This document shows positions 1 to 64,000 of a DNA stretch of 64,000 nt, one piece after another. A program made the translations under genes and the position numbers. The stretch is from an uncultured Eubacteriales bacterium (GTDB lineage Bacteria > Bacillota > Clostridia > Oscillospirales > Oscillospiraceae): NCBI GenBank assembly GCA_900314485.1, contig OMVL01000001.1, positions 22,327-86,326 on the forward strand, read 5' to 3'. Below the pieces are notes generated by a model, which had not been told where the DNA came from, made no database searches, and saw only the letters and a list, made by a program, of their open reading frames with translations. The stretch's first letter is position 1. The number at the start of each line of letters is the position of its first letter.

Positions 1-2
1 GG

Positions 3-1178
3 CAGTTCTTCCACGACGGAGCCAAGGGCGACCATCCCGCCTGGGACACCAAGTGCTTCAATTACGGCAAGGATGAGGTCATCCACTTCCTCCTGTCCAA
101 CCTGAAGTTCTGGATGACTGAGTATCACTTTGACGGCTTCCGCTTCGACGGCGTCACCTCCATGCTGTACCACGATCACGGCCTGGGTTCCGACTTCGAT
201 GACAACCACAAGTATTTCTCCATGAACACCCATGTGGAAGCCATCACCTACCTCCAGTTGGCTACCGAGCTGATCCATCAGGTGAATCCCGATTCCATCT
301 GCATTGCCGAGGATATGTCCGGCATGCCCGGTATGTGCCTGCCCATCCAGGACGGCGGCATCGGCTTTGACTACCGTCTGGGCATGGGTCTGCCTGATAT
401 GTGGATCCGCACCGTCAAGGAGCGGAAGGACGAGTTCTGGGACATCCAGCAGATGTGGGGCAATATGTGCCTGCGCCGTCCCGGCGAGGATACTGTGGCC
501 TATGTGGAGAGCCACGACCAGGCGCTGGTAGGCGACAAGACCATGATTTTCCGCCTGGCCGATGCCGCCATGTACACCGACATGCGCAAGGATTGCCATA
601 ATATGGTCATCGACCGTGCCATCGCACTGCACAAGATGATTCGTCTCTTCACTCTGGCAGGCGGCGGCGAGGCATACCTGAACTTCATGGGCAACGAGTT
701 CGGCCACCCCGAGTGGATCGACTTCCCCCGTGAGGGCAACGGCTGGAGCTTCCACTACTGCCGCCGCCAGTGGCACCTGCTGGACGACCCCGAGCTGAAA
801 TATCAGTGGCTGGGTGACTTTGACCGTGATATGATCGCATTGGCAAAGCGGAAGGATCTGTTTGCACAGCGCATGGCCGATCTGGAGTACATCAGCGGCG
901 AATTCCAGACCATCGCCTTCTACCGCAAGGGTCTGATTTTTGCCTTCAACTTCAGCCCCTCCCGCTCTCAGACCAGTGTCCTCATTCCTGTGCCCAACAA
1001 CGCCGACTACACCGTTGAGTTCAGCACTGACGACTGGAAATACGGCGGCAACGGCCTGGTGTATCACATGACCTATCCCGTCAAGGAGTTTGACGGTCGG
1101 TACTTCATTGAGCTGTACCTGCCTGCCCGTACTGCCATTGTCCTCAAGGAAGGCCGTATCCGCAAGGGCAAAAAGTAA
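3..1178 (+). CDS. glgB: 1,4-alpha-glucan branching enzyme, eukaryote-like GH13 (3' part only)
   Basis: The reading frame is open from the window edge to the TAA at 1176-1178, so only the last ~391 residues are present. The enzyme makes alpha-1,6 branches in glycogen in the cytoplasm. The visible part holds the GH13 catalytic core: FDGFRFDGVTS with the nucleophile Asp, then IAEDMSGMPG with the acid/base Glu, then YVESHDQALVGDK with the third catalytic Asp, followed by a beta-rich C-terminal domain. These motif forms resemble eukaryotic/GBE1-type branching enzymes (GH13_8) more than the usual bacterial GlgB. It is the last gene of its transcript, because a strong terminator follows. The symbol reflects function; the subfamily call is from motif memory. 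Confidence 0.93.
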   Translation, partial: QFFHDGAKGDHPAWDTKCFNYGKDEVIHFLLSNLKFWMTEYHFDGFRFDGVTSMLYHDHGLGSDFDDNHKYFSMNTHVEAITYLQLATELIHQVNPDSICIAEDMSGMPGMCLPIQDGGIGFDYRLGMGLPDMWIRTVKERKDEFWDIQQMWGNMCLRRPGEDTVAYVESHDQALVGDKTMIFRLADAAMYTDMRKDCHNMVIDRAIALHKMIRLFTLAGGGEAYLNFMGNEFGHPEWIDFPREGNGWSFHYCRRQWHLLDDPELKYQWLGDFDRDMIALAKRKDLFAQRMADLEYISGEFQTIAFYRKGLIFAFNFSPSRSQTSVLIPVPNNADYTVEFSTDDWKYGGNGLVYHMTYPVKEFDGRYFIELYLPARTAIVLKEGRIRKGKK

Positions 1179-1194
1179 ATGATAGATTTTATCT

Positions 1195-1230
1195 GCCGCC
1201 GGGGTCAGTCCCCGGCGGCGTCTTTTCTTT
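1195..1230 (+). terminator. Rho-independent terminator after the branching enzyme gene
   Basis: A perfect 10-bp GC-rich stem (1195-1204 with 1210-1219, GCCGCCGGGG arm) with a 5-nt loop is followed by the T-rich run TCTTTTCTTT. It lies 17 nt after the stop codon. Confidence 0.93.
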
Positions 1231-1285
1231 GTGGGATATGACACAGCTTTTTTCCATGAAAGCAGGGGAATTCACACTTCTGACA

Positions 1286-1315
1286 TTGACGCAGACGCAG
1301 ACAAAATGATAAAAT
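1286..1315 (+). promoter_or_regulatory. Putative sigma-A promoter for the methyltransferase/ECF genes
   Basis: TTGACG (1286-1291), an 18-nt spacer and TAAAAT (1310-1315) lie about 40 nt before the start codon at 1356, just after the upstream terminator. Confidence 0.5.
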
Positions 1316-1355
1316 AAAACGATTTGGTAACATTGATATATGGAGTATAACTATC

Positions 1356-2234
1356 ATGTGGATTGCAGATCAATGGAAAGATTATGAGCTGATCGACTGC
1401 GGCGGCGGCGAAAAGGTGGAGCGGTGGGGAGATACCGTTCTGGTCCGCCCCGATCCCCAGGCGATTTGGAATACTCCCCGCAGCCGCAAAGAGTGGAAAC
1501 GACCCCAAGGCCGCTATTTCCGCTCCAAGACCGGCGGCGGACATTGGGAAAAGCATGGCATGCCCGACAGCTGGCAGATCCGTTACGGGGACCTGACCTT
1601 TAAGATCGGCGCCATGAATTTTAAGCACACCGGCCTTTTTCCGGAGCAGGCTGCCAACTGGGACTTTGCCCGGCAGATGATCCGCTCCGCCGGCCGTCCG
1701 GTGAGCGTTCTCAATTTGTTTGCCTATACCGGCGGAGCCACTGTAGCCTGCGCCGCCGCCGGTGCCCAGGTCTGTCACGTAGACGCCGCCCGGGGCATGG
1801 TCTCCTGGGCGAGAGAGAACGCCGCCCTCTCCGGGCTGGAGAAGGCGCCCATCCGCTGGATCGTGGACGACTGCGCCAAGTTCGTCGAGCGTGAGATCCG
1901 CCGCGGCCGCCGCTATGACGCTGTGATCATGGACCCGCCCTCCTACGGCAGAGGTCCCTCCGGCGAGGTCTGGAAACTGGAGGAGAACCTCTATCCCTTC
2001 CTGGAGCTGGTAGTGCAGGTGCTCAGCGATCAGCCCCTGTTTTTCCTCATCAATTCCTATACCACCGGCCTTGCCCCCTCTGTCTTGGGCTATCTGCTCG
2101 ATACGCTGGTGACGCAGCGGCACGGCGGTCATTCCGAATGCGGCGAGCTGGGCCTGCCTGTGACGGCCAGCGGCCTTGTGCTGCCCTGCGGCTCCACCGG
2201 CCGGTGGATCTCTGAGCAGGGAAGAGGTAAGTAA
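1356..2234 (+). CDS. Class I SAM-dependent methyltransferase, RlmI/RlmK-like
   Basis: This 292-residue protein has a Rossmann methyltransferase fold. Motif I is visible as LNLFAYTGGATVACAAAG (about residues 115-132), followed by an acidic HVDAARGMVSWA segment that would bind the SAM ribose. The catalytic DPPSYGRG sits near residue 195. DPP[SK][YF] motifs are typical of the COG1092 group that methylates cytosine C5 or guanine N2 in 23S rRNA. Compared with E. coli RlmI it lacks the N-terminal PUA domain, so the exact target cannot be assigned. Its TAA abuts the ATG of ecfA1 with no gap, which suggests translational coupling. Confidence 0.8.
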   Translation: MWIADQWKDYELIDCGGGEKVERWGDTVLVRPDPQAIWNTPRSRKEWKRPQGRYFRSKTGGGHWEKHGMPDSWQIRYGDLTFKIGAMNFKHTGLFPEQAANWDFARQMIRSAGRPVSVLNLFAYTGGATVACAAAGAQVCHVDAARGMVSWARENAALSGLEKAPIRWIVDDCAKFVEREIRRGRRYDAVIMDPPSYGRGPSGEVWKLEENLYPFLELVVQVLSDQPLFFLINSYTTGLAPSVLGYLLDTLVTQRHGGHSECGELGLPVTASGLVLPCGSTGRWISEQGRGK

Positions 2235-3080
2235 ATGAGCAAAGAGATTATTGAGATCAAAGATGTGACCTTCCGCTACCCAGATGCGGAAAAAGAGACG
2301 CCGCTGGTACTAAACGGGGTCACGCTGTCCATCGAGCAGGGCAGCTTCGTCGCTGTTCTGGGCCACAACGGCTCTGGGAAGTCCACCCTTGCCAAGCACA
2401 TGAACGCCATCTATCTGCCTGAGGGCGGCGCCGTTTATGTGGACGGCATCCCTACCGCAGAGGAGGAGTGTTTGCTGGACATCCGCCGTACCGTTGGCAT
2501 GGTGTTCCAAAATCCGGATAACCAGATCGTGGCCAACGTGGTGGAGGAGGACGTGGCCTTTGCCCCGGAGAATCTGGGCGTGCCGCCTGAGGAGATCCGC
2601 AGGAGGGTAGACAGCACCCTTGAGCTGGTGGGCATGAGCAAGTACGCCAAACACGCCCCCCATCTGCTCTCCGGCGGCCAGAAGCAGCGCATTGCCATCG
2701 CCGGCGTCATCGCTATGGAGCCCCGCTGCATCGTTCTGGACGAGCCGACTGCCATGCTGGACCCCATCGGCCGGGAGGATGTGCTGCGCACCATCACCAA
2801 GCTGAATCGGGAGCAGGGCATCACGGTGGTACTCATCACCCACCACATGGACGAGGCCGCCATGGCAGACCGCCTGATCGTCATGGACCACGGCAAGGTC
2901 ATCCAGGACGGCCCGCCCCGTGAGGTGTTCCGGAATGTGGAAGAGCTGACCCGGCGTGGCCTGACCGTCCCGGAGACGGTGGGTCTTTTGGATCAGCTGA
3001 GAAAGAATGGGGTAGAGGTCCCTCTGGACGCCCTCTCCGTAGAGGAGTGCGCCCAGGCCATTTACGCCGCGCTGCACTAA
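2235..3080 (+). CDS. ecfA1: Energy-coupling factor transporter ATPase EcfA1
   Basis: This is one of two ABC ATPases that drive group II ECF importers for vitamins and metals. The 281-residue protein shows Walker A GHNGSGKST, Q-loop FQNPDNQIVANVVEEDVAF, signature LSGGQKQR and Walker B CIVLDEPTAMLDP, then an H-loop TTHHMDE-type segment. The FQNPDNQ form is characteristic of EcfA1/CbiO1. The gene starts immediately after the methyltransferase stop codon and precedes ecfA2 and ecfT, the usual order of a shared ECF module. No substrate-binding S component lies in the window, so it probably serves several S proteins encoded elsewhere. Confidence 0.95.
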   Translation: MSKEIIEIKDVTFRYPDAEKETPLVLNGVTLSIEQGSFVAVLGHNGSGKSTLAKHMNAIYLPEGGAVYVDGIPTAEEECLLDIRRTVGMVFQNPDNQIVANVVEEDVAFAPENLGVPPEEIRRRVDSTLELVGMSKYAKHAPHLLSGGQKQRIAIAGVIAMEPRCIVLDEPTAMLDPIGREDVLRTITKLNREQGITVVLITHHMDEAAMADRLIVMDHGKVIQDGPPREVFRNVEELTRRGLTVPETVGLLDQLRKNGVEVPLDALSVEECAQAIYAALH

Positions 3081-3153
3081 ATCGTCAAATTTCCATTCTC
3101 GACAGGGCTGTATCTCCCGAAGGAGAGCGGCACCGGAAAAGTGAGGAATCAGA

Positions 3154-4020
3154 TTGGAACCAATACTTGAACTCAGGCAGTTGAACTGCATTTACAGTCA
3201 GGGGACACCTTTTGAGCATCAGGCTCTGACGGATATTGATCTTTCCATCTATCCCGGTGAGTATATCGGCATCATGGGCCATACCGGCTCCGGCAAATCC
3301 ACCCTGATCCAGCATTTGAACGGACTGCTTAAGCCCACCTCCGGCCAGGTCCTGCTCCACGGCCGTGACATCTGGGAGAGCAAGGCCAGCGTCCGGGAGG
3401 CAAAATTCCATGTGGGTCTGGTGTTTCAGTACCCGGAGTATCAGCTCTTTGAGGAGACGGTCTATCAGGATATTGCCTTCGGCCCCAAGAACATGAAGCT
3501 GGGCCAGGAGGAGATCGACCGCCGGGTCCGTCAGTCCGCAGGCTTTGTGGGCCTGAGCGAGGAGCTGCTGCAAAAATCCCCCTTTGAGCTGTCCGGCGGC
3601 CAGAAACGCCGGGTGGCTATCGCAGGCGTCATCGCCATGGAGCCGGAGGTGCTGATTCTGGACGAGCCCACCGCCGGTCTGGACCCCGCCGGACGGGATG
3701 CCATTTTGGAGAATATCCGTGCTTATCACAAAGCCAATCACTCCACCATCATTCTGGTCTCCCACTCTATGGAGGAGCTTGCCCGCTCGGTGGAGCGCAT
3801 CGTGGTGGTCAATGACGGCGTCATTCCCTATGACGGCACCCCAAGAGAGGTGTTCTCTCACAGCAAAGAGCTGCGGCAGATGGGCCTGGGCATCCCCCAG
3901 GTGACTCAGGTGTTCCAGCGGCTGAAGGAGCTGGGCCTGCCCATTGAGGACGACTGCGTCTACACTATGGGCGAGGCCAGAGACGTCCTCTTGCGTCTGG
4001 CAGGAAAGGGGGCGGTGTAA
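3154..4020 (+). CDS. ecfA2: Energy-coupling factor transporter ATPase EcfA2
   Basis: This is the second ATPase of the ECF module, pairing with EcfA1. The 288-residue protein has Walker A GHTGSGKST, Q-loop FQYPEYQLFEETV, signature LSGGQKRR and Walker B VLILDEPTAGLDP. FQYPE is the usual EcfA2 variant. The start is a TTG at 3154, chosen because GAGGA at 3143-3147 is 6 nt upstream and the product then begins with the typical MEPILELRQLN strand. It follows ecfA1 after a 73-nt gap and its stop codon touches the ATG of ecfT. Confidence 0.95.
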   Translation: MEPILELRQLNCIYSQGTPFEHQALTDIDLSIYPGEYIGIMGHTGSGKSTLIQHLNGLLKPTSGQVLLHGRDIWESKASVREAKFHVGLVFQYPEYQLFEETVYQDIAFGPKNMKLGQEEIDRRVRQSAGFVGLSEELLQKSPFELSGGQKRRVAIAGVIAMEPEVLILDEPTAGLDPAGRDAILENIRAYHKANHSTIILVSHSMEELARSVERIVVVNDGVIPYDGTPREVFSHSKELRQMGLGIPQVTQVFQRLKELGLPIEDDCVYTMGEARDVLLRLAGKGAV

Positions 4021-4830
4021 ATGCTGAAGGACATTACCCTGGGCCAGTTTTTTCCCGGCGACACCGTAGTGCATCGCCTGGATCCCAGAACAAAGATCCT
4101 CATGGTCATACTCTATATCGTGGCTCTCTTTCAGGCCAAGTGGTTTGTGACCTACGGTATCCTGCTTGCCTTTCTCATTGCTGCCGTCCGACTGTCTAAG
4201 GTAGGAGCCAAGGCGCTGCTGCGGGGTATGAAGCCGGTGCTGTTCATTCTCATCTTTACCGGCGTTTTGAATCTGTTTTACAATACCACTGGCCGTGTGC
4301 TCGTTCAGTGGAGCATTTTCACCATCTCTACCGGCGGTATTCGCACGGCCTTCTTTATGGTGGTCCGGATCATGATGCTCATCTCCGGCACCTTCCTTTT
4401 GACCTATACCACATCGCCCATTCTGCTCACTGACGGCATCGAGAGCCTGCTGGGGCCGTTGAAGAAGCTCCGTGTCCCGGTGCACGAGCTGGCCATGATG
4501 ATGTCCATCGCTCTGCGCTTTATCCCCACCCTCATTGAGGAGACGGACAAGATCATGTCCGCCCAGAAGGCGAGAGGGGCAGACTTCGACTCCGGCAACC
4601 TGATCGACAAGGCCAAGGCGCTGATCCCCCTGCTGGTACCCTTGTTCGTCTCTGCCTTCCGCAGAGCGGACGAACTGGCAACGGCCATGGAGTGCCGCTG
4701 CTATCACGGCGGCGAGGGCCGCACCCGTCTGCGCCAGCTGGCCTATACCGGCAAAGACTGGATCACCCTGGCTCTGGGCATCGTCCTGCTGGCAGTGGTC
4801 TGCACTCTGGGCTACGGTTTTAATCTCTAA
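4021..4830 (+). CDS. ecfT: Energy-coupling factor transporter transmembrane protein EcfT
   Basis: The 269-residue membrane protein is the scaffold that links S components to EcfA1/EcfA2. It opens with the typical GQFFPGDTVVHRLDPRTKIL segment, has hydrophobic segments near residues 28-60, 70-85, 105-130 and a C-terminal helix at about 247-266. It carries the coupling helices: the first Ala-Arg-Gly motif is in SAQKARGADFDSG and the second region is AMECRCYHGGEGRTR, where Cys residues replace the outer positions of the common form. The ATG directly follows the ecfA2 stop codon, so translational coupling is likely. Confidence 0.94.
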   Translation: MLKDITLGQFFPGDTVVHRLDPRTKILMVILYIVALFQAKWFVTYGILLAFLIAAVRLSKVGAKALLRGMKPVLFILIFTGVLNLFYNTTGRVLVQWSIFTISTGGIRTAFFMVVRIMMLISGTFLLTYTTSPILLTDGIESLLGPLKKLRVPVHELAMMMSIALRFIPTLIEETDKIMSAQKARGADFDSGNLIDKAKALIPLLVPLFVSAFRRADELATAMECRCYHGGEGRTRLRQLAYTGKDWITLALGIVLLAVVCTLGYGFNL

Positions 4831-4858
4831 GAGACACCTGAGAACGGAAGGAGCAAAG

Positions 4859-5629
4859 ATGAGAAATATCGCCCTTCAGCTCATGTATGTGGGAACAGCC
4901 TATCACGGCTGGCAGAAGCAGAAAAATGCGGAGACGGTTCAGGAGACTCTGGAGCAGGCCATCTCCAAGGTGGTAAAGCACCCAGTGAAATTCACCGGGG
5001 CGGGCCGCACGGATGCGGGCGTCCACGCACGGGTCTATATCGCCAATTTCCGCACTACCTGCAATATTCCCTGCGGCCGGATGCCCCTGGCCTTCAACGC
5101 CCGTCTGCCGGAGGACATTGTGGTGGTCTCTGCCCGGGAGGTCTCCGAGGGCTTTAACGCCATCGGCTCCTGTATTCGTAAGGAATATACCTATCAGGTC
5201 TACAATTCCAGAATACGCAATGCCTTCTATGTGGATCGGGCCTACTTCTATCCAAAACACCTGGACGAACAGATCATGTCCGAAGCGGCTCAGGTTTTCG
5301 TCGGTACCCACGATTTTGCCGCCGTCCGGGATGTGGGCACCAATGTCCGTTCCACTGTCCGCACCGTACACTACTTTGATGTGGTACGGGAGGGGGACCT
5401 GATCACCTTAAAGGTCTGCGCCAACGGTTTTCTCTACAATATGGTCCGCATCATGGTAGGTACCGTGCTCTATGCGGCGGAGGGCAAGCTGACTCCGGAG
5501 GGCATTGCGGACATCCTCCGCAGAGGAAACCGGGTGGAGGCCGGCCCTACTGTCCCGCCGGGCGGCCTTTATATGACAAGACTCTGGTACAACGAACCCG
5601 TCGGTCTGGACACAGACCTGGAGGAATAA
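4859..5629 (+). CDS. truA: tRNA pseudouridine(38-40) synthase TruA
   Basis: The enzyme isomerises uridines 38, 39 and 40 in the tRNA anticodon stem. The catalytic loop GRTDAGVHA carries the nucleophile Asp52, and the later NGFLYNMVRIMVGT segment is the conserved C-terminal motif of the family. At 256 residues it has normal length. AAGGAG precedes the ATG at 4859. The ecfA1-ecfA2-ecfT-truA order is common in Firmicutes, where it usually follows ribosomal protein genes. Here the ribosomal genes are missing on both sides. Confidence 0.96.
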   Translation: MRNIALQLMYVGTAYHGWQKQKNAETVQETLEQAISKVVKHPVKFTGAGRTDAGVHARVYIANFRTTCNIPCGRMPLAFNARLPEDIVVVSAREVSEGFNAIGSCIRKEYTYQVYNSRIRNAFYVDRAYFYPKHLDEQIMSEAAQVFVGTHDFAAVRDVGTNVRSTVRTVHYFDVVREGDLITLKVCANGFLYNMVRIMVGTVLYAAEGKLTPEGIADILRRGNRVEAGPTVPPGGLYMTRLWYNEPVGLDTDLEE

Positions 5630-5633
5630 ACTC

Positions 5634-6839
5634 ATGGCAGATAAAAAGTTTGAAGCGGAAGCCGATACCGGCGAAGAGCAGATGCAGGAAAAAAGAGGGA
5701 TCGGTGCCCTGCGCATCCTGCTGCGGATCCTGACCTCTATCCTGACGGTCATCCTCATTGCGGTGGCCGTCCTGCTGGTGGTCAACCGGGACCGAATCAA
5801 TCTGGACTCTATCAAGCGCTATATGACATATCGGGCGCTGGAGACCAACGAGGAGGGCCTGGGTACCGCCTTTTCTGTCGGGGAGGAAAAGGTGCTGTCT
5901 TACGGCGTGCTGAATAACGCCTTGGTGCTTTGCAGCGAAAACCGGATCCAAATTTTCTCTGACCGGGGCAGCCAGTTTGAGGACATTTCCGTCTCCATGA
6001 AGCGGCCTGTCATCAGCACGGCAGGGGACTACGCCGTGGTGTATGACGCCGGCGGCAGCGACCTCTATCTTTTCTCCGACCGGCAGGAGATCTATCACTA
6101 CGCCACCGAGGGGGACTATGCCCTCATCTCCGCCCGTGTAAACGAACACGGCTGGATGTCGGTGGTGGAGGAGGCCTCCGGCTATAAGGGGGTCGTCACC
6201 GTATATGACGCCAGACAGGAGCCCCAGGTGACCGAGCGGATCTCCTCTCAATTCGTCATGGATGCGGCAGTGTCTGCGGACAATAAGCAGCTGGCGGTTC
6301 TCACCATCGGTCAGTCCGGAGCCAGCTTTCTCTCTACGCTGACCATGTACAGCACGACGGACGGCGAAGCGCAGGAGACCCAAACCTATACCAACGCCAC
6401 CATCATTGACATGCGCTGGGATCATTCCGGCGTCTGGCTCCAGCAGGAATACGGTGTCCAGCGCCTGAACAATCAGTACGAGCAGGTGGCCAACTGGCAG
6501 AATAATACCCTCTACCTGCAGGGCTATTCCCTCAGCGGGGAGGGCTATGCGGTGGAGTATTTCAGCCGCTATCGCTCCGGCACCACAGGACAGCTGGTGA
6601 TTATCGGCAGCAGCGGCAATGTGGCGGGTACCCTGAACGTGAACGAGGACATCCTGTCCCTGACCACCGCAGGGAAATATATCGCCGTTTTGACCCAATC
6701 CAAGCTGACGATCTACACCAGTGACTTTACGGAGTATGCCTCCGTGCCCAATACCACGGGTATCCTGCAGGCGCTGATGCGTGAGGACGGAACAGCCATT
6801 CTGGTCACGGCAGAGACTGCAAACGTCTACCTGCCCTGA
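5634..6839 (+). CDS. Membrane-anchored DUF5711-like protein, probable beta-propeller
   Basis: The 401-residue protein begins with a charged cytoplasmic stretch (residues 1-27) and a single transmembrane helix at about 28-50 (LLRILTSILTVILIAVAVLL). The remaining ~350 residues form short repeated beta-strand blocks, such as SENRIQIFSDRGSQ, GSDLYLFSDRQEIYHY and QSKLTIYTSDFTEY, each ending in a polar turn. This suggests a propeller-like domain outside the cell. The length and layout fit the DUF5711 family of Clostridia, whose function is not known. The ATG is 4 nt after the truA stop codon. The family name is from memory; the topology is what the sequence shows. Confidence 0.65.
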   Translation: MADKKFEAEADTGEEQMQEKRGIGALRILLRILTSILTVILIAVAVLLVVNRDRINLDSIKRYMTYRALETNEEGLGTAFSVGEEKVLSYGVLNNALVLCSENRIQIFSDRGSQFEDISVSMKRPVISTAGDYAVVYDAGGSDLYLFSDRQEIYHYATEGDYALISARVNEHGWMSVVEEASGYKGVVTVYDARQEPQVTERISSQFVMDAAVSADNKQLAVLTIGQSGASFLSTLTMYSTTDGEAQETQTYTNATIIDMRWDHSGVWLQQEYGVQRLNNQYEQVANWQNNTLYLQGYSLSGEGYAVEYFSRYRSGTTGQLVIIGSSGNVAGTLNVNEDILSLTTAGKYIAVLTQSKLTIYTSDFTEYASVPNTTGILQALMREDGTAILVTAETANVYLP

Positions 6840-6851
6840 TGGGAGTTTGCG

Positions 6852-7523
6852 ATGAATCTATTTGACATTATTATTTTGGCCGTCCTGGTCATTTTCACTC
6901 TGATGGGCGCCCGAAAGGGACTGATTATGACCATCTGCGGCCTGGTTGCGGCAGTGCTGGCCCTGACCGGCGCCAGACTGGCGGCAGATCAGTTTTCACC
7001 CGCTCTGGCCTATGCCATCGAGCCCAGTATTCGTGATGCGGTCTATTCCCAGATGGAGACCTCTGTCTCTCAGCAGACGGAAGGTCAGCAGCCCTTTCAA
7101 TGGGAAGAGGAGGACGGCGGCCTGTTGGAGCAGATTTTTGATTCTGACTTTTATCAGTACTTCATCGACTCGGTGGAGGTCACAGTCCAGGATCAGGTCC
7201 ACCAGGTCACAGCAAATGCCGCCGATGCGGTTGCGGCCTCTCTGGCCCGGAGCGTTGCATGGCTTTCGACCTATCTTCTGGCCTTCCTCCTCATCCTCTT
7301 TGCCGGCCACCTGCTGGGGCGGGCGCTGGATCTGGCGGCCCGCTTGCCCGGACTGCGGTTTGTCAATCGCTCCCTGGGCGGGCTGTGCGGCTTTTTACAG
7401 GGGGCGGTCATTGCGGCGGTGATCTGCTCTCTGGGCGTGGGCTTTGGCCTGATCCCCAAGGAGAGCGTGGAGAGCAGTACCCTTTTGGCGCTGTTTTCCG
7501 CATTCAGTACCATTTCCCTGTGA
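6852..7523 (+). CDS. CvpA-family membrane protein
   Basis: The 223-residue protein starts with MNLFDIIILAVLVIFTLMGARKGLIMTICGLVAAVLAL, the hallmark opening of CvpA/colicin V production-type proteins: a helix, a glycine-rich ARKGL turn and a second helix. Two further hydrophobic stretches follow at about residues 137-155 and 178-200, with a hydrophilic insert at about 58-110. The family has roles in surface remodelling but no settled biochemical function. It follows the DUF5711-like gene by 12 nt and is the last gene before the clpE promoter region. Confidence 0.8.
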   Translation: MNLFDIIILAVLVIFTLMGARKGLIMTICGLVAAVLALTGARLAADQFSPALAYAIEPSIRDAVYSQMETSVSQQTEGQQPFQWEEEDGGLLEQIFDSDFYQYFIDSVEVTVQDQVHQVTANAADAVAASLARSVAWLSTYLLAFLLILFAGHLLGRALDLAARLPGLRFVNRSLGGLCGFLQGAVIAAVICSLGVGFGLIPKESVESSTLLALFSAFSTISL

Positions 7524-7528
7524 TGAAT

Positions 7529-7556
7529 TTGCGAAAAGACGAAATTTGTTCATAAT
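7529..7556 (+). promoter_or_regulatory. Putative promoter of the clpE leader
   Basis: TTGCGA (7529-7534), a 16-nt spacer and CATAAT (7551-7556) lie just after the CvpA stop codon. If used, transcription would begin near 7563 and give a leader of almost 200 nt. No CtsR-type heptad repeat or CIRCE element was found around it. Confidence 0.4.
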
Positions 7557-7602
7557 TTTGTGATAAGCTAACAAAAAACTGGCGAGTCAGCTCCGTCTAT
7601 CA

Positions 7603-7617
7603 GGAGGAATCGTGTGA
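7603..7617 (+). promoter_or_regulatory. Start-stop element in the clpE leader
   Basis: GGAGG (7603-7607) sits 4 nt before a GTG codon (7612-7614) that is immediately followed by TGA (7615-7617). A ribosome starting here would have a stop codon in its A site at once. Start-stop elements of this kind are known regulatory uORFs in some genes. Whether this one is used is inference. It is followed by a 6-bp hairpin (GATCAC 7620-7625 with GTGATC 7629-7634) and another (CTGCGG 7660-7665 with CCGCAG 7671-7676). Confidence 0.35.
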
Positions 7618-7684
7618 CAGATCACGCTGTGATCGCATTTGAGGCGTACTGCTCACCCCCTGCGGGGCAACCGCAGCGCATGCC

Positions 7685-7762
7685 AAAATCTCCATCTGCC
7701 GCTTATGGAGATTTTTATTGTGATCGGTGCTGACATGAAGCGGCAGAATGGAGATTTTTATG
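7685..7762 (+). promoter_or_regulatory. Putative RNA switch covering the clpE ribosome binding site
   Basis: The segment 7685-7704 is complementary to 7738-7758 over 20 bp with a single bulged A at 7747, forming a hairpin with a 33-nt loop that would bury both GGAG (7750-7753) and part of the region up to the ATG at 7760. The first 11 nt (AAAATCTCCAT, 7685-7695) can instead pair with 7705-7715 in an 11-bp hairpin with a 9-nt loop, leaving the ribosome binding site free. This is possible because ATGGAGATTTTTAT occurs twice, at 7705-7718 and 7748-7761. The structures are mutually exclusive. A role as thermosensor or attenuator is inference. Confidence 0.6.
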
Positions 7763-10330
7763 CAGCCTGTACTGTGTTCGAAATGCCATAAAAATATGGC
7801 TGTGATCTTTGTCACGAAAATGGAAAACGGGGAGTCCAAGAATGAGGGCTACTGCCTGAACTGCGCCAAGGGAATGGGCATTAAGCCTGTGGATGACCTG
7901 CTGAGCAAAATGGGTATCTCAGAGGACGATGTGGAAAACCTGACCAATGAGATGATGTCCGCCTTTGGCGGCCCCGAGGCGCTGGAGTCCATGATGGAAA
8001 ACCAGGGGCAGCCGGTGGAGGATGACGACGAGCAGGAAGAGGGCAAGACTGCCACCTTCCCCTTCCTCAGCCGCCTTTTCGGCGGCCAGAACAGCCAGAA
8101 GGAGGATGCTCCCTCTGCCAATCCCGGCCGCAAGCAGGAGCAGAACGGCCGCAAGGACGGACCTGACCCTAAAAACCAGAAGCGGAAGTTTTTGGAGAAC
8201 TACTGCATCTGTCTGACCCGGCGCGCCCGCGAGGGCAAGCTGGACGGCGTCATCGGCCGGGACGAGGAGATCGCCCGTGTCATGCAGATCCTGAACCGCC
8301 GCCAGAAGAACAACCCCTGTCTCATCGGCGAGCCCGGCGTGGGTAAGACCGCCATCGCAGAGGGTCTTGCCCTGCGCATCGTCTCCGGCAATGTGCCCTA
8401 TAAGCTGGTGGACAAAGAGGTCTATCTGCTGGACCTGACCGCCCTTGTGGCCGGCACTCAGTTCCGGGGTCAGTTTGAGAGCCGGATGAAGGGGCTGATC
8501 GAAGAGGTCAAGCGCATCGGCAATATCATCCTTGTGATCGACGAGGTCCACAACATCGTGGGCGCCGGCGACGCAGAGGGCTCCATGAACGCCGCCAACA
8601 TCCTCAAACCCGCCCTCAGCCGTGGAGAGATCCAGGTCATCGGCGCCACCACCTATAACGAGTACCGGAAGTATATCGAAAAGGATGCTGCGCTTGAGCG
8701 GCGTTTCCAGCCCGTCAATGTGGCCGAGCCGTCTATTGACGACACTACTAAAATTCTGGAGGGTATCGCCCACTTCTATGAGGACTACCACCAGGTCATT
8801 ATCCCCAAGCCGATCCTCCGCAATGCGGTGACCCTCTCCGAGCGATACATTACCGATCGGTTCCTGCCGGATAAGGCCATTGACCTCATTGACGAGGCAT
8901 GCTCGGATGTCAACCTGCACAACAAGACGCTGGCCCGTCTGGCTGCCATCCACAAGGAGCGGGCGGACCTTGCCAAGGAGCGGGAGCTGATTCTGTCCGC
9001 GCAGGAGCAGCAGTCCACCGAGCGCTCCGCCAGGCTGAAGGAGAATGAGCAGAAGCAGTCCCGCTGCCGCCAGCAGCTCAGCGCCATCAACCACGAGGCC
9101 ATGAGCCTGCAAAACGACCTGTCTATTGACTCCCAGCGCCGGGAAGAGCGCCTGCGCCTGATCAGCCAGCACTCAAACCAGCTGCGCAGTGAGCTGCAGG
9201 AGCTGCAGGATGAGCGCAGTGCCCTTCAAAACGTCCCTGAGGACGACCGGGGCTACGAGCGCATTGCTCACCTGCGCAGTCTGGAACTGCGTCTGGACGA
9301 GGAGGAGGCCGCCCTCAACGAGGTGGGGCGTCCCACCCTGGAGCTGGAGAATCTGGCTCGGGTCATCGAGCTTTGGACCAATATCCCCGCCAGCCGCATC
9401 CAGGAGGAGGAGTTTGCCCGCCTGAATGAACTGGACACCCGGCTGAAACAGCATATCATTGGCCAGGACGAGGCGGTGGACGCCGTCACCCGTGCCATCC
9501 GCCGCAATCGTGTGGGCATCTCTCCTAAGCATAAGCCCGTCTCCTTCATCTTCGTCGGCTCCACCGGCGTGGGTAAGACGGAGCTGGTCAAGCAGCTGGC
9601 CCAGGACCTGTTTAACAGTCCTGAGTCCCTCATCCGTCTGGATATGTCGGAATTTATGGAGAAGCATGCCGTCTCACGGATCGTCGGCTCTCCTCCCGGC
9701 TATGTGGGCTATGATGAGGCCGGGCAGCTGACCGAGAAGATCCGCCGCAAGCCCTACTCCGTGGTCCTCTTTGACGAGATCGAAAAGGCTCACCCTGACG
9801 TACTGAACATCCTGCTTCAGATTCTGGACGACGGCCAGATCACTGACGCCCACGGCCGTAAGGTCAATTTTGAAAACACTGTCATTGTCATGACCTCCAA
9901 CGCCGGCAGCGGCAGCCAGACAGGCAGTGTGGGCTTCGGCCGCTCCGCTCAGGAGCAGGACAAGGAGAAGACGATGAAGGCCCTTCAATCCTTCCTGCGG
10001 CCGGAGTTTATCAACCGTGTGGACGAGATCGTCCACTTCAACCGGCTCAGTGAGGAGAACTTTAAGGGCATTACGGGCATTATGCTCCGGGAGCTTCAGG
10101 CCTCTCTCCGGGAGAAGGAGATTGACTTCACCTGGGACGACGCTCTGGTGGAATACCTGACCCACAAGTCCTATTCCGTGACCTACGGCGCCAGGAATCT
10201 GCGCCGTCTGATCCAGAAGGAGCTGGAGGACGAGATCGCTCAGTATCTGATCCAGCACTATGAGCATCCGATCAGCAAGCTGACCGCCACCGTCCGGGAG
10301 GACAAGATCGTCCTCGCAGGCGAGTGGTAA
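7760..10330 (+). CDS. clpE: ATP-dependent Clp unfoldase, ClpE type with N-terminal zinc finger
   Basis: This AAA+ unfoldase feeds proteins to ClpP. From the ATG at 7760 it has 856 residues. Residues 6-35 form a zinc finger C6-x2-C9-x22-C32-x2-C35, the ClpE signature, in place of the ClpC N domain. A Lys/Gln-rich linker follows, then the first AAA+ domain (Walker [10 protein letters not shown]), a Glu/Arg/Gln-rich coiled-coil middle domain at about residues 390-530, and the second AAA+ domain (GSTGVGKTE). SVGFG in the second domain fits the ClpP-docking loop. An in-frame ATG at 7748 has no good ribosome binding site, whereas GGAG at 7750-7753 is 6 nt from 7760. ClpE is stress-induced in B. subtilis; here the leader suggests control at the RNA level. 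Confidence 0.93.
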
Positions 10331-10363
10331 GAGAGACGACACAACAGGGAGGAGGTGATCTGG

Positions 10364-11266
10364 ATGCTGGATGTCTGTCTGCTGGGAACTGGCGGCACCA
10401 TGCCCCTGCCTGGCCGCTGGCTGACGTCGCTGGTGCTGCGCTGTAACGGACGGAGCCTGCTGATCGATGCGGGAGAAGGCACCCAGATTGCAGCACGAGA
10501 GGCCGGATGCAGCTTTAAAAATCTGGATACCATCTGCATTACCCACCTCCACGCCGACCATACCGCCGGACTGCCCGGCCTGCTGCTCACCATGGGCAAC
10601 ATGGATCGGACAGAGCCGGTGACGGTGATCGGCCCCAACGGCATCCGGCGTGTTATGGAGGCAGTGAAGGTCATCGCCCCGGAGCTGGCGTTTGATGTCA
10701 GGGTGACAGAGCTGGAGGAGGGGAGCGCCCGGACTATTTCTTTGGGAGACTGGGATGTTATAGCTTTTCCTCTCCGTCATACTGTCCCCTGCTTCGGCTA
10801 TCAGGCCGTGGTGCCCCGGAGAGGGAAGTTCGACCCCATGCGTGCCCTGGAAGCCGGCATCCCCAAGCAGCTGTGGAAACGCCTGCAGCAGGGAGAGACG
10901 GTGGAAGGCTTTACGCCGGACATGGTGCTTGGTCCCGCCCGACGGGGGGTGAAGCTGGTCTACGCCACCGATACCCGCCCTGCCAAGGCGCTGTACAAGG
11001 CGGCAGTGGACGCCGACCTTCTCATCTGTGAGGGTATGTACGGTGAGCCGGACAAGCTGCCCAAGGCAAAGGAGACCTGCCACATGATGTTTGGGGAGGC
11101 TGCCAAGACCGCCCTGTGTTCGGGTGCAAAGGAGCTGTGGCTCACCCATTTCAGCCCGTCGCTCAATCATCCGGAGGACTATCTCCAGTCGGCCCAGGCG
11201 ATTTTCCCCCATACATCCCTGGGAAAGAGCGGCAGAAAAACAGTGCTCCAGTTCCCGGAGGACTGA
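10364..11266 (+). CDS. rnz: Ribonuclease Z (tRNA 3' endonuclease)
   Basis: RNase Z removes 3' trailers from tRNA precursors. The 300-residue protein has the metallo-beta-lactamase zinc motif HLHADH at residues 61-66, an N-terminal LLGTGGTMPLPGRWLTS motif, and later YATDTRP and LWLTHFSPS segments that supply further ligands. GGAGGTGA at 10351-10358 is 5 nt from the ATG at 10364. A GTG at 10355 in the same frame lies inside that Shine-Dalgarno sequence, so it was rejected. The gene follows clpE by 33 nt and ends at a strong terminator. Confidence 0.95.
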   Translation: MLDVCLLGTGGTMPLPGRWLTSLVLRCNGRSLLIDAGEGTQIAAREAGCSFKNLDTICITHLHADHTAGLPGLLLTMGNMDRTEPVTVIGPNGIRRVMEAVKVIAPELAFDVRVTELEEGSARTISLGDWDVIAFPLRHTVPCFGYQAVVPRRGKFDPMRALEAGIPKQLWKRLQQGETVEGFTPDMVLGPARRGVKLVYATDTRPAKALYKAAVDADLLICEGMYGEPDKLPKAKETCHMMFGEAAKTALCSGAKELWLTHFSPSLNHPEDYLQSAQAIFPHTSLGKSGRKTVLQFPED

Positions 11267-11281
11267 CCATACCGGAATCAG

Positions 11282-11317
11282 CATCAGAGAGGAAGTGCCT
11301 CTCTGATGTTTTTGTTT
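11282..11317 (+). terminator. Rho-independent terminator after rnz
   Basis: A perfect 11-bp stem (CATCAGAGAGG 11282-11292 with 11298-11308) with loop AAGTG is followed by TTTTTGTTT. Its T-run overlaps the -35 box of the next promoter. Confidence 0.95.
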
Positions 11318-11343
11318 ACATAGTTTTGAAAAGTAGATATAAT
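11315..11343 (+). promoter_or_regulatory. Near-consensus sigma-A promoter of the alpha-glucan genes
   Basis: TTTACA (11315-11320), a 17-nt spacer and TATAAT (11338-11343). The start would fall near 11350, leaving a leader of about 25 nt before the ATG at 11376. Confidence 0.88.
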
Positions 11344-11375
11344 AGGGGTATATGATTGGCAGAGGAGAATCGACT

Positions 11376-13325
11376 ATGAAATTTACCTTCGGCAAACAGG
11401 ATATGCCTTCCCTGGAACGGGCGGAGGAGAGCTGCTGGCTGCTGACCAACGGACTGGGGGGCTATATGTCCGCTACCATGGCCTACTCCGTCAACCGGGG
11501 AGATATGGGCATCCTTGTCTCTTCCGTTCAGGCGCCCAACCACCGCATGACCCTGGTCCACCGCCTGTCAGAGGAGCTGACTGTACGAGGAGAGCGGACC
11601 CCTCTTTCTTCCCAGTCCTATTCCGACGGCAGAGCGCCGGAGACGGGCTATCGCGCGCTTTCCTCCTTTGAGATGGAGTACGCACCCCGCTGGTGCTATG
11701 AGGTCTCTGGGGTGCAGCTCATCCGCCGCTGTGCCATGGAGTACGGGGCAAATACGGCGGCGATCCTCTATACCGTACATAACCGCTCCGGCGCCGACTG
11801 TCGGCTGGACATCCGCCCTTGGCTGCAATTCGCCCCCAAGGGAGACGCTCCTCAGGAGAAAAAGCAGTTTGCCCTCACCGGCAATACCGTCTCCGCTGAG
11901 GGGCAGACCCTCTATATCAAAACTGACGGCGGCCTCACCCCGGAGGAACTGACTCACGAACGGCTGTACTACGCCTATGACGAGCGGGACGGCAGAACGG
12001 CCTCCGGCTATGTCGCCAGCTGCTGCAAGATCACCTGCTCCGTCCCTGCCGGAGCGTCAGCGGAGTTTGAACTGATCCTCTCCGATGCTCCTGTGACCAA
12101 GAGCGGGCGGACGATTCTGGAGGAAATGGTGGAGCGCAGGCGACAGCTGGAGCGTCAGTCCGGCCTGACCCACGAGGTGGCCCGCCAGCTTGCCCTCAGC
12201 GCCGATGCCTTTCTCGTCCGCCGTGCATCCACCGGTGGAGACAGCATCATCGCCGGCTATCCCTTCTTCGGCGACTGGGGCAGAGATACCATGATCGCCC
12301 TTCCCGGCTGCACCCTCTCCACCCGCCGGTATGACACAGCCAAGAGCATCCTCCGAACCTTCCTGGCCTATGAGAAGGACGGCCTTGTGCCCAACCTCTT
12401 CCCGGAAGGGACGGCAAAGCCGGAATATAACACGGTGGATGCGGCCCTGCTGCTCATCAACAGCATCTGGCTGTACCACCAAAAGACGGGAGACACCGAC
12501 TTTGTCCGGGAGGCCTGGCCGGTGCTCAAGCGGATTGTATCGGCCTATCAGACCGGCACCCATTACGGCATCGGTATGGACAAGGACGGACTGATCCGCG
12601 CCGGCGAGGGCCTTGCTCAGGTGACCTGGATGGACGTCTGCGTGGAGGGCATTCTGCCCACCCCCAGACACGGCAAGCCGGTGGAGATCAACGCCTACTG
12701 GTACAACGCGCTCTGCGTCATGGAGCAGTTTGCCCCGCTGGCAGGGGAGGACGGTACGGAGTACGGCAGGCTGGCACAGAAGGTGAAGGAGTCCTTTGTC
12801 CCGGCTTTCTGGATGCCGGAGCGGGGCTGCCTGAAGGATGTCGTCTCCGGCACCAGGGCAGACACCCAGATCCGCTGCAATCAGATCTGGGCGGTGACGA
12901 TGCCCTTTACCATGCTCTCCCATGAGCAGGAGGTGCAGGTGGTAGATACGGTCCACCGCCATCTTTACACCCCCTGCGGCCTGCGCACCCTCTCTCCGGA
13001 GGATCCGGAGTTCCATCCCACCTACGGCGGTCCCCAGCGGGAGCGGGACATGGCCTATCATCAGGGCACTGTCTGGCCCTTCCCTGTGGGAGCCTATTAT
13101 CTGGCCCGGCTGAAAGTGGGGAAGTACGCGAAAGAGACGGCTGACGAAGTGGGCCGGCAGCTGGACGCACTGTACAGCGCACTGCGGGAGGGCTGCATCG
13201 GCCAGATCCCGGAGATTTACGATGGCCTTGTACCCACCTTTAGCAGAGGGTGCTTTGCCCAGGCGTGGAGCGTAGGCGAGCTGCTGCGGGTCTATGAAGC
13301 CCTGGAAGAGATCAAGCGTAATTGA
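11376..13325 (+). CDS. Glycogen debranching enzyme / amylo-alpha-1,6-glucosidase (GH133)
   Basis: The enzyme hydrolyses alpha-1,6 branch stubs in glycogen or limit dextrins. The 649-residue protein has an N-terminal GDE_N-like beta domain beginning SCWLLTNGLGGYMSATMA and a C-terminal (alpha/alpha)6 barrel with the signature GYPFFGDWGRDTMIALPG near residue 300, then NLFPEGTAKPEYNTVDAALLLI and QGTVWPFPVGAY. It is probably cytoplasmic, since no signal peptide is seen. AGAGGAGA at 11361-11368 supports the ATG at 11376 over an in-frame ATG at 11352, which would lie almost at the predicted transcript start. The next gene follows by 15 nt, giving a debranching/alpha-glucosidase pair. Confidence 0.92.
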   Translation: MKFTFGKQDMPSLERAEESCWLLTNGLGGYMSATMAYSVNRGDMGILVSSVQAPNHRMTLVHRLSEELTVRGERTPLSSQSYSDGRAPETGYRALSSFEMEYAPRWCYEVSGVQLIRRCAMEYGANTAAILYTVHNRSGADCRLDIRPWLQFAPKGDAPQEKKQFALTGNTVSAEGQTLYIKTDGGLTPEELTHERLYYAYDERDGRTASGYVASCCKITCSVPAGASAEFELILSDAPVTKSGRTILEEMVERRRQLERQSGLTHEVARQLALSADAFLVRRASTGGDSIIAGYPFFGDWGRDTMIALPGCTLSTRRYDTAKSILRTFLAYEKDGLVPNLFPEGTAKPEYNTVDAALLLINSIWLYHQKTGDTDFVREAWPVLKRIVSAYQTGTHYGIGMDKDGLIRAGEGLAQVTWMDVCVEGILPTPRHGKPVEINAYWYNALCVMEQFAPLAGEDGTEYGRLAQKVKESFVPAFWMPERGCLKDVVSGTRADTQIRCNQIWAVTMPFTMLSHEQEVQVVDTVHRHLYTPCGLRTLSPEDPEFHPTYGGPQRERDMAYHQGTVWPFPVGAYYLARLKVGKYAKETADEVGRQLDALYSALREGCIGQIPEIYDGLVPTFSRGCFAQAWSVGELLRVYEALEEIKRN

Positions 13326-13340
13326 AAGGGGAGCATGACG

Positions 13341-14969
13341 ATGCTGGATAAGACAAAACGGGGCTGGTGGAAGTCGGCTGTTTTCTATCAGATCTACCCT
13401 AAGAGTTTTCAGGACACCAACGGTGATGGCGTGGGCGACATCCCGGGCATTATCTCCCGCCTGGACTACCTGGAGCAGCTGGGCATTGACGGGATCTGGC
13501 TCTCTCCGGTCTATGAATCCCCTCAGGAGGATAACGGCTACGACATCTCAGACTATGAGGCTATCTATCCTCCCTTCGGCACCATGGAAGACATGGAGAA
13601 ACTGATCCGGGAGGCGGAGAAACGGGGCATCTCCATCATTATGGACCTGGTCCTCAACCACACCTCGGACGAGCACCGCTGGTTTCAGGAGGCGCGCAAA
13701 AGCAGAGACAATCCCTACCATGACTTCTACGTCTGGCGGGACGGCCGGCCGGATTGCCCGCCCAACGATATGAGGGGCGTTTTCGGCGGCTCTGCCTGGA
13801 CCTATGTGCCCCATCTGGGCCAGTACTACTTCCACCAGTTTGCCGCCAAGCAGCCCGATCTGAACTGGGACAATCCTGCTGTCCGGGAGGCGCTTTATCA
13901 AATGATCCGCTTCTGGGCCGGCAAGGGCGTAGGCGGCTTTCGTCTGGACGTCATCGACCAGATCGCAAAGGTGCCGGATGAGAAGATTACCGCCAACGGT
14001 CCTCGGCTGCACGAGTTTTTGCGGGAGCTGTCCGAAAAGGCCTTTGTCCGGGAGGGACTGGTCAGCGTGGGCGAGGCATGGAGCGCCGATGTGGAGCGGG
14101 CAAAGCAGTTCAGCAATCCGGACGGCAGTGAGCTGAGCATGGTTTTCCAGTTTGAACATATCTGTCTGGATCAGAAGGGGGAGAAGTGGGATGTCATTCC
14201 CCTGCACCTGCCGGCATTGAAGCGCTGCTTTGACCGCTGGCAGAGAGGACTGCACAACTGCGGCTGGAACAGTCTCTTTATGGACAACCACGATCTTCCC
14301 CGCATCGTCTCCCGCTGGGGCAATGACGGAGCGTACCGGGTGGAGTCCGCCAAAATGCTGGCCGCCATGCTCCACGGCATGCAGGGCACGCCTTACATCT
14401 ATCAGGGTGAGGAGCTGGGCATGACCAATATCCGCCTGCCCATTGACCAATACGTAGACCTGGAGATCAAAAATCTCTATCAGGAGCGCACCGCCCGGGG
14501 TGTCCCGGAGGAGGAGGTGCTCCGCTCGATCTACGCCAGAGGCCGTGATAACGCCCGCACTCCCATGCAGTGGACAGACGGTGATCAGGCGGGTTTTTCT
14601 GACGTCCGTCCCTGGCTGCCCGTCAATCCCAACTACAAGACCGTCAATGCTGCCGCCGCCCTGGAGGATCCCGATTCTACCTTCTACTTCTATCAGAAGC
14701 TGATCGCTCTGCGCAAGCAGTATCCTATCTTTCAGGACGGCAGCTTCACCCTGCTCCTCCCGGAGGACGAGCAGATTTTTGCCTATCGCAGAGACACGGA
14801 AAAGGAACACCTGCTGGTGGTCTGCAACTTCACCCCGGATACGATCCCCTTTGACCGCCCGGCAGAGTTTGAAAACGCCCGGCTGCTGCTGTCGAACTAT
14901 GAGCAGGGGACAGGGCCTCTTCGCCCCTATGAGGCACAAATTTACTACCTGAGCGAGGAAACCCAATGA
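13341..14969 (+). CDS. GH13 alpha-glucosidase (oligo-1,6-glucosidase type)
   Basis: This is a cytoplasmic alpha-glucosidase of subfamily GH13_31-like architecture, 542 residues. It opens KSAVFYQIYPKSFQDTNGDGVGDI; the calcium-type DTNGDGVGD loop is typical. Catalytic residues are visible as nucleophile Asp203 (GGFRLDVID), acid/base Glu245 (VGEAW) and transition-state Asp318 (MDNHD). The QPDLNW and GRDNARTPMQW motifs are those of oligo-1,6-glucosidases and trehalose-6-phosphate hydrolases, so a phosphorylated substrate cannot be excluded. GGGGAG at 13328-13333 is 7 nt from the ATG at 13341; an ATG at 13335 is too close. Its TGA overlaps the ATG of the HAD gene. Confidence 0.92.
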   Translation: MLDKTKRGWWKSAVFYQIYPKSFQDTNGDGVGDIPGIISRLDYLEQLGIDGIWLSPVYESPQEDNGYDISDYEAIYPPFGTMEDMEKLIREAEKRGISIIMDLVLNHTSDEHRWFQEARKSRDNPYHDFYVWRDGRPDCPPNDMRGVFGGSAWTYVPHLGQYYFHQFAAKQPDLNWDNPAVREALYQMIRFWAGKGVGGFRLDVIDQIAKVPDEKITANGPRLHEFLRELSEKAFVREGLVSVGEAWSADVERAKQFSNPDGSELSMVFQFEHICLDQKGEKWDVIPLHLPALKRCFDRWQRGLHNCGWNSLFMDNHDLPRIVSRWGNDGAYRVESAKMLAAMLHGMQGTPYIYQGEELGMTNIRLPIDQYVDLEIKNLYQERTARGVPEEEVLRSIYARGRDNARTPMQWTDGDQAGFSDVRPWLPVNPNYKTVNAAAALEDPDSTFYFYQKLIALRKQYPIFQDGSFTLLLPEDEQIFAYRRDTEKEHLLVVCNFTPDTIPFDRPAEFENARLLLSNYEQGTGPLRPYEAQIYYLSEETQ

Positions 14970-15706
14970 AATGGACCAACTGTGTATTTGACCTCTATGG
15001 TACCCTGGTAGACATCCACACCGACGAGTCCGCCCCCTGCCTGTGGGAGAATCTGCTGGAGCACTATCGGACTCAGGGGGCAGTTTACAGCACTCCTCAG
15101 GAACTGAAAGAGCGCTATTTCGCCATTGTCCGTGAGCGGGAGCAGGGGAGTGTCCGGCTGCGCAACGATTCCCATGAGTCGCACCCGGAAATCCAGATTG
15201 AATATGTCTTTCAGCAGCTCTTCCAAGAGCGGGGCGTTCATGCGGATATGGCCCAGGCTGTGGAGGCGGGACGTCGCTTCCGGGAGTGGTCCATGGACTA
15301 TATCCGGCTTTACGATGGGGCAAAAAAGCTGCTAACTGATTTGAAAATACAAGGCTGTAAAGTATATTTGCTTTCCAATGCTCAGGCCATCTTTACCACC
15401 TATGAACTGGAGGTTTTGGATCTGATCTCTGCCTTTGACGGCATCTACCTCTCCTCCGACTACGGATACAAGAAGCCGGACCGCCGCTTTTTCCGTATTT
15501 TACTGGAGGAGCAGGGGATCGACCCGACAACTGCCGTCATGATCGGAAACGACGGCGTGTGTGATATTGCAGGGGCCAGAGCGGTCGGCATGTCCACAGT
15601 CTATATTCATTCCAATATCTCCCCCAAGGAAGCGTCTCCTGTGGCAGATTACGTGTTGCCGGAGATGGATCTCAACAGGGTAGGGGAGATCCTCATGGAA
15701 AAATGA
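14966..15706 (+). CDS. HAD-superfamily (subclass IA) hydrolase
   Basis: The 246-residue protein begins FDLYGTLVDI, HAD motif I with nucleophile Asp9 but Tyr11 in place of the usual second Asp. Motif II is LLSNAQ, and motifs III/IV are KKPDRRFFRILLEEQGI and MIGNDGVCDIAGARAVGM. DxYGT is also found in haloacid dehalogenases, but close clostridial HAD proteins with FDLYGTLVDI are usually called phosphatases. The gene overlaps the alpha-glucosidase by ATGA, so it is co-translated. In this locus it may dephosphorylate a sugar phosphate, which is inference. A 276-nt non-coding gap follows. Confidence 0.82.
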   Translation: MKWTNCVFDLYGTLVDIHTDESAPCLWENLLEHYRTQGAVYSTPQELKERYFAIVREREQGSVRLRNDSHESHPEIQIEYVFQQLFQERGVHADMAQAVEAGRRFREWSMDYIRLYDGAKKLLTDLKIQGCKVYLLSNAQAIFTTYELEVLDLISAFDGIYLSSDYGYKKPDRRFFRILLEEQGIDPTTAVMIGNDGVCDIAGARAVGMSTVYIHSNISPKEASPVADYVLPEMDLNRVGEILMEK

Positions 15707-15877
15707 GCGGATAAGCTTCAAGCTTTGACGGAACACAGAATTTTAACCCTTTGTAACTTTTGTATATTTGTCATTATATTTCTCATATTTGCAGAAAAAG
15801 AACAACCTTTTATTCACCGAAAAGTGGCGGCGTTTTGAGATATAAAAAGTAATTTGCAAAAACGAAAACAAAAGAGA

Positions 15878-15906
15878 TTGACAAGGAAGGAAAAAGGAGC
15901 TAAACT
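15878..15906 (+). promoter_or_regulatory. Sigma-A promoter of the sugar ABC transporter operon
   Basis: TTGACA (15878-15883), a 17-nt spacer and TAAACT (15901-15906), 77 nt before the lipoprotein start codon. GTAATG near 15921 and CATTAC at about 15955-15960 form an inverted pair in the leader. The rest of the gap (15707-15877) is AT-rich; no clear operator or catabolite-response element could be recognised. Confidence 0.8.
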
Positions 15907-15982
15907 AAAGTTGCCATTCAGTAATGTGTCTTGTGCAATAAGCTGAATAGGAATCATTACATCATGTAAGGAGAGGAACAAC

Positions 15983-17269
15983 ATGAACAAGAAACTGCTG
16001 TCTCTGTTGCTTGTTCTCGCCATGGCGCTCGGCATGCTGACTGCCTGCGGCGGAAACAACAACACTGAGACCCCGGCTGCGGACAATACCCCCGCCGCCA
16101 CTGAGACTGAGGCTCCCGCTGATGTCGACTACGGCAGCGGCACCATCACCATCTGGGTCGCTGACAACATCACCGACTTCACCCAGGCTCAGGCTGCTGC
16201 CTTTATCGAGGCCAACCCCGCTTTCGCCGGCTATGACATCGTTGTCGAGGCTGTTGGCGAGGGCGATGCCGCTGGCAACATGATCACCGACGTCGAGGGC
16301 GGCGCTGATATCTATGGCTTTGCTCAGGACCAGCTGTCCCGTCTGGTCGTCGCCGGTGCTCTGACTCCCGTTGTGGGCGACAATGCCGCTTGGGTTGCTG
16401 AGCAGAACGATGCCGGCGCTGTTGGCGCTGCCACCATGGGCGACACCATCTATGCTTATCCCATCACCTCCGATAACGGCTACTTCCTGTACTATGACAG
16501 CAGCGTCATCACCGATCCCACCTCTCTCGAGGCGATCCTGGCCGACGCTGAGGCTGCCGGCAAGGGCGTCTACATGGAGATCAACAACGGCTGGTATCAG
16601 ACCTCCTTCTTCTTCGGCACCGGCTGCGAGCTGACCTATGACACCGACGAGAACGGCTTCACCGGCGCTAACGTTACTTACGCTTCCGATGCCGGCGTTC
16701 AGGCTCTGAAGGCCATCATCGCTCTGAGCAACTCCCCTGCTTTCACCAACGGCTCTTCCGTTGAGAATGCTACCAACGCCGCTGCTATCATCGACGGCAC
16801 TTGGGACGCTGGCAATGCTCAGGCTCTGTTCGGCGACAACTATGCTGCCGCCAAGCTGCCCACCTTCACCGTGGACGGCAACACCTATCAGATGAGCGGC
16901 TTCAGCGGCTTCAAGCTGCTGGGCGTTAAGCCTCAGACTGATGCCGGCAAGCTGGCTGCCTGCCAGGCTCTGGCTCAGTACCTCTCCAGCGCTGATGTTC
17001 AGCTCGCTCGTTTCGAGGCTGTTGGCTGGGGCCCCTCCAACCTGACCGCTCAGCAGGATCCTGCTGTCCAGGCTGACCCCGCTCTGGCCGCTCTGGCTGA
17101 GCAGATTCCCTATGACATTCCTCAGGGCCAGTATCCTGGCGACTACTGGGGTCTGGCTACTTCCCTCGGCGACTCCGTCATCGCTAATGAGTATGACAAC
17201 GCCTCCGATGAGGAACTGATGGCCGTTCTGACCCAGTTCCAGGATACCTGCATTTCCTACGCTCAGTAA
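15983..17269 (+). CDS. Sugar ABC transporter solute-binding lipoprotein, maltodextrin type
   Basis: The 428-residue lipoprotein captures sugar at the cell surface. The signal peptide ends at the lipobox LTAC with Cys22, followed by a Thr/Ala/Glu-rich linker and a MalE-like type 1 binding domain (YGSGTITIWVADNITDFTQAQAAAF). Later segments such as INNGWYQTSFFFGTG and GAMAFSGFKLLG-like QMSGFSGFKLLGV fit the MalE cluster. The codon choice is very biased (many GCT, GTT, CTG, GGC), unlike neighbours, which suggests very high expression. AAGGAGAGG precedes the ATG. It heads an operon with two permeases; no ATPase gene is present, so a shared MsmX-type ATPase is likely used. Confidence 0.92.
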   Translation: MNKKLLSLLLVLAMALGMLTACGGNNNTETPAADNTPAATETEAPADVDYGSGTITIWVADNITDFTQAQAAAFIEANPAFAGYDIVVEAVGEGDAAGNMITDVEGGADIYGFAQDQLSRLVVAGALTPVVGDNAAWVAEQNDAGAVGAATMGDTIYAYPITSDNGYFLYYDSSVITDPTSLEAILADAEAAGKGVYMEINNGWYQTSFFFGTGCELTYDTDENGFTGANVTYASDAGVQALKAIIALSNSPAFTNGSSVENATNAAAIIDGTWDAGNAQALFGDNYAAAKLPTFTVDGNTYQMSGFSGFKLLGVKPQTDAGKLAACQALAQYLSSADVQLARFEAVGWGPSNLTAQQDPAVQADPALAALAEQIPYDIPQGQYPGDYWGLATSLGDSVIANEYDNASDEELMAVLTQFQDTCISYAQ

Positions 17270-17280
17270 GATAACGGACT

Positions 17281-17356
17281 CGTTTCGCTGAACGGGAAGC
17301 ATTCCGCTTAATCTAACGAAACGTCAGGCAGGGTGTTCTATGGATGCCCTGCCTGA
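17281..17356 (+). repeat. Two stem-loops between binding protein and permease genes
   Basis: CGTTTCG (17281-17287) pairs with CGAAACG (17317-17323), and directly after it TCAGGCAGGG (17324-17333) pairs with CCCTGCCTGA (17347-17356) over 10 bp. Neither is followed by a T-run, so they are unlikely to be full terminators. Such hairpins between malE-like and malF-like genes usually stabilise the upstream mRNA and lower permease expression. Confidence 0.75.
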
Positions 17357-17398
17357 TGCATTCAAAGGGTGAGCCTGCGTTTTGAGATTGGAGGTATT

Positions 17399-18793
17399 AT
17401 GGAAGAGAAAAAATCGGTGGCCGCTAAAATCGGCGGTTTCTTCAAATGGATCGGCACAGATCTGAAAGAGATCGGCAGAACATTTGTCAAGGGAGACGTT
17501 TTAACCAAGATCTCCTTTATTATCATGGGCTTTGGACAGATCGTCCGCAAACAGTTTGCTCGCGGCATTGCGTTTTTGGCAGCAGAGGCTGCGGCTCTGT
17601 ACTTTATCTTCAGCTTCGGCGCAAATTACCTGAAGGACATTGTGACGCTGGGTACTCACGGCCGCGGCTTCAATCCTGACGGTACGGTCTCTTATGGCGA
17701 CAACAGCTTCTTTATCCTGCTCTATGGCATTCTGACCATTGTTGTGATTCTGGCGCTGCTCTTCCTGTGGAGAGTCAACCTGCGGCAGAATATGGATGCC
17801 CAGGAGCGCCTTGCCGAAGGCAAGAGACTGCCCACCAACCGGCAGGATCTTTTCTCCCTGCTGGATGAAAACTTTGACAAGACCCTGATGGCACTGCCGG
17901 TGCTGGGCATCTTTGTCTTTACGGTGCTGCCGATCATCTTTATGATCTGTGTCGCCTTCACCAATTATGACAAAAACCATCAGCCGCCCTCCGCTCTGTT
18001 TACCTGGGTCGGCGTCGACAACTTCAAGAATCTTGTTTCCTTCGGCACCGAAGGCTTTGGCCCCACCTTCTTCACCGTCCTGCTCTGGACGCTGATCTGG
18101 GCTTTTTTTGCCACCTTCCTGACCTACTTCCTCGGTATGGCGATTGCAATGCTGATCAACAAGAAGGGAATTCGCTTCAAGAAGCTGTGGCGTACCATCC
18201 TTGTTATGACGATCGCTGTTCCTCAGTTCGTCTCCCTGCTGTATGTGGGCAAAATGTTTGCCGCTGACGGTCTGGTTAACGCTTATCTGATGAAGTGGGG
18301 CTGGATCAGTTCGGCGATTCCGTTCTGGACGAACCCCATGTTGGCTCGGATCATGATTATCCTCATCAACCTGTGGATTGGCATTCCCTATACCATGCTG
18401 ATCGTCACCGGTCTTTTGATGAATATCCCTGCCGAACTATATGAGAGCGCACGCATCGACGGTGCCAACGCGTTCCAGACCTTCCGTTCTATCACGCTGC
18501 CTTACATGCTCTTCGTCACTGGCCCGTTCCTCCTGACACAGTTTACCGGAAACCTGAACAACTTCAACGTCATCTTCTTGCTGAATCAGGGCAAGCCGCA
18601 AGCTATGAACCTGACCGGCAACGCAGGCTACACCGACCTGCTTGTCACATGGCTGTATAAGATGACGGTCAACGACACGAACTACCGCATGGCAGCCGTC
18701 ATTGGTATCATGGTCTTTATTGTTACCGCGGTTGTTTCTCTGGTAGTCTACAACCTGTTGCCGTCTGTCAAGGATGAGGAGGGATTCCAGTAA
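17399..18793 (+). CDS. Sugar ABC transporter permease, MalF-like
   Basis: This 464-residue integral membrane protein is one half of the sugar channel. It has an unusual hydrophilic N-terminal stretch of about 50 residues with a IGGFFKWIGTDLKEIGRTF amphipathic segment, then hydrophobic segments near residues 58-80, 100-125 and 160-185. A canonical six-helix permease core contains the EAA loop ESARIDGANAFQTFRSITLP that contacts the ATPase. GGAGG at 17390-17394 is 4 nt from the ATG at 17399; an upstream GTG at 17369 lacks a site. The TAA overlaps the next gene as TAATG. Confidence 0.93.
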   Translation: MEEKKSVAAKIGGFFKWIGTDLKEIGRTFVKGDVLTKISFIIMGFGQIVRKQFARGIAFLAAEAAALYFIFSFGANYLKDIVTLGTHGRGFNPDGTVSYGDNSFFILLYGILTIVVILALLFLWRVNLRQNMDAQERLAEGKRLPTNRQDLFSLLDENFDKTLMALPVLGIFVFTVLPIIFMICVAFTNYDKNHQPPSALFTWVGVDNFKNLVSFGTEGFGPTFFTVLLWTLIWAFFATFLTYFLGMAIAMLINKKGIRFKKLWRTILVMTIAVPQFVSLLYVGKMFAADGLVNAYLMKWGWISSAIPFWTNPMLARIMIILINLWIGIPYTMLIVTGLLMNIPAELYESARIDGANAFQTFRSITLPYMLFVTGPFLLTQFTGNLNNFNVIFLLNQGKPQAMNLTGNAGYTDLLVTWLYKMTVNDTNYRMAAVIGIMVFIVTAVVSLVVYNLLPSVKDEEGFQ

Positions 18794-19644
18794 TGTTAAG
18801 AAGACGTAGAATCGGTAATGCGCTCGCTTACCTCCTTTTGATCATTATCAGTGTGATCTGGTTGTTCCCCTTTTTCTGCCTTCTCATGCAGAGCTTCCGC
18901 TCCTATGCCACAGAAAGCGGCGGCATGGTGAACTATTTGATGCCCAGAGAGTTTTCTCTGGATAACTATAAGTTCCTCTTCGGTGATGGCACCAAGTTCA
19001 CCAAGTGGTACCTGAACACTTTCATTATCGCAGTCTTTGTGACACTCTTCCAGACGATCGTCATTATCTGTGTCAGCTACGCCCTCTCCCGTATGCGCTT
19101 TAAGGGCCGCCGTGGATTGATGAACATCTGGCTGGTTCTGGGCATGTTCCCCGGCTTTTTGACCATGATCTGCCTGTACTTCCTGCTCAAGATGCTCGGT
19201 CTGACCCAGGAGGGTGCAATCCCCGGCTTGATCCTGATTTCGGTCGCCAGCTCCGGCATGGGCTACTATGTCTGTAAGGGCTACTTCGATACCATCCCCA
19301 AGTCTCTGGACGAGGCAGCTCGTATCGACGGCGCATCCCGGGCGCAGATCCTGTTCCAGATGATTATTCCGCTGTCTAAGCCGATCATCATCTACACCGC
19401 TCTGGTCGCCTTCATGGCTCCCTGGTGTGATTACATCTTCGCCTCTTACGTGGCCTTTGGTCACAGCGACAGCTACAACGTAGCAGTCGCCATGCAGCGC
19501 TGGGTCTGGACCAACGACTATCAGGGCTACTTCACCCGCTTCTGCGCAGGCGGTATTCTGGTAGCCATCCCGGTCACCATCCTCTTTATGTGCCTGCAGA
19601 GGTACTATGTGGAGGGCGTCACCGGAGGTTCCGTCAAGGGCTGA
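18793..19644 (+). CDS. Sugar ABC transporter permease, MalG-like
   Basis: The 283-residue permease is the second half of the channel. It has about six hydrophobic segments, starting with YLLLIISVIWLFPFFCLLMQSF, and the EAA loop DEAARIDGASRAQILFQMIIPLSKP near residue 175-200. The C-terminal tail VEGVTGGSVKG matches the MalG ending that reaches the MalK dimer. It overlaps the MalF-like gene by one base (TAATG) and is closed by a strong terminator, so the transport operon is three genes. Confidence 0.94.
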   Translation: MLRRRRIGNALAYLLLIIISVIWLFPFFCLLMQSFRSYATESGGMVNYLMPREFSLDNYKFLFGDGTKFTKWYLNTFIIAVFVTLFQTIVIICVSYALSRMRFKGRRGLMNIWLVLGMFPGFLTMICLYFLLKMLGLTQEGAIPGLILISVASSGMGYYVCKGYFDTIPKSLDEAARIDGASRAQILFQMIIPLSKPIIIYTALVAFMAPWCDYIFASYVAFGHSDSYNVAVAMQRWVWTNDYQGYFTRFCAGGILVAIPVTILFMCLQRYYVEGVTGGSVKG

Positions 19645-19669
19645 TTTCTCTCCCCAAACCATATATCCC

Positions 19670-19704
19670 AAAAGCGGCGGCAGCTATGGCTGCTGCCGCT
19701 TTTC
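19670..19704 (+). terminator. Rho-independent terminator after the permease genes
   Basis: AAAAGCGGCGGCAGC (19670-19684) pairs with 19689-19703 over 15 bp with one G-U pair and a 4-nt loop. The 3' arm ends in TTTT. Confidence 0.9.
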
Positions 19705-19744
19705 AGTAAGCACACGAAAGCACCATGTCTGAGGAGGAAACACT

Positions 19745-21490
19745 ATGAAAAAACCGATGCGTATTATCTCGCTGCTGCTGGCGTTGCTGCTCCTTTGCAG
19801 CTGCGGGGGGGCAGGGGAAGCAGAGCCGTCTGCACCCGAGACGCCTGATGAACAGACTGCGGAACAGCCTGCTGAGGTATCAAATGAAGGGGAGGATGTC
19901 CCTTCCGAAGGGGAGCCTGATAGCATCCAGCCCTCTCAGATGGAACTGCTGAACAGTGCCTTGGTGCCGCAGGCAGATGAGGATGCCTACCGCACGACTT
20001 ACGAAGTCTTTGTCTATTCCTTCTATGACAGCGACGGTGACGGCATCGGGGATCTGGGCGGCCTGACGGAAAAGCTGGACTATATCAATGACGGGGATCC
20101 CGCCTCCGGTGATGACCTGGGCTGCACTATGATCTGGCTCATGCCCGTTTTCCCGTCTCCTACCTATCATAAGTATGACACAACGGACTATATGGACATT
20201 GACCCTCAGTACGGCACATTGGAGGATTTTGACCATCTGCTGGCAGAGTGCCACGCACGGGGCATTCGATTGATCCTCGATCTGGCAATCAATCATACTT
20301 CTTCCGAACACCCGTGGTTTACGACTGCCGCAGATTATCTGCGCAGCCTGCCTCAGGATGCCGAGCCTTCCGTGGAAGAGTGCCCCTATGTCGATTACTA
20401 CAACTTCACCCGTGAGGCGGCCAACGGCTATGCTCAGGTTCCCGGTACGAGTTGGTACTACGAGGCCCGCTTCTGGTCCGGTATGCCGGATCTGAATCTG
20501 GACAGCGAGGCGGTCCGCAATGAGATCGCAGAGATCACCGGTTTTTGGCTGGACAGAGGTGTGGACGGCTTCCGCCTGGACGCTGTCACGTCCTATTACA
20601 CCGAGAGCCGTCTGGACAGCATTGCCTTTATGGGTTGGCTGACAGATACGGTCAAGAGCCAGAATCCGGAGGCCTATCTCGTGGCCGAAGGGTGGGCGGA
20701 TCAGGGTACCTACGCCTCCTACTATGAGAGCGGTATCGACTCCATGTTCGACTTTGCTTTCGCTGACGGTGACGGTACGATTGCCAGAGTGGTCAAAGGC
20801 ACCACCAGCGCAAGCGCTTTTGGTGAGGCAATGGAGTCGGAGGAGGCGCTTTATGCCTCCTACAATCCGGACTATATCAACGCCCCGTTTTACACCAATC
20901 ACGACATGGCTCGCAGTACGGGCTATTACGCCTGGGACGACGGCAGCCACACCAAGCTGGCCGGCGCTCTCAACCTGCTGATGACCGGAAACGCTTTTGT
21001 CTATTACGGTGAAGAACTGGGCATGAAAGGCTCCGGCAAAGACGAGAACAAGCGTGCGCCCATGTACTGGACCGAGGACGCCGATGCGGAAGGTATGTGT
21101 GTCGGTCCCCAGGACATGGAGAGCTTCGAGATGAAATTCCCCTCTCTGGAGACCCAAGCTGTCGATTCCTATTCTGTCTATGTCTACTACCGCAACGCTA
21201 TCCGCATCCGCAACAGCTTCCCGGTCATCGCCCGTGGCGCAACTGCTGTGGTGGAGGAGATGTCCGATAAGGAGATCTGCGCCTTTACCAGGATCAAGGA
21301 GGGAACCGACTTGGAGCCTGTCCTGGTGGTCATCAATGCCTCGGAAGAGGCGAAAACGGTGCCCCTGTCCGGTGACGGCGCTGACTACACCACTCTCTCA
21401 GCTGTTCTCACAGTATCGGAAGACCAGGTTGCATTGGCCGGCGATCAACTCACGCTCCCTGCCTTCGGCATTGCTGTTTTGACCAGATAA
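19745..21490 (+). CDS. Extracellular alpha-amylase family (GH13) lipoprotein
   Basis: This 581-residue enzyme would cut starch-like glucans at the cell surface, supplying the adjacent transporter. A signal peptide with lipobox LCSC (Cys20) is followed by an acidic Pro/Glu linker to about residue 75. The GH13 barrel begins YEVFVYSFYDSDGDGIGDLGGLTEKLDY. Catalytic residues are nucleophile Asp279 (VDGFRLDAV), acid/base Glu315 (VAEGW) and Asp387 (TNHDMAR). A beta-sandwich domain ends the protein. The gene has its own ribosome site (GAGGAGG) and is bounded by terminators, but no strong promoter was recognised in the 60-nt gap; read-through from the transporter operon is possible. Confidence 0.93.
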   Translation: MKKPMRIISLLLALLLLCSCGGAGEAEPSAPETPDEQTAEQPAEVSNEGEDVPSEGEPDSIQPSQMELLNSALVPQADEDAYRTTYEVFVYSFYDSDGDGIGDLGGLTEKLDYINDGDPASGDDLGCTMIWLMPVFPSPTYHKYDTTDYMDIDPQYGTLEDFDHLLAECHARGIRLILDLAINHTSSEHPWFTTAADYLRSLPQDAEPSVEECPYVDYYNFTREAANGYAQVPGTSWYYEARFWSGMPDLNLDSEAVRNEIAEITGFWLDRGVDGFRLDAVTSYYTESRLDSIAFMGWLTDTVKSQNPEAYLVAEGWADQGTYASYYESGIDSMFDFAFADGDGTIARVVKGTTSASAFGEAMESEEALYASYNPDYINAPFYTNHDMARSTGYYAWDDGSHTKLAGALNLLMTGNAFVYYGEELGMKGSGKDENKRAPMYWTEDADAEGMCVGPQDMESFEMKFPSLETQAVDSYSVYVYYRNAIRIRNSFPVIARGATAVVEEMSDKEICAFTRIKEGTDLEPVLVVINASEEAKTVPLSGDGADYTTLSAVLTVSEDQVALAGDQLTLPAFGIAVLTR

Positions 21491-21504
21491 AACTGCCTGA
21501 TTTT

Positions 21505-21533
21505 GCCCCGTATGCATGCATACGGGGCTTTTC
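21505..21533 (+). terminator. Rho-independent terminator after the GH13 lipoprotein
   Basis: The 24-nt fully palindromic segment 21505-21528 (arm GCCCCGTATG) is followed by TTTTC. Confidence 0.9.
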
Positions 21534-21535
21534 TG

Positions 21536-21566
21536 AAAAAAGCCGCCCGCTATACGTCGGGCGGCT
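21536..21566 (-). terminator. Terminator of the Mrr-like gene (minus strand)
   Basis: AGCCGCCCG (21541-21549) pairs with CGGGCGGCT (21558-21566). On the minus strand it is followed by a T6 run (complement of 21536-21541). The stem overlaps the last codons of the gene. Confidence 0.85.
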
Positions 21567-22134
21567 CTGAGTCTGGGGCTCTTCCGGAAATCCCTCTTCG
21601 AAACAGACGGAGGGCGATTCGTCCCAGCCAAATTGCCAAATAGGGAAGCGGGAAGCAGAGAAGTGCCAGAATTCCCACAGATTTCCATTGAAACGCCTGT
21701 TGCAACACCATCTGATGGAGCACCAGGCCAAAGAGAACACACTCCAGCGCCAGCAGCACCAGCTCCCAGGGCTGCCGCCGTTCCCAGAAGCGCTCGTGCT
21801 CTGGGGCGATGTATTCCAGCACTTCCACATCGTTGGCCTCCGCCAGCTCTCTCCCGGCCTTGGTCAGGCAGCTGTTTGTGACCACCATAGCACGGTCGCA
21901 CCCGTAAAAGCCCATTCCGGCCACGGCCTCCTGTACCGCAAAGCCGCCCACCGGGTCGGTGTAGTATTTACACTGGATTGCGTAGCGGACCCCGTGGCAT
22001 CTGGCCAGCAGGTCCACGCCGTAGTCACCGGATTTTGCGGTCTGTTCAATGCTGCGAAAGCCCCGCCGCTTCAGTGCCTGAGCCACATAGGTCTCATAGT
22101 CATATCCGTCCCGGATCCGCCGCTGTCTCGGCAT
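21550..22134 (-). CDS. Mrr-type restriction endonuclease-like protein with C-terminal membrane anchor
   Basis: The 194-residue protein has an N-terminal Mrr_cat-like PD-(D/E)XK nuclease fold: Glu14 in YDYETYV, D37-Y-G-V-D41 and Q54-C-K56 give a complete active site. The rest of the domain runs to about residue 120 (VVTNSCLTKAGRELA). The C-terminal ~70 residues hold two hydrophobic helices at about 124-143 and 152-172. Related membrane-linked Mrr proteins exist in Firmicutes, but their function is unclear. No methyltransferase or specificity gene is nearby. It is divergent from glnS with its own promoter and terminator. Confidence 0.82.
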   Translation of the reverse strand: MPRQRRIRDGYDYETYVAQALKRRGFRSIEQTAKSGDYGVDLLARCHGVRYAIQCKYYTDPVGGFAVQEAVAGMGFYGCDRAMVVTNSCLTKAGRELAEANDVEVLEYIAPEHERFWERRQPWELVLLALECVLFGLVLHQMVLQQAFQWKSVGILALLCFPLPYLAIWLGRIALRLFRRGISGRAPDSEPPDV

Positions 22135-22170
22135 AAAAGATCACCCCGCTCTGCTTGGTTCATCCGTTTC

Positions 22171-22199
22171 AGTATGGCACAGCCTATACGCTCTGTCAA
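22171..22199 (-). promoter_or_regulatory. Sigma-A promoter of the Mrr-like gene (minus strand)
   Basis: Read on the minus strand, TTGACA (22194-22199) is followed by a 17-nt spacer and CATACT (22171-22176), about 37 nt before the start codon at 22134. Confidence 0.75.
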
Positions 22200-22289
22200 T
22201 AACGGTGTGGGTGACACAAACGGACAAAATAGACAAAATGGCGGGAATCCTGCATCCATTCTGTCGCATTTCCACAGTGTCATTTTCTC

Positions 22290-22318
22290 TTTTCAAATGG
22301 CGCATTTTGGTTTATAAT
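22290..22318 (+). promoter_or_regulatory. Putative promoter of glnS
   Basis: TATAAT (22313-22318) has a weak -35 (TTTTCA, 22290-22295) at 17-nt spacing, 33 nt before the TTG start. The intergenic stretch between the divergent promoters shows no T-box-like specifier or antiterminator. Confidence 0.55.
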
Positions 22319-22350
22319 ATCACAGAAAGATCAGAGAGGGAGTGATTCCT

Positions 22351-24033
22351 TTGGCAGAAAATGAGAACAATCTGATGACACAGAACTTTATCCATAATTT
22401 CATCGACGAGGATATTGCCGAGGGCGGCCGGTACGCCGGCATGACGGTGCACACCCGTTTCCCGCCGGAGCCTAACGGCTATCTTCACATCGGACACGCT
22501 AAGGCCATCTATGTGGATTTCGGCACTGCCCAGAAATACGGCGGTCTCTGCAACCTCCGCATGGACGACACCAACCCCACCAAGGAAGATGTGGAGTTTG
22601 TGGATGCCATCCAGGAGGACATCAAGTGGCTGGGCTATGACTGGGAGGACCGGTTTTATTATGCCTCTGACTACTTTGAGCAGATGTACCGGTATGCTGT
22701 GGAGCTGATCGAGAAAGGCCTTGCCTATGTCTGCCAGCTCTCCGCCGAGGAGATGAGCGCCAACCGGGGCGATGTCAATACTCCGGCCACCAGCCCCTAT
22801 CGGGACCGGCCCATTGAGGAGAGCCTGGACCTGTTCCGCCGAATGCGGGCAGGGGAGTTCCCTGACGGTGCCATGACCCTCCGGGCCAAAATCGACCTGG
22901 CCAGCGGCAACTTCAACATGCGTGATCCTGCCATTTACCGGATCAAGCATCAGAGCCACCACCGCACCGGAGACGCATGGTGCATCTATCCCATGTACGA
23001 CTTTGCTCACCCCATTGAGGACGCCATTGAGGGCATTACCCACTCTCTCTGTACGCTGGAGTTTGAGGCCCACCGCCCCCTCTATGATTGGGTCATCAAC
23101 AACATCTCCTGTCCGGCAAAGCCCCGCCAGATCGAGTTTGCCCGCCTGGGCATCGACCACACTGTCATGTCCAAGCGCAAGCTGCGCCAGTTGGTGGAGC
23201 AGAACTATGTCTCCGGCTGGGACGATCCCCGTATGCCTACCATCTGCGGCCTGCGCCGCCGGGGCTATACGCCGGAGGCCATCCGCAGCTTCTCCGAGCA
23301 GATCGGCGTTGCCAAGGCGGACTCCACTGTGGAATACGCCTTCCTGGAGTCCTGTCTCCGCAGCCATCTGGACAGCACTGCCGCCCGTGTCATGGCCGTC
23401 CTTCGCCCCATCCCTCTGACCATTACCAACTATCCGGAGGGTCAGAGCGAGACCTTCACGATTGAGAATCACCCCAAAGATCCTGGGATGGGAACCCGTG
23501 AAGTTACCTTCTCCCGCCATCTCTTCATCGAGTCCGACGACTTTATGGAAGAGCCTGTGAAGAAGTATAAGCGTCTGACCCCCAACGGCCCCGAGTGCCG
23601 GCTGAAGGGCGCCTATGTCATTCAGTGTACCGGCTGCGTCAAGGACGAGGACGGCAATGTCATTGAAATCCTGGCTGAGTACGATCCCGATTCCAGAGGG
23701 GGAGACCCCGCCGACGGACGGAAGATCAAGGGCGCTGCTATCCACTGGGTGGACGCAGCCACGGCCATCGACGCTGAGGTGCGTCTCTACGACAACCTCT
23801 TTGACGATGCCGCTCCCGACGCTGCCGGCAAGGACTTTCTGGCATGCCTGAATCCCAATTCACTGGAGACCCTTACGGGCTGTAAGCTGGAAGCGTCTCT
23901 GGCAAGCGCCCAGGCGCCCGCCTCCTTCCAGTTCATGCGTCTGGGCTACTTCTGCGTGGATAACAGAGATTCCAAGCCCGGAGCCATGGTGTTTAACCGG
24001 TCCGTCAGCCTGAAGGACAGCTTTAAAAAATAA
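22351..24033 (+). CDS. glnS: Glutamine--tRNA ligase
   Basis: This class I synthetase charges tRNA-Gln directly. The 560-residue protein shows PPEPNGYLHIGHAK (HIGH motif) near residue 40 and VMSKRKL (KMSKS equivalent) near residue 275, with the GlnRS-type C-terminal anticodon-binding beta barrels (REVTFSRHLFIESDDF, YDNLFDDAAP). TTG at 22351 is chosen because GGGAG at 22338-22342 lies 8 nt upstream; an in-frame GTG at 22342 overlaps that site. Many Firmicutes lack GlnRS and use Gln amidation by GatCAB, so this gene points to acquisition in this lineage. A terminator follows. Confidence 0.95.
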   Translation: MAENENNLMTQNFIHNFIDEDIAEGGRYAGMTVHTRFPPEPNGYLHIGHAKAIYVDFGTAQKYGGLCNLRMDDTNPTKEDVEFVDAIQEDIKWLGYDWEDRFYYASDYFEQMYRYAVELIEKGLAYVCQLSAEEMSANRGDVNTPATSPYRDRPIEESLDLFRRMRAGEFPDGAMTLRAKIDLASGNFNMRDPAIYRIKHQSHHRTGDAWCIYPMYDFAHPIEDAIEGITHSLCTLEFEAHRPLYDWVINNISCPAKPRQIEFARLGIDHTVMSKRKLRQLVEQNYVSGWDDPRMPTICGLRRRGYTPEAIRSFSEQIGVAKADSTVEYAFLESCLRSHLDSTAARVMAVLRPIPLTITNYPEGQSETFTIENHPKDPGMGTREVTFSRHLFIESDDFMEEPVKKYKRLTPNGPECRLKGAYVIQCTGCVKDEDGNVIEILAEYDPDSRGGDPADGRKIKGAAIHWVDAATAIDAEVRLYDNLFDDAAPDAAGKDFLACLNPNSLETLTGCKLEASLASAQAPASFQFMRLGYFCVDNRDSKPGAMVFNRSVSLKDSFKK

Positions 24034-24052
24034 CCAAATGAGATCTGAATTG

Positions 24053-24082
24053 CGCCTGACTCCTGAGAGAGTCAGGCGTTTT
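24053..24082 (+). terminator. Rho-independent terminator after glnS
   Basis: A 10-bp stem (CGCCTGACTC 24053-24062 with 24069-24078) and 6-nt loop are followed by TTTTC. Confidence 0.9.
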
Positions 24083-24147
24083 CAGCGTCGGGCGGAGAAA
24101 GACGGAGAAAAAATGCCGCAAACCGGTGGAAGTTCCCTTACTTCGAC

Positions 24148-24176
24148 TTGTGTTTTTTGCAGCGATTGGGTATAAT
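24148..24176 (+). promoter_or_regulatory. Sigma-A promoter of the scp/gerW gene cluster
   Basis: TTGTGT (24148-24153), a 17-nt spacer and TATAAT (24171-24176) lie 54 nt before the GTG start at 24230. Confidence 0.7.
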
Positions 24177-24229
24177 GGGTACTGTCTTATTATGGACTTA
24201 TTGTATCTGTATGGAAAGGGGAGAGCCAG

Positions 24230-24931
24230 GTGTCCTTTCTCAACCGGTTGGGAACGGTGTTCAACTACCAGATAGCGCTGCTGCTGCTCATCCGGGTCGT
24301 TGCCGCCCTCCTCAGTCTCAGCGTCCATGAGACCTGCCACGGTCTGGCGGCCTGGAAACTGGGGGATGTGACTGCCCGCAGAATGGGGCGTCTCTCCCTG
24401 AATCCCCTGCGTCATATTGATCCTATGGGTTTTCTGCTGCTGGTGCTGGCGGGCTTCGGCTGGGCAAAACCTGTCCCTGTGGATCCCAGATATTTCAAAA
24501 GGCCTAAGCAGGGCATGGCTATCACCGCACTGGCAGGTCCTGTGTCCAATTTCGTGCTTGCGGTGCTGTCAGCGGCGCTGCTCAGTTTGCTCTATTTTTG
24601 CAATGCGGGCCGAACAGAACCCGGCTTTTGGGTCATGGCGGGACTTGCCGTGCTCCTGTGGCAAAACATCGGACTGGGTATTTTTAATCTGTTCCCCATT
24701 CCGCCGCTGGACGGAGCGAAGGTGCTCTTCTCCTTTCTGCCGGACCGGACATACGGCTTCATGCTGCGCTATGAGCGCTATGTCATGCTGCTTCTTTTTG
24801 TGTTGGTTTTCTTCGGTGTGCTGAACGGACCGCTGGGCTTTCTGGTCAATGCCGCAGCAAGAGGGCTTTGTCATGTGACGGGACTTCCCCTTACTGTCCT
24901 GGTAACGCTGCTGAACTATGTATTTATGTGA
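24230..24931 (+). CDS. Site-2 protease family (M50) membrane metalloprotease
   Basis: The 233-residue membrane protein carries the zinc site H33-E34-T-C-H37 inside a hydrophobic helix, and a second conserved motif FNLFPIPPLDGAKV near residue 150 that supplies the third ligand Asp. NPLRHIDPMGFLLL and ALAGPVSNFVLAV are typical of small clostridial M50B proteins. About five hydrophobic segments are visible. GTG at 24230 is preceded by AGGGGAG at 6 nt. Substrates are unknown. It stands first in a run ending with dacF and the pseudouridine synthase, upstream of scpA, an order common in Firmicutes. Confidence 0.88.
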   Translation: MSFLNRLGTVFNYQIALLLLIRVVAALLSLSVHETCHGLAAWKLGDVTARRMGRLSLNPLRHIDPMGFLLLVLAGFGWAKPVPVDPRYFKRPKQGMAITALAGPVSNFVLAVLSAALLSLLYFCNAGRTEPGFWVMAGLAVLLWQNIGLGIFNLFPIPPLDGAKVLFSFLPDRTYGFMLRYERYVMLLLFVLVFFGVLNGPLGFLVNAAARGLCHVTGLPLTVLVTLLNYVFM

Positions 24932-24942
24932 TAGGATCGCCT

Positions 24943-25743
24943 ATGGAAGTACCTGTTTATCATCTGGAGAGCGTGGTCAAGACCCGCACCGAGCCTGCCG
25001 ACTTTGACGGCCCGCTGGATCTGATCCTGGCCCTCCTGAGCAAAAATAAAATGGAGATCCAGGACATACAGATCGCCCTAATCCTGGATCAGTATCTGGC
25101 CTGGATGGAGCAGCGGAAGGAGATGGACCTGGAGATCGCCAGTGAGTTCGTCACTATGGCGGCCCAGTTGGTCTATATCAAGACCCGCATGCTGCTGAGC
25201 ATCAACGATGAAGAGGCCCTGTCCGAAATGGAAGAGCTGATCGCCTCCCTGGAAGAGCGGCAGCGGCACGAGAACTTTAAGAAGATTCGTGCCATTGTCC
25301 CCGGTATGCTCAGCCGTTACGAGGTGGGCAGAGACTGCATCACCCGTATGCAGGAGCCCATCACTCCCGATCGCACCTATCGCTATGTCCACCAGCCGGC
25401 GGACCTTCAAAACGCCATTCTGGGGGTGCTGCGGCGCAGCGGTGAGCAGCCTCAAAATCCGGAAAAAGCATTTCAGGGCATTGTGGGCAGAGAGCCCTAC
25501 CCGGTGGGCAAAAAGTCCACAGAGATCCTGGCCCGGCTCATCCGCAGCGGTGTGACACGGCTGAAAGAACTGTTTCTGGGCAGCAAGACCCGTTCGGAGG
25601 TCGTTGCCACCTTCCTGGCTATTTTGGAACTGTGCAAGGCCAGCCGTATCCGCCTGGCAGGCACGGAGCAGGACTGTACCGTCACCCAAACAGAGGGTGC
25701 AGAGGCAACGGAACATTCGGAAGAACCGGAGACGACTGCATAA
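24943..25743 (+). CDS. scpA: Segregation and condensation protein A
   Basis: ScpA is the kleisin that bridges Smc heads with ScpB in chromosome condensation. The 266-residue protein begins MEVPVYHLESVV and then has the kleisin N-terminal signature FDGPLDLILALLSKNKMEIQDI. A variable charged middle and a C-terminal winged helix (KTRSEVVATFLAILELCKASRIRL) follow. The start is ATG 24943 with AGGA 6 nt upstream; the frame is open further upstream into the M50 gene but without a ribosome site. The tail is extended by an acidic Glu/Thr-rich stretch. Confidence 0.94.
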   Translation: MEVPVYHLESVVKTRTEPADFDGPLDLILALLSKNKMEIQDIQIALILDQYLAWMEQRKEMDLEIASEFVTMAAQLVYIKTRMLLSINDEEALSEMEELIASLEERQRHENFKKIRAIVPGMLSRYEVGRDCITRMQEPITPDRTYRYVHQPADLQNAILGVLRRSGEQPQNPEKAFQGIVGREPYPVGKKSTEILARLIRSGVTRLKELFLGSKTRSEVVATFLAILELCKASRIRLAGTEQDCTVTQTEGAEATEHSEEPETTA

Positions 25744-25755
25744 ATAGGAGCACTT

Positions 25756-26385
25756 ATGGAAAAAATGGAAGATAGAGAGTTTCAATCTGCCCTTGAGGCC
25801 ATTCTGTTTGCCGCCGGAGAGCCCATCCCCACAGAGCGTATCTGTCTTGCCCTTGAGGTGGAGCAGGACGTGGTGGAGGAGGCCTGCAAAAAGCTGGCCG
25901 ACGCATACAGCTATGAGCGCCGGGGCATCCGGCTGCTCCATCTGGGCGACAGCTATCAGCTCTGTTCCGCTCCGGAGTATGCCGGCTATATCCGCAGAGC
26001 TTTTGAGCGGCGCAAGCCGCCTCAGCTGTCACAGCCGGCTCTGGAGGTGCTGTCCATCATCGCATATTTTCAGCCCACCACCCGGGCCTATGTGGAGCAA
26101 GTGCGGGGTGTGGACTCCTCCTATACCGTCAACCTGCTCATGGAGCGGGGGCTGATCGAGGAGGCGGGACGGCTGGCAGTACCCGGCCGGCCCACCTTGT
26201 TTCGTACCACCACGCAGTTTCTCCGCAGCTTTAACCTGACCAGCCTGGACGATCTGCCGCCCCTCCCGCAGACGGGGGAAGAGGCCAAACTCTCTCAGGA
26301 ACTGCAGGCGGCGGCACAAAAGCTGCAGGCAGAGCAGGAAGGGGAGGATACGCTCTCCAATGCGACAGGAGCGCCGGAGGTATGA
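25756..26385 (+). CDS. scpB: Segregation and condensation protein B
   Basis: ScpB forms the dimer that binds ScpA in the Smc complex. The 209-residue protein has two winged-helix domains; ALEAILFAAGEPI at residues 8-20 and ALEVLSIIAYFQPTTRAYVEQVRGVDS near residue 95 are family signatures, the second followed by LLMERGLIEEAGRLAVPGRPTLFRTT. An acidic tail of about 30 residues ends the protein. AGGAG precedes the ATG and scpA ends 12 nt upstream. It overlaps the next gene by ATGA. Confidence 0.95.
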   Translation: MEKMEDREFQSALEAILFAAGEPIPTERICLALEVEQDVVEEACKKLADAYSYERRGIRLLHLGDSYQLCSAPEYAGYIRRAFERRKPPQLSQPALEVLSIIAYFQPTTRAYVEQVRGVDSSYTVNLLMERGLIEEAGRLAVPGRPTLFRTTTQFLRSFNLTSLDDLPPLPQTGEEAKLSQELQAAAQKLQAEQEGEDTLSNATGAPEV

Positions 26386-27047
26386 CCGGCTGGATCGTAT
26401 TCGGCGTCATCGTCCTATTGCTGATCCTGCTTATGCTGGTGCGCCTTGGCGCTGAGGTGACCTATGGCGCCGAAGGCCTGCGGGTCCGTGTCCGCTTAGG
26501 GCAGATCCGGCTCACGCTAATCCCCAAAAAGGAGAAGAAAAAAGGGGAGAAGCCAAAGCGAAAAAAAGAGAGATCCTCTAAAGAGAAAGCTGACAAGGGG
26601 AAAAAGGCGGAGGCAAAGAAGGAGGCGGAATCGGAACAGAAGAAGGGCGGCCTGCCCATCTATCTCACCGACCTCATCAAGCTGGCGGCGGACGCTGCCG
26701 GACGGCTGCTGAAAAAACTCCGGATCGACCGTCTTGAAATGGAGTACGTCTTAGGCGGCAAGACTGATCCTGCCGGTGCGGCCATCCGCTACGGCAGCAT
26801 CTATGCCGGGGGAGGCGGAATTCTTCCGCTGCTGGAAAACACTTTTTACCGCATCAAAAAAAGGGAACTGCGTGTGTGGATCGACTTTGAGTCGGACGAG
26901 ACGCTGGTCTGGATCAGACTGGCCCTCTCTATTCGCATCGGCCAACTGCTGGCGATTGCGCTGCGCTTAGGCTGGGCATTCCTGCGGGCATACAGAAAAA
27001 AACAACAGGAGGGTAACGAACATGGAACAGAAAAATCAGATCAATGA
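26382..27047 (+). CDS. DUF2953-like single-pass membrane protein
   Basis: The 221-residue protein has an N-terminal membrane helix (residues 3-22), a small beta segment (VTYGAEGLRVRVRLGQIRLTL), a very Lys/Glu-rich low-complexity stretch at about 48-86, and a conserved domain from about residue 90 (LRIDRLEMEYVLGGKTDPAGAAIRYG) ending in WIRLALSIRIGQLLAIALRL. This is the layout of DUF2953 proteins, which in spore formers lie between scpB and gerW. No biochemical role is known. The gene starts within the scpB stop codon and its 3' end overlaps gerW by 26 nt. Confidence 0.78.
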   Translation: MTGWIVFGVIVLLLILLMLVRLGAEVTYGAEGLRVRVRLGQIRLTLIPKKEKKKGEKPKRKKERSSKEKADKGKKAEAKKEAESEQKKGGLPIYLTDLIKLAADAAGRLLKKLRIDRLEMEYVLGGKTDPAGAAIRYGSIYAGGGGILPLLENTFYRIKKRELRVWIDFESDETLVWIRLALSIRIGQLLAIALRLGWAFLRAYRKKQQEGNEHGTEKSDQ

Positions 27048-27438
27048 GGTGCTGGGCCTCACAATGCAGAAGCTGAAAGACATGGTGGATGTGAATACCG
27101 TTGTCGGAACACCCATCACCACGCCTGACGGCGTGACGGTCATTCCCGTCTCCAAGATCAGCGTGGGTTTTGCCTCCGGCGGCTCTGACTTTGCGCCGAA
27201 GTCTCTTCCGGCCAACAAGGCCAACTGTTTTGGCGGCGGTACCGGCGCAGGCATCAGCGTCGTTCCCGTATCCTTCCTGATCATTCACGGGGATAACGTC
27301 CGTATTATCAACGCCGACCCCGTCTCCAACGGCCCCATTGACAAGGCCATTGACCTGCTGCCGGAGCTGGTGGATAAGGTCTCCGGCATGATCGAGCAGC
27401 GCAAGGCCGCAGGCACCGATCAAAAAGCATCTAACTGA
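27022..27438 (+). CDS. gerW: GerW (YtfJ) family sporulation protein
   Basis: The 138-residue protein has the family signature VVGTPITTPDGVTVIPVSKISVGFASGG and a later FGGGTGAGISVVPVSFLII. GerW/YtfJ is needed for normal germination of B. subtilis spores, and is made in the forespore. The ATG at 27022 with AGGAGG just before it lies inside the end of the DUF2953 gene, a 26-nt overlap that implies coupled translation. Confidence 0.9.
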   Translation: MEQKNQINEVLGLTMQKLKDMVDVNTVVGTPITTPDGVTVIPVSKISVGFASGGSDFAPKSLPANKANCFGGGTGAGISVVPVSFLIIHGDNVRIINADPVSNGPIDKAIDLLPELVDKVSGMIEQRKAAGTDQKASN

Positions 27439-27451
27439 GGTGAATCAAACC

Positions 27452-28537
27452 GTGAAAAGGAAACATCTGCTTGCCGCCGTTCTGGCCTTGGCACTGCTGG
27501 TTGGCGTACTGCCCATGAAGGCCTCTGCCGTGGAGGATGCCCCCGAGACCTCGGCTACTTCCGTCATTGTCATCGACGCCTACAGCGGTCAGGTGATCTA
27601 TGAGAAAAATGCGGACGAGGAGCGGGCCATTGCCAGCGTCACCAAAGTCATGACCGCCTATCTGGCGACAGAAGGTATGACGTTGGATGATGCCAGACTG
27701 GACGAGAAATATACCGTTTCCCAGCATGCCGCAGACTCTGACGAGGGCGGGACCTCTCTCTATCTGGAGGCGGGCCAGACCGTCACCTTTGAGGAACTCC
27801 TCTACGGCACTATGCTCCGCTCCGGCAACGACGCTGCAGTGGCTTTGGCTGAAGCTTGCGCCGACGGGGACGAGGCGGCCTTTATCCAGAGGATGAACGA
27901 CAAGGCGGCAGAACTGGGCCTGACCCACACCCATTACAGCTGCCCCAACGGCCTGATCGACGAGGAGAACTACTCCACTGCCCGGGACCAGGCCACGCTG
28001 GCCAGAGCAGCCATGCAGAACGAACTCTTTGCCAAGGTAGTCGGCACCTGGTATATCGAGCTTGGCTCCTTCCAGATCGAGAATCACAATAAGCTGCTGC
28101 AGGAGATGAAGGGGGAGTGCATCGGCGTCAAGACCGGCTTCACGACCCTTGCCGGCAAGACACTGGTCTCCTGTGCCGAGCGGGACGGTTCCCGCTTCAT
28201 TATCGTCACGCTGAACGATGCCGATGATTATGCAGATCATCAGGCCCTATACGACTGGGCATTTAAGAACTATCCCGCAAACGTCCTCTGCGTCGAGGGC
28301 AAAACGGTCACCACCCTCCGCATCGGTGAGATGCAGGTCCCGCTGACGGCGGCACAGACACTGGTGGCCTCCGTACCCACCTCCGCTGACAACGTCATCC
28401 AGTGCGAGATGACGCTGCCCAGCCAGGTGAGCGGCGCCATCTCCAAGGGCGCTGTGGCCGGACAGGCGACCTATTGGCTCAACGGGGAAGAACTGGGTAC
28501 AGTGGATCTGCTATACAGCACCATCGTGGTGAACTGA
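27452..28537 (+). CDS. D-alanyl-D-alanine carboxypeptidase, DacF/DacB type
   Basis: This penicillin-binding protein trims peptidoglycan pentapeptides. The 361-residue precursor has a signal peptide ending near ASA (residue 26) and the three active-site motifs: S62-V-T-K65, S124-G-N and KTGFT. A C-terminal beta-rich domain follows, but no clear membrane-anchor amphipathic helix is evident beyond it. GTG at 27452 is chosen: TGAGGTGA at 27436-27443 is 8 nt upstream, whereas the in-frame GTG at 27440 is inside it. Placement after gerW suggests a sporulation role like that of DacF, which is inference. Stop and next start overlap as TGATG. Confidence 0.92.
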   Translation: MKRKHLLAAVLALALLVGVLPMKASAVEDAPETSATSVIVIDAYSGQVIYEKNADEERAIASVTKVMTAYLATEGMTLDDARLDEKYTVSQHAADSDEGGTSLYLEAGQTVTFEELLYGTMLRSGNDAAVALAEACADGDEAAFIQRMNDKAAELGLTHTHYSCPNGLIDEENYSTARDQATLARAAMQNELFAKVVGTWYIELGSFQIENHNKLLQEMKGECIGVKTGFTTLAGKTLVSCAERDGSRFIIVTLNDADDYADHQALYDWAFKNYPANVLCVEGKTVTTLRIGEMQVPLTAAQTLVASVPTSADNVIQCEMTLPSQVSGAISKGAVAGQATYWLNGEELGTVDLLYSTIVVN

Positions 28538-29247
28538 TGGAAGAACGGCTCAGCAAGCTGCTCTCCCGTTACGGCGTTGCCTCCCGCCGCCAGGCGGAGG
28601 AGTGGATCAAGGCCGGCCGGGTGACGGTGAACGGCGTTCCGGCGCTTCTGGGGCAGAAGGCGGACGATGCGGTAGATGAGGTCGCCGTAGACGGGATACC
28701 CCTGACAAAGACGCCGCCCAAACGCTGCCTGATGCTCCATAAGCCGAGAGGCTATGTCACCACCCTCTCCGATGAGCAGGGCCGTCCCACGGTGGCGGAA
28801 CTGGTCAAGGACTGCGGCTATCGGCTCTATCCGGTGGGCCGGCTGGACCTGAATTCCGAGGGACTCCTGCTTATGACCAATGACGGTGACCTTGCAAATC
28901 ACCTGACTCACCCCAGTCATGAGGTGGAGAAGGAGTATCAGGTGCGGGTCACCGGCCCGGTGCGGCGTGCCCTGCCCATGCTGCGCAAGCCCATGGAGAT
29001 CGATGGGGAGCAGATGCAGGGGGCCCGGGTGGACGTCGTTCGTGCCGGTCGGGACAGCACCGTGCTTTCTTTCGTCATAAAACAGGGGAAAAACCGACAG
29101 GTCCGGCGTATGTGCAAGGCGGCAGGACTGACGGTTCACCGTCTGCGGCGGGTCAGAGAGGGCAACGTCCTCTTGGCCGATCTGCCTGTGGGAAGTTGGC
29201 GGTGGCTGACAGAGGATGAGCTGGAGGAACTGCGCCGGAAGCTTTAA
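28537..29247 (+). CDS. rRNA pseudouridine synthase, RluB/RsuA family
   Basis: The 236-residue enzyme has an N-terminal S4 RNA-binding domain (ERLSKLLSRYGVASRRQAEEWIKAGRVTVNG) and a catalytic domain with the VGRLDLNSEGLLLMTNDGDL motif, whose Asp is the nucleophile. Length and motifs fit RluB, which modifies 23S rRNA U2605. The 3' motif GKNRQVRRMCKAAGL is also typical. It starts within the carboxypeptidase stop codon (TGATG). Confidence 0.92.
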   Translation: MEERLSKLLSRYGVASRRQAEEWIKAGRVTVNGVPALLGQKADDAVDEVAVDGIPLTKTPPKRCLMLHKPRGYVTTLSDEQGRPTVAELVKDCGYRLYPVGRLDLNSEGLLLMTNDGDLANHLTHPSHEVEKEYQVRVTGPVRRALPMLRKPMEIDGEQMQGARVDVVRAGRDSTVLSFVIKQGKNRQVRRMCKAAGLTVHRLRRVREGNVLLADLPVGSWRWLTEDELEELRRKL

Positions 29248-29290
29248 ATTTTGCAAGTCAAAGAAAAAAACTTGCAAATTCCTCTTGCAT
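29247..29290 (+). promoter_or_regulatory. TTGCAAG repeats around the RpiR-gene promoter
   Basis: TTTGCAAGT (29250-29258) is inverted as ACTTGCAAA (29270-29278), and CTTGCA recurs at 29284-29289, 13 nt after the second copy, overlapping the -35 box. The inverted pair directly follows the pseudouridine synthase stop codon and its A-rich loop makes it a poor terminator. An operator for the adjacent RpiR-type regulator is plausible but inferred. Confidence 0.45.
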
Positions 29291-29313
29291 TTTTTCCGTT
29301 CCTCCGATATGAT
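29285..29313 (+). promoter_or_regulatory. Sigma-A promoter of the RpiR-type regulator
   Basis: TTGCAT (29285-29290), a 17-nt spacer and TATGAT (29308-29313), with transcription expected to start near 29320. Confidence 0.7.
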
Positions 29314-29335
29314 AGGGGGGAGCAAGCAAACGGAC

Positions 29336-29370
29336 AAGCTGATCCGGTGATGCCGGGTCAGCTTTCTTTT
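29336..29370 (+). terminator. Terminator-like hairpin in the leader of the RpiR-type gene
   Basis: AAGCTGATCCGG (29336-29347) pairs with CCGGGTCAGCTT (29353-29364), 12 bp with one G-U pair and a TGATG loop, followed by TCTTTTG. It lies after the predicted transcription start and 26 nt before the start codon, so it would act as an attenuator if functional. Confidence 0.65.
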
Positions 29371-29395
29371 GTGAATAATGAGGGGATGTTGCAGG

Positions 29396-30262
29396 ATGTC
29401 CAACGATATTTTAGCAGTGATACAGGATAATGTGGCAGGCTTCTCCAAGGGGCAGAAGCTGATTGCCAACTATATTCTCAACTACTATGATAAGGCTGCC
29501 TTTATGACGGCCAGCAAACTGGGAAAGACGGTGAATGTCAGCGAGTCCACCGTAGTGCGCTTTGCGGCAGAGCTGGGCTTTGACGGTTATCCCAGTATGC
29601 AGAAGGCGCTGCAGGAGATGATCCGCAACAAGCTGACCTCCATCCAGCGCATTGAGGTCACCAATGACCGCATCGGCAATCAGGACATTCTCTCCACCGT
29701 CATGCAGTCCGATGTGGAGAAGATCCGCATGACTATGGAGGAGACAGACCGTACCAGCTTCTCCAATGCGGTAGATGCCATCTGTAACGCACGAAAAATT
29801 TATATCCTGGGTGTGCGTTCCGCCAGTATGCTGGCCAATTTCCTGGCCTTCTATTTCCAGTACATTTTCGAGCATGTGGTCAATATCGACACGGTGTCCA
29901 TTAGTGAAGTCTTCGAGCAGACCATTCATGTGGGCTCCGAGGATGTCTTTATCGGCATGTCCTTTCCCCGCTATTCCAAGCGGACGATCACGGCTATGGA
30001 ATACGCAAAGAGCCAGGGGGCTACCGTCATTGCCATTACGGACAGCAAGACTTCTCCCCTGATTCCCCTGGCCCACGAGGCCCTGATCGCAAAGAGCGAC
30101 ATGGCGTCCTTCGTAGACTCTCTGGTTGCGCCTTTGAGTCTGGTGAATGCCCTCATTGTGGCAGTGAGCCGGAAGAAGGGCAATGAGTTGGAGGTCACGC
30201 TGAGCAAGCTGGAGGAGATCTGGGCTAAGTACGAGGTGTACGATAAGCCCGGCAACCATTGA
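29396..30262 (+). CDS. MurR/RpiR-family transcriptional regulator
   Basis: The 288-residue regulator has an N-terminal helix-turn-helix domain (FSKGQKLIANYILNYYDKAAFMTASKLGKTVNVSESTVVRFAAELGFDGYPSMQ is the full region, residues 16-68) and a C-terminal SIS domain that binds phosphosugars (IYILGVRSASMLANFLAFY near residue 135, then IGMSFPRYSKRTITAMEYAKSQGATVIAITD). ATG 29396 is chosen because AGGGGA at 29381-29386 lies 9 nt upstream; an ATG at 29378 precedes it. The effector cannot be told: amino sugars are common for this family. The flavoprotein gene follows by 12 nt. Confidence 0.92.
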   Translation: MSNDILAVIQDNVAGFSKGQKLIANYILNYYDKAAFMTASKLGKTVNVSESTVVRFAAELGFDGYPSMQKALQEMIRNKLTSIQRIEVTNDRIGNQDILSTVMQSDVEKIRMTMEETDRTSFSNAVDAICNARKIYILGVRSASMLANFLAFYFQYIFEHVVNIDTVSISEVFEQTIHVGSEDVFIGMSFPRYSKRTITAMEYAKSQGATVIAITDSKTSPLIPLAHEALIAKSDMASFVDSLVAPLSLVNALIVAVSRKKGNELEVTLSKLEEIWAKYEVYDKPGNH

Positions 30263-30274
30263 CGGAGGAACCCT

Positions 30275-31516
30275 TTGAACGAAAAGCAGATTGTGATCAT
30301 CGGCGGGGGAGCGGCAGGTATGATGGCCGCTCTGACAGCGGCCCGGCAGGGTGGGAACGTCACCCTTGTGGACAAAAACCGGGTCCTCGGCCGCAAGCTC
30401 CGCATCACCGGAAAAGGCCGATGTAATGTGACGAATGACTGTCCTGAGGCAGAGGTGCTGAAAAATGTGCCCTGCAACGGCAGATTCCTATATAGCGCCC
30501 TGAGCCAGCTCTCGCCGGCGGATGTAAAGGCATTTTTTCAGGAGGAGCTGGACGTCCCCCTCAAAACAGAACGGGGCAACAGAGTATTTCCCCAGTCAGA
30601 CCGGGCGGACGACATTGCAGATGCCCTGGTCAAAGCCCTGCGCCGGGAGTATGTGACAATACTGACCGGACGGGCCACTGCCATTCTGACGGAAAACGGC
30701 GCAGTCTCCGGGGTCAAGCTGGAAAACGGCACCCGGCTCCCGGCAGACGGTGTGATCCTCTGTACCGGCGGCGTGTCCTATCCGGCCACCGGATCTACCG
30801 GCGACGGCTATCAGATGGTAAAGGCCCTGGGACATACCGTGGTGACGCCCCGCGGCTCTCTGGTCCCTCTGGAGGCAGAGGCGTGCTGCGGAGAACTGCA
30901 GGGGCTGAGCCTGCGGAATATCGGCATCCGGGTGGAAAATCAGGCCGGGAAGACGCTCTATGAGGATTTTGGCGAGCTGCTCTTTACCCACTTCGGTCTT
31001 TCCGGCCCGGTCATCCTGAGTGCCAGCGCCCATATGCGTGACTTTGTCCATGAGCAGTATCAGGTCGTCATTGACCTGAAGCCCGCCTTGGATGACAAGA
31101 CGTTGGATACCCGTCTGCTGCGGGACTTTCAGGAAAATGCCAACCGGGATTTTCAGAACAGTCTCGGCGGCCTGCTGCCGAAAAAGCTGATCCCGGAGGT
31201 CATCCGCCGTTCCGGCATACCGCCGGAGACCAAGATACACGATGTGACCCGGGAGCAGCGGCACAGCCTGCTCCATGTACTCAAGCACTTTACGGTACAG
31301 ATCACCGGACCCAGGCCGGTGCGGGATGCCATTGTCACCTCAGGCGGCATCCGGGTCTCTGAGGTCAATCCATCAACTATGGCGTCCAAGCGGATTCCCG
31401 GGCTCTATTTTGCGGGAGAGGTGCTGGACGTTGACGCCTATACCGGCGGATTTAATCTGCAGATCGCATGGGCCACCGGCTACGTCGCCGGCTGCTGGTC
31501 CGTTTGGGATGCATAA
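30275..31516 (+). CDS. HI0933/YhiN-family FAD-dependent oxidoreductase
   Basis: The 413-residue protein starts with the dinucleotide-binding motif IVIIGGGAAGMMAALTAA, followed by the family signature GRKLRITGKGRCNVTND. A second conserved block TGGVSYPATGSTGDGY and the C-terminal FAGEVLDVDAYTGGFNLQIAWATGYVAG close the FAD site. Relatives include BaiN of bile-acid-converting Clostridia, but most members have unknown substrates. TTG at 30275 is preceded by GGAGG. It leads into cmk with a 14-nt gap. Confidence 0.88.
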   Translation: MNEKQIVIIGGGAAGMMAALTAARQGGNVTLVDKNRVLGRKLRITGKGRCNVTNDCPEAEVLKNVPCNGRFLYSALSQLSPADVKAFFQEELDVPLKTERGNRVFPQSDRADDIADALVKALRREYVTILTGRATAILTENGAVSGVKLENGTRLPADGVILCTGGVSYPATGSTGDGYQMVKALGHTVVTPRGSLVPLEAEACCGELQGLSLRNIGIRVENQAGKTLYEDFGELLFTHFGLSGPVILSASAHMRDFVHEQYQVVIDLKPALDDKTLDTRLLRDFQENANRDFQNSLGGLLPKKLIPEVIRRSGIPPETKIHDVTREQRHSLLHVLKHFTVQITGPRPVRDAIVTSGGIRVSEVNPSTMASKRIPGLYFAGEVLDVDAYTGGFNLQIAWATGYVAGCWSVWDA

Positions 31517-31530
31517 ATGGGAGGCAAAAA

Positions 31531-32202
31531 ATGTCATTGATCAGCGTAGCCATTGACGGCCCTGCGGGAGCCGGCAAGAGCACCATTGCCCGCAAAGTCG
31601 CCCAGGAACTGGGCTGCCTTTATGTGGATACCGGTGCAATCTACCGCACTGTGGGTCTGTATGCCCTCCGCAAGGGCGCAGATCCGAAAAACGAGGGGGA
31701 AGTGGTCCCTCTGCTGGAAGAGTTAAAGGTAGAGATGCAGGTAGAGTCTGACGGCATCCAGCACATGTACCTGAACGGGGAGGATGTGACCGCCCAGATC
31801 CGTGAGCCGGAGATTTCCCGCTGCGCCTCTGCGGTCTCCGCTCTGCCCCCTGTCCGGGCCTTTCTGCTGGATATGCAGCGGGAACTGGCAAGGACCCGCA
31901 GCGTGGTCATGGACGGCCGGGACATCGGCACTGTCGTGCTGCCCGATGCAACGGTGAAGATCTTTCTGACGGCCTCTCCCGAAGTGCGGGCTATGCGCCG
32001 CTGGAAGGAGCTCCGGGAAAAGGGAAATACAGACACTTATGAGGAGGTCCTGCGGGATGTGATCCAGCGGGACTATGACGACAGCCACCGGGCCATTGCG
32101 CCGCTGCGTCAGGCGGAGGATGCGGTCCTGGCAGATACTTCCGAGCTGGATCTGGAGGAGAGCATCCAGCTGCTTCTCAATATTGTAAAGGAGCGTCAGT
32201 GA
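31531..32202 (+). CDS. cmk: Cytidylate kinase
   Basis: The enzyme phosphorylates CMP and dCMP. The 223-residue protein has the P-loop DGPAGAGKSTIARKVA at residues 9-24, then YVDTGAIYRTVGLYAL, a CMP-binding insert, the VVMDGRDIGTVVLPDA motif and a C-terminal RDYDDSHRAIAPLRQAEDAVLADTS region. GGGAGG at 31519-31524 fixes the ATG at 31531; the frame is open further upstream inside the flavoprotein gene. The stop overlaps the next gene. Confidence 0.96.
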   Translation: MSLISVAIDGPAGAGKSTIARKVAQELGCLYVDTGAIYRTVGLYALRKGADPKNEGEVVPLLEELKVEMQVESDGIQHMYLNGEDVTAQIREPEISRCASAVSALPPVRAFLLDMQRELARTRSVVMDGRDIGTVVLPDATVKIFLTASPEVRAMRRWKELREKGNTDTYEEVLRDVIQRDYDDSHRAIAPLRQAEDAVLADTSELDLEESIQLLLNIVKERQ

Positions 32203-32852
32203 CTATGGCAGAAGCACCGAAAAACAAGGAAAAGCAGTTTCCGTACCGCTCCAAGGAGCAATGCGTCCGGTGGTATCGCTGGATCTATCCCATTGCGTTT
32301 TTTGCCTATCGCCTCATCTACGGCCTGAAGGTGATCGGCCGTGAGAATATTCCTGACGGGCCTGCCGTCATCTGTCCCCGGCACTGCACGAATATTGACC
32401 CGCCCATGGTTTGCTTCGGCCTGACCCGGAAACGCCACCCCCGGATCATCGCCAAGCAGGAGCTTTTGGAGATCCCGTTCTTGGGCCGTATCCTCTATAA
32501 TATCGGCGTGTTCGGCGTCCGCCGGGGAGAGAACGACATGTCTCCCATCCGCAACGGCCTGCGCTGCCTGAAAGAGGGAAATCAGCTGGTCATTTTCCCG
32601 GAGGGCACCCGGGTCCGTGAGGGCGAGTCCGTTCAGGCCCAGACCGGCGCTATTATGTTTGCTCTGAAGGCAGGCGTGCCGCTTGTGCCTGTCTATCTCA
32701 CCAGAGCCAAGAAGTTCCACCGCATGACCATGGTCTTTGGCAAGCCCTATATGCCCCAGATCGCCGGCAAGCGTCCCACGCCCGAGGAGTACCGCAAGCT
32801 GGCAGACGAGCTGCTGGAGAACATCTATGCATTGGAGCGTCAGGCCGTATGA
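32199..32852 (+). CDS. plsC: 1-acyl-sn-glycerol-3-phosphate acyltransferase
   Basis: The enzyme adds the second acyl chain in phosphatidic acid synthesis at the inner membrane face. The 217-residue protein shows the acyltransferase motifs RHCTNID (H-x4-D) near residue 63, the GVFGVRRG region and FPEGTRVREGE near residue 135, and a hydrophobic N-terminal segment (WIYPIAFFAYRLIYGL). The start is either GTG 32199, 5 nt after AAGGAG, or ATG 32205; the former has the better spacing. cmk-plsC-ispH-rpsA is a conserved clostridial order. Its TGA overlaps the ispH ATG. Confidence 0.94.
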   Translation: MTMAEAPKNKEKQFPYRSKEQCVRWYRWIYPIAFFAYRLIYGLKVIGRENIPDGPAVICPRHCTNIDPPMVCFGLTRKRHPRIIAKQELLEIPFLGRILYNIGVFGVRRGENDMSPIRNGLRCLKEGNQLVIFPEGTRVREGESVQAQTGAIMFALKAGVPLVPVYLTRAKKFHRMTMVFGKPYMPQIAGKRPTPEEYRKLADELLENIYALERQAV

Positions 32853-34789
32853 GCGTCACTTTGGCAAAAACCGCCGGCTTCTGCTATGGTGTCAAGCGGG
32901 CCGTGGAGCTGGCGGAGCAGACTGCCCAGTCCGGCAGACCCTGCGTCATGCTGGGCTCTATCATCCACAATGAACATGTAGTGGCCCATCTGAAGGAGCA
33001 GGGGATGGGCCAGGTGATGAAAATCGAGGATGTGCCGGAGGGTTCGGCGGTCCTTATCCGTTCCCATGGCGAGGCAAAAGAGGTCTATGACCGTCTGGAG
33101 GCTGCCGGAATTCCCATCATCGACGCCACCTGTCCCAGTGTGGCACGCATCCACAAGTTGGTGCAAAAAGCAGAGGAAAATGGCCGACAGCCGGTGATTA
33201 TCGGGCTCACGACCCACCCGGAAGTGGTGGCCATTGCCGGCTGGTGCAGATCACCGGTGGTGCTGAAAGACGCTGAGGCACTCAAGCAGTGGCTGGAAGA
33301 GGACGAAAATCGACAAAATTTGCCCCTCACCTTCGTCTTCCAGACCACATCTACCCGCTCCGTCTGGAAAAATTGTGAAAATATTGCAAAAAAACAGTGT
33401 ACAAACGCTGAAATATTTGATACAATATGTAATGCTACCGCCCAAAGGCAGTTGGAAGCCCAGGAACTGGCCGCCCGGAGCGACGTCATGATCGTCATCG
33501 GTGACCACCAAAGCTCCAACACCCGTCATCTGACTGAACTGTGTCAGCAGCAGTGCAGTCAGGTCTGCTGGATCGAACAGGCAGATGAACTTTCAGCGGA
33601 CCGCTTTGCGGGAGCGTCTTGTGTCGGAATCACTGCGGGAGCTTCTACGCCCGGGTGGATAATAAAGGAGGTAAAAACCAAAATGTCTAACGAAGTCAAA
33701 ATGGAGATCGAGGAATCCTTTGCTGAACTGCTGGAGGCATCGATCAAAACTTTAAATACAGGAGATAAGGTCATCGGTACCGTTGTGCAGATCACCCCGA
33801 CTGATATTCAGGTCGATCTTGGCACCAAGCATGCCGGCTATATTGCGATGAACGAGTTCTCTGACGACCCCGCTGTCAAGGCCGAAGAGATTCTGAAGCC
33901 CGGCGATCAGATCGAGGTCCTGGTGCTCCGGGTCAACGATAGCGAGGGCGTTGTCAACCTGTCCAAGAAGCGTCTGGACGCCAACAAGAACTGGGAAGAG
34001 ATCGAGGAGGCCAAGGAGAACAAGACCGTCATCGAGGCCACCATCCGTGAGGAGAACAAGGGCGGTGTCGTTGCCAACTACAAGGGCATCCGTGTGTTCA
34101 TTCCTGCCTCTCAGACCGGCCTGCGCCGCAACGAGCCCATGACCGGCCTGGTGGGTACCACTGCCCGTCTGCACATCACCGAGGTCAACCGCAGCCGCCG
34201 CCGTGTGGTCGGCTCTATCCGCAGCGTCTCCAGCGAGGAGCGTGCTGCTAAGAGCAAGGCTGTTTGGGACTCCATCGAGGTGGGCAAGCATTACTCCGGT
34301 ACTGTCAAGAGCCTGACCTCTTACGGTGCATTTGTGGACATTGGCGGCGTGGACGGCATGGTCCACATCTCTGAGCTGTCTTGGAGCCGCATCAAGCATC
34401 CCTCCGAGGTCGTCTCTGTCGGCGATCCTGTGGATGTCTATGTCATCAAGTACGATCCCGAGAAGAAGAAGATTTCTCTCGGCATGAAGGACCCCGGCGA
34501 GAATCCCTGGGAGACCTTCCTGAACAAGTACTCTGTGGGCGACACCGCCACTGTCAAGGTGGTCAAGCTGATGACCTTCGGCGCTTTCGCTGAGGTCGTG
34601 CCCGGCGTCGATGGCCTGATCCACATCTCCCAGATTGCCGATCACCGTGTGGAGAAGCCTGAGGATGAGCTGAAGGAAGGCGACATCGTTGATGTCAAGA
34701 TCACCGACATCAATCTGGAGACCAAGAAGGTCTCCCTGTCCCGCCGTGCTGTCCTGCAGGGTGCCCCTGTTGCGGAGGACGAGGAGTAA
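32849..34789 (+). CDS. ispH: IspH (HMBPP reductase) fused to ribosomal protein S1
   Basis: The 646-residue fusion joins two activities. Residues 1-275 are 4-hydroxy-3-methylbut-2-enyl diphosphate reductase, the last step of the MEP isoprenoid pathway, with iron-sulfur ligands at Cys12 (AGFCYGV), in DATCPSV and in DTICNAT. Residues 279-646 hold four S1 RNA-binding repeats, ending with YGAFVDIGGVDGMVHISELSW and FGAFAEVVPGVDGLIHISQI. Such fusions are known in Clostridia. The S1 half uses a more biased codon set than the IspH half. A strong in-frame ribosome site and ATG (33683) stand exactly at the junction, so free S1 may also be made. Confidence 0.95.
   Translation: MSVTLAKTAGFCYGVKRAVELAEQTAQSGRPCVMLGSIIHNEHVVAHLKEQGMGQVMKIEDVPEGSAVLIRSHGEAKEVYDRLEAAGIPIIDATCPSVARIHKLVQKAEENGRQPVIIGLTTHPEVVAIAGWCRSPVVLKDAEALKQWLEEDENRQNLPLTFVFQTTSTRSVWKNCENIAKKQCTNAEIFDTICNATAQRQLEAQELAARSDVMIVIGDHQSSNTRHLTELCQQQCSQVCWIEQADELSADRFAGASCVGITAGASTPGWIIKEVKTKMSNEVKMEIEESFAELLEASIKTLNTGDKVIGTVVQITPTDIQVDLGTKHAGYIAMNEFSDDPAVKAEEILKPGDQIEVLVLRVNDSEGVVNLSKKRLDANKNWEEIEEAKENKTVIEATIREENKGGVVANYKGIRVFIPASQTGLRRNEPMTGLVGTTARLHITEVNRSRRRVVGSIRSVSSEERAAKSKAVWDSIEVGKHYSGTVKSLTSYGAFVDIGGVDGMVHISELSWSRIKHPSEVVSVGDPVDVYVIKYDPEKKKISLGMKDPGENPWETFLNKYSVGDTATVKVVKLMTFGAFAEVVPGVDGLIHISQIADHRVEKPEDELKEGDIVDVKITDINLETKKVSLSRRAVLQGAPVAEDEE
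33398..33426 (+). promoter_or_regulatory. Putative internal promoter inside ispH, upstream of the S1 part
   Basis: TGTACA (33398-33403), a 17-nt spacer and TACAAT (33421-33426) lie in a conspicuously AT-rich patch (about 33365-33430) within the otherwise GC-rich ispH part, 257 nt before the internal ATG. Confidence 0.45.
33664..33685 (+). promoter_or_regulatory. rpsA: Internal ribosome binding site and start codon for free S1
   Basis: AAAGGAGGT (33664-33672) is 10 nt before an in-frame ATG (33683-33685, Met279 of the fusion). The product from here would be a complete four-domain S1 protein of 368 residues. The site is stronger than the one before ispH itself. Confidence 0.7.
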
Positions 34790-34812
34790 TTCTCTCTCAA
34801 AACAAAGTATGC

Positions 34813-34847
34813 AAAGCTCCCATTGCCCTGTGCAGTGGGAGCTTTTT
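34813..34847 (+). terminator. Rho-independent terminator after ispH-rpsA
   Basis: AAAGCTCCCA at 34813-34822 pairs with TGGGAGCTTT at 34836-34845, followed by TT; inner pairs extend the stem. Confidence 0.9.
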
Positions 34848-34870
34848 GCACAATTTACAGAATGTTCAGA

Positions 34871-34899
34871 GTCCTGTCCTGAGGGCAGGACTTCCTTTT
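34871..34899 (+). terminator. Second terminator-like hairpin before ispD
   Basis: GTCCTG (34871-34876) pairs with CAGGAC (34886-34891), with inner CCT/AGG pairs, followed by TTCCTTTT. It may back up the preceding terminator. Confidence 0.5.
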
Positions 34900-34925
34900 A
34901 CGCTCCGAATGTGATAAACTAATAT
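34897..34925 (+). promoter_or_regulatory. Putative promoter of ispD-ispF
   Basis: TTTACG (34897-34902), a 17-nt spacer and TAATAT (34920-34925), 28 nt before the ispD start. Confidence 0.55.
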
Positions 34926-34952
34926 AAAATTGAAATGCAAGGAGGCAGACAT

Positions 34953-35693
34953 ATGGGCATCCAGTTTACATGGTCTCATAAGCGACGGGCCAGGAAAGGG
35001 GAGCGACCCTGGTGCTCCGTTGTCGTTCCCGCAGCCGGCAGCGCCACCCGGATGGAGGGGACGGATAAAATTATGGCAGAGCTGGGGGATAAGCCGGTCA
35101 TTGCGCATACCCTTTTGGCCTTACAGCAGTGCCCCTATGTGGACGAGATCGTGGTCGTCACACGGGAGGACCTGATCCCTGAGATCGGCTGGCTTGCCCA
35201 GCAGTGGGAATGCGACAAGGTCACCCGCATCGTCCGGGGCGGTGAGACAAGGATGGAGTCCGTCTGGAACGGCCTGAACAGCGTAGATCCCAGAGCCAAT
35301 CTCATCGGCATCCACGACGGCGCCCGCCCGCTGGTCAGCCAGACCGTGCTGGCAGATGTCTTTGTCATGGCAGCGGCTACCGGCGCAGCCGCCCCTGCCG
35401 TCCCTGTCAAGGACACCATCAAGTCGGTGGATGAACATGAGACGGTGCAGGAGACCGTACCCCGTGACGCATTGCGTGCCGTCCAAACGCCCCAGGTCTT
35501 TGACGCCGCCATCATCAAGGCGGCCACCCAGAAGGCCAGAGAGCAGGAGCTGACGCTGACAGACGATTGCGCCGCAGTGGAGGCGCTGGGCATGAAGGTC
35601 ACGCTGACTAAGGGCGCCTATGAGAATTTGAAAATTACCACGCCCATTGATCTTGCACTGGGGGAGGCGATTGTGCAATGTCAACCGGTTTGA
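34953..35693 (+). CDS. ispD: 2-C-methyl-D-erythritol 4-phosphate cytidylyltransferase
   Basis: IspD couples MEP to CTP in the isoprenoid pathway. The 246-residue protein has the nucleotide-binding [17 protein letters not shown] motif near residue 22-38 (Gly/Arg-rich loop), [22 protein letters not shown] and [12 protein letters not shown] basic N-terminal extension of about 20 residues ([16 protein letters not shown]) precedes the domain and is longer than usual. GGAGG at 34941-34945 supports ATG 34953 over ATG 34935. It overlaps ispF by 16 nt, so the two are co-translated. Confidence 0.95.
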
Positions 35694-36169
35694 GAGTAGG
35701 ACACGGCTATGACGTCCATCGCCTGGCCGAGGGCAGAAAGCTCATCCTCGGCGGTGTGGAGATCCCTTGGGAGTACGGCCTTCTGGGCCACTCTGACGCT
35801 GACGTGGTGACACATGCCATCATGGACGCCCTGTTGGGTGCCGCCGGACTATGGGACATCGGCCATGCATTTCCGGACACAGACCCCACATTAAAGGACA
35901 TCTCCAGTATGATCCTGCTGGAGCGTACGGTGGCTCTGATTCGGGAAAAGGGCTTCCGGACCGTCAATGTGGACGCCACTATTATTGCCCAGCGTCCCAA
36001 GCTGGCGCCCTACATCCCTCAGATGCGGGAGAATATTGCCGCCCGTCTGGGAATTGACTCCGGACTGGTGAATATCAAGGCGACTACGGAAGAGGGACTG
36101 GGCTTCTCCGGCTCCGGGGAGGGCATGGCCGCCCACAGCGTGGCACTGCTGGAAAAATCGACAGAATAA
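35678..36169 (+). CDS. ispF: 2-C-methyl-D-erythritol 2,4-cyclodiphosphate synthase
   Basis: IspF cyclises CDP-ME2P with release of CMP. The 163-residue protein has the metal site GHGYDVHR at residues 8-15, a second [21 protein letters not shown] block with its zinc histidine, and the 3' signature [24 protein letters not shown]. Normal length. With ispD and the nearby ispH three steps of the MEP pathway lie within 3.3 kb. Confidence 0.97.
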
Positions 36170-36236
36170 AGGGACATTCGACCGTTCACGCGCTTCTCTG
36201 ACACGGCATATACTGTGGTGAGAGGAGTGAGTAAGC

Positions 36237-36491
36237 ATGGTTTATTATTTGATCGTCTGCCGTTCGCTGACCTACGCACAGCGGACGGCAGCTGTCTTGG
36301 AGCGGGCAGGCATCTCCGCCCATATCCTGCGCTCTCCGGCAGCCATTTCATCCACAGGATGCAGCCACAGCGTCAAAATTGCCCAGCGCCGCCTGGCCCA
36401 GGCCCTGATGGTGTTGAAGAAAGTGGAGCTGTCCCCCAGACAGATCTATATCACCGAGGCGGACGGCAGCTACCGTGAGGTACGGCTATGA
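36237..36491 (+). CDS. DUF3343 (putative Se/S carrier-like) protein
   Basis: The 84-residue protein reads YYLIVCRSLTYAQRTAAVLERAGISAHILRSP-like at its start (residues 4-34) and has Cys42 in a STGCSHSV turn, plus Cys8. This is the DUF3343 layout: a small ferredoxin-like fold with a conserved Cys that has been proposed to carry sulfur or selenium. GAGAGGAGTG precedes the ATG. Its stop overlaps the ATG of the desulfurase-like gene (ATGA), which strongly suggests a functional pair. Confidence 0.8.
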   Translation: MVYYLIVCRSLTYAQRTAAVLERAGISAHILRSPAAISSTGCSHSVKIAQRRLAQALMVLKKVELSPRQIYITEADGSYREVRL

Positions 36492-37609
36492 TTTATTTAG
36501 ACGCGGCAGCAACTACATTGCAAAAGCCTGTAGAGGTCGCCTCTGCCATGGCCCAGGCAGTGAGACAATACGCCAGCCCCGGACGGGGCGGGTATCCCCC
36601 ATCGGCTGCGGCGGCAGAACTGGCCTTTTGCTGCCGAACGGAGCTGGCGGAATTTTTGGGGGCTGCCGGGCCGGAACAGATCATATTTACCTCCAGTGCC
36701 ACCCACGGGCTGAATATTGCAATCCGCACGCTGGTGGGGCCCGGAGATCAGGCGGTCATCTCCGGTTACGAGCACAATGCGGTGACCCGCACGCTGGCCA
36801 GTATTCCCGGGGTGGAGACCCGGGTGGCGGCAACGCAGCTGTTTTCCCGGGAGGCGGATATAGAGGCCTTCCGCAGCCAAATTGATCACAAAACAAAAGC
36901 GGTCATCTGTACCCATGTGTCAAATGTGTTTGGCTATATCCTGCCCATTGGCGAAATTGCGGCACTGTGCCGGGAGCGGGAGGTTCCCTTGATCGTTGAC
37001 GCCAGCCAGTCTGCAGGCGTACTCCCGATAGAGACAGAGACCTGGCAGGCCGCCTATGTAGCTCTGCCCGGCCATAAGGGCCTGTACGGTCCCCAGGGAA
37101 CGGGCGTTCTGGTGTGCGGGAAGGAGAGCCGGCCTGTCCCGCTGCTGACCGGCGGTACAGGGAGCGAGTCCCGATTGCAGCAGATGCCGGACTATCTGCC
37201 GGACGGGCAGGAGGCGGGAACCCACAATATGCCGGGCATTGCCGGGCTGTATGCGGGGCTGCGCTTTGTGAGACGGGTAGGGACGGAGCGCATTCTGCGC
37301 CATGAGCGGCAGCTGATGAAGCAGCTGATCCCGGCGCTGAAGCGGGTCCCGGGGGCAGAGGTCTTTGTACCTGAATGTGGCAGCTGCCATGCCGGCGTGC
37401 TGTCCTTCCGACTGGGCGGAAAGGACTGCGAGACGGTGTCCGGCTGCCTGGGCCGGCAGGGCATTGCCCTTCGAGCCGGCCTGCACTGTGCGCCGCTGGC
37501 CCATCAGCTGGCGGGAACACTGGAGACAGGCACCATTCGGGCAAGTGTGTCCGCCTTTAACCGGGAGAGCGACATCCGGACACTGACGTGGATGTTGAAC
37601 AATCTATAA
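36488..37609 (+). CDS. Class V aminotransferase, cysteine desulfurase-like (TIGR01977/EF2568 type)
   Basis: The 373-residue PLP enzyme has Lys197 in PGHKGLYGPQGTGVL as the likely Schiff-base residue, His in YEHNAVTRTL, Asp in VDASQSAGVLPI and a candidate catalytic Cys334 in GLHCAPLAH. These resemble the EF2568-type group, found next to selenium-cofactor genes in some anaerobes. It would release sulfur or selenium from Cys or Sec and pass it to the DUF3343 partner. No selD is visible here, so the substrate is open. A second promoter follows for cdaA. Confidence 0.85.
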   Translation: MIYLDAAATTLQKPVEVASAMAQAVRQYASPGRGGYPPSAAAAELAFCCRTELAEFLGAAGPEQIIFTSSATHGLNIAIRTLVGPGDQAVISGYEHNAVTRTLASIPGVETRVAATQLFSREADIEAFRSQIDHKTKAVICTHVSNVFGYILPIGEIAALCREREVPLIVDASQSAGVLPIETETWQAAYVALPGHKGLYGPQGTGVLVCGKESRPVPLLTGGTGSESRLQQMPDYLPDGQEAGTHNMPGIAGLYAGLRFVRRVGTERILRHERQLMKQLIPALKRVPGAEVFVPECGSCHAGVLSFRLGGKDCETVSGCLGRQGIALRAGLHCAPLAHQLAGTLETGTIRASVSAFNRESDIRTLTWMLNNL

Positions 37610-37626
37610 AATTGACTTGGATGCGC

Positions 37627-37655
37627 TTGCTATCCGACGGCTTTGCGAGTATACT
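37627..37655 (+). promoter_or_regulatory. Sigma-A promoter of cdaA-cdaR
   Basis: TTGCTA (37627-37632), a 17-nt spacer and TATACT (37650-37655), 70 nt before the cdaA start. Confidence 0.75.
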
Positions 37656-37725
37656 ATTTATGAGAAATAGTATTGTGGGAAGTCGCCAGGCAGGCGCTTC
37701 TTTTTGGCTATCGGAGTGAAAGGGT

Positions 37726-38649
37726 ATGCTCATTTTTTCTAGTCTGATTGGTAATATATTTGAGTTTGACGGCATTCAGCAGGCGATTCGATACATTCAG
37801 ACTATCGGCTTTTCCGACCTTCTGGATGTGGCGATTATCGCCTTTATTATCTATCGACTGATCCTGCTTATGCGCAACTCCCAGGCGGGACAGGTCATCA
37901 AGGGCGTTCTTCTGGTCATTGTTCTGCTGGGCCTGTCTGACCTGTTCAACCTGCATGTGCTGAACTTTCTGCTCAACAGCGTGGTGCAGATCGGTATTCT
38001 GGCACTGATTATCGTCTTTCAACCGGAGATCCGCCGTTTCCTGGGTCAGGTGGGCAGCAGCCGCTTTCGCCGCACTTTCCTTTTGGAGGGGGAGCGGGAC
38101 GTTCTGGAGACTGCCATCACTGAGACCGTCAGCGCCTATCAGGAGATGTCCTGCAACAAAGTGGGCGCCCTTACGGTGTTTGAGCGCAACAGCATTCTCA
38201 ATGACTACATCCGTACCGGAACCTCTCTGGACGCTGCCCTTTCAGAGGAGCTGATGAAAAACATCTTCTACCCCAAAGCGCCGCTGCACGACGGAGCTGT
38301 CATTGTCCGTGACGGACGTATCGTGGGCGCCGGCTGTGTACTGCCTCTCTCCGGCAACAGCAACATCAGCCGGGATCTGGGCACCCGGCATCGTGCCGGT
38401 CTGGGCATTACTGAGCACACAGACGCCGTAGTTGTGATCTGCTCAGAGGAGACTGGCTCTATCTCTGTGGCCATGGAGGGCATGCTCAAGCGGCACCTTG
38501 CTCCGGAGACTCTGGAGCGCCTGCTGCGCAACGAGCTTTTGACCGAGCAGGAGGAGAAAAAGAGCGTGTTTTCTGCGCCTACATTGGATAATCTGATGTC
38601 TCTCTTTAGAGGCAAGAAGGAGGACGAGGACCATGTGGGAAAAAATTAA
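37726..38649 (+). CDS. cdaA: Diadenylate cyclase CdaA
   Basis: CdaA makes c-di-AMP, the second messenger that controls potassium and turgor. The 307-residue protein has three N-terminal membrane helices (about residues 30-50, 58-75, 80-98), a linker, then the DAC domain with PLHDGAVIV (DGA motif) and GTRHRAGLGI, both needed for ATP binding. A Lys/Glu-rich tail ends it. The gene overlaps cdaR by 17 nt. glmM, the usual third gene of this cluster, is not next to it here. Confidence 0.95.
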   Translation: MLIFSSLIGNIFEFDGIQQAIRYIQTIGFSDLLDVAIIAFIIYRLILLMRNSQAGQVIKGVLLVIVLLGLSDLFNLHVLNFLLNSVVQIGILALIIVFQPEIRRFLGQVGSSRFRRTFLLEGERDVLETAITETVSAYQEMSCNKVGALTVFERNSILNDYIRTGTSLDAALSEELMKNIFYPKAPLHDGAVIVRDGRIVGAGCVLPLSGNSNISRDLGTRHRAGLGITEHTDAVVVICSEETGSISVAMEGMLKRHLAPETLERLLRNELLTEQEEKKSVFSAPTLDNLMSLFRGKKEDEDHVGKN

Positions 38650-39949
38650 AAACAGCCGCAGCTTTTATGTGGTCATCTCTATTCTGCTTGCCATTGCGTC
38701 TTGGCTCTATGTGGATGCGCAGAATCCGGATGCCAGCGTGACGATCAATAATATTCCGGTCAGCTACGTCGGCGCTGAGCACCTGGAGGACGAGAATCTG
38801 CTCATTCTTGACGAGGCGCCTACCATCAACGTCAAGGTGTCCGGCCCCCGCAGCGTCATTACTCAGCTGAACCGAAACAATATCAAAATTACGGCCTCAG
38901 CCAGTGAAATTACGGCTGCCGGTGTTTACAGTCTGGACTGTACGATCAACCTTCCGAGTTCGGTCACCAGCACCAGCTCCAGCCCGGTCCGCATCACCTC
39001 CCGCAGCGCATCGGCAATAGACGTCACAGTGGTCAAAATGGTGGGGAAAACGGTGGATATTATTCCGGAGTTTACCGGCACAGTGACGGAGCACCATTTC
39101 TACGACGAGGACAGTTTTGTCCTGCAGCAGCACCAAATCGAGATCCGGGGCGAAGAGACAGTGGTGGATTCGGTCCACCACTGCAAGGTGGTACTTTCAG
39201 AGAGCAATTTGAGCAGCACCTGGACCGGCTGGCTGGATGTCGTCCCCTGCGATCAGGAGGGGAACCAAATCCAGTCTGACTGGCTGGAATTGGAGACCAC
39301 TTCCATCTCTGTGGCATTTTACGTGGAGAGCGAAAAAGACCTTCCCCTGACGGTGACACTGGTCTCCGGCGGCGGAGCCACGGATGCGGATGCCACCTAC
39401 GAGGTGACGCCCAAGACAATTAAGGTGACGGCGCAGGAGGTGGTGCTGGACAACCTGGAGGAACTGAATATCGGCACCGTCGACCTGGGACAGATCCTGA
39501 CCACAGGAGAGTATGAATTCAGCATTGATCTACCCACCGGCGTCAGCAGCCGAGACCCTGACGTGACTACGGCAAAAGTGACGGTCACCGTCAACGGCCT
39601 GGAGACACGGCGGATCGTGACGTCCAATATCCGTCTGGTCAACGCACCGGAGGAGTACGAATATGAATACGGCGATCTGGAAGTCCGTGTCCGTGGCAGA
39701 GAAGAGGCGGTAGAGCTGCTGCTCAGCGATGACATTGAGGTGACACTGGACCTCAGTCAGGTGGAGCTGGCCGACCAAACTACTGTGGTTGTGCCTGCAT
39801 CGGTGGAGATTCCCGGCATTTCCGAGCTGGGCGTATTTGGCAGCTATAATATGGAGGTCTCTGTCCGCACGTCCACTGGGGAAGACCCGGCTGGAGAGGC
39901 AGTGGGCGATCCGGATCAGGTGCAGCAGGCGGAGGAACCGGCCAACTGA
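38633..39949 (+). CDS. cdaR: CdaR-family (YbbR-repeat) regulator of CdaA
   Basis: The 438-residue protein has one N-terminal membrane helix (FYVVISILLAIASWLYV, residues 11-27) and then extracellular YbbR-like repeats. At least four repeat units can be seen by their recurring VSYVG / KVSGPRSVI / DLP-type strands and turn patterns, ending in an acidic tail. CdaR binds CdaA through its membrane helix and modulates cyclase activity. The 17-nt overlap with cdaA supports coupled expression. Confidence 0.88.
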   Translation: MWEKIKNSRSFYVVISILLAIASWLYVDAQNPDASVTINNIPVSYVGAEHLEDENLLILDEAPTINVKVSGPRSVITQLNRNNIKITASASEITAAGVYSLDCTINLPSSVTSTSSSPVRITSRSASAIDVTVVKMVGKTVDIIPEFTGTVTEHHFYDEDSFVLQQHQIEIRGEETVVDSVHHCKVVLSESNLSSTWTGWLDVVPCDQEGNQIQSDWLELETTSISVAFYVESEKDLPLTVTLVSGGGATDADATYEVTPKTIKVTAQEVVLDNLEELNIGTVDLGQILTTGEYEFSIDLPTGVSSRDPDVTTAKVTVTVNGLETRRIVTSNIRLVNAPEEYEYEYGDLEVRVRGREEAVELLLSDDIEVTLDLSQVELADQTTVVVPASVEIPGISELGVFGSYNMEVSVRTSTGEDPAGEAVGDPDQVQQAEEPAN

Positions 39950-40014
39950 CTTCTTTACGGAAAAGAAAACAATGCCCCTTGCATATCGGGGAAAGCGGCA
40001 GAACGGAGCATGAG

Positions 40015-41292
40015 ATGAGCGATTATCCCAATCAATGGAGATCAAACCGGGAAAAACTGTTTACCAGCTTCCTGAGAGGAATTGAGAACTGGTCCCGGAC
40101 GGGGCAGGAGCCTAAAGAGGGGGACCAGGATGTCAGATACTACCTGGACCTGCAGGAGCATCGCCTGAAGGACCGGAGAATTACCATGGAGTACCGTTTC
40201 CCCCAGGGATCCCTGCCGGTGACCCAGGCAGGCAAGGTGCTGGGCGGCGCAGTGAATCCCTATGGACACAGTCTGCACTTTTCCTCCTGCTGCGAAACCG
40301 TGTCCTTTTCCAGAGACGGCACCAAGCTCTATAGTAAGGAGCGGGATGTCACCTTCTACCAGACCATTATTGAGCCTCAGGCGGGTATGGAGCATCTGGC
40401 AGAGCAGACCTATGTCTGCCCCAACTGCGCCGCTATTGCCCACATCGGGGAACTGTTGGATACTGGCTGCCCCTATTGCGGGACGAGATACATCATGTCC
40501 GACCTGTACCCGAAGGTGACCAATTTTTACACCCTTGAATCCATGCCGGATGGGGAAAAAGTGGAGAAAGAGACCCATCGTCGGGTGGTCATCGGTGCAG
40601 TTGTCATGGCGGCTGTTGTTGTGCTGTTAAACCTCAAAGACCTGTTCGCAGATGATTTCTATGGTCCAATCGCCTTGATCTTTCCCACTCTGATGGGAGC
40701 GGCGCTCGGTGCTTTCTTCGGATATATCTCTTACAGCTTTACACTCCTCGGAAAGCTCTTTCATCAGGCAGGGAAAAGTATGCCAGTTTTGACCGGGACC
40801 TTTGGCGCGAGGAAAAAACTGACAGAGTCGATCCAACGGTTTGACCCTTCCTTCAGCTATGAGTACTTTGAGGGCAAGGCGCTGTCCCTGTTTCGCATTG
40901 TGGCCTTTTCCTCTGCGCCCGAAAGCTTCGTCCAGTACGAGGGCGGGCCGCTGAACGGTCTGTTCTCCAATCTGGTGGATTCCGCCTATCGGGGCGGTAT
41001 CGGCATTGATTCCCTCCGAGTGGAAGGGGAGAGCCTGATTGCGCAGGTACGGCTCTATCTGACCAACTACTATGATACGGGGAAGCGAGTGGAGCGCAAG
41101 GACGAAGTGATCCATATGCGCTTGCGCCACAAAGCCGCCTGGAAGGTAGAGCCGGGCTTCTCCATTGTAAAGGTGACCTGCCACGGCTGCGGCGGCAGCT
41201 TTGACGCCACGAGACAGCGCACCTGTCCCTACTGCGGCGCCGAGTACGACTCTGAGCGGGAGGACTGGATGGTGACCGGCATAGCGAAATAA
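40015..41292 (+). CDS. Zinc-ribbon membrane protein, possibly Tim44-like domain
   Basis: The 425-residue protein has a first Cys4 site (CPNC ... CPYC, about residues 139-163), two membrane helices near 195-213 and 220-245, a soluble domain with FDPSFSYEYFEGKALSLF and VVDSAYRGG-like stretches, and a second Cys4 site (CHGC ... CPYC) near the C terminus. The soluble part resembles Tim44-like domains, but this is weak. Function unknown. ATG 40015 has ACGGAG 6 nt upstream; the frame also extends to 39979. It lies between cdaR and the yicC promoter, so it may belong to the cdaA operon. Confidence 0.6.
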   Translation: MSDYPNQWRSNREKLFTSFLRGIENWSRTGQEPKEGDQDVRYYLDLQEHRLKDRRITMEYRFPQGSLPVTQAGKVLGGAVNPYGHSLHFSSCCETVSFSRDGTKLYSKERDVTFYQTIIEPQAGMEHLAEQTYVCPNCAAIAHIGELLDTGCPYCGTRYIMSDLYPKVTNFYTLESMPDGEKVEKETHRRVVIGAVVMAAVVVLLNLKDLFADDFYGPIALIFPTLMGAALGAFFGYISYSFTLLGKLFHQAGKSMPVLTGTFGARKKLTESIQRFDPSFSYEYFEGKALSLFRIVAFSSAPESFVQYEGGPLNGLFSNLVDSAYRGGIGIDSLRVEGESLIAQVRLYLTNYYDTGKRVERKDEVIHMRLRHKAAWKVEPGFSIVKVTCHGCGGSFDATRQRTCPYCGAEYDSEREDWMVTGIAK

Positions 41293-41324
41293 GCCTGACG
41301 AACCATGGAAGTAACCCAAAACAC

Positions 41325-41353
41325 TTTACAGCCAAGGACTTTTTTGGTATAAT
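41325..41353 (+). promoter_or_regulatory. Near-consensus sigma-A promoter of the yicC-remA-gmk-rpoZ genes
   Basis: TTTACA (41325-41330), a 17-nt spacer and TATAAT (41348-41353), 47 nt before the yicC start. It is the same TTTACA-N17-TATAAT pattern as the promoter at 11315. Confidence 0.9.
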
Positions 41354-41400
41354 ATCCATTTGAAACAATCAGAGATTTGAAAAGAAGGGAAGGCGGTCTA

Positions 41401-42279
41401 ATGCTCAACAGTATGACCGGCTACGGCCGCGGAGAGGCAAAGCTGCACGCCCATACCATCGTGGTGGAGATGCGCAGCGTCAATAACCGCTATCTTGACT
41501 GTAATGTGCGTCTGCCCAGAGTCTACGCCTGTGCGGAAGAGGCCATCCAGTCTGAGATCAAGCAGTGCGTCTCCCGTGGAAAGGTGGACGTCAACGTCAC
41601 TGTTGACGCCTCTGAGGCAGAATCTGTCTCCGTCAGCCTCAACCATGCGGTTGCGGCAGGGTATTTAAAGGCGCTGGAAGAGATGAGGGAGACCTATCAC
41701 CTCCGCAACGATATTTCTATCTCCCTGCTCTCCTGTTTCCCGGATGTGTTCCGGGTGGAAAAGGTCTCTGAGGATCTGGAACAGCTCACAGAGGACATTC
41801 GGGAAGTTACCCGCATGGCGCTGAAGGACTACAACTCCATGCGCTGTCGCGAGGGAGAAAAACTGGCGGATGACCTGCTGAGCCGTCTGAATACCCTGGA
41901 GCAGTACACCTTTCAGGTGGAGGAAAAATCCCCTGAGACCGTGGCTGCCTATCAGGAGCGCCTGACCGCCCGTATCCGTGAGGTGCTGGAGGACAAGCAG
42001 ATCGATGAGAGCCGTATCCTCACCGAGGCGGCCATCTTTGCAGATAAAGTTGCCGTGGCAGAGGAGACCGTCCGGCTCCACAGCCATATTGCTCAGTTCC
42101 GTGAGCTGATCGCCAAGGGCGGCGTCATTGGCAGAAAGCTGGACTTCCTGATTCAGGAGATGAATCGGGAGACCAACACCACCGGCTCCAAGTGCAATGA
42201 CCTGGCCCTCTCCACCATTGTAGTGGATATGAAAGCAGAGCTGGAGAAGATCCGGGAGCAGGTACAGAACGTAGAGTGA
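41401..42279 (+). CDS. YicC/YloC-family endoribonuclease
   Basis: The 292-residue protein has the family opening MLNSMTGYGRGEA and the RSVNNRYLD motif, with the C-terminal DUF1732 block containing GRKLDFLIQEMNRETNTTGSKCNDLALSTIVVDMKAELEKIREQVQNVE-type residues (about 245-292). YicC proteins are RNases that act on small RNAs in other bacteria. The protein start is ATG 41401; an in-frame ATG at 41377 lacks a site and the conserved MLNSMTGYG start supports 41401. First gene of the yicC-remA-gmk-rpoZ block shared with B. subtilis. Confidence 0.93.
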   Translation: MLNSMTGYGRGEAKLHAHTIVVEMRSVNNRYLDCNVRLPRVYACAEEAIQSEIKQCVSRGKVDVNVTVDASEAESVSVSLNHAVAAGYLKALEEMRETYHLRNDISISLLSCFPDVFRVEKVSEDLEQLTEDIREVTRMALKDYNSMRCREGEKLADDLLSRLNTLEQYTFQVEEKSPETVAAYQERLTARIREVLEDKQIDESRILTEAAIFADKVAVAEETVRLHSHIAQFRELIAKGGVIGRKLDFLIQEMNRETNTTGSKCNDLALSTIVVDMKAELEKIREQVQNVE

Positions 42280-42297
42280 CCCCAAGGAGGCCAGAGG

Positions 42298-42570
42298 ATG
42301 CAGCTGCTCAATATTGGCTATGGAAATATGGTCTCGGCGGACCGGCTGATTGCGGTAGTCAGCCCGGATTCTGCGCCCATCAAGCGCATCGTCCAGGAAA
42401 GCCGGGAACGGGGCGCCCTCATTGACGCAACGTATGGCCGCAGAACCAAAGCTGTGCTCATTACAGATACAGATCATGTCATCCTTTCCGCTCTGCCGCC
42501 GGAGACCATTTCCGGGCGTCTGGAGGGAAAAGACTTGAGTAAGGAGAATGACCATGTTGAAGAATATTAG
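42298..42570 (+). CDS. remA: RemA-family (DUF370) regulator
   Basis: The 90-residue protein contains [27 protein letters not shown], matching DUF370, whose B. subtilis member RemA activates matrix and osmoprotection genes by wrapping [26 protein letters not shown] is the second conserved half. It overlaps gmk by 17 nt. Confidence 0.93.
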
Positions 42571-43171
42571 GAAAGGGCAGCTCGTTGTCATCTCCGGCCC
42601 TTCCGGCGTTGGAAAGAGTACGGTGATTGCCGAGGTGCGGAGAGAACGGAAAACCCTCACATTCTCCGTCTCCTATACCACCCGCCTGCCCCGTCAGGGG
42701 GAGGAGGACCATGTCCACTATCACTTTGTGGACAGGGCAGAGTTTGAGCAAATGATTGCTGAGGATAAGTTCCTGGAATACGCCACCTATGAAAATAACT
42801 ACTACGGCACGGCAAAGCGTGACGTAGAACAGCTGACTGAAGCCGGCTATGACGTGCTTTTGGATATTGATGTGCAGGGCGGCGCCTCGGTCCGCAGTGT
42901 CCGCCCGGATGCCGTCTCGATTTTCGTCATCCCTCCCTCTTTCGGTGAGCTCTCCCGCCGGCTGTACGGCCGCAAGAGCGAGAGCACCGAGGTGATCCAG
43001 GGCCGGCTCCGCCGTGCCCGGGAGGAATATAAAGAGATCCCCAACTACGACTACCTGGTGGTCAATGACCAGGTCCCCAAGGCCGCAGGGGAGATTCTCG
43101 CCATTTTGAAAGCCCAAGATTGCCGGGTGTCTGCTCGGCTCGATATGATCAAGGAGGACATCAGTCTATGA
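42554..43171 (+). CDS. gmk: Guanylate kinase
   Basis: The enzyme converts GMP to GDP. The 205-residue protein has the P-loop [16 protein letters not shown] at residues 12-27, the GMP site [21 protein letters not shown] and YYGT, and [13 protein letters not shown] at 42541-42546 is 7 nt from ATG 42554; the ATG at 42548 is too close. Its stop overlaps rpoZ (ATGA). Confidence 0.97.
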
Positions 43172-43371
43172 TACTCTATCCCATGAATGAACTGCTTCAG
43201 GACAAAATCGGCAGCCGCTACGAGCTGGTAAACCTGGTCGCCCATCGGGCCCGTGAGATCGCCCGTCAGGAGACCAACGATGATCCGCTGGAGGAAAAGC
43301 CTGTGACCATGGCACTCAATGAGGCCCAGGCAGGTGTTCTGCCGATCCCGGAGCGGGAAGAAAATCTGTAA
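43168..43371 (+). CDS. rpoZ: DNA-directed RNA polymerase omega subunit
   Basis: The 67-residue protein aids RNA polymerase assembly. It has the family core LLQDKIGSRYELVNLVAHRAREIARQ. AGGAGG at 43152-43157 lies 10 nt before ATG 43168. A terminator-like hairpin follows and coaBC, the next gene in B. subtilis, is absent. Confidence 0.93.
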   Translation: MILYPMNELLQDKIGSRYELVNLVAHRAREIARQETNDDPLEEKPVTMALNEAQAGVLPIPEREENL

Positions 43372-43429
43372 AATCTGCCTGCTCCCGGGATCACCCCCTG
43401 AAAACAGGAGTGCGGAATGATTTCACGAT

Positions 43430-43484
43430 GCAAAAAGCAAGGGGCAGAGCGGGTGAAAATCACCCATGCCGCTTGCTTTTTTGC
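43430..43484 (+). terminator. Long terminator-like hairpin after rpoZ
   Basis: GCAAAAAGCAAG (43430-43441) pairs with CTTGCTTTTTTGC (43472-43484) with one extra T, and inside it GGGTGA (43451-43456) pairs with TCACCC (43460-43465). The U-rich 3' arm fits a terminator before priA. The 58 nt between rpoZ and this hairpin show nothing recognisable. Confidence 0.7.
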
Positions 43485-43513
43485 TTGCAACCCAGCAGAA
43501 GGGAGGGGACAAC

Positions 43514-45979
43514 ATGGGTACTGTCGCAAGCTGCAAGGTGGCAGTGGAATCCGCTACATTTTCCATTGACAAGCCCTATACCTATCTGGTCCCCTCCGGC
43601 TTTGCGCACACGCTGCTGCCCGGCATGCGGGTCGTCGTTCCCTTTGGCCGGGGCAACCGCCGCTCCGAAGGCATCGTTTTGGAGACTTCGGAGGAGTTGC
43701 CCGAGGGCCGGCTGAAATGGCTGAGCGTGGTTCTGGACGATGCTCCGGTGGTGGACCGGCAGGGCATCCGCCTGGCCCTCTGGATGCGGGAGCAGTATTA
43801 CTGTACCGTTTACGATGCGGTCAAGGCCATGCTGCCGGCAGGACTGTACTACGATCTGCAGGACAGCTATTCCGTTGCCCCCGGACTGGACCGGGCAGAG
43901 GCAGAGAAGAAACTGACCTCTGATTTGGAGCGGCGTGTTTTGGACATCGTCTGTGCCAACGGCGGCAGCGTTCAGCGAAAAGCACTTCGGGAGGCCTGCG
44001 GCCAAACCGATCCCTCTAAGGCACTTCGCTCCCTTCAGGATACAGGCGTATTGATCCTGGAGACCAGTGCCCAGCGGGGCGTGGGAGACAAGACAGAGGA
44101 CATCGCCATGCTGGCAATTCCGGCGGACGAGGCGGAGAAGCTGGTGGCCAAGGGCCGTTCTCAGTTCCGCAAATCTGTGGTCTCCTTGCTCTCCGGCGTA
44201 GGCTCTGCCTCCGCCAAGGACATTGCCTATTTCACCGGGGCCAAAAAGAAGACCCTGCGTGAGCTGGAGGAGATGGGCATCCTGACCATTTACCAGCGGG
44301 AGGTGTTTCGCCGCCCGGAGATGGATGAGACGGAACAAAAGCCCTGTCCCACCCTGAACGAGGAGCAACGGGCAGTTTACGAAGGGCTTCATGCGCTTCA
44401 GATCCAGGACAAACCCAGCTGCGCCCTGCTCTACGGCGTTACCGGCTCGGGAAAGACGGCTATCTATATCAACCTCATCCACAGAACACTGGAGCGGGGC
44501 CAATCCGCCCTGGTGCTCGTCCCGGAAATCGGACTGACCCCTCAGCTTCTGCGCCAGTTTGTGGCCCAGTTTGGCAGCCGGGTAGCGGTACTGCACAGCT
44601 CTCTCTCCGCAGGCGAGCGATACGACGAGTGGAAACGGGCCAGACGGGGAGACGCCAAAGTGGTCATCGGAACCCGCTCTGGGATTTTTGCACCCCTCCG
44701 CAATCTGGGACTCATCGTTCTGGACGAGGAGCAGGAGTCCAGCTATAAGTCGGAGAACAATCCTCGCTATCACGCAAGAGAGGTGGCCAAATTCCGCTGC
44801 ACTCAGCAAAATGCCCTCCTGCTTCTTGGCTCCGCCACCCCCTCGGTGGAGAGCATGTACCATGCCCGCACCGGCCGGTATCACCTGTTCACCCTGCCTC
44901 ACCGCTACAACGGCATGGACCTGCCCCAGGTGCTCATTGCGGATATGGGCAAGGAGCTGCGAAGCGGCAACTCCACTGCTATCAGCAGTGTACTGCGGCG
45001 GGAACTGGAGCAGAATATTCAGGCAGGGGAGCAATCCATACTGCTCCTCAACCGCCGGGGAGCCAGCCGAATGGTCATCTGCGGCGACTGCGGAGCCGTG
45101 CCGGAATGTGAACGGTGCTCCGTCAAGCTGACTTTTCACAAAGCAAACAAGCGGCTTATGTGCCACTACTGCGGACACAGCGAGCCGATGCCGGAGCGCT
45201 GCCCTCAGTGTGGCGGCATGATGTATTATGTAGGCTTCGGTACTCAAAAGGTGGAGGAGGAGCTGCGGGATATTTTTCCCCACGTCCCCATCATGCGTAT
45301 GGACGCTGATACCATTTCCGCAACCCACACGCATCGGCAGATGCTGGAGCAGTTTGAGCGGGAGAAGATCCCCATTCTCATCGGTACCCAGATGGTGGCC
45401 AAGGGACTGGACTTTGAGCATGTGACGCTGGTAGGCGCCATAGATGCCGATCTCCACCTCTATGTAGACGATTTCCGGTCCGGTGAGCGCACCTTCTCCC
45501 TCCTGACCCAGGTGATCGGCCGGGCAGGGCGGGGCAGCAAAAACGGCCGTGCCGTGCTTCAGACCTTCACTCCCAAAAATGAGATCATTCGGGCCTCCGC
45601 CCGACAGGACTATGACGGGTTTTATGAGGCGGAGATACAATTGCGGCAGACGAGACAGTTTCCGCCCTTTGCGGATATGATCGTCCTCACTGTCTCAGGG
45701 ACGGAGGAGGTCCCTGTTCTTCGGGGCAGCGTCCGCCTGCGGGAGGGACTGCTCGCCTGGCAGAAAAGTCCCGTTATGGCAGACCATCCCTTCCGGGTAC
45801 TGGGTCCCGCCCCTGCACCGGTGGTCAAGGTGAACGGACGCTATCGGTATCATCTGACTATCTGCGGCAAAAACGACCGGGCCATCCGGGGCATGGTAGT
45901 CCAACTGATGCGGGCTGCCGCTGAGGATAAGCAAAACCGAGGTCTGGCAGTGAGTGCCGACCTGAATCCCATAGATTAA
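43514..45979 (+). CDS. priA: Primosomal protein N' (replication restart helicase PriA)
   Basis: PriA reloads the replisome at stalled forks. The 821-residue protein has an N-terminal 3'BD domain (YTYLVPSGFAHTLLPGMRVVVPFGRG), Walker A GVTGSGKTAIYINL near residue 315, the DEEQ box VLDEEQESSYKSENNPRYHARE, and a zinc-binding Cys cluster (CGDCGAVPECERCSV, CHYCGHSEP, CPQCGG) near residue 525-570. C-terminal helicase motifs include GTQMVAKGLDFEHVTLVGAI and QVIGRAGRG. GGGAGGGG sets ATG 43514; the frame is open upstream but without a site. Confidence 0.97.
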   Translation: MGTVASCKVAVESATFSIDKPYTYLVPSGFAHTLLPGMRVVVPFGRGNRRSEGIVLETSEELPEGRLKWLSVVLDDAPVVDRQGIRLALWMREQYYCTVYDAVKAMLPAGLYYDLQDSYSVAPGLDRAEAEKKLTSDLERRVLDIVCANGGSVQRKALREACGQTDPSKALRSLQDTGVLILETSAQRGVGDKTEDIAMLAIPADEAEKLVAKGRSQFRKSVVSLLSGVGSASAKDIAYFTGAKKKTLRELEEMGILTIYQREVFRRPEMDETEQKPCPTLNEEQRAVYEGLHALQIQDKPSCALLYGVTGSGKTAIYINLIHRTLERGQSALVLVPEIGLTPQLLRQFVAQFGSRVAVLHSSLSAGERYDEWKRARRGDAKVVIGTRSGIFAPLRNLGLIVLDEEQESSYKSENNPRYHAREVAKFRCTQQNALLLLGSATPSVESMYHARTGRYHLFTLPHRYNGMDLPQVLIADMGKELRSGNSTAISSVLRRELEQNIQAGEQSILLLNRRGASRMVICGDCGAVPECERCSVKLTFHKANKRLMCHYCGHSEPMPERCPQCGGMMYYVGFGTQKVEEELRDIFPHVPIMRMDADTISATHTHRQMLEQFEREKIPILIGTQMVAKGLDFEHVTLVGAIDADLHLYVDDFRSGERTFSLLTQVIGRAGRGSKNGRAVLQTFTPKNEIIRASARQDYDGFYEAEIQLRQTRQFPPFADMIVLTVSGTEEVPVLRGSVRLREGLLAWQKSPVMADHPFRVLGPAPAPVVKVNGRYRYHLTICGKNDRAIRGMVVQLMRAAAEDKQNRGLAVSADLNPID

Positions 45980-45999
45980 AGCATACGGAGGATAATCTT

Positions 46000-46500
46000 A
46001 TGATTCGAGAGATCGTTGAAAAAGGCGACGCTGTTTTGACCAAGCGCTGCCATCCCGTGACCAGGTTCGACCGCAAGCTGGCGCTGCTGTTGGACGATAT
46101 GAGGGAGACTCTGGTGGAGTCCGGCGGCGTTGGCCTGGCAGCTCCCCAGGTGGGCATCCTGCGCCGGGTGGCGCTGGTGATGAATGAGGAGGAGCACATC
46201 CACGAACTGATCAACCCCGAGATCATCGAAACCTCCGGGGAACAGACGGGCTGGGAAGGCTGTCTCTCCCTGCCCGGCATGTACGGCAAGGTCACCCGGC
46301 CTATGAAGGTGAAGGTCCGTGCCCAGGATCGGAACGGCAACTGGTTTGAGGTGGAGGACGAGGGTTTGACTGCCCGCTGCTTCTGCCATGAGCTGGCGCA
46401 TTTGGACGGGCATATGTTTGACGAGCTCTGCGAACGGGTCTACTCTGTGGAAGAGATGGACGCCGTGGACCAGGCAGAGCGAGAGGGGAGCCAGAACTGA
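46000..46500 (+). CDS. def: Peptide deformylase
   Basis: Deformylase removes the N-formyl group from new proteins. The 166-residue protein has the three motifs GVGLAAPQVG (residues 43-52), EGCLSLPG (Cys is a metal ligand) and CHELAHLDG (HExxH). GGAGG lies 8 nt before the ATG. The TGA overlaps fmt as TGATG. Confidence 0.97.
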   Translation: MIREIVEKGDAVLTKRCHPVTRFDRKLALLLDDMRETLVESGGVGLAAPQVGILRRVALVMNEEEHIHELINPEIIETSGEQTGWEGCLSLPGMYGKVTRPMKVKVRAQDRNGNWFEVEDEGLTARCFCHELAHLDGHMFDELCERVYSVEEMDAVDQAEREGSQN

Positions 46501-47414
46501 TGCGCATCGTCTTTATGGGAACGCCGGAGTTTGCTGTTCCCTCATTGGAGCGGCTGATCGCAGACGGACATGAAATTGCCGCAGTCTACACCCAGCCGGA
46601 TAAGCCGAAAAACCGGGGCATGAAGCTTCTGGCTCCTCCGGTGAAGAAGGTGGCGCTGGCCCATGACATCCCTGTCCGTCAGCCGGAGAAGATCCGGCAG
46701 GAGGGCGTTTTGGAGGAGTTGGCTGCCTTTGCTCCTGACTTGATCGTTGTCGTCGCCTACGGAAAGCTCCTGCCAAAGGCGCTCATTGATCTGCCCAAGC
46801 TGGGCTGTATCAATGTCCACTCCTCGCTCCTGCCCAAGTACCGGGGCGCAGCGCCCATCAACTGGGCGGTCATCAACGGTGAGGCGGAGACCGGCGTCAC
46901 CATTATGGACATTGCCGAGGCGCTGGATGCCGGCGATATAATCGCTCAGGCGAAGACACCCATTGACCCCAATGAAACTGTGGAGACCCTTCACGACCGC
47001 CTGGCAATCATGGGTGCAGAGCTGCTCAGCGAGACCGTAGTAAAGCTGCAAAATGGCACTGCTCAGCGTACGCCTCAAGACGACAGCCAGTTTACCTATG
47101 CGCCCATGCTGGACCGCTCCCTCTCTCCCATTGACTGGAGTCGGAGCGCCAAGGAAATTCACAATCAGGTGCGGGGACTGACTCCCTGGCCTGCAACCAC
47201 CATGGAGTTGAAGGGGGAGACCTTTAAGGTCTTTGCCGTCGAGGAGACGGGGGAGAACACTCACGCCCAGGCCGGCGCCTGCCTTGGCTCTGATAAGCGG
47301 GGGATACGCATGGCCTGCGGCGACGGCAAGATCCTGCGGGTCATTGAAGTACAGGCCCCCGGCAAGCGGAGAATGGCCGCAGCCGACTATCTCCGGGGAC
47401 ATCCCATCGTATGA
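46500..47414 (+). CDS. fmt: Methionyl-tRNA formyltransferase
   Basis: Fmt formylates initiator Met-tRNA. The 304-residue protein has MGTPEFAVPSLE, the catalytic N-x-H and SLLPKYRGAAPINWAVINGE block (Asn-His-Asp triad; INVHSSLLP), and a C-terminal OB-like domain (LTPWPATTMELKGE). The gene begins inside the def stop codon, a common arrangement that keeps formylation and deformylation together. Confidence 0.97.
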   Translation: MRIVFMGTPEFAVPSLERLIADGHEIAAVYTQPDKPKNRGMKLLAPPVKKVALAHDIPVRQPEKIRQEGVLEELAAFAPDLIVVVAYGKLLPKALIDLPKLGCINVHSSLLPKYRGAAPINWAVINGEAETGVTIMDIAEALDAGDIIAQAKTPIDPNETVETLHDRLAIMGAELLSETVVKLQNGTAQRTPQDDSQFTYAPMLDRSLSPIDWSRSAKEIHNQVRGLTPWPATTMELKGETFKVFAVEETGENTHAQAGACLGSDKRGIRMACGDGKILRVIEVQAPGKRRMAAADYLRGHPIV

Positions 47415-47424
47415 GGTGATACCT

Positions 47425-47607
47425 ATGGACCTGACACCGAAAGAATATATTGTAGAACAGATCGCCGGCGATTACGCCCTGCTGCGCCGGACAGATGTCC
47501 CTGCGGACAAGCTGAATCAAGTCGCTCTGGCCCTGCTGCCGGAGGACATTGAAAACGGCACCCGTCTGCGCTGGGAGATGTTCACCTACCGGCGTCTGGA
47601 GTCCTGA
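47425..47607 (+). CDS. Small DUF3006-like protein
   Basis: The 60-residue protein reads YIVEQIAGDYALLRRTD (residues 8-24), then LPEDIENGTRLRWEMFTY. This resembles the short DUF3006 beta-barrel proteins (IVDRIEGDYAVLE ... LP ... G) but the match is loose. GAGGTGA at 47413-47419 lies 5 nt before ATG 47425 and spans the fmt stop codon. Its TGA overlaps the ATG of rsmB, so it is translated as part of the operon. Function unknown. Confidence 0.65.
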   Translation: MDLTPKEYIVEQIAGDYALLRRTDVPADKLNQVALALLPEDIENGTRLRWEMFTYRRLES

Positions 47608-48935
47608 TGGCGGCAAAGCGTGTTGCGTCCTCTGCCCGGGAGGCGGCTTTGCAGGTGCTGGTGGACTGCTATCAGCGAGGGGCGTGGTCGGACAGCGCCC
47701 TTTCCTCTGCCATCCGCCGGGCAAAACTCTCCGGCAGAGACGCGGCTCTGGCCAGCAGGCTCTGCTACGGTGTGCAGCAGAATCAAGCCCTCATTGACTA
47801 CTGGCTGTCCCTGCTTTGTACCGTCCCGCTGCGAAAGCTGGAGCAGCCTGTACGGGCAGCCATGGAGTTGGGTGTCTATCAGATCGCCTTCTTAGAGCGC
47901 ATCCCTGCCAGAGCAGCGGTCAACGAGAGCGTAGAGCTGGCCCGCCGCTGGAGCCGCAACCCCAATTCCCCACGGCTGGTCAACGCCGTCCTTCGGACCT
48001 TTGAGCGGAAGAAAGACAGTCTTCCCCAGCCGGAGTCCCTCTCCGTCCGTTATAGCCATCCCCAGTGGCTGGTGGACCTGTTTTCTGCGGAACTGGATGG
48101 GGGCGGGGTAGAGGAGCTGCTCCGGGCGGACAACAGCCAGCCTGCCACCGTGATCCAGGTCAATTCCCTCAAAACAGACACTGCGGCGCTTACAGCCCGC
48201 TTGAAGACGGAGGGAATCACCGTTACAGAACACCCGACGCTTCCGGGCTGCCTGACTATCTCCGGTACCGGTGATCTGGAGCAGTTGGAGAGCTTTCGTC
48301 AGGGCCTGTTCCAGGTTCAGGATGGGGCTGCCCGCATGGCGGTCTTGGCCGCCGATCTCCGGCCCGGCATGCAGGTGCTGGATGCCTGCGCTGCACCGGG
48401 AGGCAAGAGCTTTGGGGCCGCTATGGCGATGGAGAACGAGGGCAGTATCCTCTCCTGCGACTTACAGGAGAAAAAGCTCAGCCGCATCCAATCAGGAGCG
48501 GAGCGCCTGGGTATCTCCTGCATTTGCACAAAAGCGGCGGACGGCAGAATGTTCGACCCGGACTGGGAAGACCGCTTTGATGTCGTTTTGACCGACGTAC
48601 CCTGTTCCGGGCTGGGTATTATTCGGAAAAAACCGGATATTCGCTATAAGGATCCTGCGCTGTTGGAGGGACTGCCCCCAGTCCAGGCCGATATTCTGGA
48701 AAATAACGCCCGCTACGTAAAGCCTGGCGGCGTGCTGGTCTATTCCACCTGTACGGTGCTGCGCAGGGAAAATCAGGCCGTAGTAGAAGCGTTTTTGGAA
48801 CGGCACCCGGCGTTTGAACCGGAGTGCTTTGTCCTGCCCGGCATAGGGGAATGTTCCGGGATGATTACCCTTTGGCCGCATATCCACGATACAGACGGAT
48901 TTTTCATTGCGAAACTGAGGAAGAAACATGATTGA
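47607..48935 (+). CDS. rsmB: 16S rRNA (cytosine(967)-C(5))-methyltransferase
   Basis: The 442-residue protein has an N-terminal NusB-like RNA-binding domain (residues 1-130) and a C-terminal RsmB/NOP domain with SAM-binding VLDACAAPGGKSFGAAM, TDVPCSGLGIIRKKPDIRY and YSTCTVLRRENQAVV, where the two Cys are the catalytic pair. The start overlaps the preceding TGA. Position before rlmN is conserved in Firmicutes. Confidence 0.95.
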   Translation: MAAKRVASSAREAALQVLVDCYQRGAWSDSALSSAIRRAKLSGRDAALASRLCYGVQQNQALIDYWLSLLCTVPLRKLEQPVRAAMELGVYQIAFLERIPARAAVNESVELARRWSRNPNSPRLVNAVLRTFERKKDSLPQPESLSVRYSHPQWLVDLFSAELDGGGVEELLRADNSQPATVIQVNSLKTDTAALTARLKTEGITVTEHPTLPGCLTISGTGDLEQLESFRQGLFQVQDGAARMAVLAADLRPGMQVLDACAAPGGKSFGAAMAMENEGSILSCDLQEKKLSRIQSGAERLGISCICTKAADGRMFDPDWEDRFDVVLTDVPCSGLGIIRKKPDIRYKDPALLEGLPPVQADILENNARYVKPGGVLVYSTCTVLRRENQAVVEAFLERHPAFEPECFVLPGIGECSGMITLWPHIHDTDGFFIAKLRKKHD

Positions 48936-49953
48936 GATCAAATCCTGCTCCAGAAGTGAACTGGCACAGCTGATGGCGGACCTGGGACAGCCCGCATTTC
49001 GGGCGAAACAGGTCTTTCAATGGCTCCACCGGGGCGTTGCCTCCTTTGATGAGATGTCGAATCTCCCCAAATCCCTGCGGGAGCAGCTAAAGGAACGCTG
49101 CGTCCTGACGGTTCCACAGGTAGAGCGGAAGCAGGTATCCAAACTGGACGGGACCATCAAGTATCTCTGGCGTCTTGCTGACGGCAACTGTGTGGAGTCC
49201 GTCCTAATGCGCTATCAGCACGGCAATACCGTCTGTGTCTCCTGCGAGGTGGGCTGTCTCATGGGCTGTGCCTTCTGTGCATCCACACTGGGCGGACTGG
49301 TCAGGCGGCTGACGGCAGGGGAGATATTGGATCAGGTCATTTTCGTCCAAAAGGAATCCGGTCAGACCATCTCGAATATCGTAATGATGGGGATCGGGGA
49401 GCCGCTGGATAACTTCGACAACGTCATGCGGTTCCTTGAACTGGTCAATGATCCCGAGGGTGTGAATATCGGCATGCGTCATATCTCACTTTCTACCTGC
49501 GGATTGGTAGATAAAATTGACAAACTGGCCGAACATCGGTTACAATTAACATTATCAGTATCCCTCCACGCCCCGGACGACGAGACCCGTACCCGTCTCA
49601 TGCCGGTAAACCGGGCAGTGGGGGTAGACCGGCTTTTTGAAACCTGCCGCAGATACTTTGAGACCACCGGACGGCGCATCTCTTATGAGTATGCGATGGT
49701 GGACGGTGTCAACGATAACGACTGGCAGGCGGACCTGTTGGCAAAACGGCTCCGGGGCGTCCCCGGTCATGTCAATCTCATCCCGCTTAACGACGTGCGG
49801 GAAAGCCCGCTGAAGCCCAGCCGCAGAGTGCGGCAGTTTCAGCAGCGTCTGGAGCAGCAGGGCGTGACCGTCACGGTCCGGCGCAGACTGGGCAGCGATA
49901 TTGACGCATCCTGCGGCCAGTTGCGCCGCAAGACCCTGGGGATTCAAGAATAA
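48928..49953 (+). CDS. rlmN: Dual-specificity RNA methyltransferase RlmN
   Basis: This radical SAM enzyme methylates A2503 of 23S rRNA and A37 of some tRNAs. The 341-residue protein has the cluster motif CLMGCAFC (C-x3-C-x2-C), the preceding Cys in VSCEVG, MGIGEPLDN and the C-terminal DASCGQLR that carries the second catalytic Cys. It starts 8 nt inside the rsmB 3' end. Confidence 0.96.
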   Translation: MIEIKSCSRSELAQLMADLGQPAFRAKQVFQWLHRGVASFDEMSNLPKSLREQLKERCVLTVPQVERKQVSKLDGTIKYLWRLADGNCVESVLMRYQHGNTVCVSCEVGCLMGCAFCASTLGGLVRRLTAGEILDQVIFVQKESGQTISNIVMMGIGEPLDNFDNVMRFLELVNDPEGVNIGMRHISLSTCGLVDKIDKLAEHRLQLTLSVSLHAPDDETRTRLMPVNRAVGVDRLFETCRRYFETTGRRISYEYAMVDGVNDNDWQADLLAKRLRGVPGHVNLIPLNDVRESPLKPSRRVRQFQQRLEQQGVTVTVRRRLGSDIDASCGQLRRKTLGIQE

Positions 49954-49995
49954 AACGGATTTTATCTCGAATATAAGGGAAAGGAAGGTGATCCT

Positions 49996-50730
49996 ATGCA
50001 GGTTCAAGCCTGGAGTATGACTGACGTCGGCCAGGTGCGGCAGCACAATGAAGATGCCTGTGTTACACAGATCGGAGATCAGGTCTCCCTGGGTGTGGTC
50101 TGTGACGGAATGGGCGGTGCCAATGCCGGCGAAGTGGCCAGCCGGATTGCTGCGGACACCTTCACCCAGGTTGTGATGGCGGGAGGCTTTCCGCCGGAAG
50201 AACTGATGCGGGCGGCTCTGGAGGACGCAAACCGTGAGGTTTACTGCCACAGCTGGGAGCATCCCGAATGCAGGGGTATGGGAACAACGCTGGTTGCCTC
50301 TGCCGTCATGGGGGACACGGCTTATATCCTTAATGTAGGCGACAGCCGGGCCTATTCGATTCGGGCGCATGAGATACGCCAGATTACCCAAGACCATTCC
50401 CTGGTGGCAGAGCTTGTCCGCCAGGGGGCGATCACCCCGGAGGCTGCCCGGTATCATCCCCGTAAAAATATTATCACAAGAGCGTTGGGCACAGAGCGCA
50501 GCGTGACCGGAGACCTGTTTATTCATAAGGTCGCGCCTGGGGAGGTCATCCTGCTCTGCTCAGACGGCCTGACCAACGAGCTGACCGATCAGGAGCTGCT
50601 TGCCATCGTCCGAGCGGGGCATCCTATGGAGGAGAGTTGCGGGCGCCTGATCAATGAGGCCAATAGCAGAGGCGCACGGGACAACATCACCGCAGTTCTG
50701 ATGGAGCTGCGGCCCACCACTGAAGAATGA
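49996..50730 (+). CDS. prpC: PP2C-family Ser/Thr protein phosphatase, PrpC/Stp1
   Basis: This phosphatase counters the kinase encoded next. The 244-residue protein has the PP2C metal motifs SMTDVGQVRQHNEDAC, VVCDGMGGANAGEVAS, AYILNVGDSRAYSIR, TRALGTE and LLCSDGLTN, ending SRGARDNITAVLMEL. GGAAGGTGAT precedes the ATG. The kinase gene follows by 12 nt. Confidence 0.96.
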   Translation: MQVQAWSMTDVGQVRQHNEDACVTQIGDQVSLGVVCDGMGGANAGEVASRIAADTFTQVVMAGGFPPEELMRAALEDANREVYCHSWEHPECRGMGTTLVASAVMGDTAYILNVGDSRAYSIRAHEIRQITQDHSLVAELVRQGAITPEAARYHPRKNIITRALGTERSVTGDLFIHKVAPGEVILLCSDGLTNELTDQELLAIVRAGHPMEESCGRLINEANSRGARDNITAVLMELRPTTEE

Positions 50731-50742
50731 GGAAGGTTTGCC

Positions 50743-52821
50743 ATGGATCAGTACATCGGTAAATTTCTGGACAATCGCTATGAGATTTTAGAGCAGATCG
50801 GCTCGGGCGGAATGGCTGTGGTCTATAAGGCAAAGTGCCATCGGCTCAACCGCATGGTAGCCATTAAGATCCTGCGGGAAAATCTCATGATGGACGACGA
50901 TATTCGCCGCCGCTTCCACGATGAGGCCCAGGCAGTCGCCATGCTCTCCAGCCCCAATATTGTAAGCGTCTACGACGTTGGACAGTTTGAGGGTGCGGAC
51001 TATATCGTCATGGAGCTTATTGAGGGCATCACCCTGAAAGAGTATATGCAGAAGCGTGGCAGCGAGCTGAACTGGCGCGAGGCCCTTCACTTTATGACCC
51101 AGATCATGCAGGCACTCCGTCATGCCCACAGCCGCGGCATTGTCCACCGGGACATCAAGCCCCAGAATATTATGGTGCTCCGAGACGGCAGCGTCAAGGT
51201 GGCTGACTTCGGCATTGCCCGGCTTGTGGACAGCCAGAAGACCATGACCCGCGAGGCCTTCGGCAGCGTTCACTATGTCTCACCCGAGCAGGCGAAGGGC
51301 ATTGCCGTTGACGCTCGAAGCGATATTTATTCCGCCGGCGTGGTCCTCTATGAGATGCTGACCTGCCGCCTGCCCTTTGACGGAGACACCCCGGTCTCCA
51401 TTGCCCTGCAGCATATCAACTCTGTGGCCGTGCCGCCTCGTGAGATCAATCCCGACATACCTGTGGGGTTGGAGCAGATCTGCATGAAGGCCATGTGCGC
51501 CAAGCTGGAGCTGCGTTATCCCGATGCCCCATCTGTGCTCCACGATTTGGAGGAGTTCCGCCGAGACCCCAATGTGGTATTCCCCTACGAGAACCCTTGG
51601 ACCGGCGAAGCAGCGCCCCAGCGGGCAGCTGTGCCTGTGACAGTCAGCCAGAACACGGCTGATCTCTCCGGGCAGGAGCAGGCGCAGCGTTTCCAGGATA
51701 CGGCTGCACGGGAGGAGTTTGAGGACGAGCAGCGCAGGAAGAAGAGCAATATCATCTTTACCTGCGCCGTGATTGCGATTGTCTCTGTGATCCTTGTCAT
51801 CTGCATTATGCTTTACAGGAACTTCCTGGCAAAGATCCTCAGCCCTGGTGAGACCCATGAGGTCCCCAAAGTGGTCAATATGACTGTGGATCAGGCAAAG
51901 GAGACCATTGCCAAGGAATACGACGGGCATTTTGAGGTGGTCACATCCAGAGCGCAGTATGACGAGACGGTAGAGGCCGGGCATATTATCGCACAGACAC
52001 CGGAGGGAGGATCGTCTACAAAGGGCGATCTGACTACCATCAACGTGATCGTCAGCTCCGGCATCCAGTCTGACGATACGCTGTATATGCCCAGCATACT
52101 GCGGCAGGATTATCGCACGGCAGAGGCAAAGCTGCAAAACGACTATGGTGTCGAGGTAGCCTATGGCGAACGTGTATACTCTAACAGTATTGCAGAGGGC
52201 CGTGTGGTCTCTACTGACCCGGTGGCAGGCTCCCCGCTGCAGCCCGGCCAGACGGTCACCCTCTATGTCAGCCAGGGGCCTGAGACCAACGCGCTGCTGA
52301 TGCCATCTCTCTACGGACTTGACAAGGGACAGGCTGTAGAGCAGCTCCACAGCACCGGCCTGGAACTGGGCGAGTGCGTGGAGATTGCCAGCAGCGAAAA
52401 GGCAGGAACAGTGGTCTACCAGAGCGTTAAGGCATACTCCGATGTGGAGCCGGGCACCAAGGTTTATATCCAGATCAGCGACGGTTCCTTTGGCAGCGGC
52501 AGCTCCGGCGGAGAGGAAACCGACACTACCGGCCCCGTTGTGTCCGCCGGGGAAGAGGCTGTGTCGGATGCCGCGCTCTATCAGATTTCTGTTCCCGTGG
52601 CCAGTGAAGTCCAGTCCAATGAACTTCTGGCGCTGAGCGAGAACGTGGAGGAAGTGACGGTCACAGTCACCGTCAATGGCGTTGTGATTTTGAATGTCAC
52701 CTGCCCCAAGGACACAGAGGAAATATCCTCGGTCTATCAGGGAGATGTCCGTGACATTGTCGTTCTCATCAATGGCGTGCAGACGAAGAATTTTGACTGC
52801 ACAGACGTGTCGCTGCCATGA
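50743..52821 (+). CDS. prkC: PASTA-domain Ser/Thr protein kinase, PrkC/StkP
   Basis: The kinase senses muropeptides and controls growth and, in B. subtilis, spore germination. The 692-residue protein has a Hanks-type kinase domain: GSGGMAVVYKAK, Lys42 (VAIKIL), HRDIKPQNIM and DFGIARL, with MTREAFGSVHYVSPEQAKG as the activation segment. A membrane helix lies at about residues 336-360. Three PASTA repeats follow outside the cell (KVVNMTVDQAKETI, PSILRQDYRTAEAKL, PSLYGLDKGQAVEQL). A further extracellular domain of about 100 residues completes the protein. Confidence 0.96.
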   Translation: MDQYIGKFLDNRYEILEQIGSGGMAVVYKAKCHRLNRMVAIKILRENLMMDDDIRRRFHDEAQAVAMLSSPNIVSVYDVGQFEGADYIVMELIEGITLKEYMQKRGSELNWREALHFMTQIMQALRHAHSRGIVHRDIKPQNIMVLRDGSVKVADFGIARLVDSQKTMTREAFGSVHYVSPEQAKGIAVDARSDIYSAGVVLYEMLTCRLPFDGDTPVSIALQHINSVAVPPREINPDIPVGLEQICMKAMCAKLELRYPDAPSVLHDLEEFRRDPNVVFPYENPWTGEAAPQRAAVPVTVSQNTADLSGQEQAQRFQDTAAREEFEDEQRRKKSNIIFTCAVIAIVSVILVICIMLYRNFLAKILSPGETHEVPKVVNMTVDQAKETIAKEYDGHFEVVTSRAQYDETVEAGHIIAQTPEGGSSTKGDLTTINVIVSSGIQSDDTLYMPSILRQDYRTAEAKLQNDYGVEVAYGERVYSNSIAEGRVVSTDPVAGSPLQPGQTVTLYVSQGPETNALLMPSLYGLDKGQAVEQLHSTGLELGECVEIASSEKAGTVVYQSVKAYSDVEPGTKVYIQISDGSFGSGSSGGEETDTTGPVVSAGEEAVSDAALYQISVPVASEVQSNELLALSENVEEVTVTVTVNGVVILNVTCPKDTEEISSVYQGDVRDIVVLINGVQTKNFDCTDVSLP

Positions 52822-53705
52822 CGGGTGTGATTATGCGCTCTTTGAGCGGCTTTTACGACGTTGACTGCCAGGGCACCATCATTCGCTGTCGGGGACGGGG
52901 CAAACTCCGCTACCAGAAGCAAAAGCCATTGGTGGGAGACCGGGTGGAAATCACCCGGCTCAACGAGACAGAGGGCGCTCTGGACACAGTTCTGCCCAGA
53001 GTGAATGCCTTTGACCGCCCGGCTGTGGCAAATATTGAGCAGCTGATGATCGTGGCCTCCGGCGCCATTCCCGTGACAGATCCGTTTTTGATCGACCGAC
53101 TGACAGCCCTTGCCGTGAGCAGGGGCTGTGAGCCTGTTATCCTCTGGAACAAGTGGGATCTTGCCCCTGTCCCGGAGTTGTCAGAGCTGTATGAGAGGGC
53201 TGGCTTTCGCACCATTCCATGCAGCGCCGAGACCGGACTGGGGTTGGAAGAGATTCGAATGACCCTCTCCGGCAAGATCTCTGCCTTTACCGGAAATTCC
53301 GGCGTCGGCAAATCCAGCATCCTCAACGCCCTGGACGAAAATTGCCGGATACCCACCGGTGAGGTCAGCGTTAAGCTTGGCCGTGGCCGACACACCACCC
53401 GGCATGTAGAGCTGTTCCGCCTTCCGGGCGATATTCTGATTGCCGACACTCCCGGCTTTGCCGCTTTTGACGAGCAACTCTCCGACAGGAGAGACCCGGC
53501 TGAGCTGGCCCGGGACTTTCCGGACTTCCTTCCCTATCTGGACGACTGTGCCTTTGTAGACTGTGCCCATGTGAAAGAGAAGGGCTGCAGTCTGCTCAGG
53601 GCAAAGCAGGAGGGAAAAATTGCGGAGAGCCGCCACGCCAGCTATGTCCGACTCTATCAGCAGGCAAAGGAGCAATACCGCCCATGGGAGAACAAGGAAA
53701 AGTGA
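52818..53705 (+). CDS. rsgA: Ribosome small subunit-dependent GTPase A
   Basis: RsgA (CpgA/YloQ) assists late 30S assembly. The 295-residue protein has an N-terminal OB fold, circularly permuted GTPase motifs (NKWD, then the P-loop TGNSGVGKSSILNAL, DTPGFAAF) and a C-terminal zinc site (CAFVDCAHVKEKGC). It starts inside the prkC stop codon (ATGA). The rpe gene that usually follows in B. subtilis is absent. Confidence 0.96.
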   Translation: MTGVIMRSLSGFYDVDCQGTIIRCRGRGKLRYQKQKPLVGDRVEITRLNETEGALDTVLPRVNAFDRPAVANIEQLMIVASGAIPVTDPFLIDRLTALAVSRGCEPVILWNKWDLAPVPELSELYERAGFRTIPCSAETGLGLEEIRMTLSGKISAFTGNSGVGKSSILNALDENCRIPTGEVSVKLGRGRHTTRHVELFRLPGDILIADTPGFAAFDEQLSDRRDPAELARDFPDFLPYLDDCAFVDCAHVKEKGCSLLRAKQEGKIAESRHASYVRLYQQAKEQYRPWENKEK

Positions 53706-54340
53706 GCCGCCGTGCCATTCTCGTAGGGGCCGCCAGAGGGGCGATCCCGCTGGAGCGCATTGCCCTGCGCCAGCCGGAGGACGTGGTCATCTGTGCCGAC
53801 GGCGGACGCAATACGCTGGAGGCGCTGGGCGTTCGGCCGGATTGGTACGTAGGGGATAACGACTCCGGCGGCCGTCCGGAGGGACTGCCGGCTATGCTGC
53901 TTCCCCCGGAGAAGGACGTGTCCGATCTGGAGATGGCCGTTTCAAAGGCGCTGGAGTTGGGCTGTACAGAGCTGATCCTCACCGGCTGTACCGGGGGGCG
54001 TCTGGACCACGGCCTGGCCAACCTTGGCCTGTTGGAGCAAATTCATGCCCGAAGGGCCGAAGGAGTACTGATGGATGAGATGAATGAGGTCCGTCTTCTC
54101 ACTCCCGGCCGCTATGAGATCGAAAACAGGCCGGCCTATCACTATATTGGACTCATCCCTCTGGACGCAAAGGTGACAGGTGTCTCCCTTACCGGCGTCA
54201 AATACCCCCTGCACGAGGCAGAGCTTTACCGTGGCTCCACGCTGTCCATCAGCAACGAGATCTTACCCGGCCGGACTGCGGCCATTGAGATCGGCTCCGG
54301 CTGCGCCCTTTTGATCCGTTCCCAGCCTGAGCAACGCTGA
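53684..54340 (+). CDS. thiN: Thiamine diphosphokinase
   Basis: The enzyme pyrophosphorylates thiamine. The 218-residue protein has ICADGGRNTLEALGVRPDWYVGDNDS, PPEKDVSDLEMAVSKALELG and GCTGGRLDHGLANL, all ThiN signatures. It overlaps rsgA by 22 nt. thiN directly before spoVM matches B. subtilis. Confidence 0.95.
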   Translation: MGEQGKVSRRAILVGAARGAIPLERIALRQPEDVVICADGGRNTLEALGVRPDWYVGDNDSGGRPEGLPAMLLPPEKDVSDLEMAVSKALELGCTELILTGCTGGRLDHGLANLGLLEQIHARRAEGVLMDEMNEVRLLTPGRYEIENRPAYHYIGLIPLDAKVTGVSLTGVKYPLHEAELYRGSTLSISNEILPGRTAAIEIGSGCALLIRSQPEQR

Positions 54341-54416
54341 CCGCCGATTCCACGCACAGAAAACCGTCTTCCCGCATATCCTGTTGTTAGCAGGAGGTGC
54401 AGGGGAGGCGGTTTTA

Positions 54417-54566
54417 TTGTTTCGCAACTATCGTATGAGGGGCATCTGCGCTGTGTCCCTGGGCACAGGGATTCTGCTTGCCCTGGTGCTGCCGGTGGGA
54501 GTAATCATCTTCTGTGCCGGCGTGTCTCTGATTGTGTTGGGCTGTACTTGGATGAAGCGGTGCTGA
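54417..54566 (+). CDS. Small membrane protein of unknown function
   Basis: A 49-residue protein starting at TTG 54417 (GGGGAGG at 54402-54408, 8 nt upstream) or at ATG 54435. It has a basic start (FRNYRMRG), two short hydrophobic runs (ICAVSLGTGILLALVLPVG and VIIFCAGVSLIVLGC) with a Pro-Val-Gly turn between them, and ends in MKRC. It stands between thiN and spoVM. No known family was recognised. Confidence 0.5.
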   Translation: MFRNYRMRGICAVSLGTGILLALVLPVGVIIFCAGVSLIVLGCTWMKRC

Positions 54567-54617
54567 TGCCGATGGAGGCGCATTGAATTCCAGTATGAAA
54601 TGAGGAGGAAAAAGTCG

Positions 54618-54686
54618 ATGAAGATCATTATCTTGCGTTCCCCCAAGCTATTGTCCGGGCTGTTGAAATTCCTGTTTCATATTTAG
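54618..54686 (+). CDS. spoVM: Stage V sporulation protein SpoVM
   Basis: A 22-residue protein. Aligned to the 26-residue B. subtilis SpoVM it keeps Lys2, the helix-breaking Pro9, Lys10, Leu12, Gly14 and a basic residue at 17, and forms an amphipathic helix. SpoVM marks the convex forespore membrane and recruits the SpoIVA ATPase. GAGGAGG at 54602-54608 lies 9 nt before the ATG. Position after thiN matches B. subtilis, and spoIVA is only 1.6 kb downstream. The four C-terminal residues of the Bacillus protein are missing. Confidence 0.85.
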   Translation: MKIIILRSPKLLSGLLKFLFHI

Positions 54687-54687
54687 C

Positions 54688-54716
54688 GCATGTTTTTCCG
54701 GCTGCGCTCATACTCT
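54688..54716 (+). promoter_or_regulatory. Putative sigma-E-type promoter before the SPOCS gene and spoIVA
   Basis: GCATGTTT (54688-54695), a 13-nt spacer and CATACTCT (54709-54716) resemble the mother-cell sigma-E consensus (about -35 kCATATT, -10 CATACAnT). The start codon at 54766 follows about 50 nt later. Match judged by eye. Confidence 0.4.
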
Positions 54717-54765
54717 CTGATAGAACAATGTCCGGCCCGGCCGGGCATGAAGGAGAGGATGCCTT

Positions 54766-56286
54766 TTGGAACTAAAACTGACAAGAACTGATACCGACCG
54801 CTTTGTGCCGGTACAGGACAATGTGTGCGGCCGGGAGGAGACGCTGGAGATGATCGTCCCGGACGCCTGCCCGGACATTGCCCAGGTGGTGGATACCTGC
54901 GGCTGCTGCTGTCTGACCCGCCGTGAGATCACAGACTCCGGCGCAGTGCTGGCAGGCGCTGTTCGTGTGACAGTACTCTATACACCGGAAGGGGGAGATG
55001 GCCTTCGGAGATTGGAGACCGAGCTTCCCTTCCAGCACCTCCATGAGTGCCAGAACACGGACAGCGGCTGCCGGCTGCTTGCAAAGGCGTGGGTCGCCTC
55101 TGCTGAGACCCGGATAATCAACCCGAGAAAGATTCTGATCCGTGTAGACCTGCGGGAGCGGATCCAAATATTTGCCCCCAAGGGTTTTGTTGCCTGCAGC
55201 GGTTTGGAGGCCGGGGAGGAGCTGGGCGTTCAGCAGCGCATAGAGCACTATCAGACTGCTTTTGTGGTTCAGCCCATGGAAAAGACCTTCGCCCTGGAAG
55301 AGGAGATCGCCCTCAACACCGGCAGAAACGGACCGGGGACAATCCTGCGCATTCTGCCCGCAGCCCGCTGCACAGAGGCTCGGCTCATCGGTTCCAAGTT
55401 GGTCATGAAGGGGACAGTTGGACTCCAGCTGCTCTGCCAGAGCGAAAACGGCGAGCTGTACACCACAGAGACCGATCTGCCCCTGTCTCAGATGCTGGAC
55501 GCAGGAGGTGCCGGCCCGGAGGCCGACTTTCAGGTAGAACTTCAGGTGCTGAGCTGGCAGCTTGGCCAGGTATCGGAGGACGGCCGCACGGTCTCCATCT
55601 CCATGGAGCTGGCAGCCCAGGCGGTCTTCTGTGAGAATTTCTCAGTGTCACTGGTCACAGACGCATACAGTCTCTATTACCCCCTGACCCTCCAGACGGA
55701 GCCCCTCGGCCTGCAGCAGATCACAGAGCTCACCGCAAGACAGGCCATGCGTGTCTCCATTGAGACAGAGCCGAATATCCGAACGGTCTGCAGCTGCCGT
55801 GTAGAGCTTGGTACTGCCCAGATCAGCAGAGAAGGCGAGAATGCAACCATCCAGGTAGCCGCGGAAGCGTCCGTGCTGTTTCTGCGGGAGGACGGCAGCT
55901 ATGATTCTGTCCGGCAGAAATTCTCCGTCGATCTGCAGCAGACGCTTGCAGCTGGAAGCGGCATCTCTGTTCAGTGCGCTGTAGAGCAGGCGGAGGCACT
56001 GCCCTCTGCCTCCGGCGTAGAGCTGCGGGGTACAGTAGAAGTGCAGATACAGATCTGCCAGCCCTATCAGGTCAACGGCCTGTGCGGGGCGGATTTGGAC
56101 AGGGAGCACCCCTTTGACCATGCGGGACAGCCCTCCATCGTGCTGCGCCGACCGACAGCGGGGGAGCAGATGTGGGACATTGCAAAGCGATATGCCACCA
56201 CCTGTCAGGAGATCTGCGGGGCAAACGGGCTGTCCGAGGAGCAAACACTGGATTCCCGGATGCTGCTGATCCCCCGGAAACGGTGA
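54766..56286 (+). CDS. SPOCS (DUF3794) and LysM domain protein, likely spore coat/cortex
   Basis: The 506-residue protein has an N-terminal SPOCS/DUF3794-like region (about residues 20-160, with IVPDACPDIAQVVDTCG and GAVRVTVLYTPEGG), a second similar beta-rich region (about 185-300), more beta-rich sequence, and a C-terminal LysM domain at about residues 458-503 (PTAGEQMWDIAKRYATTCQEI). LysM binds peptidoglycan. SPOCS proteins are found only in spore formers. TTG 54766 follows AAGGAGAGGAT. Between spoVM and spoIVA it probably joins the basal coat or links it to the cortex, which is inference. Confidence 0.82.
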   Translation: MELKLTRTDTDRFVPVQDNVCGREETLEMIVPDACPDIAQVVDTCGCCCLTRREITDSGAVLAGAVRVTVLYTPEGGDGLRRLETELPFQHLHECQNTDSGCRLLAKAWVASAETRIINPRKILIRVDLRERIQIFAPKGFVACSGLEAGEELGVQQRIEHYQTAFVVQPMEKTFALEEEIALNTGRNGPGTILRILPAARCTEARLIGSKLVMKGTVGLQLLCQSENGELYTTETDLPLSQMLDAGGAGPEADFQVELQVLSWQLGQVSEDGRTVSISMELAAQAVFCENFSVSLVTDAYSLYYPLTLQTEPLGLQQITELTARQAMRVSIETEPNIRTVCSCRVELGTAQISREGENATIQVAAEASVLFLREDGSYDSVRQKFSVDLQQTLAAGSGISVQCAVEQAEALPSASGVELRGTVEVQIQICQPYQVNGLCGADLDREHPFDHAGQPSIVLRRPTAGEQMWDIAKRYATTCQEICGANGLSEEQTLDSRMLLIPRKR

Positions 56287-56300
56287 GAGGAGGTGCTGAT

Positions 56301-57779
56301 ATGGAGCATTTGAAGCTTTATGAGGAAATTGCGCAGCGGACGGAGGGTGACATCTACATCGGCGTCGTCGGCCCTGTGCGGACAGGGAAGTCCACCTTTA
56401 TCAAGCGTTTCATGGAGACGCTGGTCATCCCCAACATCGAAAATGTCTACCGCCGTGAGCGGGCCAGAGATGAGCTGCCCCAGTCCGGCAGCGGGCGCAC
56501 CATTATGACCGCTGAGCCCAAGTTTGTCCCGGAGGAGGCCGCCCAAGTGGAGCTGGAGGGAGGCGTCAGCTTTTCTGTCCGGCTCATCGACTCGGTAGGC
56601 TACCTGGTAAACGGGGCAGTGGGCCAGACGGAAAACGACAGTCCCCGTATGGTGACCACACCCTGGTTTGACCACGAAGTCTCCATGGCGGAGGCAGCGG
56701 AACTGGGTACCAGAAAAGTGATTGCGGAGCACTCTACCATCGGCATTGTCATCACCACAGACGGCAGTATCACGGAGATTCCCCGTGAGGACTATCTGGA
56801 GGCCGAGGAGCGGGTGATTCAGGAGCTGAAAGAACTGAATAAACCCTTCCTGGTCCTGCTCAACTCCCAGGACCCCAACTCTGACCGGGCCAAAGCGATC
56901 GTTTCGGACATCTCCTCCCGCTACGGGGTGAGCTGCCTTGCGGTCAACTGTTTGGAACTGGAGGAACAGGATGTATCCCAGATCATTCAGTCCGTCCTCT
57001 ATGAGTTCCCTTTGCAGGAGATGGCCCTCTTTTTGCCCTCCTGGGTGGACGCACTGCCCTACGAGCACCCCATCAAGTCCGACCTTTATGAGGCGATCCG
57101 GTCCTCCTGCGGACAGATTCGGCAGATTCGTCAGGTTCGGGAGTACATCGCTCAGATCGGCGCCTGCCCGTCCATCAGCCGCAGCGAGCTGACCTCTATC
57201 GACCTGGGCAAGGGCATCGCACAGGCAGCTCTTGAGGTGCCGAGAACGCTCTTTTACGAGACATTAAGCCAACAGTCCGGCCTCTCCGTCACCGATGACG
57301 GGGATCTGATCAGCCTTTTGACCCAGCTGTCCACTATTAAGCGGGAATATGACAAGGTCAGTGCTGCCCTTGCCGATGTGCGGGAGACAGGCTATGGTAT
57401 TGTAGTCCCGTCTATGGAAGAGCTGACCCTGGAGGAGCCGGAGATCATGCGGCAGGGAGGACGCTACGGCGTCAAACTGCGGGCCAGCGCGCCCTCCATC
57501 CACATGCTGCGGGCGGATATTGAGACAGTCATCTCGCCCATCGTAGGGAGCGAAAAGCAGAGTGAGGAGATGATCCACTACCTGCTCCAGGAATTTGAGG
57601 GAGATACCAAGAAGATCTGGGAGTCCAATATCTTTGGAAAATCCTTCCACGAGCTGGTAAACGAGGACCTCCAGACAAAGCTGAGCCGGATGCCCGAGGA
57701 TGCCAGAGTCAAGCTCCGGGAGACACTGGAACGCATTATCAACGAAGGTACCGGCGGTCTTATCTGCATTATTCTATAA
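56301..57779 (+). CDS. spoIVA: Stage IV sporulation protein A (SpoIVA), coat-scaffold ATPase
   Basis: SpoIVA polymerises on the forespore surface using ATP and is anchored by SpoVM. The 492-residue protein has a P-loop G24-PVRTGKST32, VIPNIENVYRRERARDELPQSGSGRTIMTAEPKF, LIDSVGYLVNGAVG (switch-like Asp) and an NSQDPNS base-recognition-like motif. A middle domain and a C-terminal domain ending NEGTGGLICIIL close it; the hydrophobic C terminus is needed for SpoVM binding in B. subtilis. AGGAGG lies 7 nt before ATG 56301. Having spoVM nearby is unlike B. subtilis. Confidence 0.97.
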   Translation: MEHLKLYEEIAQRTEGDIYIGVVGPVRTGKSTFIKRFMETLVIPNIENVYRRERARDELPQSGSGRTIMTAEPKFVPEEAAQVELEGGVSFSVRLIDSVGYLVNGAVGQTENDSPRMVTTPWFDHEVSMAEAAELGTRKVIAEHSTIGIVITTDGSITEIPREDYLEAEERVIQELKELNKPFLVLLNSQDPNSDRAKAIVSDISSRYGVSCLAVNCLELEEQDVSQIIQSVLYEFPLQEMALFLPSWVDALPYEHPIKSDLYEAIRSSCGQIRQIRQVREYIAQIGACPSISRSELTSIDLGKGIAQAALEVPRTLFYETLSQQSGLSVTDDGDLISLLTQLSTIKREYDKVSAALADVRETGYGIVVPSMEELTLEEPEIMRQGGRYGVKLRASAPSIHMLRADIETVISPIVGSEKQSEEMIHYLLQEFEGDTKKIWESNIFGKSFHELVNEDLQTKLSRMPEDARVKLRETLERIINEGTGGLICIIL

Positions 57780-57781
57780 CA

Positions 57782-57816
57782 AACCGGCGCAGCCCTTACC
57801 TGGCTGCGCCGGTTTT
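57782..57816 (+). terminator. Rho-independent terminator after spoIVA
   Basis: A perfect 13-bp stem (57782-57794 with 57802-57814, arm AACCGGCGCAGCC) with a 7-nt loop runs into TTTTCC. Confidence 0.94.
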
Positions 57817-57858
57817 CCTGCATACCCAGCCGCTCCCTGGGATGGAAAGACTTACTCC

Positions 57859-57887
57859 TTGTATCTGCTCTGAGAATAAGTTACAAT
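57859..57887 (+). promoter_or_regulatory. Putative sigma-A promoter of the SleB-like gene
   Basis: TTGTAT (57859-57864), a 17-nt spacer and TACAAT (57882-57887), 30 nt before the start codon. Confidence 0.65.
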
Positions 57888-57917
57888 CCGGTTACACCAA
57901 CAAAAGGAGTGCTACAT

Positions 57918-58739
57918 ATGTTACAAATGAGAAAAAGGCTGACTGCTCTGCTTGCGGCGCTGCTGCTTGTGATAGGACTTTGCTCTACTACGGCACAGGC
58001 GGCGGGCGTCACAGTGCTGGTGAATGGGAAGACCCTCTCCGGTGCCCAGCTCATTGGCGGCACCACCTATGTACCCTTCAAGAGCTTCTGTACAGCAATG
58101 GGGGCGTATAGCGCATCTGTCTCTAACGGAACAGGAACGGCCAAGAGCAGCTATACGGTACAGGCGACGGCGGGGAATACTTACGTAGTGGCGAACGGAC
58201 GCTATTTCTATACCGGCGCAGCGGCTCCCGTCAAACAGGTGAGCGGCACCCTGATGGTTCCTGTGCGTGCTTTGGCCCGGGCCTATGGTGCCGCTGTCAC
58301 ATGGAACAGTTCTACAAGTACGGCGAAGGTCACCGGCGGCAGCAGAATTGCCAGCGGAAGCAGCACCTATAATAGCGCCGATCTGTACTGGCTCAGCCAT
58401 ATCATCTCCGCCGAGGCAAAGGGGGAGAGCCTGGAAGGCAAGATTGCGGTTGGCAACGTCATTTTAAATCGAGTGAACAGCAGCCGATTTCCCAATACCA
58501 TGAAGAGCGTCATTCTCCAGGTGGACAACGGCGTTTATCAGTTCAGCCCTGTTACAGACGGCACCCTCTACTATGAGCCGACAAGGGAGAGCGTCATTGC
58601 GGCGGAGTTGGTGCTGGATGGAGCGGTTACGGCGCCCAATGCGCTCTTCTTCTTTAATCCGTCCAAGTCCTCCGCAACCTGGATCGTGCGCAACTGCACC
58701 TATGTGACCACCATCGGGAGCCATGCGTTTTACCGCTGA
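57918..58739 (+). CDS. Secreted SleB/CwlJ-type cell wall hydrolase with copper amine oxidase-like domain
   Basis: The 273-residue precursor has a signal peptide ending near AQAA (about residue 30), a copper-amine-oxidase-N-like wall or structural domain (VLVNGKTLSGAQLIGGTTYVPFKSF and GTLMVPVRALARAYGAAVTW, residues 32-140), and a C-terminal Hydrolase_2 domain with ISAEAKGESLEGKIAVGNVILNRV carrying the catalytic Glu and VYQFSPVTDG. SleB-type lytic enzymes act on cortex peptidoglycan in germination; the sigma-A-like promoter leaves a vegetative role possible. AAGGAG at 57904-57909 is 8 nt from ATG 57918. Confidence 0.88.
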   Translation: MLQMRKRLTALLAALLLVIGLCSTTAQAAGVTVLVNGKTLSGAQLIGGTTYVPFKSFCTAMGAYSASVSNGTGTAKSSYTVQATAGNTYVVANGRYFYTGAAAPVKQVSGTLMVPVRALARAYGAAVTWNSSTSTAKVTGGSRIASGSSTYNSADLYWLSHIISAEAKGESLEGKIAVGNVILNRVNSSRFPNTMKSVILQVDNGVYQFSPVTDGTLYYEPTRESVIAAELVLDGAVTAPNALFFFNPSKSSATWIVRNCTYVTTIGSHAFYR

Positions 58740-59029
58740 AAGGGGAGAATGCAGGGGTGCGATGCCTGTAAAGTGATTAACTTGTCGCATTGTATATATG
58801 TAAAGCAAATTTACTTTATACATATATAGGCGTGACAGGATATAATCTTTACAGACATGATATGTCGATAACACTGCCGCCCTGTCCTAGGCTGATGGCC
58901 TTTGGCGGGGCGGCGAAATTTTTTCTGCAAAAATTTACTTTGCTTGCAGCATTTTCTACCCCTCATGCGTATTGACAGACAGAAGGGACTCTTTTGAGAG
59001 CCGTTCAACCAAGAGAGGAGCGACTGAAC
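58740..59029 (+). other. Structured non-coding gap, possible small RNA
   Basis: This 290-nt gap holds a 10-bp inverted repeat (TATATATGTA near 58791-58801 with TACATATATA near 58819-58829), a TATAAT box (58841-58846), GACAT/ATGTC arms near 58853-58865, then a GC-rich hairpin (GCCGCCC 58876-58882 with GGGCGGC 58908-58914, inner AGGC 58889-58892 with GCCT 58898-58901), followed after 4 nt by T6 (58919-58924). AAATTTACTTT occurs twice, at 58807-58817 and 58931-58941. No convincing gene is encoded. The -35 for the TATAAT is poor. Confidence 0.35.
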
Positions 59030-60061
59030 ATGAAAAAACGGAGCAATAGGGTACTTGCGTGGATGCTTGCCCTGGGACTTGCCTTGGGCCTGACTGCCTG
59101 CGGCGGCAGCAGCAATTATTCTGCCAACGGGGTAGAGGCTCCCGGCGCCGCCTATGATGCCAGCGAGTCAAATTGGCTGGCAGATGATGATTACGGATAT
59201 TACGAGGTGGCCGATACGACGGAAGCGGAGGAGTCGGCTGTCTCTGTGGCGCCCTCCGGTTCTGCGGAAGTGTCTGCCGCTCTGGACAGCAGCAAGGTCA
59301 AGATGATCTATACAGCCCATTTGAACGTCGAGGTCCTGGACCTGAATCAAGCGGTGAGCGGACTGAATCAAATGGTGGCAGAGATGGGCGGATATTTCCA
59401 GTCCTCTGACCGCAGCGGCAGTTACGGCAGCTATCGCTACGCAAACTACACCGTGCGTATCCCCGCAGATCAGTACCGTGCCTTTATTGACGCATGGTCT
59501 GACAGCGAAAATTGCAAGCTGATTAGTGCCCAAGAGGACTCCGAGGACATCGGCACCCGCTATTTTGACATTGAGACCCGGCTCAACACGCTCAACAACA
59601 AGATGGAGCGGCTCCAAACCCTGATGGAACAGGCAACCGAGATGGAGGATATTATTGACCTGGAGAATGCCATCAGCGAGACGGAGTACGAGATCGAGCT
59701 TTACACCTCCGACCTCAACCGCTACGACAGCCTGATCAACTATTCTACCGTTTACATCACCATGAAAGAGGTAGTCAAGCTGGCAGAGCCGGAGGAGATT
59801 ACCTTCCTCCAGCGCCTGGGACAGAACTTTATGTGGGGCCTGGACAATGTGGTCGAGTTCCTGCAGGAGTTGGTCATCTGGCTGGCCTACAACTTTGTGG
59901 GCATTGTGATCTTTGCAGTGGTCGTCATTGTGATCGTGATCCTGGTGCGGCGGTCTAACAAGAAACGCCGGGAGCAATATCAGCGCTTGCAGGCGCAGGC
60001 TCAGGCCCAGGCCCAGGCTGCTGCGGCTCAGGTCAACCGCAATACCGCAGAGCGCAAATAA
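59030..60061 (+). CDS. DUF4349-type lipoprotein
   Basis: The 343-residue lipoprotein has lipobox LTAC with Cys24, an acidic Ser/Glu-rich linker, then a domain with VKMIYTAHLNVEVLDLNQAVSGLNQMVAEMGGYFQSS and a predicted coiled coil (TRLNTLNNKMERLQTLMEQATEMEDIIDLENAI). A C-terminal membrane helix lies at about residues 283-310, followed by a Lys/Arg and Gln/Ala-rich cytoplasmic tail. DUF4349 matches this layout; function unknown. GAGGAG lies 9 nt before ATG 59030, and an upstream TTG at 58994 lacks a site. Confidence 0.82.
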   Translation: MKKRSNRVLAWMLALGLALGLTACGGSSNYSANGVEAPGAAYDASESNWLADDDYGYYEVADTTEAEESAVSVAPSGSAEVSAALDSSKVKMIYTAHLNVEVLDLNQAVSGLNQMVAEMGGYFQSSDRSGSYGSYRYANYTVRIPADQYRAFIDAWSDSENCKLISAQEDSEDIGTRYFDIETRLNTLNNKMERLQTLMEQATEMEDIIDLENAISETEYEIELYTSDLNRYDSLINYSTVYITMKEVVKLAEPEEITFLQRLGQNFMWGLDNVVEFLQELVIWLAYNFVGIVIFAVVVIVIVILVRRSNKKRREQYQRLQAQAQAQAQAAAAQVNRNTAERK

Positions 60062-60105
60062 CACTTGCGGAGAGAGGCACCCATGCGCCTCGATTAAAAT
60101 CATAA

Positions 60106-60157
60106 AACAAAGAAGGGGTACAAACGGCGGAAAAGTCGTTTGTACCCCTTCTTTGTT
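60106..60157. terminator. Bidirectional terminator between the DUF4349 gene and rsmA
   Basis: A perfect 21-bp stem (60106-60126 with 60137-60157) around a 10-nt loop separates two convergent genes. Both arms end in T-rich sequence when read outward in the appropriate direction (UUCUUUGUUCUU on the plus strand). Confidence 0.92.
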
Positions 60158-60158
60158 C

Positions 60159-61019
60159 TTACAGCAAAGCGCTCAGTTCCTCGGTCAGTCGGGCAAACTC
60201 CTCCAGTCCCAGCTCCTCACCTCGTACGTTCTCGGAAAAGCCGCAGTGGGCCAGTGCGCCTGCCAGAGCATCCCGAGGGATCTCCTTGCCAAAGGCGGTT
60301 GTCAGCCCGTTGAGCAGCTTTTTCCGCCGCTGCGTAAAGGATGCCTGAATGACCCGGAACAGCAGTGCAGGGTCTGAGACTGCCACCGGCGGCTTGTCCC
60401 GCAGCTCCATCCGCACCACAGCGGAGGTCACCTTGGGAGCGGGGAGGAAGGACTCCGGCGGCACCTCAAAGAGCAGCTGGCAGTCGGCGTAGTACTGGCA
60501 CAGGAGAGAGAATGCGCCGCAGGCAGACGTGCCGGGTCTGGCACAGATGCGGCGGGCCACCTCTCTCTGGATGAGGACAGTAATGGAGCGAAACTGCCCG
60601 CATTCCAACAGCTTGGTAATGACAGGGGTGGTGATGTTGTAGGGCAGATTAGCGCAGACGATGGGGGTGAATCCTGCCAGCTTGTCCCGGACCAGCTCGG
60701 CGGGATCCAGCTTCATAATGTCACCGGATACCACCTCGGTGTTGGGATAGGGGGCCAGCGTCTCGGTCAGAATAGGGAGGAGAGAGCGGTCCAATTCCAC
60801 GGAGACCACCTTTCCCGCCCGCTGGGCCAGCTGGACGGTGAGGGGGCCGATGCCCGGCCCAATCTCCAGAACACCGCAGGAGGCGTCCGCCTGAGATGCG
60901 GCGGCAATCTCCTGGGGGATCTGGGGTACAATGAGAAAATTTTGCCCCATTGACTTGGAAAAACGGAAGCCGTGCCGATTCAGCAGGGCTTTGATTTCGC
61001 GCTCGTTGCAAAGATCCAT
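60159..61019 (-). CDS. rsmA: 16S rRNA (adenine(1518)-N6/adenine(1519)-N6)-dimethyltransferase
   Basis: RsmA (KsgA) dimethylates two adenines near the 3' end of 16S rRNA. The 286-residue protein has KSMGQNFLIVPQIPQEIA, motif I EIGPGIGPLT, the acidic VELD, the DIMKLD loop and catalytic NLPYNI, then PAPKVTSAVVRM. It is transcribed toward the DUF4349 gene. An rnmV-like gene, which sits between yabE and ksgA in B. subtilis, is missing. Confidence 0.97.
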   Translation of the reverse strand: MDLCNEREIKALLNRHGFRFSKSMGQNFLIVPQIPQEIAAASQADASCGVLEIGPGIGPLTVQLAQRAGKVVSVELDRSLLPILTETLAPYPNTEVVSGDIMKLDPAELVRDKLAGFTPIVCANLPYNITTPVITKLLECGQFRSITVLIQREVARRICARPGTSACGAFSLLCQYYADCQLLFEVPPESFLPAPKVTSAVVRMELRDKPPVAVSDPALLFRVIQASFTQRRKKLLNGLTTAFGKEIPRDALAGALAHCGFSENVRGEELGLEEFARLTEELSALL

Positions 61020-61094
61020 TGTTGTTCAACCTCACAAATCGGGGAATATCATAATCATAGCAGGCAGCGGAGAAAAAGAAAAGAGCGGATATGA

Positions 61095-61135
61095 CCAAAA
61101 AGCAGACCTCCGGACGTAATTCGTTCGGAGGTCTG
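61095..61135 (-). terminator. Terminator of the YabE-like gene (minus strand)
   Basis: CAGACCTCCG (61103-61112) pairs with CGGAGGTCTG (61126-61135) over 10 bp. On the minus strand CTTTTTGG follows (complement of 61095-61103). Confidence 0.85.
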
Positions 61136-61158
61136 TTCATAGTGCAGTTATGTTCAGA

Positions 61159-62250
61159 TCAATCTTCGCTCTCAATGATGAAAGCGGTCAGATTCCTGCG
61201 CCCAAACTGGATGCAGTTATTGCGGGAATTCATGTAGAGGTCCACATCGTTGTTGTCGATGGCACCGCCGCAGTCGCCTGCGATGGCAAGACCATAGACG
61301 AAGGAGCCGTCCTCGGACATGATGAACATCTCAGTGCCGTAGGGGATGTACTTGGGATCCACAGCAACCACGCCCACACGGGCCACACGTCCGGTGGAGC
61401 AAATTGCGCCGGGGCGGGCAGTGTATGCAGTGGCGTTTAACGTATCCACCTTGGAGAAGGAATAAGTGTCGCCCTTGGAGGTGGTGAAGGTACCGGCCTC
61501 GTCGTCGATGTTGGTGATGTACTCGCTGGAAGTACTCAGTCCGTTGGTAGGCCGCTGATACTCGGTCTTAGTTCCGTAGGAGACCACTTCGTTCACAGGA
61601 GCGATGGTGTTGACGGAGAACAGATCGGTAGTAGAGGTGCCGTCCTCCATGGTCACAGTGCGATAGACCTCTTCCAGAGTGCCGTCCACACCGTCGGTGG
61701 TCACAGCCTCTTCGCCCCGGGGCATCTCAGTACTGGCCTCACGAATGGACTCGTAGGGGATAAGAGTGCGCTCAGTCTCATAAGTAACTGTTGCCCGATT
61801 CACGGAGATCTCAGTGATGGCACCGTCCAAAACGGCGTCCAGCTCAGCGGAGACTTGGTCAAACTCTGCCAACTCAATATTGAGGTGAGCGAGAACGTCC
61901 GCCACAGTGTCTGAAGTGTTGGTCAGCATGGAAGTAGTCACGCCGTCGCAAACGACGGTGACATACTGTCTCGGCGTGATGGACACGCTGATGACGCCGT
62001 CCTCGGTGGCGGTGTCAACCAGATCCAGTTCGGAATGGGCAACCCCGGCTTCATCCAGTACGGCGGAGAGCTCGGTGGCATTGGAAGAGAAGACGAGTTG
62101 CTGCTCACCGTTGTCGATGGCGTAGGTGATCTTTGCTGTGGCAGGGATGTTGCACAGGAACAGAACACTTAAAACGGTGGCGATGCAGGCAGTCAGCTGT
62201 AAAGTCGCACGAATAAAAGGTGAACATAACGTTGATTTTCGCGATGACAT
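61159..62250 (-). CDS. YabE-like secreted protein with DUF348, G5 and 3D domains
   Basis: The 363-residue protein resembles the YabE/resuscitation-promoting-factor family of wall hydrolases. An N-terminal hydrophobic segment (residues 15-33) anchors or exports it. DUF348-like ubiquitin-fold repeats follow (ELSAVLDEAGVAHSELDLV and TVADVLAHLNIELAEFDQV), then a G5-like domain (about 150-230), and the 3D domain (LNATAYTARPGAICSTGRVARVGVVAVDP ... IAGDCGGAIDNNDVDLYM) with three conserved Asp. GGAGGT lies just before the ATG at 62250; upstream in-frame ATGs lack a site. Its position next to rsmA matches B. subtilis. Confidence 0.9.
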   Translation of the reverse strand: MSSRKSTLCSPFIRATLQLTACIATVLSVLFLCNIPATAKITYAIDNGEQQLVFSSNATELSAVLDEAGVAHSELDLVDTATEDGVISVSITPRQYVTVVCDGVTTSMLTNTSDTVADVLAHLNIELAEFDQVSAELDAVLDGAITEISVNRATVTYETERTLIPYESIREASTEMPRGEEAVTTDGVDGTLEEVYRTVTMEDGTSTTDLFSVNTIAPVNEVVSYGTKTEYQRPTNGLSTSSEYITNIDDEAGTFTTSKGDTYSFSKVDTLNATAYTARPGAICSTGRVARVGVVAVDPKYIPYGTEMFIMSEDGSFVYGLAIAGDCGGAIDNNDVDLYMNSRNNCIQFGRRNLTAFIIESED

Positions 62251-62293
62251 ATTTACCTCCTGTCTGAGCAAGCTGAGAGGGAGGATTTGCCAG

Positions 62294-62323
62294 TGTAACT
62301 TGCTCTGGTGTAATCTTTGTAAC
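62294..62323 (-). promoter_or_regulatory. Three TGTAA[CT] repeats in the leader of the YabE-like gene
   Basis: TGTAAC (62294-62299), TGTAAT (62309-62314) and TGTAAC (62318-62323) lie between the promoter and the ribosome site, on the plus strand read as written (GTTACA/ATTACA on the mRNA). CCTCC upstream of the SD (mRNA sense) could pair with GGAGG. No c-di-AMP riboswitch could be recognised. Confidence 0.35.
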
Positions 62324-62340
62324 TTCGCCTGACAAGAGTT

Positions 62341-62369
62341 ATTATACACCGGCCGCAAGGAAATGTCAA
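62341..62369 (-). promoter_or_regulatory. Consensus sigma-A promoter of the YabE-like gene (minus strand)
   Basis: Read on the minus strand, TTGACA (62364-62369), exactly 17 nt, then TATAAT (62341-62346). Both hexamers are perfect consensus, making it the strongest promoter seen in the window. Confidence 0.93.
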
Positions 62370-62534
62370 CGAAAAGTTTGAAAAATAAACAAACGCCGAA
62401 AATGAAGAAACTTTTTTAGGGAAAACGTAAAAAGAATGGCAAAAAACGATGAAAGATCGAATTTTATGAGTAACAAAAAGTTACAGAAAAGACGGGGCAA
62501 AACAGCGAAAAAACGAGAGCTGTGCCGAGAGAGG
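62370..62534. other. A-rich intergenic stretch without a gene
   Basis: This 165-nt A/T-rich stretch between the MocR-type gene and the YabE promoter has no reading frame worth calling. It contains GTAAC-AAAAA-GTTAC (about 62470-62484), an inverted repeat that may be an operator, and A-rich runs. No clear terminator of the MocR-type gene was found apart from a weak AACAA/TTGTT hairpin at its stop codon (about 62538-62553). Confidence 0.5.
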
Positions 62535-63941
62535 TCAAAACAACCAAATTGTTGAAAGAAGTTTAAAAACGTCTTGCAAGTCGCCTTCGCTCATCTTTCC
62601 GTAGCCCATAACATAGGTGCAAAAACGGTCTTTTGAGAGTTCACATAAATAATATGTGTCCAGCGGATACAGGCGGATGCCGGCCTCTGCGGCAAGCCGG
62701 GTCAGTTCCGGTTGTGATCGAGGACTCTTGACAGTCATCAGAAGATGCAGCCCCGCCTCGCCGCCCGAGAAGGAGCACATCCTGCTCAGACCGGAATCCT
62801 CTGCCGCCCGGAGCAGTGCTGCGTATCGGGCTTGGTAGCGGCTTCTGGTGCGGGCGATGTGCCGATCCAGATGTCCCCGCTCCATAAAAAGGGCCAGGGT
62901 ATACTGCTCAAAGGAGGGAACGGTGGAAGAGTAGAACAGCAGCTCCTTTCGATACCGCTCCAGCAGGGGGACCGGCAGCACCATATAGCCGATGCGGAGG
63001 GAGGGAGCCAGGCTCTTTGCGAAGGTGTTGAGATAAATGACCCGGCCCTCTCGGTCCAGACCCTGCAGCGCCGGAATAGGCCGCCCTGAGAAGCGGAACT
63101 CGCTGTCGTAATCGTCCTCAATGATATAGCGGTCCGGCGCCTGCCCGGCCCATTCCAGCAGCTGGATGCGCCGGGAGATGGGCATGACAGTACCCAGAGG
63201 GAAGTGATGCGAGGGGGTGATATGCACCACTCTGGCGCCGCTCTCCTCCAGCCGGTCCACCCGCAGCCCCTGTCCGTCCAGCGGGATGGGGCAGACCCGG
63301 GCTCCGTTTGCCTGAAAAATGCGGGCGATCTTGCCATAGCCGGGATCCTCCAGTGCATAGCCGCCCTGATTGCCCAAAAGCTGCACCAAAAGGGTGGAGA
63401 GAAACTCAGATCCTGCCCCCACGATGACCTGCTCCGGCGACACTCGAATGCCCCGGAACTGGTACAGATGCCTGACGATCGCTTCCCGTAGTTCCGGCAC
63501 ACCCTGGGGATGGGCGGCGGAGAGCAGGGCCTGATCCCGGCTGCTAAGCACCTCGCGGCTCAACTTGGCCCAGGTAGAGAAGGGGAAGCTGGAGGGATCG
63601 CCGCCGGAGGTGGCAAAATCAAAGCGGTAATGACGCTCTCCGTCCTGCAGCGGCGGCACATTCGGAACAGGAGATTGGGCTGCCAGCTCCGGCCGGACTG
63701 CCACAGGGAGGACGTAATATCCGCTTCTGTCCCGACTTTCCAGGTAGCCCTCTGCTACAAGCTGGCTGTATGCCCCCTCCACCGTCACTACGCTGAGCTT
63801 CAGCTGCTTTGCCAGCTGCCGCTTGGAGGGGAGCTTCTCACCGGAAACCAGGTGACCGGCTTCGGCTTCGCTGCGGATATATTGATAAAGCTGCAGATAG
63901 AGGGGCTGGCGTCCTGCGGGGACAAAGGGGAGAGAGAGCAT
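62535..63941 (-). CDS. MocR/GabR-family regulator with aminotransferase-like domain
   Basis: The 468-residue protein has an N-terminal GntR-type winged helix (about residues 12-75: PLYLQLYQYIRSEAEAGHLVSGEKLPSKRQLAKQLKLSVVTVEGAYSQL) and a fold-type I PLP domain with ALEDPGYGKIARIF, HITPSHHFPLGTVMP, IIEDDYDSEF and NTFAKSLAPSLRIGY, where the Lys binds PLP. MocR proteins regulate a nearby gene, often for PLP synthesis or amino acid use. AGGAGGTC lies 5-6 nt before the ATG at 63941. The divergent target probably starts just past the window edge. Confidence 0.93.
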   Translation of the reverse strand: MLSLPFVPAGRQPLYLQLYQYIRSEAEAGHLVSGEKLPSKRQLAKQLKLSVVTVEGAYSQLVAEGYLESRDRSGYYVLPVAVRPELAAQSPVPNVPPLQDGERHYRFDFATSGGDPSSFPFSTWAKLSREVLSSRDQALLSAAHPQGVPELREAIVRHLYQFRGIRVSPEQVIVGAGSEFLSTLLVQLLGNQGGYALEDPGYGKIARIFQANGARVCPIPLDGQGLRVDRLEESGARVVHITPSHHFPLGTVMPISRRIQLLEWAGQAPDRYIIEDDYDSEFRFSGRPIPALQGLDREGRVIYLNTFAKSLAPSLRIGYMVLPVPLLERYRKELLFYSSTVPSFEQYTLALFMERGHLDRHIARTRSRYQARYAALLRAAEDSGLSRMCSFSGGEAGLHLLMTVKSPRSQPELTRLAAEAGIRLYPLDTYYLCELSKDRFCTYVMGYGKMSEGDLQDVFKLLSTIWLF

Positions 63942-63968
63942 AGTATGACCTCCTGACCTGATTCAAAT

Positions 63969-63999
63969 GGCCAAAACCAATATTTTTGATAGGGCCAAA
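63969..63999. promoter_or_regulatory. Direct repeats GGCCAAA upstream of the MocR-type gene
   Basis: GGCCAAA occurs at 63969-63975 and 63993-63999, 24 bp apart, in the same orientation. MocR/GabR proteins bind direct repeats separated by two to three helical turns, so this is a good operator candidate. Confidence 0.55.
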
Positions 64000-64000
64000 T

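Follow-up and report, generated by a model that had tools for sequence, protein, structure and literature searches.

The stretch of DNA analysed here (the window; 64,000 nt of an uncultured Eubacteriales bacterium) contains on its forward strand a gene that we take to be clpE, on account of the CxxC motifs at the N-terminus of its product. The protein matched two AAA+ domains and the ClpB D2-small domain in Pfam; no NCBIfam equivalog matched it at its cut-off. The start codon was placed at the ATG at 7760-7762, preceded by a GGAG at 7750-7753, because the orthologues begin MQP or MKP. The features of the gene and its leader are collected in Table 1.

Table 1. Features of the clpE-like gene and its leader (positions in the window)
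Feature	Position	Strand	Basis
Box TTTGTTCAYAATTNNNTGNTA in the clpE promoter region, common to the clpE leaders of many relatives	7545..7565	+	Leader comparison; genome search
AGGAGG in the position of the native Shine-Dalgarno (SD) sequence (cf. L002)	7602..7607	+	Leader comparison; identity presumed
Upstream frame, GTG start, 39 codons, TGA 7731-7733	7614..7733	+	ORF reading
Weak hairpin A, GATCAC-GCT-GTGATC, 6 bp	7620..7634	+	Sequence; under hairpin-score threshold
Conserved core stem	7643..7684	+	Covariance models R1 and R2; family covariation
Left arm of hairpin B (strand opposing the ribosome binding site)	7685..7704	+	Repeat comparison and folding
Proximal (decoy) copy, partner of 7685-7695 through 7705-7715	7705..7718	+	Repeat comparison and folding
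Distal arm, A7747 bulged, with clpE SD GGAG 7750-7753	7738..7758	+	Repeat comparison and folding
clpE-like gene: N-terminal CxxC motifs, two AAA+ domains, D2-small domain	7760..10330	+	Pfam, orthologues

An earlier note on this DNA had described, just before clpE, one left arm with two alternative partners, one of them able to bury the ribosome binding site (RBS), and both pairing and folding confirmed this. The 14-nt sequence ATGGAGATTTTTAT is present twice in the window, at 7705-7718 and 7748-7761, the copies being 100% identical. With the first copy the left arm forms a proximal hairpin of 11 pairs (7685-7695/7705-7715), and with the second a distal hairpin of 20 pairs (7685-7695/7748-7758 plus 7696-7704/7738-7746, with A7747 bulged); both foldings are as that note had written, all pairs are Watson-Crick, and the GGAG of clpE lies buried within the 20-bp distal hairpin. 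The second copy had been said to hold both the GGAG and the start codon; it does include the former, but it ends within the ATG. The arrangement was also judged there to be unlikely by chance. On folding, the stretch 7670-7775 (106 nt) reached -43.7 kcal/mol versus -26.67 (sd 3.22) for dinucleotide shuffles (z -5.29; none of 200 as good). For the longer stretch 7563-7790 (228 nt) the signal was weaker (z -2.45; 2 of 200 shuffles as good). Each state alone has a predicted energy of -10.9 (proximal) or -28.3 kcal/mol (distal). In minimum-energy folds of an RNA growing from 7640, the left arm lay on the proximal copy when the RNA ended at 7712-7744, the tested left-arm base was unpaired with either copy at ends 7748-7752, and the left arm lay on the distal copy from end 7756 onward.

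The leaders of 24 clpE loci of the genus, the window included, were compared; one further genome provided a fragment and was left out, and the leader of L004 is incomplete, ending at a contig edge. Model R1 (see below) found the conserved core that precedes the hairpin in one of the 24, that of the window. Most of the other leaders are short, with a plain RBS at the 3′ end; those of L013, L022 and L023 are longer, without the core. A leader conserved at clpE was rejected, the other 23 loci reading without the element, and the clpE-specific device of the earlier note falls with it: the conservation in relatives expected there is missing at clpE loci and was found at other genes instead. In the leader of L013 an ACTCC could, by eye, pair with either a nearby GGAGT or the GGAGT of the RBS; this is perhaps an independent, weaker two-way hairpin.

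The closest relative, L002, encodes a protein with 92% identity to the window ClpE. In a MAFFT alignment the two loci are homologous through the promoter region as far as AACAAAAA, after which the leaders diverge. The box TTTGTTCAYAATTNNNTGNTA of the promoter region was present at a single site per genome in the four genomes searched, each time at clpE, and might serve as an operator. In agreement with the earlier note, which saw neither CIRCE nor CtsR sites in the leader, no CIRCE-like site with up to three mismatches was found in the 64-kb window, and CtsR-like sites occurred there at chance level (15, versus a chance mean of 11.94), none of them in the leader. No CtsR gene was detected in the window genome at E<=1e-3, in a search that was positive in only one of 14 control genomes.

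Where L002 has its SD, the window has an AGGAGG; since the leaders align poorly beyond AACAAAAA, its identity as the native SD of clpE is presumptive. The 6 nt that separate it from the GTG at 7614 equal the SD-to-ATG spacing in L002, and this GTG and the L002 ATG are one column apart in the MAFFT alignment. The frame led by this SD spans the core and the left arm of the switching hairpin. Its 39-codon peptide had no match in Pfam, and a conserved upstream peptide was rejected by eye across homologues; the length of the core loop differs among copies, which shifts the reading frame. Some 145 nt (approximately 7615-7759) separate the presumed old initiation site from the current start of clpE, and from the compared sequences we read them as a probable insertion between the old and new start signals of clpE. 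On its 5′ side the element has the AGGAGG in the native position and, on its 3′ side, a second start of clpE, whose neighbouring SD is now supplied by the end of the element. The core, the element boundaries, the AGGAGG and its frame were overlooked in the earlier note.

The core sits immediately upstream of the two-state hairpin (hairpin B), which is the 3′ part of the element. In the window it pairs GGC with GCC and GUACUGC with GCAGCGC (with one A.C mismatch and one U.G), and CCCC with GGGG in an inner hairpin; UC (7653-7654), AACC (7669-7672) and AU (7680-7681) are unpaired. The layout in the family is a stem of GNC plus 7 bp, an unpaired UC, the inner hairpin, AACC, the 7-bp return strand, AU and GNC. 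A covariance model of 13 sequences (R1) gave the window copy 61.3 bits, a circular score given that this copy is part of the model. The model R2, built without the window copy as an independent check, matched 7633-7684 with 46.2 bits (E 3.9e-10), its sole match in the 64-kb window, and also detected L300, L169, L292, L161, L196 and L138. Covariation was assessed over 151 distinct cores, which remained of 170 listed matches after one with an N and 18 identical ones were dropped. Paired cells made up 96.9% (shuffles, 79.4), both partners had changed in 275 cells (shuffles, 60.6) and double changes occurred in 13 of the 14 pairs (shuffles, 8.9), with none of 500 shuffles reaching the core values for pairing, two-sided changes or double-change pairs; these figures are inflated by the relatedness of the copies and by the fitting of rows to the structure. 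The changes include replacement of a whole stem, from UUUUGC to UGCCGC (L300), and the unpaired bases were kept in 141 (UC), 139 (AACC) and 136 (AU) of the 151 cores. Non-standard cells were G.U in 27 cases and A.C in 24; with such near-equal numbers nothing marks RNA over DNA. A divergent core variant, GACCGGTCTGC...GCAGCCCATTGGT, adjoins what by eye resembles the end of a tRNA gene at two loci of one genome (L322 and L323 of G196), possibly a further subfamily. Rfam 15, searched with window positions 7300-8100 at E<=5, returned four matches (E 1.5-4.6), all far below gathering, three of these chance-level matches being miRNA families on hairpin B; ten element loci searched at E<=0.05 gave two matches far below gathering, away from the cores.

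The element before clpE (7643-7758) belongs to a structured repeat family whose copies were found in a single bacterial order and in a few phage-like contigs. A part of the presumed insertion was matched elsewhere in related genomes and on one phage contig. Of 394 genomes sampled in the order, 41 (from 26 of 168 genera) had the core according to R1, often in several copies; one genome carries at least 14, with a tandem spacing of about 110 nt, while the window genome has a single copy. In a sample of the phylum, the core was present in 2 of 398 genomes, that of the window and one of the same family. A pattern scan of a named collection of 84,980 species yielded 85 stretches, 80 of which were taken as loci. 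Their titles name Oscillospiraceae, Ruminococcaceae, Clostridiales, Clostridia or genera that include Oscillibacter, Pygmaiobacter, Pseudoflavonifractor and Colidextribacter, the exceptions being two entries titled 'uncultured bacterium' (L231, L249) and one Hyphomicrobiales (L237). R1 matched 78 of the 80, all except L195 and L237. Among the carriers is the cultured Pseudoflavonifractor capillosus An386a. A plasmid collection gave no match to the element and a phage collection gave one record with a match. The copies read are a non-random sample of the family, some of the listed matches not being included. Tandem arrays of three to five core units of about 110 nt each were observed in L153, L178, L155 and L156, the units of L153, L178 and L156 containing TATAAT-type sequence. 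On an IMG/VR contig, a core copy (L121, 2188-2241) lies between what we take, by reading and recall, to be an Avd-like gene and a stretch like the template repeat of a diversity-generating retroelement (DGR), with a presumed reverse-transcriptase-like gene downstream of the repeat; L241 (Colidextribacter sp. OB.20) is near-identical to L121, and the two were treated as one site.

The core is commonly flanked by hairpins. When ungapped, near-perfect arms only were scored in 161 copies, with a threshold of 9, the upstream hairpin A reached it in 126 and the downstream hairpin B in 93; both did so in 73 copies and at least one in 146. A plain-shuffle control gave 0 for A and 0 for B. The arms fall into groups with TATAGTAAACG, with TTATTACTNCGG, a promoter type with TATAAT, one with GAAACAAGTTTC plus TTATGACCATT, and single forms; the labels used for groups (P, M1, M2, L1) reflect rough sequence patterns, and their assignment varies between analyses. 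In several copies the outer arm looks, by eye, like native flank: the end of the upstream gene in L292, L169 and L298, a terminator T-run in L297, L315 and L317, and elsewhere a -10 box. TAWAAT is present on both sides in 31 of 168 copies, 17 of which also match in at least five of the six preceding letters, tandem units included. At L099 and L165, the start of a gene that we take to be rnhA-like is found on both sides of the element. Gene sense was counted in the first match list only (115 copies after length filters), using ORF lists taken longest-first, with no gene finder. Among copies outside ORFs, the next gene had the same sense in 19 of 35 copies of the M1 and M2 groups, and in 23 of 27 promoter-type and 6 of 6 GACCATTCC-type copies, some of the latter two types being tandem units of one site.

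By a loose rule applied to 163 copies, namely that hairpin B abuts a start codon, 20 copies have the leader form seen before clpE, though the rule may admit chance ORFs (for example, L210, L240 and L241). The nearest homologue, L300 from another genus, has a proximal copy and a left arm almost identical in sequence to that of the window, and a single base is bulged in its distal arm, as in the window; the exact pattern common to it and the window is present in 2 of 394 genomes, that of the window included. By matches below the cut-offs, the gene downstream of L300 resembles that for the gamma/biotin-carrier subunit of methylmalonyl-CoA decarboxylase; the gene after L169 is presumably 2-oxoacid oxidoreductase-like. 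A left arm, a proximal copy and a distal copy with the RBS were recognized by eye, in other letters, in L300, L169, L292 and the GACCATTCC group.

The duplex energy of each left arm with its own RBS was compared with that of swapped partners in 81 of 167 unique copies (84 have an SD plus start, three of them too short). Among 80 swaps, the own pairing ranked 0 for the window, L300 and L161, 1 for L169 and L196, and 5 for L292; four copies of uncertain start (L210, L147, L132 and L170) also ranked 0 or 1. Over all 81 copies, the own pairing was no stronger, 48 of the 81 lying at or below -10 kcal/mol versus 63% of the swaps. General RBS burial across the family was rejected by this test, and burial therefore belongs to the leader form, not to the family. 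An upstream SD plus start was present at the expected place in 9 of the 20 leader-form copies and in 3 of 143 others (Fisher p 1.7e-7, a guide only, as the copies are related; the window was scored by a GTG at 7612 that stops at once, not by GTG 7614). By the rule used, 11 of the 20 lack it. In the window, the frame that crosses the core ends 26 nt short of the gene start, and in L169 15 nt short of it; the core-crossing frames of L300 (ATGA) and L161 (TAATG) overlap the start, and that of L196 adjoins it. The upstream frame stops before the core in L148 and L227 and, by reading, inside it in L304; that of L198 stops 62 nt before the gene, that of L306 enters the gene in frame, and those of L161 and L306 would need a CTG start. 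This survey covered 161 copies, and core-crossing frames were also present in nine that were not counted as leader form; some such frames are therefore due to chance.

The pncB leaders of six species of the genus (G003, G016, G017, G020, G041 and G042; L034-L037, L054 and L067) have an upstream hairpin followed by AGCGGCAGAATGGAGATTTWTATG, and share up to 24 identical nt with the window's distal arm and clpE start. They may represent another landing, or may have donated the RBS end. A search of the six pncB loci with R1 yielded no core (one chance match, E 5.9), and no AGCGGCAGAATGGAGATTTWTATG-type motif was found in the pncB leader of the window genome itself. A link through pncB to NAD-type riboswitches was rejected: four loci searched against Rfam at E<=1 gave two matches, both far below gathering.

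The family has several copies per genome at unrelated sites in some genomes, as small interspersed, or MITE-like, repeats do. It might be a selfish intergenic repeat of no regulatory benefit, with hairpins that serve DNA mobility (recognition as single-stranded DNA or cruciforms) and an RBS hairpin that is a tolerated side effect. The copy number and tandem spacing point this way, as do the M1 and M2 subfamilies, which share arms at unrelated sites with no orientation bias, the parity of G.U and A.C cells, and the frequent presence in the arms, by eye, of flanking gene, promoter or terminator sequence. However, the promoter-type and GACCATTCC-type copies are mostly or always followed by a gene of the same sense, the choice between proximal and distal partners is preserved with changed letters before several genes, and visual inspection of a single 2.6-kb interval (G012) showed no transposase-like ORF that might act as an autonomous partner. 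We consider this explanation unlikely, while giving it real weight. A riboswitch, in which the core binds a molecule or protein that chooses which hairpin forms, is more doubtful still. A covarying stem whose unpaired UC, AACC and AU are so well kept, directly before the switching arm, would suit such a role; against it, many copies have no same-sense gene after them, and the downstream genes, which we take, mostly from recall, to be clpE, fmt, rnhA, def, a biotin-carrier subunit, gyrB-like and others, seem unrelated and unsuited to a single metabolite. The core covaries, and an RBS-linked platform is present in a minority of copies, the 20 of 163 mentioned above. Lastly, the RNA thermometer, one of the options offered in the earlier note and suggested by a buried RBS before a clpE-like gene, is very improbable, since in the folding model each GGAG base has an unpaired probability below 0.01 from 25 to 70 C and the element is missing from the other 23 clpE loci.

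The hairpin before clpE is a real feature, and is better explained as a copy of an unrecognised structured repeat with a leader form able to switch an RBS than as a clpE thermosensor. Of the three triggers proposed earlier (temperature, a ligand or the ribosome), control by the ribosome fits best because an SD-led frame crosses the element. The frame across the switching arms that characterizes leader-peptide attenuators is present in the window, and not in all homologues. We favour, tentatively and as a possibility somewhat short of probable, a structured repeat with a ribosome-controlled switch, in which reading of the upstream frame would free the clpE start. At rest, the 20-bp distal hairpin would form and clpE would be little translated. 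Ribosomes initiating at the old site, GTG 7614, would read the 39-codon frame through the core and left arm, melting the hairpin, and would stop just short of the distal arm, at the TGA at 7731-7733. In their wake, the left arm would fold on the proximal decoy, leaving the GGAG at 7750 free for the translation of clpE, the output of which would track upstream translation. The core may bind a tuning factor and, in other copies, may serve the spread of the element itself. A broader and more speculative proposal, which we regard as improbable, is that of a mobile riboregulator that would land on expression signals (a -10 box, or the gap between SD and start) and leave the signal duplicated on its two sides; its leader form would bring a two-state RBS, and the decoy would tie the captured gene to translation from the old start, or to a factor bound to UC/AACC.

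Translational attenuators of the ermC type combine an upstream frame with mutually exclusive hairpins, the RBS being buried by default, and the switch proposed for the window would follow the same logic. Unlike them, the window element has a non-conserved peptide and belongs to a repeat located at unrelated genes, and we know of no drug-stalling peptide for it. In two-hairpin riboswitch platforms one strand picks between two partners, one of which contains the SD; unlike these, the window element has no known aptamer and its family precedes unrelated genes. Among interspersed repeats, the BOX elements of Streptococcus pneumoniae are described (PMC3049150) as short, with strong RNA structure, as forming co-transcribed 5′ extensions of operons, and as believed to be mobile and to influence expression. 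The window family resembles them as a short structured interspersed repeat; compared by description, not by sequence, BOX elements differ in their boxA-B-C modules and host, whereas the family described here has one core with UC, AACC and AU, variable flanking hairpins and a subset with its own RBS and decoy. The MRSC-65-2 motif is, according to PMC11109978, likewise structured, multi-copy, covarying and possibly active as DNA; it consists, however, of one long stem with UYCCGG repeats and occurs in diverse phyla, while the core of the window family has an internal loop and a bulge and was found in one order in the genome samples. The motif-catalogue passages of PMC11109978 and PMC8632094 describe no such core. 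No description of it was found in the literature searched, and one may still be in print, as supplements and most subscription papers lay outside the scope of the search.

The covarying core, with its conserved unpaired bases, provides a defined target in the search for a partner, be it a protein, the ribosome or a recombinase. If the favoured reading is true, about one tenth of the sampled genomes of one order carry a repeat whose leader form rewires translation starts, which would provide a concrete path for regulatory RNA switches to arise and spread among unrelated genes.
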